DNA from: Methylococcaceae bacterium
Lineage (GTDB): Bacteria; Pseudomonadota; Gammaproteobacteria; Methylococcales; Methylomonadaceae
Length of the DNA stretch: 6,096 nucleotides
Assembly: GCA_013140465.1 (NCBI GenBank)
Contig: JABFST010000498.1
Location: 1-6,096 of the forward strand
Direction of reading: 5' to 3'
Part shown: piece after piece, positions 1-6,096 of the stretch
Layout of the letters: the number at the start of each line of letters is the position of its first letter
Position numbering within the stretch: position 1 is the stretch's first letter
Translations under genes and position numbers: made by a program
The notes under the pieces: model-generated
Seen by the model: the letters and a program-made list of their open reading frames with translations, nothing else
Told to the model about the DNA's origin: nothing
Database searches by the model: none

Positions 1-16
1 GGCTTTCCGATGTTCT

Positions 17-497
17 TCACACCAAGGCATGCGCTGTTTTCCAGGCAGCCTTTGTCGGAACCTTGTATAGCCCATATTTCGCATAAAGCTGCTGGCTCGG
101 GAATCGACCGAGGCCGATCCCGCGATCTTTGACCTTGTGCCGCTTCATCAGGTGTTTGCGCAGACATTCTTCTGCATGCGTCTTCACCTTTTTCCAAGAC
201 ACCACTGGAATTGCGATAGTGAAAGTAGCCTGTCCAACCGCGAAGGCTGGCATTCATACTGCCTACAATAGCTGCCAACGGTATCGGCGTACGCTCCCTT
301 GCGGTCACTGCGTTATACGGTCTTTGATTTTCGCAAGCGATTTCGGTGCCGGGCAGACATGCGGATAACTTTTGCCCGTCTTTAACCCCTTGCTCAACCT
401 GATTGCAAAACCCAAGAAATTGAAGCTTTCCTGTCTAGCATCAACGTTGCGCGTCTTGGTCTCGTTAAGCGTGAGATCAAGCCGATCCAGCACAGTT
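17..497 (-). pseudogene. Group II intron maturase/reverse transcriptase, C-terminal remnant
   Basis: Read from about 497 down to the stop at 17-19, the minus strand gives the C-terminal end of a group II intron-encoded protein. It covers the end of the RT/thumb region (LDLTLNETKTRN, then ESFNFLGFAIR and SYPHVCPAPKSLAKIKDRIT), the maturase X segment (PIPLAAIVGSMNASLRGW, then TGYFHYRNSSGVLEK) and the tail (LRKHLMKRHKVKDRG, LYAKYGLYKVPTKAAWKTAH). One continuous family-like protein needs two corrections. A base is missing near 305, where the frame hits TGA after RITQ, and a base is extra in the run near 188-195. The RT catalytic core (YADD box) and everything upstream are absent, so the gene was cut at about 497, next to the end of the SecB-like gene. 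The bases left of 17 may be the start of intron RNA domain V, but the window ends there. Family call is confident; it is not functional. Confidence 0.88.
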
Positions 498-512
498 AGG
501 TAACAACAAAGT

Positions 513-974
513 TTACTGCGATTTAACCAATAAATCAGTCTTTAGTGGAATTTCGGGACAAGGCAAACCTGCTTGATTAGCTGTGTTAAAAACATATTGC
601 CGCCAAAACGGCCAAGTATTATGAACGGTATTAACGTGGGCAAATTCTTCTAGTGCTTTCTGTTCTACATCACCACTTAACTCATAATCAACTTGAAAAG
701 TGGCTTCGATTTGAAACACAGCATTTTGATCTTCTTGGAAGTCATTCTCTAAGTCGATAATCCGAACGCCTAACTCAACAAATACCCGAAATAATTTAAT
801 AGTTTTGTCTTGTCCACTTGTTTCGCAAGGCTCCACTTTTACGCGTTGTTTCGTCAATTGCCCTAAATTTTGTGATGCGGCTAGCTCACCAAAACGCTTT
901 AAATTGCTTTCATATAGAAGGATATTGATTAGCCTTAAGTTTTGTGCGGCTTGGGCGACTAGCTCTTTATCCAT
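513..974 (-). CDS. SecB-like chaperone of a toxin-antitoxin-chaperone (TAC) module
   Basis: The product is 153 residues, close to the usual SecB length. It shows the SecB pattern: an N-terminal beta/helix region (NLRLINILLYESNLKRF), the central strands with ELGVRIIDLENDF and FQIEATFQVDYEL, and the signature ALEEFAHVNTVHNTWPFWRQYV with a closing AGLPCPEIPL. The ATG at 974 lies inside the upstream antitoxin gene (8-bp overlap ATGGATAA), with AGGA about ten bases before it, so the two are probably translationally coupled. Classical SecB holds preproteins unfolded for SecA. In TAC systems such as Rv1955-Rv1957 of Mycobacterium tuberculosis, a dedicated SecB homologue instead binds the antitoxin's C-terminal addiction segment, helping it fold and escape proteolysis. 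The position directly after an MqsA gene with a long tail supports the TAC role rather than general secretion. Function is inferred; the family call is strong. Confidence 0.87.
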   Translation of the reverse strand: MDKELVAQAAQNLRLINILLYESNLKRFGELAASQNLGQLTKQRVKVEPCETSGQDKTIKLFRVFVELGVRIIDLENDFQEDQNAVFQIEATFQVDYELSGDVEQKALEEFAHVNTVHNTWPFWRQYVFNTANQAGLPCPEIPLKTDLLVKSQ

Positions 975-1530
975 AACCTAATTCCTGATGGTTTTTGCAT
1001 TCAGTTGCCACCGAATGTTCAGGGTTTTTTATCGGTATCGGTTGGCTGGTCAATTTTGGTTGAAAGGGAATCACGTTTTTATCGTACCCATTTGCCGTAA
1101 AGTTACGGATGGTTAAACCCGCATGATGCCCTAGCCAATCAGGTACGCAAACAGGTTGTTTTTCCATTGCCAACCGCATCAATTTATCCATTGCGGCACT
1201 TTGGGTAACTTCCCCTCGTTCATATTTGGAAAAGGCATTTGCACCGCCACCAAATGCCTGTGCGGCTTGTTGTTGGGTCAGACCTAATTGATTACGCAAG
1301 GCGACAATTTCAGCACCTGTCAACAGTCCGTCCGCTTTCCGCCAAGCATCACGCACCCGGCAATCATTGCGTTTAATTTGATCCGGCAAAATGACCTCTG
1401 CATGACACTGGGAGCAAACCGAATACTCAACGTCCACGCTTAAAGTCTGGCCTTTATAGTCAAACTGTTCTGCCTCGGTAAATGCTTGTAAGGCATCTGC
1501 ACCGCAATCCGCACAACTTAAATTGTTCAT
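967..1530 (-). CDS. mqsA: MqsA-family antitoxin with C-terminal chaperone-addiction-like extension
   Basis: The product is 187 residues. An N-terminal YgiT-type zinc domain has Cys6-x2-Cys9 and Cys39-x2-Cys42. Residues about 70-122 form an XRE-type helix-turn-helix (LTGAEIVALRNQLGLTQQQA, then FGGGANAFSKYERGEV), the DNA-binding domain by which MqsA represses its own operon. Ordinary MqsA is about 131 residues; here some 60 more follow, rich in aromatic and aliphatic residues (VPDWLGHHAGLTIRNF, NVIPFQP). Together with the SecB-like gene overlapping the end, this tail fits a chaperone addiction domain (ChAD) as described for TAC antitoxins. ATG 1530 is preferred over GTG 1545 because GAGAG lies eight bases before it and the zinc domain begins right after. 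GTG 1545 would overlap the toxin's stop. It should neutralise the MqsR-type toxin encoded 12 bases upstream. Confidence 0.88.
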   Translation of the reverse strand: MNNLSCADCGADALQAFTEAEQFDYKGQTLSVDVEYSVCSQCHAEVILPDQIKRNDCRVRDAWRKADGLLTGAEIVALRNQLGLTQQQAAQAFGGGANAFSKYERGEVTQSAAMDKLMRLAMEKQPVCVPDWLGHHAGLTIRNFTANGYDKNVIPFQPKLTSQPIPIKNPEHSVATECKNHQELGYG

Positions 1531-1541
1531 TTTTATAGCTC

Positions 1542-1876
1542 TCACGCTAAATGGAAAGAACCTATGCCTACATGCACCTCTCCGGTAGCAAGTAAACGTA
1601 ATTTCAAATAAATTTTGTCTATTGTTGAGTCTTCTGTTTGTTGATAATCACAGATATAAACATCATAGACGGCACTTCGTAATGTAAGCATTTTTTAAAC
1701 TGACCTGACACCAGTCCAGAAATGCACTTTTTAACATCCTCGCTGGTATAGCTAAGGTTTCTAATATCCGTGTTAACTTTGCGTCCTTCATAGCGAAAAT
1801 TGTCTCGATGGGCAGCTTGACGGATGTCATCTAACAAATAATGAGGTAGGTGTGTTTCTTTTATTGTATTAACCAT
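1542..1876 (-). pseudogene. mqsR: MqsR-family mRNA interferase toxin, frameshifted (or frameshift-expressed)
   Basis: Two frames together make one MqsR-like protein of 111 residues. Frame 0 from ATG 1876 gives residues 1-62 (THLPHYLLDDIRQAAHRDNF, ending SGQFKK). The -1 frame continues MLTLRSAVYDVYICDYQQ, then IYLKLRLLATGEVHVGIGSF to the TGA at 1542-1544. The junction is TTT AAA AAA TGC on the coding strand (A run at 1691-1696). One more A, or a P-site tRNA-Lys slip of -1, restores the frame. Without the shift, translation leaves the family sequence after residue 62 and stops at 1619-1621, losing the C-terminal strands that in E. coli MqsR carry catalytic residues (Tyr81 region). The antitoxin follows after 12 bases. 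A GTG at 1930 would add 18 residues with no family match, so ATG 1876 is chosen. Inactivation by a one-base deletion is the simple reading; recoding or transcriptional slippage is possible. Confidence 0.8.
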
Positions 1877-1882
1877 TATGGT

Positions 1883-1920
1883 TACTTTACTGTTATTTTG
1901 CAAGAACACATTGTAAAGTA
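1883..1920 (-). promoter_or_regulatory. Candidate promoter/operator of the mqsRA-secB operon
   Basis: A perfect 8-bp inverted repeat, TACTTTAC (1883-1890) and GTAAAGTA (1913-1920), is separated by 22 bases just upstream of the toxin ATG at 1876. On the minus strand a good -10 box TACAAT (1910-1915) lies inside the outer arm, and a second -10-like TAGAAT is just upstream. No convincing -35 is visible. MqsA-type antitoxins repress their own promoter through palindromes, so this is a plausible operator. It does not match the AACCT/AGGTT palindrome of E. coli MqsA. Confidence 0.45.
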
Positions 1921-2034
1921 TTCTAAACACTATCGCTCATCGGCAACGCATTAAGCAAGGCTTTAGCTTGCTACCAATTTGGCAAGCACAAAAAGACGGA
2001 GGGGAGGTCTTGCAAAATTATTAGACCATTACAC

Positions 2035-2238
2035 TTGGCCTTGGCGCAAAAAAATTGGGCAGTACAGCGCGAACCGCGTGATGCCCGTATTTTATTGGAA
2101 GCGGCGTTGGCTACAGACACGCAAAAACAGGCGGCTTTGCCTACCTTAACGTTTTTAGCTGAGAACCATGTGCAGGATGTACGCTTGCAAGTGTTAATCA
2201 CGCGCTTAAAAGCGGGCGGGGCTGTAGCTTCGAATTGA
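2035..2238 (+). pseudogene. C-terminal fragment of a probable TPR-repeat protein
   Basis: The plus strand encodes LALAQKNWAVQREPRDARIL, then LEAALATDTQKQAALPTLTF and VQDVRLQVLITRLKAGG before TGA 2236-2238. It is helical, with the A/L/N-W spacing of tetratricopeptide helices. It resembles from memory the C-terminal end of uncharacterised bacterial TPR proteins (NWxVQREPxDxRxLLEAA). There is no start codon with a ribosome binding site and no family-like sequence upstream of 2035, so the front of the gene is missing, probably replaced when the divergent TAC operon arrived. It lies on the opposite strand from the TAC genes and is followed by other relics. Function is unknown; treat the TPR call as tentative. 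Confidence 0.45.
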
Positions 2239-2351
2239 TACCGTTTTGCAGCAGCCACTTCAACACCATAGCGAAAAAACCACAAATACAACCCGCATTT
2301 GCTCCTGTGCTATCCCATCAAACAACCAACCCAATAACATAATTTAGGATA

Positions 2352-2510
2352 ATACTTGCCGAAAAGCGCGGCTTGAAACAAAGAGTAGCCGCACAATTGC
2401 TGGTCATCACCCAACCCAACATTTCCAACCCTGCCACTGGGCGGCTTTCTGGCTTTGCCTTTGATCGCCTTTACCATTGCCTGTCCGCTCCTGATACAGT
2501 ATTGAGATAA
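2352..2510 (+). pseudogene. Decayed XRE/HigA-type antitoxin remnant
   Basis: The frame ending at TAA 2508-2510 reads LAEKRGLKQRVAAQLLVITQ, then PNISNPATGRLSGFAFDRLY and HCLSAPDTVL. This follows the helix-turn-helix of HigA-like XRE antitoxins (pattern LxQxxAAxLLGITQPxVSxLxxGRLSGFSxDRLxxxLxAL), which usually follow RelE/HigB toxin genes. The N-terminal part ends at an in-frame TAA (2340-2342), no start codon or ribosome binding site is present, and key positions have drifted (LLGITQ became LLVITQ, SNLVRG became SNPATG). No toxin fragment was recognised between 2239 and 2340. It is best read as the surviving DNA-binding half of a lost TA pair, not an expressed protein. Confidence 0.6.
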
Positions 2511-2728
2511 GACTCAGCCTGTGTTTATGCGTCATATTTTTGACCAGTGGATAGTTAAGTTATATTCGCTTGTGAAACAATTTCGTTTCTTTTGGCGGAA
2601 TTTGGCAAAGTGCCTAGCATCACCCCGCTATTTGGCGGGTTTGCCCAAGCTACTTCTAAAGCCATTTTTATTAAATCCGCGAAGAATTGACCGCTTGACA
2701 AAACTACGGGTTATCAGTACAAATAATC
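2511..2728. other. Intergenic stretch upstream of brnT, no recognised gene
   Basis: No supportable coding sequence. An open frame from about 2521 to 2748 gives a basic, aromatic-rich peptide without family resemblance, and it overlaps the brnT promoter and start, so it is not called. A small hairpin, CCCGC/GCGGG with a six-base loop, is centred near 2632 and followed by TTT; it is too weak to call a terminator. The last 30 bases hold the brnT promoter. Confidence 0.4.
2695..2723 (+). promoter_or_regulatory. Candidate sigma70 promoter of brnT
   Basis: A perfect -35 TTGACA (2695-2700) is followed after exactly 17 bases by TACAAA (2718-2723), matching four of six -10 positions. The brnT ATG lies at 2729, only five bases after the -10. 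A transcript from here would start at or beside the start codon, making it leaderless. This agrees with the lack of a Shine-Dalgarno sequence before the ATG. Confidence 0.55.
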
Positions 2729-3016
2729 ATGCAAGATACTATTTTTGAATGGGACGACATCAAAGCCGCGACCAATTGGCGCAATCACGGTGTAACCTTT
2801 CCTTACGCGGTCAAAGCGTTTCGTGATCTTTTTGCGGTTGAATGGATAGACGACCGGGAGGATTACGGAGAAGAACGGATAAATTTGCTTGGCATGAGTG
2901 ACAGTGTCCTTCTCCATATAACCTACACCGAACGCGGTAACCGCATTAGACTCATTTCAGCCAGACGGGCAGAAAAACATGAACAAGACTACTACTACAG
3001 CGAAAATGCTACCTGA
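2729..3016 (+). CDS. brnT: BrnT-family ribonuclease toxin
   Basis: A 95-residue protein of the BrnT (DUF497) family, RelE-fold ribonucleases that inhibit translation and are held in check by a cognate antitoxin. Diagnostic pieces are in order: FEWDDIKAATNWRNHGVTF at residues 6-24 (usually FEWDxxKxxxNxxKHGV; the Lys before His-Gly-Val is Asn here), then AVKAFRD, then GEERINLLGMSDSVLLHITY, and the C-terminal TERGNRIRLISARRAEKHEQ with DYY. The length is normal and there is no internal damage. ATG 2729 is needed to include the conserved first strand. No ribosome binding site is seen; the promoter suggests leaderless translation. The antitoxin gene starts inside the end of this gene (38-bp overlap), giving a toxin-first operon as usual for BrnTA. 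The partner is an XRE protein rather than the ribbon-helix-helix BrnA. Confidence 0.92.
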   Translation: MQDTIFEWDDIKAATNWRNHGVTFPYAVKAFRDLFAVEWIDDREDYGEERINLLGMSDSVLLHITYTERGNRIRLISARRAEKHEQDYYYSENAT

Positions 3017-3395
3017 CGGAAAAGTCGTCGAGGTATTGAATGATGGGAGTGAGCAACCATTTCCTGACGCACCTCTGCGCCCTATGTCGGATAAAGAAAT
3101 CAACACGGAAGCAAAAGCGGATGTTGACGCGCAACCCATGACACCAGACGAATTAAAAACCGTGCGGCGTATCCCCCGTGTTAAAACTATACGCCGCGCT
3201 TTGGGCATCACCCAAGAAGAGTTTGCGGCAAGGTATCATGTACCGCTAGGGACTTTACGCGATTGGGAGCAAGGGCGCACTGAACCTGACCAGCCGACAC
3301 GGGCTTATTTAACCGTTATCGCCCACGATCCCGAAGGCGTGTACCGTGCGTTGCAACACTCACAGCCAACCATCAAGCAAAATCAGGCAGTTTAA
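2979..3395 (+). CDS. XRE-type helix-turn-helix antitoxin paired with BrnT
   Basis: A 138-residue protein. The first half (MLPDGKVVEVLNDGSEQPFP, then DVDAQPMTPDEL) is the likely toxin-binding region, which in this family sits before the DNA-binding part. Residues about 66-115 form an XRE helix-turn-helix: PRVKTIRRALGITQEEFAAR, then YHVPLGTLRDWEQGRTEPDQ and RAYLTVIAHDPEGV. Proteins of this shape occur after BrnT genes in place of the ribbon-helix-helix BrnA. It should neutralise the toxin and autorepress the operon; both are inferred. ATG 2979 overlaps the end of brnT by 38 bp and has no strong ribosome binding site, suggesting translational coupling. ATG 3009 is an alternative start that would drop nine residues. 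No terminator is visible before the resolvase relic. Confidence 0.87.
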   Translation: MNKTTTTAKMLPDGKVVEVLNDGSEQPFPDAPLRPMSDKEINTEAKADVDAQPMTPDELKTVRRIPRVKTIRRALGITQEEFAARYHVPLGTLRDWEQGRTEPDQPTRAYLTVIAHDPEGVYRALQHSQPTIKQNQAV

Positions 3396-3628
3396 AAAAC
3401 GAAGGTTTATTAGACACAGTAAGAAATATGTAAAAACAAGCGATTGCAAGTGCATTAATTTTATCTAGCAATGCAACCATGAAATATGGCTATGTACGGG
3501 TTTCTACCGACGATCAAAAAGCGGATTTGCAGATTAACGCACCCAAAAAAGCAGGGTGTGATTATATCTTCACCGATACAATCGGCGGCACGGTCAAAAA
3601 ACGCCCCAACACACCTATTGCCTTGACT

Positions 3629-3749
3629 CCTTGGAGGGTGTCGTAAAAGCCTGTATGTAGGTTGGGTTAGCGAAGCGTAACCCAACAAAATCAGAATGTT
3701 ATGCTTCATTACATGGTGAACAACCGACCTTTTACGACACCCTCCCTTG
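3629..3749. mobile_element. 111-bp MITE-like element with 5-bp target duplication
   Basis: Perfect 16-bp terminal inverted repeats, GAGGGTGTCGTAAAAG at 3634-3649 and its complement at 3729-3744, enclose a 111-bp non-coding element. The flanks carry a direct repeat CCTTG at 3629-3633 and 3745-3749. Removing the element and one CCTTG joins LDS to LRAGDVLIVW of the resolvase, which shows that it inserted into that gene. The interior carries a separate hairpin. No transposase is encoded, so it must have been mobilised in trans. The parent IS is not recognised. Confidence 0.85.
3661..3686. repeat. Palindromic repeat inside the 111-bp MITE
   Basis: A perfect 9-bp stem, GTTGGGTTA (3661-3669) and TAACCCAAC (3678-3686), has an eight-base loop GCGAAGCG. 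Repeats with this core (GTTGGGTTAGCGAAGCGTAA) are, from memory, scattered in many bacterial genomes. Here it makes up the middle of a transposed element. Confidence 0.65.
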
Positions 3750-3872
3750 CGGGCGGGGGATGTACTGATTGTTTGGAAGCTTGACCGCTTGGTGGTGGTG
3801 TCGTCTGACTTACAAGGGCGCGGGATAACCTTTCGATCACTGGGCATAGCCATTTACGCCAACATTTGTTAG

Positions 3873-4142
3873 GTTGCGGAAAAATGCGACTTAACCTACG
3901 GTGCTACGCGAAGCCCCGCTGGAACTTTTGCTTAAGTCACAAATTTAAACTATAGCCCGCCAAAACAAAGCAGAATGCGGGAACGTCCGCATAACGTTTA
4001 AGCAAACCTAAAGCCACATAAAAAAGCCTGTGACAAATTTTCGCGGGCTGTTATCGGTGCCATAACCTGCGGAAAGAAGATTCATTAATTCCATAGAAAG
4101 CCGCTATCTGCCACATTAAATTCGTGTTGCAGCCTTATTTTG
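3873..4142. other. Intergenic region before vapBC, no gene recognised
   Basis: No open frame with family resemblance was found on either strand. Three small structures can be seen. TAGGTT/AACCTA at 3870-3898 is an imperfect hairpin next to the resolvase relic. A dyad, ATGCGG and CCGCAT around GAACGT, lies at 3975-3992. A possible vapBC -35 box, TTGCAG, is at 4127-4132. The composition looks like degraded mobile-element or repeat DNA, but its origin was not identified. Confidence 0.4.
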
Positions 4143-4168
4143 GTGTATATTTTACTAAATTCATACAC
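4127..4168 (+). promoter_or_regulatory. vapBC promoter with candidate operator palindrome
   Basis: GTGTAT (4143-4148) and ATACAC (4163-4168) form an inverted repeat centred 25 bases before the vapB start, the usual place for the operator at which VapB or VapBC complexes repress their own promoter. A possible promoter is TTGCAG (4127-4132), 18 bases, then TTTACT (4151-4156), so the dyad would cover the -10. The ribosome binding site GGAG (4171-4174) follows. Confidence 0.5.
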
Positions 4169-4180
4169 ACGGAGATTCCG

Positions 4181-4375
4181 ATGCGAACTAATATCATGAT
4201 CGATGAAACATTAATGGCCGATGTTTTAAGCGCGACGGGGGTGAAAACCAAGCGCGAAGCAGTAGAACTCGGTTTAAAAACGTTGTTGATGCTAAAACAG
4301 CAAGAAGCTATTAAGGCGTTCAAGGGCCGATTAAAATGGGAAGGCGATTTGGAGCAAATGAGGACTGATGGATGA
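4181..4375 (+). CDS. vapB: VapB-family antitoxin
   Basis: The 64-residue product MRTNIMIDETLMADVLSATG, then VKTKREAVELGLKTLLMLKQ and a C-terminal GRLKWEGDLEQMRTDG is a typical VapB of the short DUF2191 type. Residues 1-45 form a ribbon-helix-helix: the strand RTNIMID would contact DNA as a dimer, followed by two helices. The C-terminal RLKWEGDL segment is the part that occupies the VapC active-site groove in this family. ATG 4181 has GGAG six bases upstream and begins exactly at the conserved MRTN. An upstream in-frame start at 4124 would add residues with no family match and is rejected. The stop overlaps the vapC start (ATGA), giving a coupled operon. A candidate operator lies immediately upstream. 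Confidence 0.93.
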   Translation: MRTNIMIDETLMADVLSATGVKTKREAVELGLKTLLMLKQQEAIKAFKGRLKWEGDLEQMRTDG

Positions 4376-4761
4376 TTCTGGTCGATTCCAGCGTCTGGAT
4401 CGATTATTTCAACGGCACAGAAACGCTGGCAACTAAAAAACTGGACAGATTACTAGGCGTGCAACCGGTATGCACCGGCGATTTAATCCTAGCGGAAGTG
4501 TTACAGGGCTTTCGGCAAGATGAGGATTATCAAGCGGCAAAAAAATTACTGTGCGCATTACCCATACACGCCATGTTAGGGACTGCGATGAGTTTAAAGG
4601 CTGCCGATAATTTCAGAAATCTGCGCAAACAAGGCATTACCATCCGAAAAACCATCGACACGATGATCGCTACTTACTGTATTGAAAACCACTTGGCATT
4701 GCTGCATTCAGACAAGGATTTTCTGCCCTTCCAGCAGTTTTTGGGTTTACAGCTTGTGTGA
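4372..4761 (+). CDS. vapC: VapC-family PIN-domain ribonuclease toxin
   Basis: A 129-residue PIN-domain protein of normal VapC length. The acidic metal-binding residues are in place: Asp5 in MILVDSSVWIDYF, Glu42 in LILAEVLQGF, Asp96 in TIDTMIATYC, and Asp114 or Asp116 in LLHSDKDF. VapC toxins cut specific RNAs, often tRNA or rRNA, using Mg2+ or Mn2+; the target here cannot be told from sequence. The start codon overlaps the vapB stop by four bases (ATGA), so translation is coupled and toxin output depends on antitoxin translation. No lesion is visible and the pair looks functional. Confidence 0.94.
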   Translation: MILVDSSVWIDYFNGTETLATKKLDRLLGVQPVCTGDLILAEVLQGFRQDEDYQAAKKLLCALPIHAMLGTAMSLKAADNFRNLRKQGITIRKTIDTMIATYCIENHLALLHSDKDFLPFQQFLGLQLV

Positions 4762-4767
4762 AAAGTT

Positions 4768-4812
4768 GTGACTCAGCATGACCAAATTTAAAGTCACTTA
4801 ACGGGGTTTTTT
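4768..4812 (+). terminator. Weak candidate terminator after vapBC
   Basis: GTGACT (4768-4773) pairs with AGTCAC (4792-4797), and a run of six T lies at 4807-4812 after CGGGG. The loop is long (18 bases) and the T run is nine bases from the stem, so this is at best a poor intrinsic terminator. Confidence 0.25.
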
Positions 4813-4830
4813 AAAAAAGTAAATGAACAC

Positions 4831-4868
4831 TTGCAAGGTGATAGGTCCAAAATAAAATACACACGTAT
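4831..4868 (+). promoter_or_regulatory. Promoter and operator-like dyad of the split CopG antitoxin gene
   Basis: TTGCAA (4831-4836), a 16-base spacer, and TAAAAT (4853-4858) make a good sigma70-type promoter. The dyad ATAC-ACAC-GTAT (4857-4868) overlaps the -10 and abuts the ATG at 4869, as expected for an autoregulatory site of a ribbon-helix-helix protein. The -10 lies ten bases before the ATG, so the leader would be about four bases. Confidence 0.5.
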
Positions 4869-4967
4869 ATGAAAAAACCATTGCCAAACCTAACAACCGA
4901 TAAAGCAGCGGAAGACTTTATCGACAATGCCGATCAGGGCTACTCACTTAAAGCGGGACTGAGGAGC

Positions 4968-5001
4968 CGTTGGCTGAGCGGAGTCGTTGGCTGAGCGGAG
5001 T
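4968..5001. repeat. 17-bp tandem duplication
   Basis: CGTTGGCTGAGCGGAGT occurs twice in perfect tandem (4968-4984 and 4985-5001). The second copy is the left arm of the adjoining hairpin, so one arm of the palindrome has been duplicated while the other has not. Confidence 0.9.
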
Positions 5002-5044
5002 CGAAGCCGGCGGCGGGATTCGCTTCGACTCCGCTCAGCGAACG
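4985..5044. repeat. Large palindromic (REP-like) hairpin
   Basis: Arms at 4985-5007 and 5022-5044 pair over 23 bp with one mismatch around a GC-rich 14-base loop (5008-5021). The core GCTGAGCGGAGTCGAAG resembles, from memory, a palindromic repeat found in many unrelated bacterial genomes. It sits wholly inside the 141-bp element. Confidence 0.88.
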
Positions 5045-5279
5045 ACACCCAAACTGTCCCAGCTTAAACGGGAAGCCCCGATCAGACAGAATACGACTTA
5101 TCAGCTTTAACGACGACGCGCTTTGAATTTCAACCCAAAGATCGCAGCATTACCATGCGCCTATCCGAACCGCTACTGGAAGCGATTAAAAATGAAGCGG
5201 GGCGATCTGGGATGCCTTATCAACGTTTTATCCGCCAAACGCTAGAACAGGCGATACAGCTTAAAGGCTAAGATGAGAG

Positions 5280-5651
5280 ATTGTTTGGAGATTTGACTGA
5301 TTGGGTCGGTCGCTGTCACATTTGGTAACGGTGCTGTCTGACTTGCAAGGGCGCGGGTTGGCTTTCCGATCACTGACCGAAGCCATAGACACCGAAAGCG
5401 CAGCGGGGCGGCTTATGGGGCATACCCTCGGCGCATTGGCTGAGTTTGAACGGGCTTTGATTGTGGAACGAACACAAGCGGGATTAAAAGCTGCCAAAAA
5501 ACGCGGTACGAAACTAGGACGCAAGCCTTCGCTTTCTGACGATCAGCGGAAACACGCGCGGGAATTGCTTGATAAGGGCGAGAGTCCGTTAGCGGTGGCT
5601 AAGTTGCTCAATGTTTGCCGTGCTACTCTATATAATAATTTGAAAAGCTAG
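5280..5651 (+). pseudogene. Serine resolvase/invertase, C-terminal fragment
   Basis: Homology starts at IVWRFD (5280), directly after the antitoxin stop, and runs to TAG 5649-5651. The first codons include TGA 5298-5300 where the family has Arg in KLDRLGRS, so the fragment is both 5' truncated and carries a stop. The rest is open: LGRSLSHLVTVLSDLQGRGL, the catalytic-domain end (FRSLTEAIDTESAAGRLMGH), the long E helix (ALAEFERALIVERTQAGLKA) and a complete C-terminal helix-turn-helix (ARELLDKGESPLAVAKLLNV, then CRATLYNNLKS). It lacks the nucleophilic Ser and cannot recombine DNA. A product starting at TTG 5301 could in principle be a DNA-binding fragment. It overlaps in content with the relic at 3479-3872, so these are two copies, not two halves of one gene. 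Confidence 0.87.
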
Positions 5652-5677
5652 AAAATAGACAATTCACAGATTATAAT
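5649..5677 (+). promoter_or_regulatory. Candidate promoter of the tRNA-like gene
   Basis: A perfect -10 TATAAT (5672-5677) is preceded after 17 bases by TAGAAA (5649-5654), four of six matches to TTGACA. Transcription would begin near 5684, six bases before the tRNA-like gene. The -35 overlaps the stop codon of the resolvase fragment. Confidence 0.6.
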
Positions 5678-5689
5678 CACAAACAAAAC

Positions 5690-5773
5690 TAAGGGGTGGT
5701 GAAATGGTAGACACAACCAGTTACGAACTGGTCGGCGAAAGTCGTGCGGGTTCAAATCCCGTCCCCCCCACCA
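5690..5773 (+). tRNA. Class II (leucine-like) tRNA with ACG anticodon, possibly defective
   Basis: The parts fit a leucine-type tRNA. T8-G9 (5697-5698), D stem GTG/CAC with a loop containing GGTAGA, anticodon stem ACCAG/CTGGT (5716-5720, 5728-5732) with loop TTACGAA, so the anticodon ACG is at 5723-5725. A four-pair variable arm CGGC-GAAA-GTCG (5733-5744), T arm GCGGG-TTCAAAT-CCCGT (5746-5762), discriminator A5770 and encoded CCA follow. The long variable arm, D loop and A73 are leucine features, but ACG would read arginine CGN codons, and bacterial tRNA-Arg has a short variable loop. The acceptor is odd: 5' TAAGGGG faces CCCCCCC (5763-5769), giving four pairs. An alternative start at 5693 gives GGGGTGG (six of seven pairs) but costs the D stem. 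A promoter precedes it and a T run follows. It could be a pseudo-tRNA or a divergent one. Confidence 0.7.
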
Positions 5774-5780
5774 GTTTTTT
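5774..5780 (+). terminator. T run after the tRNA-like gene
   Basis: GTTTTTT directly follows the CCA end, with the T arm and acceptor GC pairs just upstream. This is a common arrangement at the end of a tRNA transcript, but no separate hairpin is present. Confidence 0.35.
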
Positions 5781-5782
5781 AT

Positions 5783-5974
5783 TTATCCATCATTAAATTC
5801 AGGATGAAGCATAGATATACAAAAATGTTCACAAAAAACAATTTCTCTATTTTGTATTTCACAAGCAGCTGAATTTAAAGTTAAGTCAGGTAGTCTGTCA
5901 TAGACAGGATACCATTGAAAGTAAATTTCACTCCCATTAAAGTTGTTTTTTATTTGCGTAGGCGTAAACCGCAT
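5783..5974 (-). other. Unrecognised 63-codon open frame, doubtful gene
   Basis: From ATG 5974 the minus strand reads MRFTPTQIKNNFNGSEIYFQ, then WYPVYDRLPDLTLNSAACEI and a Cys-rich end (FCEHFCISMLHPEFNDG). I do not recognise the family. No ribosome binding site is evident, and the first residues fall in GC-rich sequence unlike the AT-rich rest, which suggests a chance start or a relic end of a longer protein. It is listed because nothing else explains 5783-5974. Confidence 0.2.
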
Positions 5975-5998
5975 ACGCGCCAACTTAAGCCCCCAACC

Positions 5999-6023
5999 CC
6001 CTGTTTACCCTTGAAAAACAGGG
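5999..6023. repeat. Perfect 8-bp inverted repeat
   Basis: CCCTGTTT (5999-6006) and AAACAGGG (6016-6023) form a hairpin with a nine-base loop, next to a C-rich run. There is no T run on either side, so it is not called a terminator. It may be part of an interspersed repeat. Confidence 0.5.
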
Positions 6024-6071
6024 AGTGGCAACCCATATTATGAAGCTTTTAACTATCAGAGAGAAAGCCCC

Positions 6072-6096
6072 ATGACGTTGCCACAGCCATTAGACA
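6072..6096 (+). CDS. Possible start of a gene running off the window
   Basis: ATG 6072 opens MTLPQPLD to the end of the window, with GAGAG (6059-6063) nine or so bases upstream as a candidate ribosome binding site. Only eight codons are visible, so neither reality nor identity can be judged. Confidence 0.25.

Follow-up and report, generated by a model that had tools for sequence, protein, structure and literature searches.

Positions 5690 to 5773 of the window, by which we mean the whole 6,096-nucleotide stretch of Methylococcaceae DNA analysed here, carry a tRNA-like gene that joins a leucine-type class II body to an arginine anticodon, ACG, and in which the outermost three pairs of the acceptor stem are broken. 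We think it probable that this single extra gene is not a working mistranslator but the relic of a mobile, probably phage-type leucine tRNA, with a transcript that is predicted to be processed and charged poorly. We would not expect it to change how the genetic code is read.

A leucine-type body with an arginine anticodon

ARAGORN finds one tRNA in the window, on the forward strand at 5690-5773, and calls it tRNA-Arg with anticodon ACG, in agreement with the coordinates and anticodon of a first-pass annotation made from the letters of the sequence. The Rfam tRNA model RF00005 matches 5693-5766 with 36.4 bits (E 5.4e-05; cut-off 29), and the gene is real, far from a chance likeness. Among 200 shuffles of the 84-mer, 36 fold at least as stably (z -1.03), which makes its folding energy unremarkable. 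Its parts are as follows:

5690..5773, forward strand: tRNA-like gene with a leucine-type class II body, ACG anticodon and encoded CCA (ARAGORN, Rfam RF00005, Leu model)
5690..5692, forward strand: acceptor positions 1-3 (TAA), mismatched to C72, C71 and C70 (drawn cloverleaf, helix count)
5693..5696, forward strand: acceptor positions 4-7 (GGGG), paired (drawn cloverleaf, helix count)
5699..5714, forward strand: D arm, with a 3-bp stem and a Leu-type loop (drawn cloverleaf, helix count)
5716..5732, forward strand: anticodon arm, 5/5 pairs, loop TTACGAA, anticodon ACG at 5723-5725 (ARAGORN, helix count)
5733..5745, forward strand: long variable arm, a 4-bp stem with a GAAA loop, followed by U48 (cloverleaf, helix count)
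5746..5762, forward strand: T arm, 5/5 pairs (one G-U), loop TTCAAAT (cloverleaf, helix count)
5763..5773, forward strand: acceptor 3' strand of seven Cs, A73 and CCA (sequence, drawn cloverleaf)

The long variable arm with its GAAA loop, the Leu-type D loop, A73, the encoded CCA and the clear seven-base loop TTACGAA had all been described in the first-pass annotation, and the cloverleaf and helix count bear them out, the loop being closed by a 5-bp anticodon stem.

For isotype scoring we used two small covariance models, one of 14 Leu tRNAs (from this genome, relatives and phages) and one of 7 Arg tRNAs. The tRNA scores 61.1 bits with the Leu model, over 5693-5773, and 20.3 bits with the Arg model; the chimera of leucine body and arginine anticodon that had been proposed is real, and the leucine-type body holds up under the scoring suggested for it. 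With the Arg model, the host Arg(ACG), itself in the training set, reaches 92.0 bits. For comparison, the Leu model gives 65.3 and 51.8 bits to two Leu tRNAs of phage contigs that were kept out of its training set, 52.5-54.4 to four class II viral tRNAs whose anticodon is GTT, 28.3 and 31.4 to two Ser tRNAs of the host, and 25.6 to the host's Arg(ACG). Five of the 12 scored sources contain training sequences (L046 for Leu; L037, L039, L023 and L123 for Arg), so high scores are expected in those rows. The Leu score lies between those of the two held-out phage Leu tRNAs, which counts against reading the gene as a relic.

The identity elements point the same way as the models. The excerpted text of PMC9976931 gives A73, A15-U48, G18G19 and A20a as leucine elements in E. 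coli and A20 as the main arginine determinant. With positions assigned on the sequence, all of these leucine elements and the long variable arm are present, and position 20 is T, so that the arginine determinant A20 named in that text is absent. The anticodon is an arginine and not a leucine anticodon. Compared to bacterial and phage class II tRNA-Leu, of which the Leu(GAG) of relatives is nearest, the D arm, tertiary bases, variable arm, T arm and A73-CCA are alike, whereas the anticodon is ACG, the D loop lacks one base relative to that Leu(GAG), and only 4/7 acceptor pairs form. Bacterial tRNA-Arg(ACG) shares the anticodon and the loop N-TACGAA, yet differs in having neither the long variable arm nor the Leu-type body, in carrying A20 and in its fit to the Arg model.

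A class II body with another amino acid's anticodon is also the hallmark of the nematode nev-tRNAs, over 100 of which are described in six nematodes in the excerpted text of PMC4033280, one of them reported to decode GGG as leucine. The nev-tRNAs of that text are eukaryotic and numerous, whereas here we have one bacterial gene with a broken acceptor stem, known from its sequence. Disagreement between body and anticodon further places the gene beside those that tRNAscan-SE 2.0 flags for isotype/anticodon conflict as unusual and probably non-functional (PMC8450103, excerpted text), although the bacterial pairing of a Leu-type body with ACG recurred neither in the 311 genomes of the order nor in the genome and viral collections that we searched.

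These features are what would recommend the gene as a working mistranslator, charged with leucine by LeuRS (which in E. coli does not read the anticodon), so that CGN codons would be translated as leucine, possibly once TadA had edited the anticodon to ICG. The leucine determinants are present and the arginine A20 of PMC9976931 (excerpted text) is absent, the Leu model is preferred over the Arg model, and the loop TTACGAA differs by one base from the host Arg(ACG) loop CTACGAA. We nevertheless consider this improbable, given the acceptor stem and the lack of any conserved relative in the genomes and collections searched (both below); leucine at CGN beside a standard Arg(ACG) tRNA should also be costly.

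The acceptor stem

In the drawn cloverleaf, position 1-72 is T·C and both 2-71 and 3-70 are A·C, leaving 4/7 acceptor pairs, all four of them G-C. The other stems are complete (17/17 pairs), which brings the helix pairs formed outside the three mismatches to 21/21. The first-pass picture of the molecule is right except here, at the acceptor end, where the mismatches at positions 1-3 went unmentioned. Were three broken pairs placed randomly among the 24 helix pairs, the exact 1-3 block would arise with p = 1/2024. Scattered decay therefore accounts poorly for the damage, which a single local event at the 5' end would explain better. The first-pass annotation associated a plain pseudogene with random substitutions in all stems; what we see instead is damage confined to three adjacent pairs.

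The 5' strand consists of TAA and four Gs and faces an uninterrupted run of seven Cs. Because of this, the loss of three Gs from a run of seven is a simple candidate for the event. The same geometry bears on whether the break exists in the cell: a base-calling error in the G run of one MAG contig could be its source, in which case the gene would be an intact, ordinarily folding Leu-type ACG tRNA whose G-run bases were lost in assembly. A three-base homopolymer shortfall would explain all three mismatches. Three bases are, however, a large error in a run of seven, and a real contraction would give an identical picture; we hold an assembly loss to be unlikely.

That the mismatches coincide exactly with positions 1-3 also recalls mitochondrial 5' editing, which replaces this block of tRNA positions. 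A Thg1-like 3'-5' polymerase could in principle replace the three 5' bases after transcription and restore a full acceptor stem. Thg1-edited mitochondrial tRNAs share the acceptor mismatches at 1-3, but the Thg1 domain PF04446 was found in 0/41 genomes, that is, neither in the window's own (an 83% complete bin) nor in 40 relatives; as a control, the same search was positive in 1/14 named genomes, Methanosarcina acetivorans. Repair of this kind seems to us exceedingly unlikely.

The register that the Leu model prefers, and with which the gene reaches its 61.1 bits, is a shifted one: GGGGTGG (5693-5699) is set against CCCCCCC with 6/7 pairs and one T·C mismatch, and the D stem is given up. The computed energy of the shifted register is -25.0 kcal/mol against -23.0 kcal/mol for the drawn cloverleaf, making it 2 kcal/mol more stable, which is a further point against a relic. 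In either register one arm is lost: the acceptor stem has 4/7 pairs with the D stem and 6/7 without it, and a seven-pair acceptor stem together with a D stem does not form. For the mistranslator, the 6/7 pairs of the shifted register count in favour, and the 4/7 pairs of the standard register and the missing D stem of the shifted one count against. A related possibility is that a mobile leucine tRNA, its leucine determinants intact, was re-aimed at CGN, its ACG being editable, and that unusual maturation, by way of the shifted GGGGUGG register or a stem missed by the assembly, lets it insert leucine; we judge this unlikely as well.

The defect stands out within the genome. With 36.4 bits the gene has the lowest score of the 35 tRNAs found there, the next being 49.7, and of the 34 others (31 distinct sequences) one Met(CAT) has 6/7 acceptor pairs and the rest have 7/7. 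Since the acceptor stem is where RNase P, LeuRS and EF-Tu all work, we infer a loss of function.

Relatives and genomic surroundings

A pattern joining the Leu D loop to ACG, run over 311 genomes of the order, matched in one place, the window itself. A strict pattern that does match the window gave 0 matches in the genome and viral contig collections. Relaxed patterns matched 22 places in the genome collection, spread over 21 stretches, and 26 places in viral contigs (5 and 21); none of these 48 overlaps an ARAGORN tRNA. As a control, the relaxed pattern with GAG in place of ACG matched 17/18 Leu(GAG) loci, the one missed (L078) having GGCAGAC. In the D loop the patterns require either GGTAGAC or GGCAGAC, the GGCAGAC form having been run on viral contigs alone, and the collection scans may omit records of the genome to which the window belongs or of one very close to it. 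Viral contigs also gave 0 matches to two exact inner strings and to a pattern of D arm plus TTACGAA, and plasmids held no match to the gene or to 5640-5985. The homologue search that the first-pass annotation had called for thus returned no second Leu-type ACG tRNA from the 311 order genomes or the genome and viral collections. Among literature titles we found none that concerns a bacterial tRNA of leucine type carrying ACG, although one may still exist in print.

What did match was ordinary. The best 19 loci from other genomes comprise 15 ordinary Leu(GAG) and 4 Pro(CGG), most Leu(GAG) matches among relatives lying at 77-79% over about 64 bases. Six phage records match, the best being the Leu(TAG) of Pelagibacter phage HTVC011P at 78%. 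The 18-base string with the short D loop, TGGTGAAATGGTAGACAC, occurs in 0/60 relatives. A 22-base string running from GGGG through the D arm is present exactly in eight viral contigs, in every case within a tRNA (class II with a GTT anticodon in seven, Leu(TAA) in one). Because the D loop is unlike that of the relatives and the 5' part is identical in viral contigs, the comparison favours, without proving, a foreign and possibly phage-type source; the phage part draws on that one shared 22-base string, searched for in viral contigs.

Other origins were considered. A host-derived duplicate is not supported, the nearest tRNA in the same genome being Leu(GAG) at 77% over 64 bases, and an attachment-site copy of a host tRNA was rejected since the genome holds no near-identical partner. 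Short matches to the 5' part in C80 (own genome), G051 and G053 were examined and are not tRNAs.

The viral class II GTT tRNAs are about 100 nt long (L122:5006-5105, L123:1596-1695, L125:3136-3234 and L127:1607-1705, with the same sequences in L124, L126 and L128). They have a long variable arm, a Leu-like D arm, U33, seven acceptor pairs (TCTGGGG/CCCCAGA) and G73, and both strands of the anticodon stem vary among them (CACGG/CCGTG, CACGA/TCGTG, CTCAA/TTGAG). Their anticodons are not read correctly by ARAGORN. The tRNA-Asn of Pseudomonas phage pf16 matches them at 94% over 32 bases, and from their sequences they look like class II asparagine tRNAs.

Seven viral contigs with such tRNAs, in which GTT (Asn) and G73 stand beside a Leu-like D arm, imply that a Leu-like body need not mean leucine. 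By analogy, the window's gene could be a class II tRNA for arginine that ArgRS charges and that reads CGN in the normal way, and its ACG anticodon and A73 are compatible with arginine on the excerpted text of PMC9976931. The T at position 20, where that text puts the main determinant A20, and an Arg-model score far below that of the host Arg(ACG), a training sequence, speak against it, and we regard it as very improbable.

The window makes up the whole of contig C462, in a bin of 3.6 Mb and 507 contigs that is 83% complete. Among the 35 tRNAs that the search found in this bin are standard Leu tRNAs with GAG, CAG, CAA, TAG and TAA anticodons and an Arg(ACG), so the gene is not needed. It sits among transposable and toxin-antitoxin fragments:

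3-308: group II intron maturase fragment
967-1930, reverse strand: MqsA/MqsR-like genes (MqsR below Pfam's cut-off)
2729-3395: BrnT with an HTH partner
4124-4761: VapB and a PIN protein
5649..5677, forward strand: promoter-like site TAGAAA-17-TATAAT, 10/12 match, overlapping the stop codon of the upstream recombinase

The toxin-antitoxin genes stand in a row across 513-4761, where the frame at 513-974 (153 aa) is without a match in Pfam. At 3633-3745, within an apparent broken resolvase gene, lies a 113-bp element with perfect 17-base terminal inverted repeats, which reads as MITE-like and is matched in 42 other places of the genome, in eight of these at 100% over at least 112 bases. At the right end of the contig, about 5971-6096, lies a repeat that at least 9 other contigs of the genome share at 98-100% (10 candidates scored), mostly at contig ends. 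These two shared repeats indicate that the window belongs to the bin. A palindrome-rich repeat with 28-base arms, at 4938-5080, is found at 95-99% in seven other genome contigs.

The first-pass annotation credited the gene with a good promoter of its own. The match at 5649-5677 exists, but it is weak evidence: 5400-6096 contains 4 promoter-like matches where shuffles average 1.4 (sd 1.0), and the site overlaps the stop codon of a truncated serine recombinase, whose homology ends at 5637 or 5644.

The BrnT, MqsR-like and VapB-PIN genes share the window with the tRNA, and phage tRNAs with altered anticodon loops are proposed, in the excerpted text of PMC10264068, to evade tRNA-cutting nucleases. 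A decoy or spare tRNA that blunts such toxins, whether the neighbouring PIN protein or phage-defence nucleases, could be imagined on these grounds. Adjacency within a mosaic contig is weak evidence, however, nothing ties any of them to this RNA, and the pairing of a Leu-type body with ACG recurs in no relative among the 311 genomes; we take a decoy to be very unlikely. The first-pass suggestions of a working mistranslator, a decoy or an RNase target thus go unsupported, in view of the broken acceptor end, the singleton status of the gene and the absence of a selected relative from our searches.

Origin and significance of the gene

For the relic that we favour, the source would be an anticodon-shifted leucine tRNA, mobile and probably of phage type. 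The acceptor would then have been broken at its 5' end in one event, either a contraction of the G run opposite the intact seven Cs or a recombination junction, and RNase P, LeuRS and EF-Tu are predicted to act poorly on an RNA with such an end. Two further observations count against a relic: the other stems still pair and the tertiary bases are in place, as if under selection until recently, and there is a promoter-like site 5' of the gene, although this is weak evidence.

If the tRNA worked, it would be a bacterial counterpart of the leucine-charged misreading tRNAs of nematodes, acting beside standard Leu and Arg(ACG) tRNAs. As it stands, the gene illustrates how a conflict between body and anticodon can look exciting while the acceptor stem argues otherwise.
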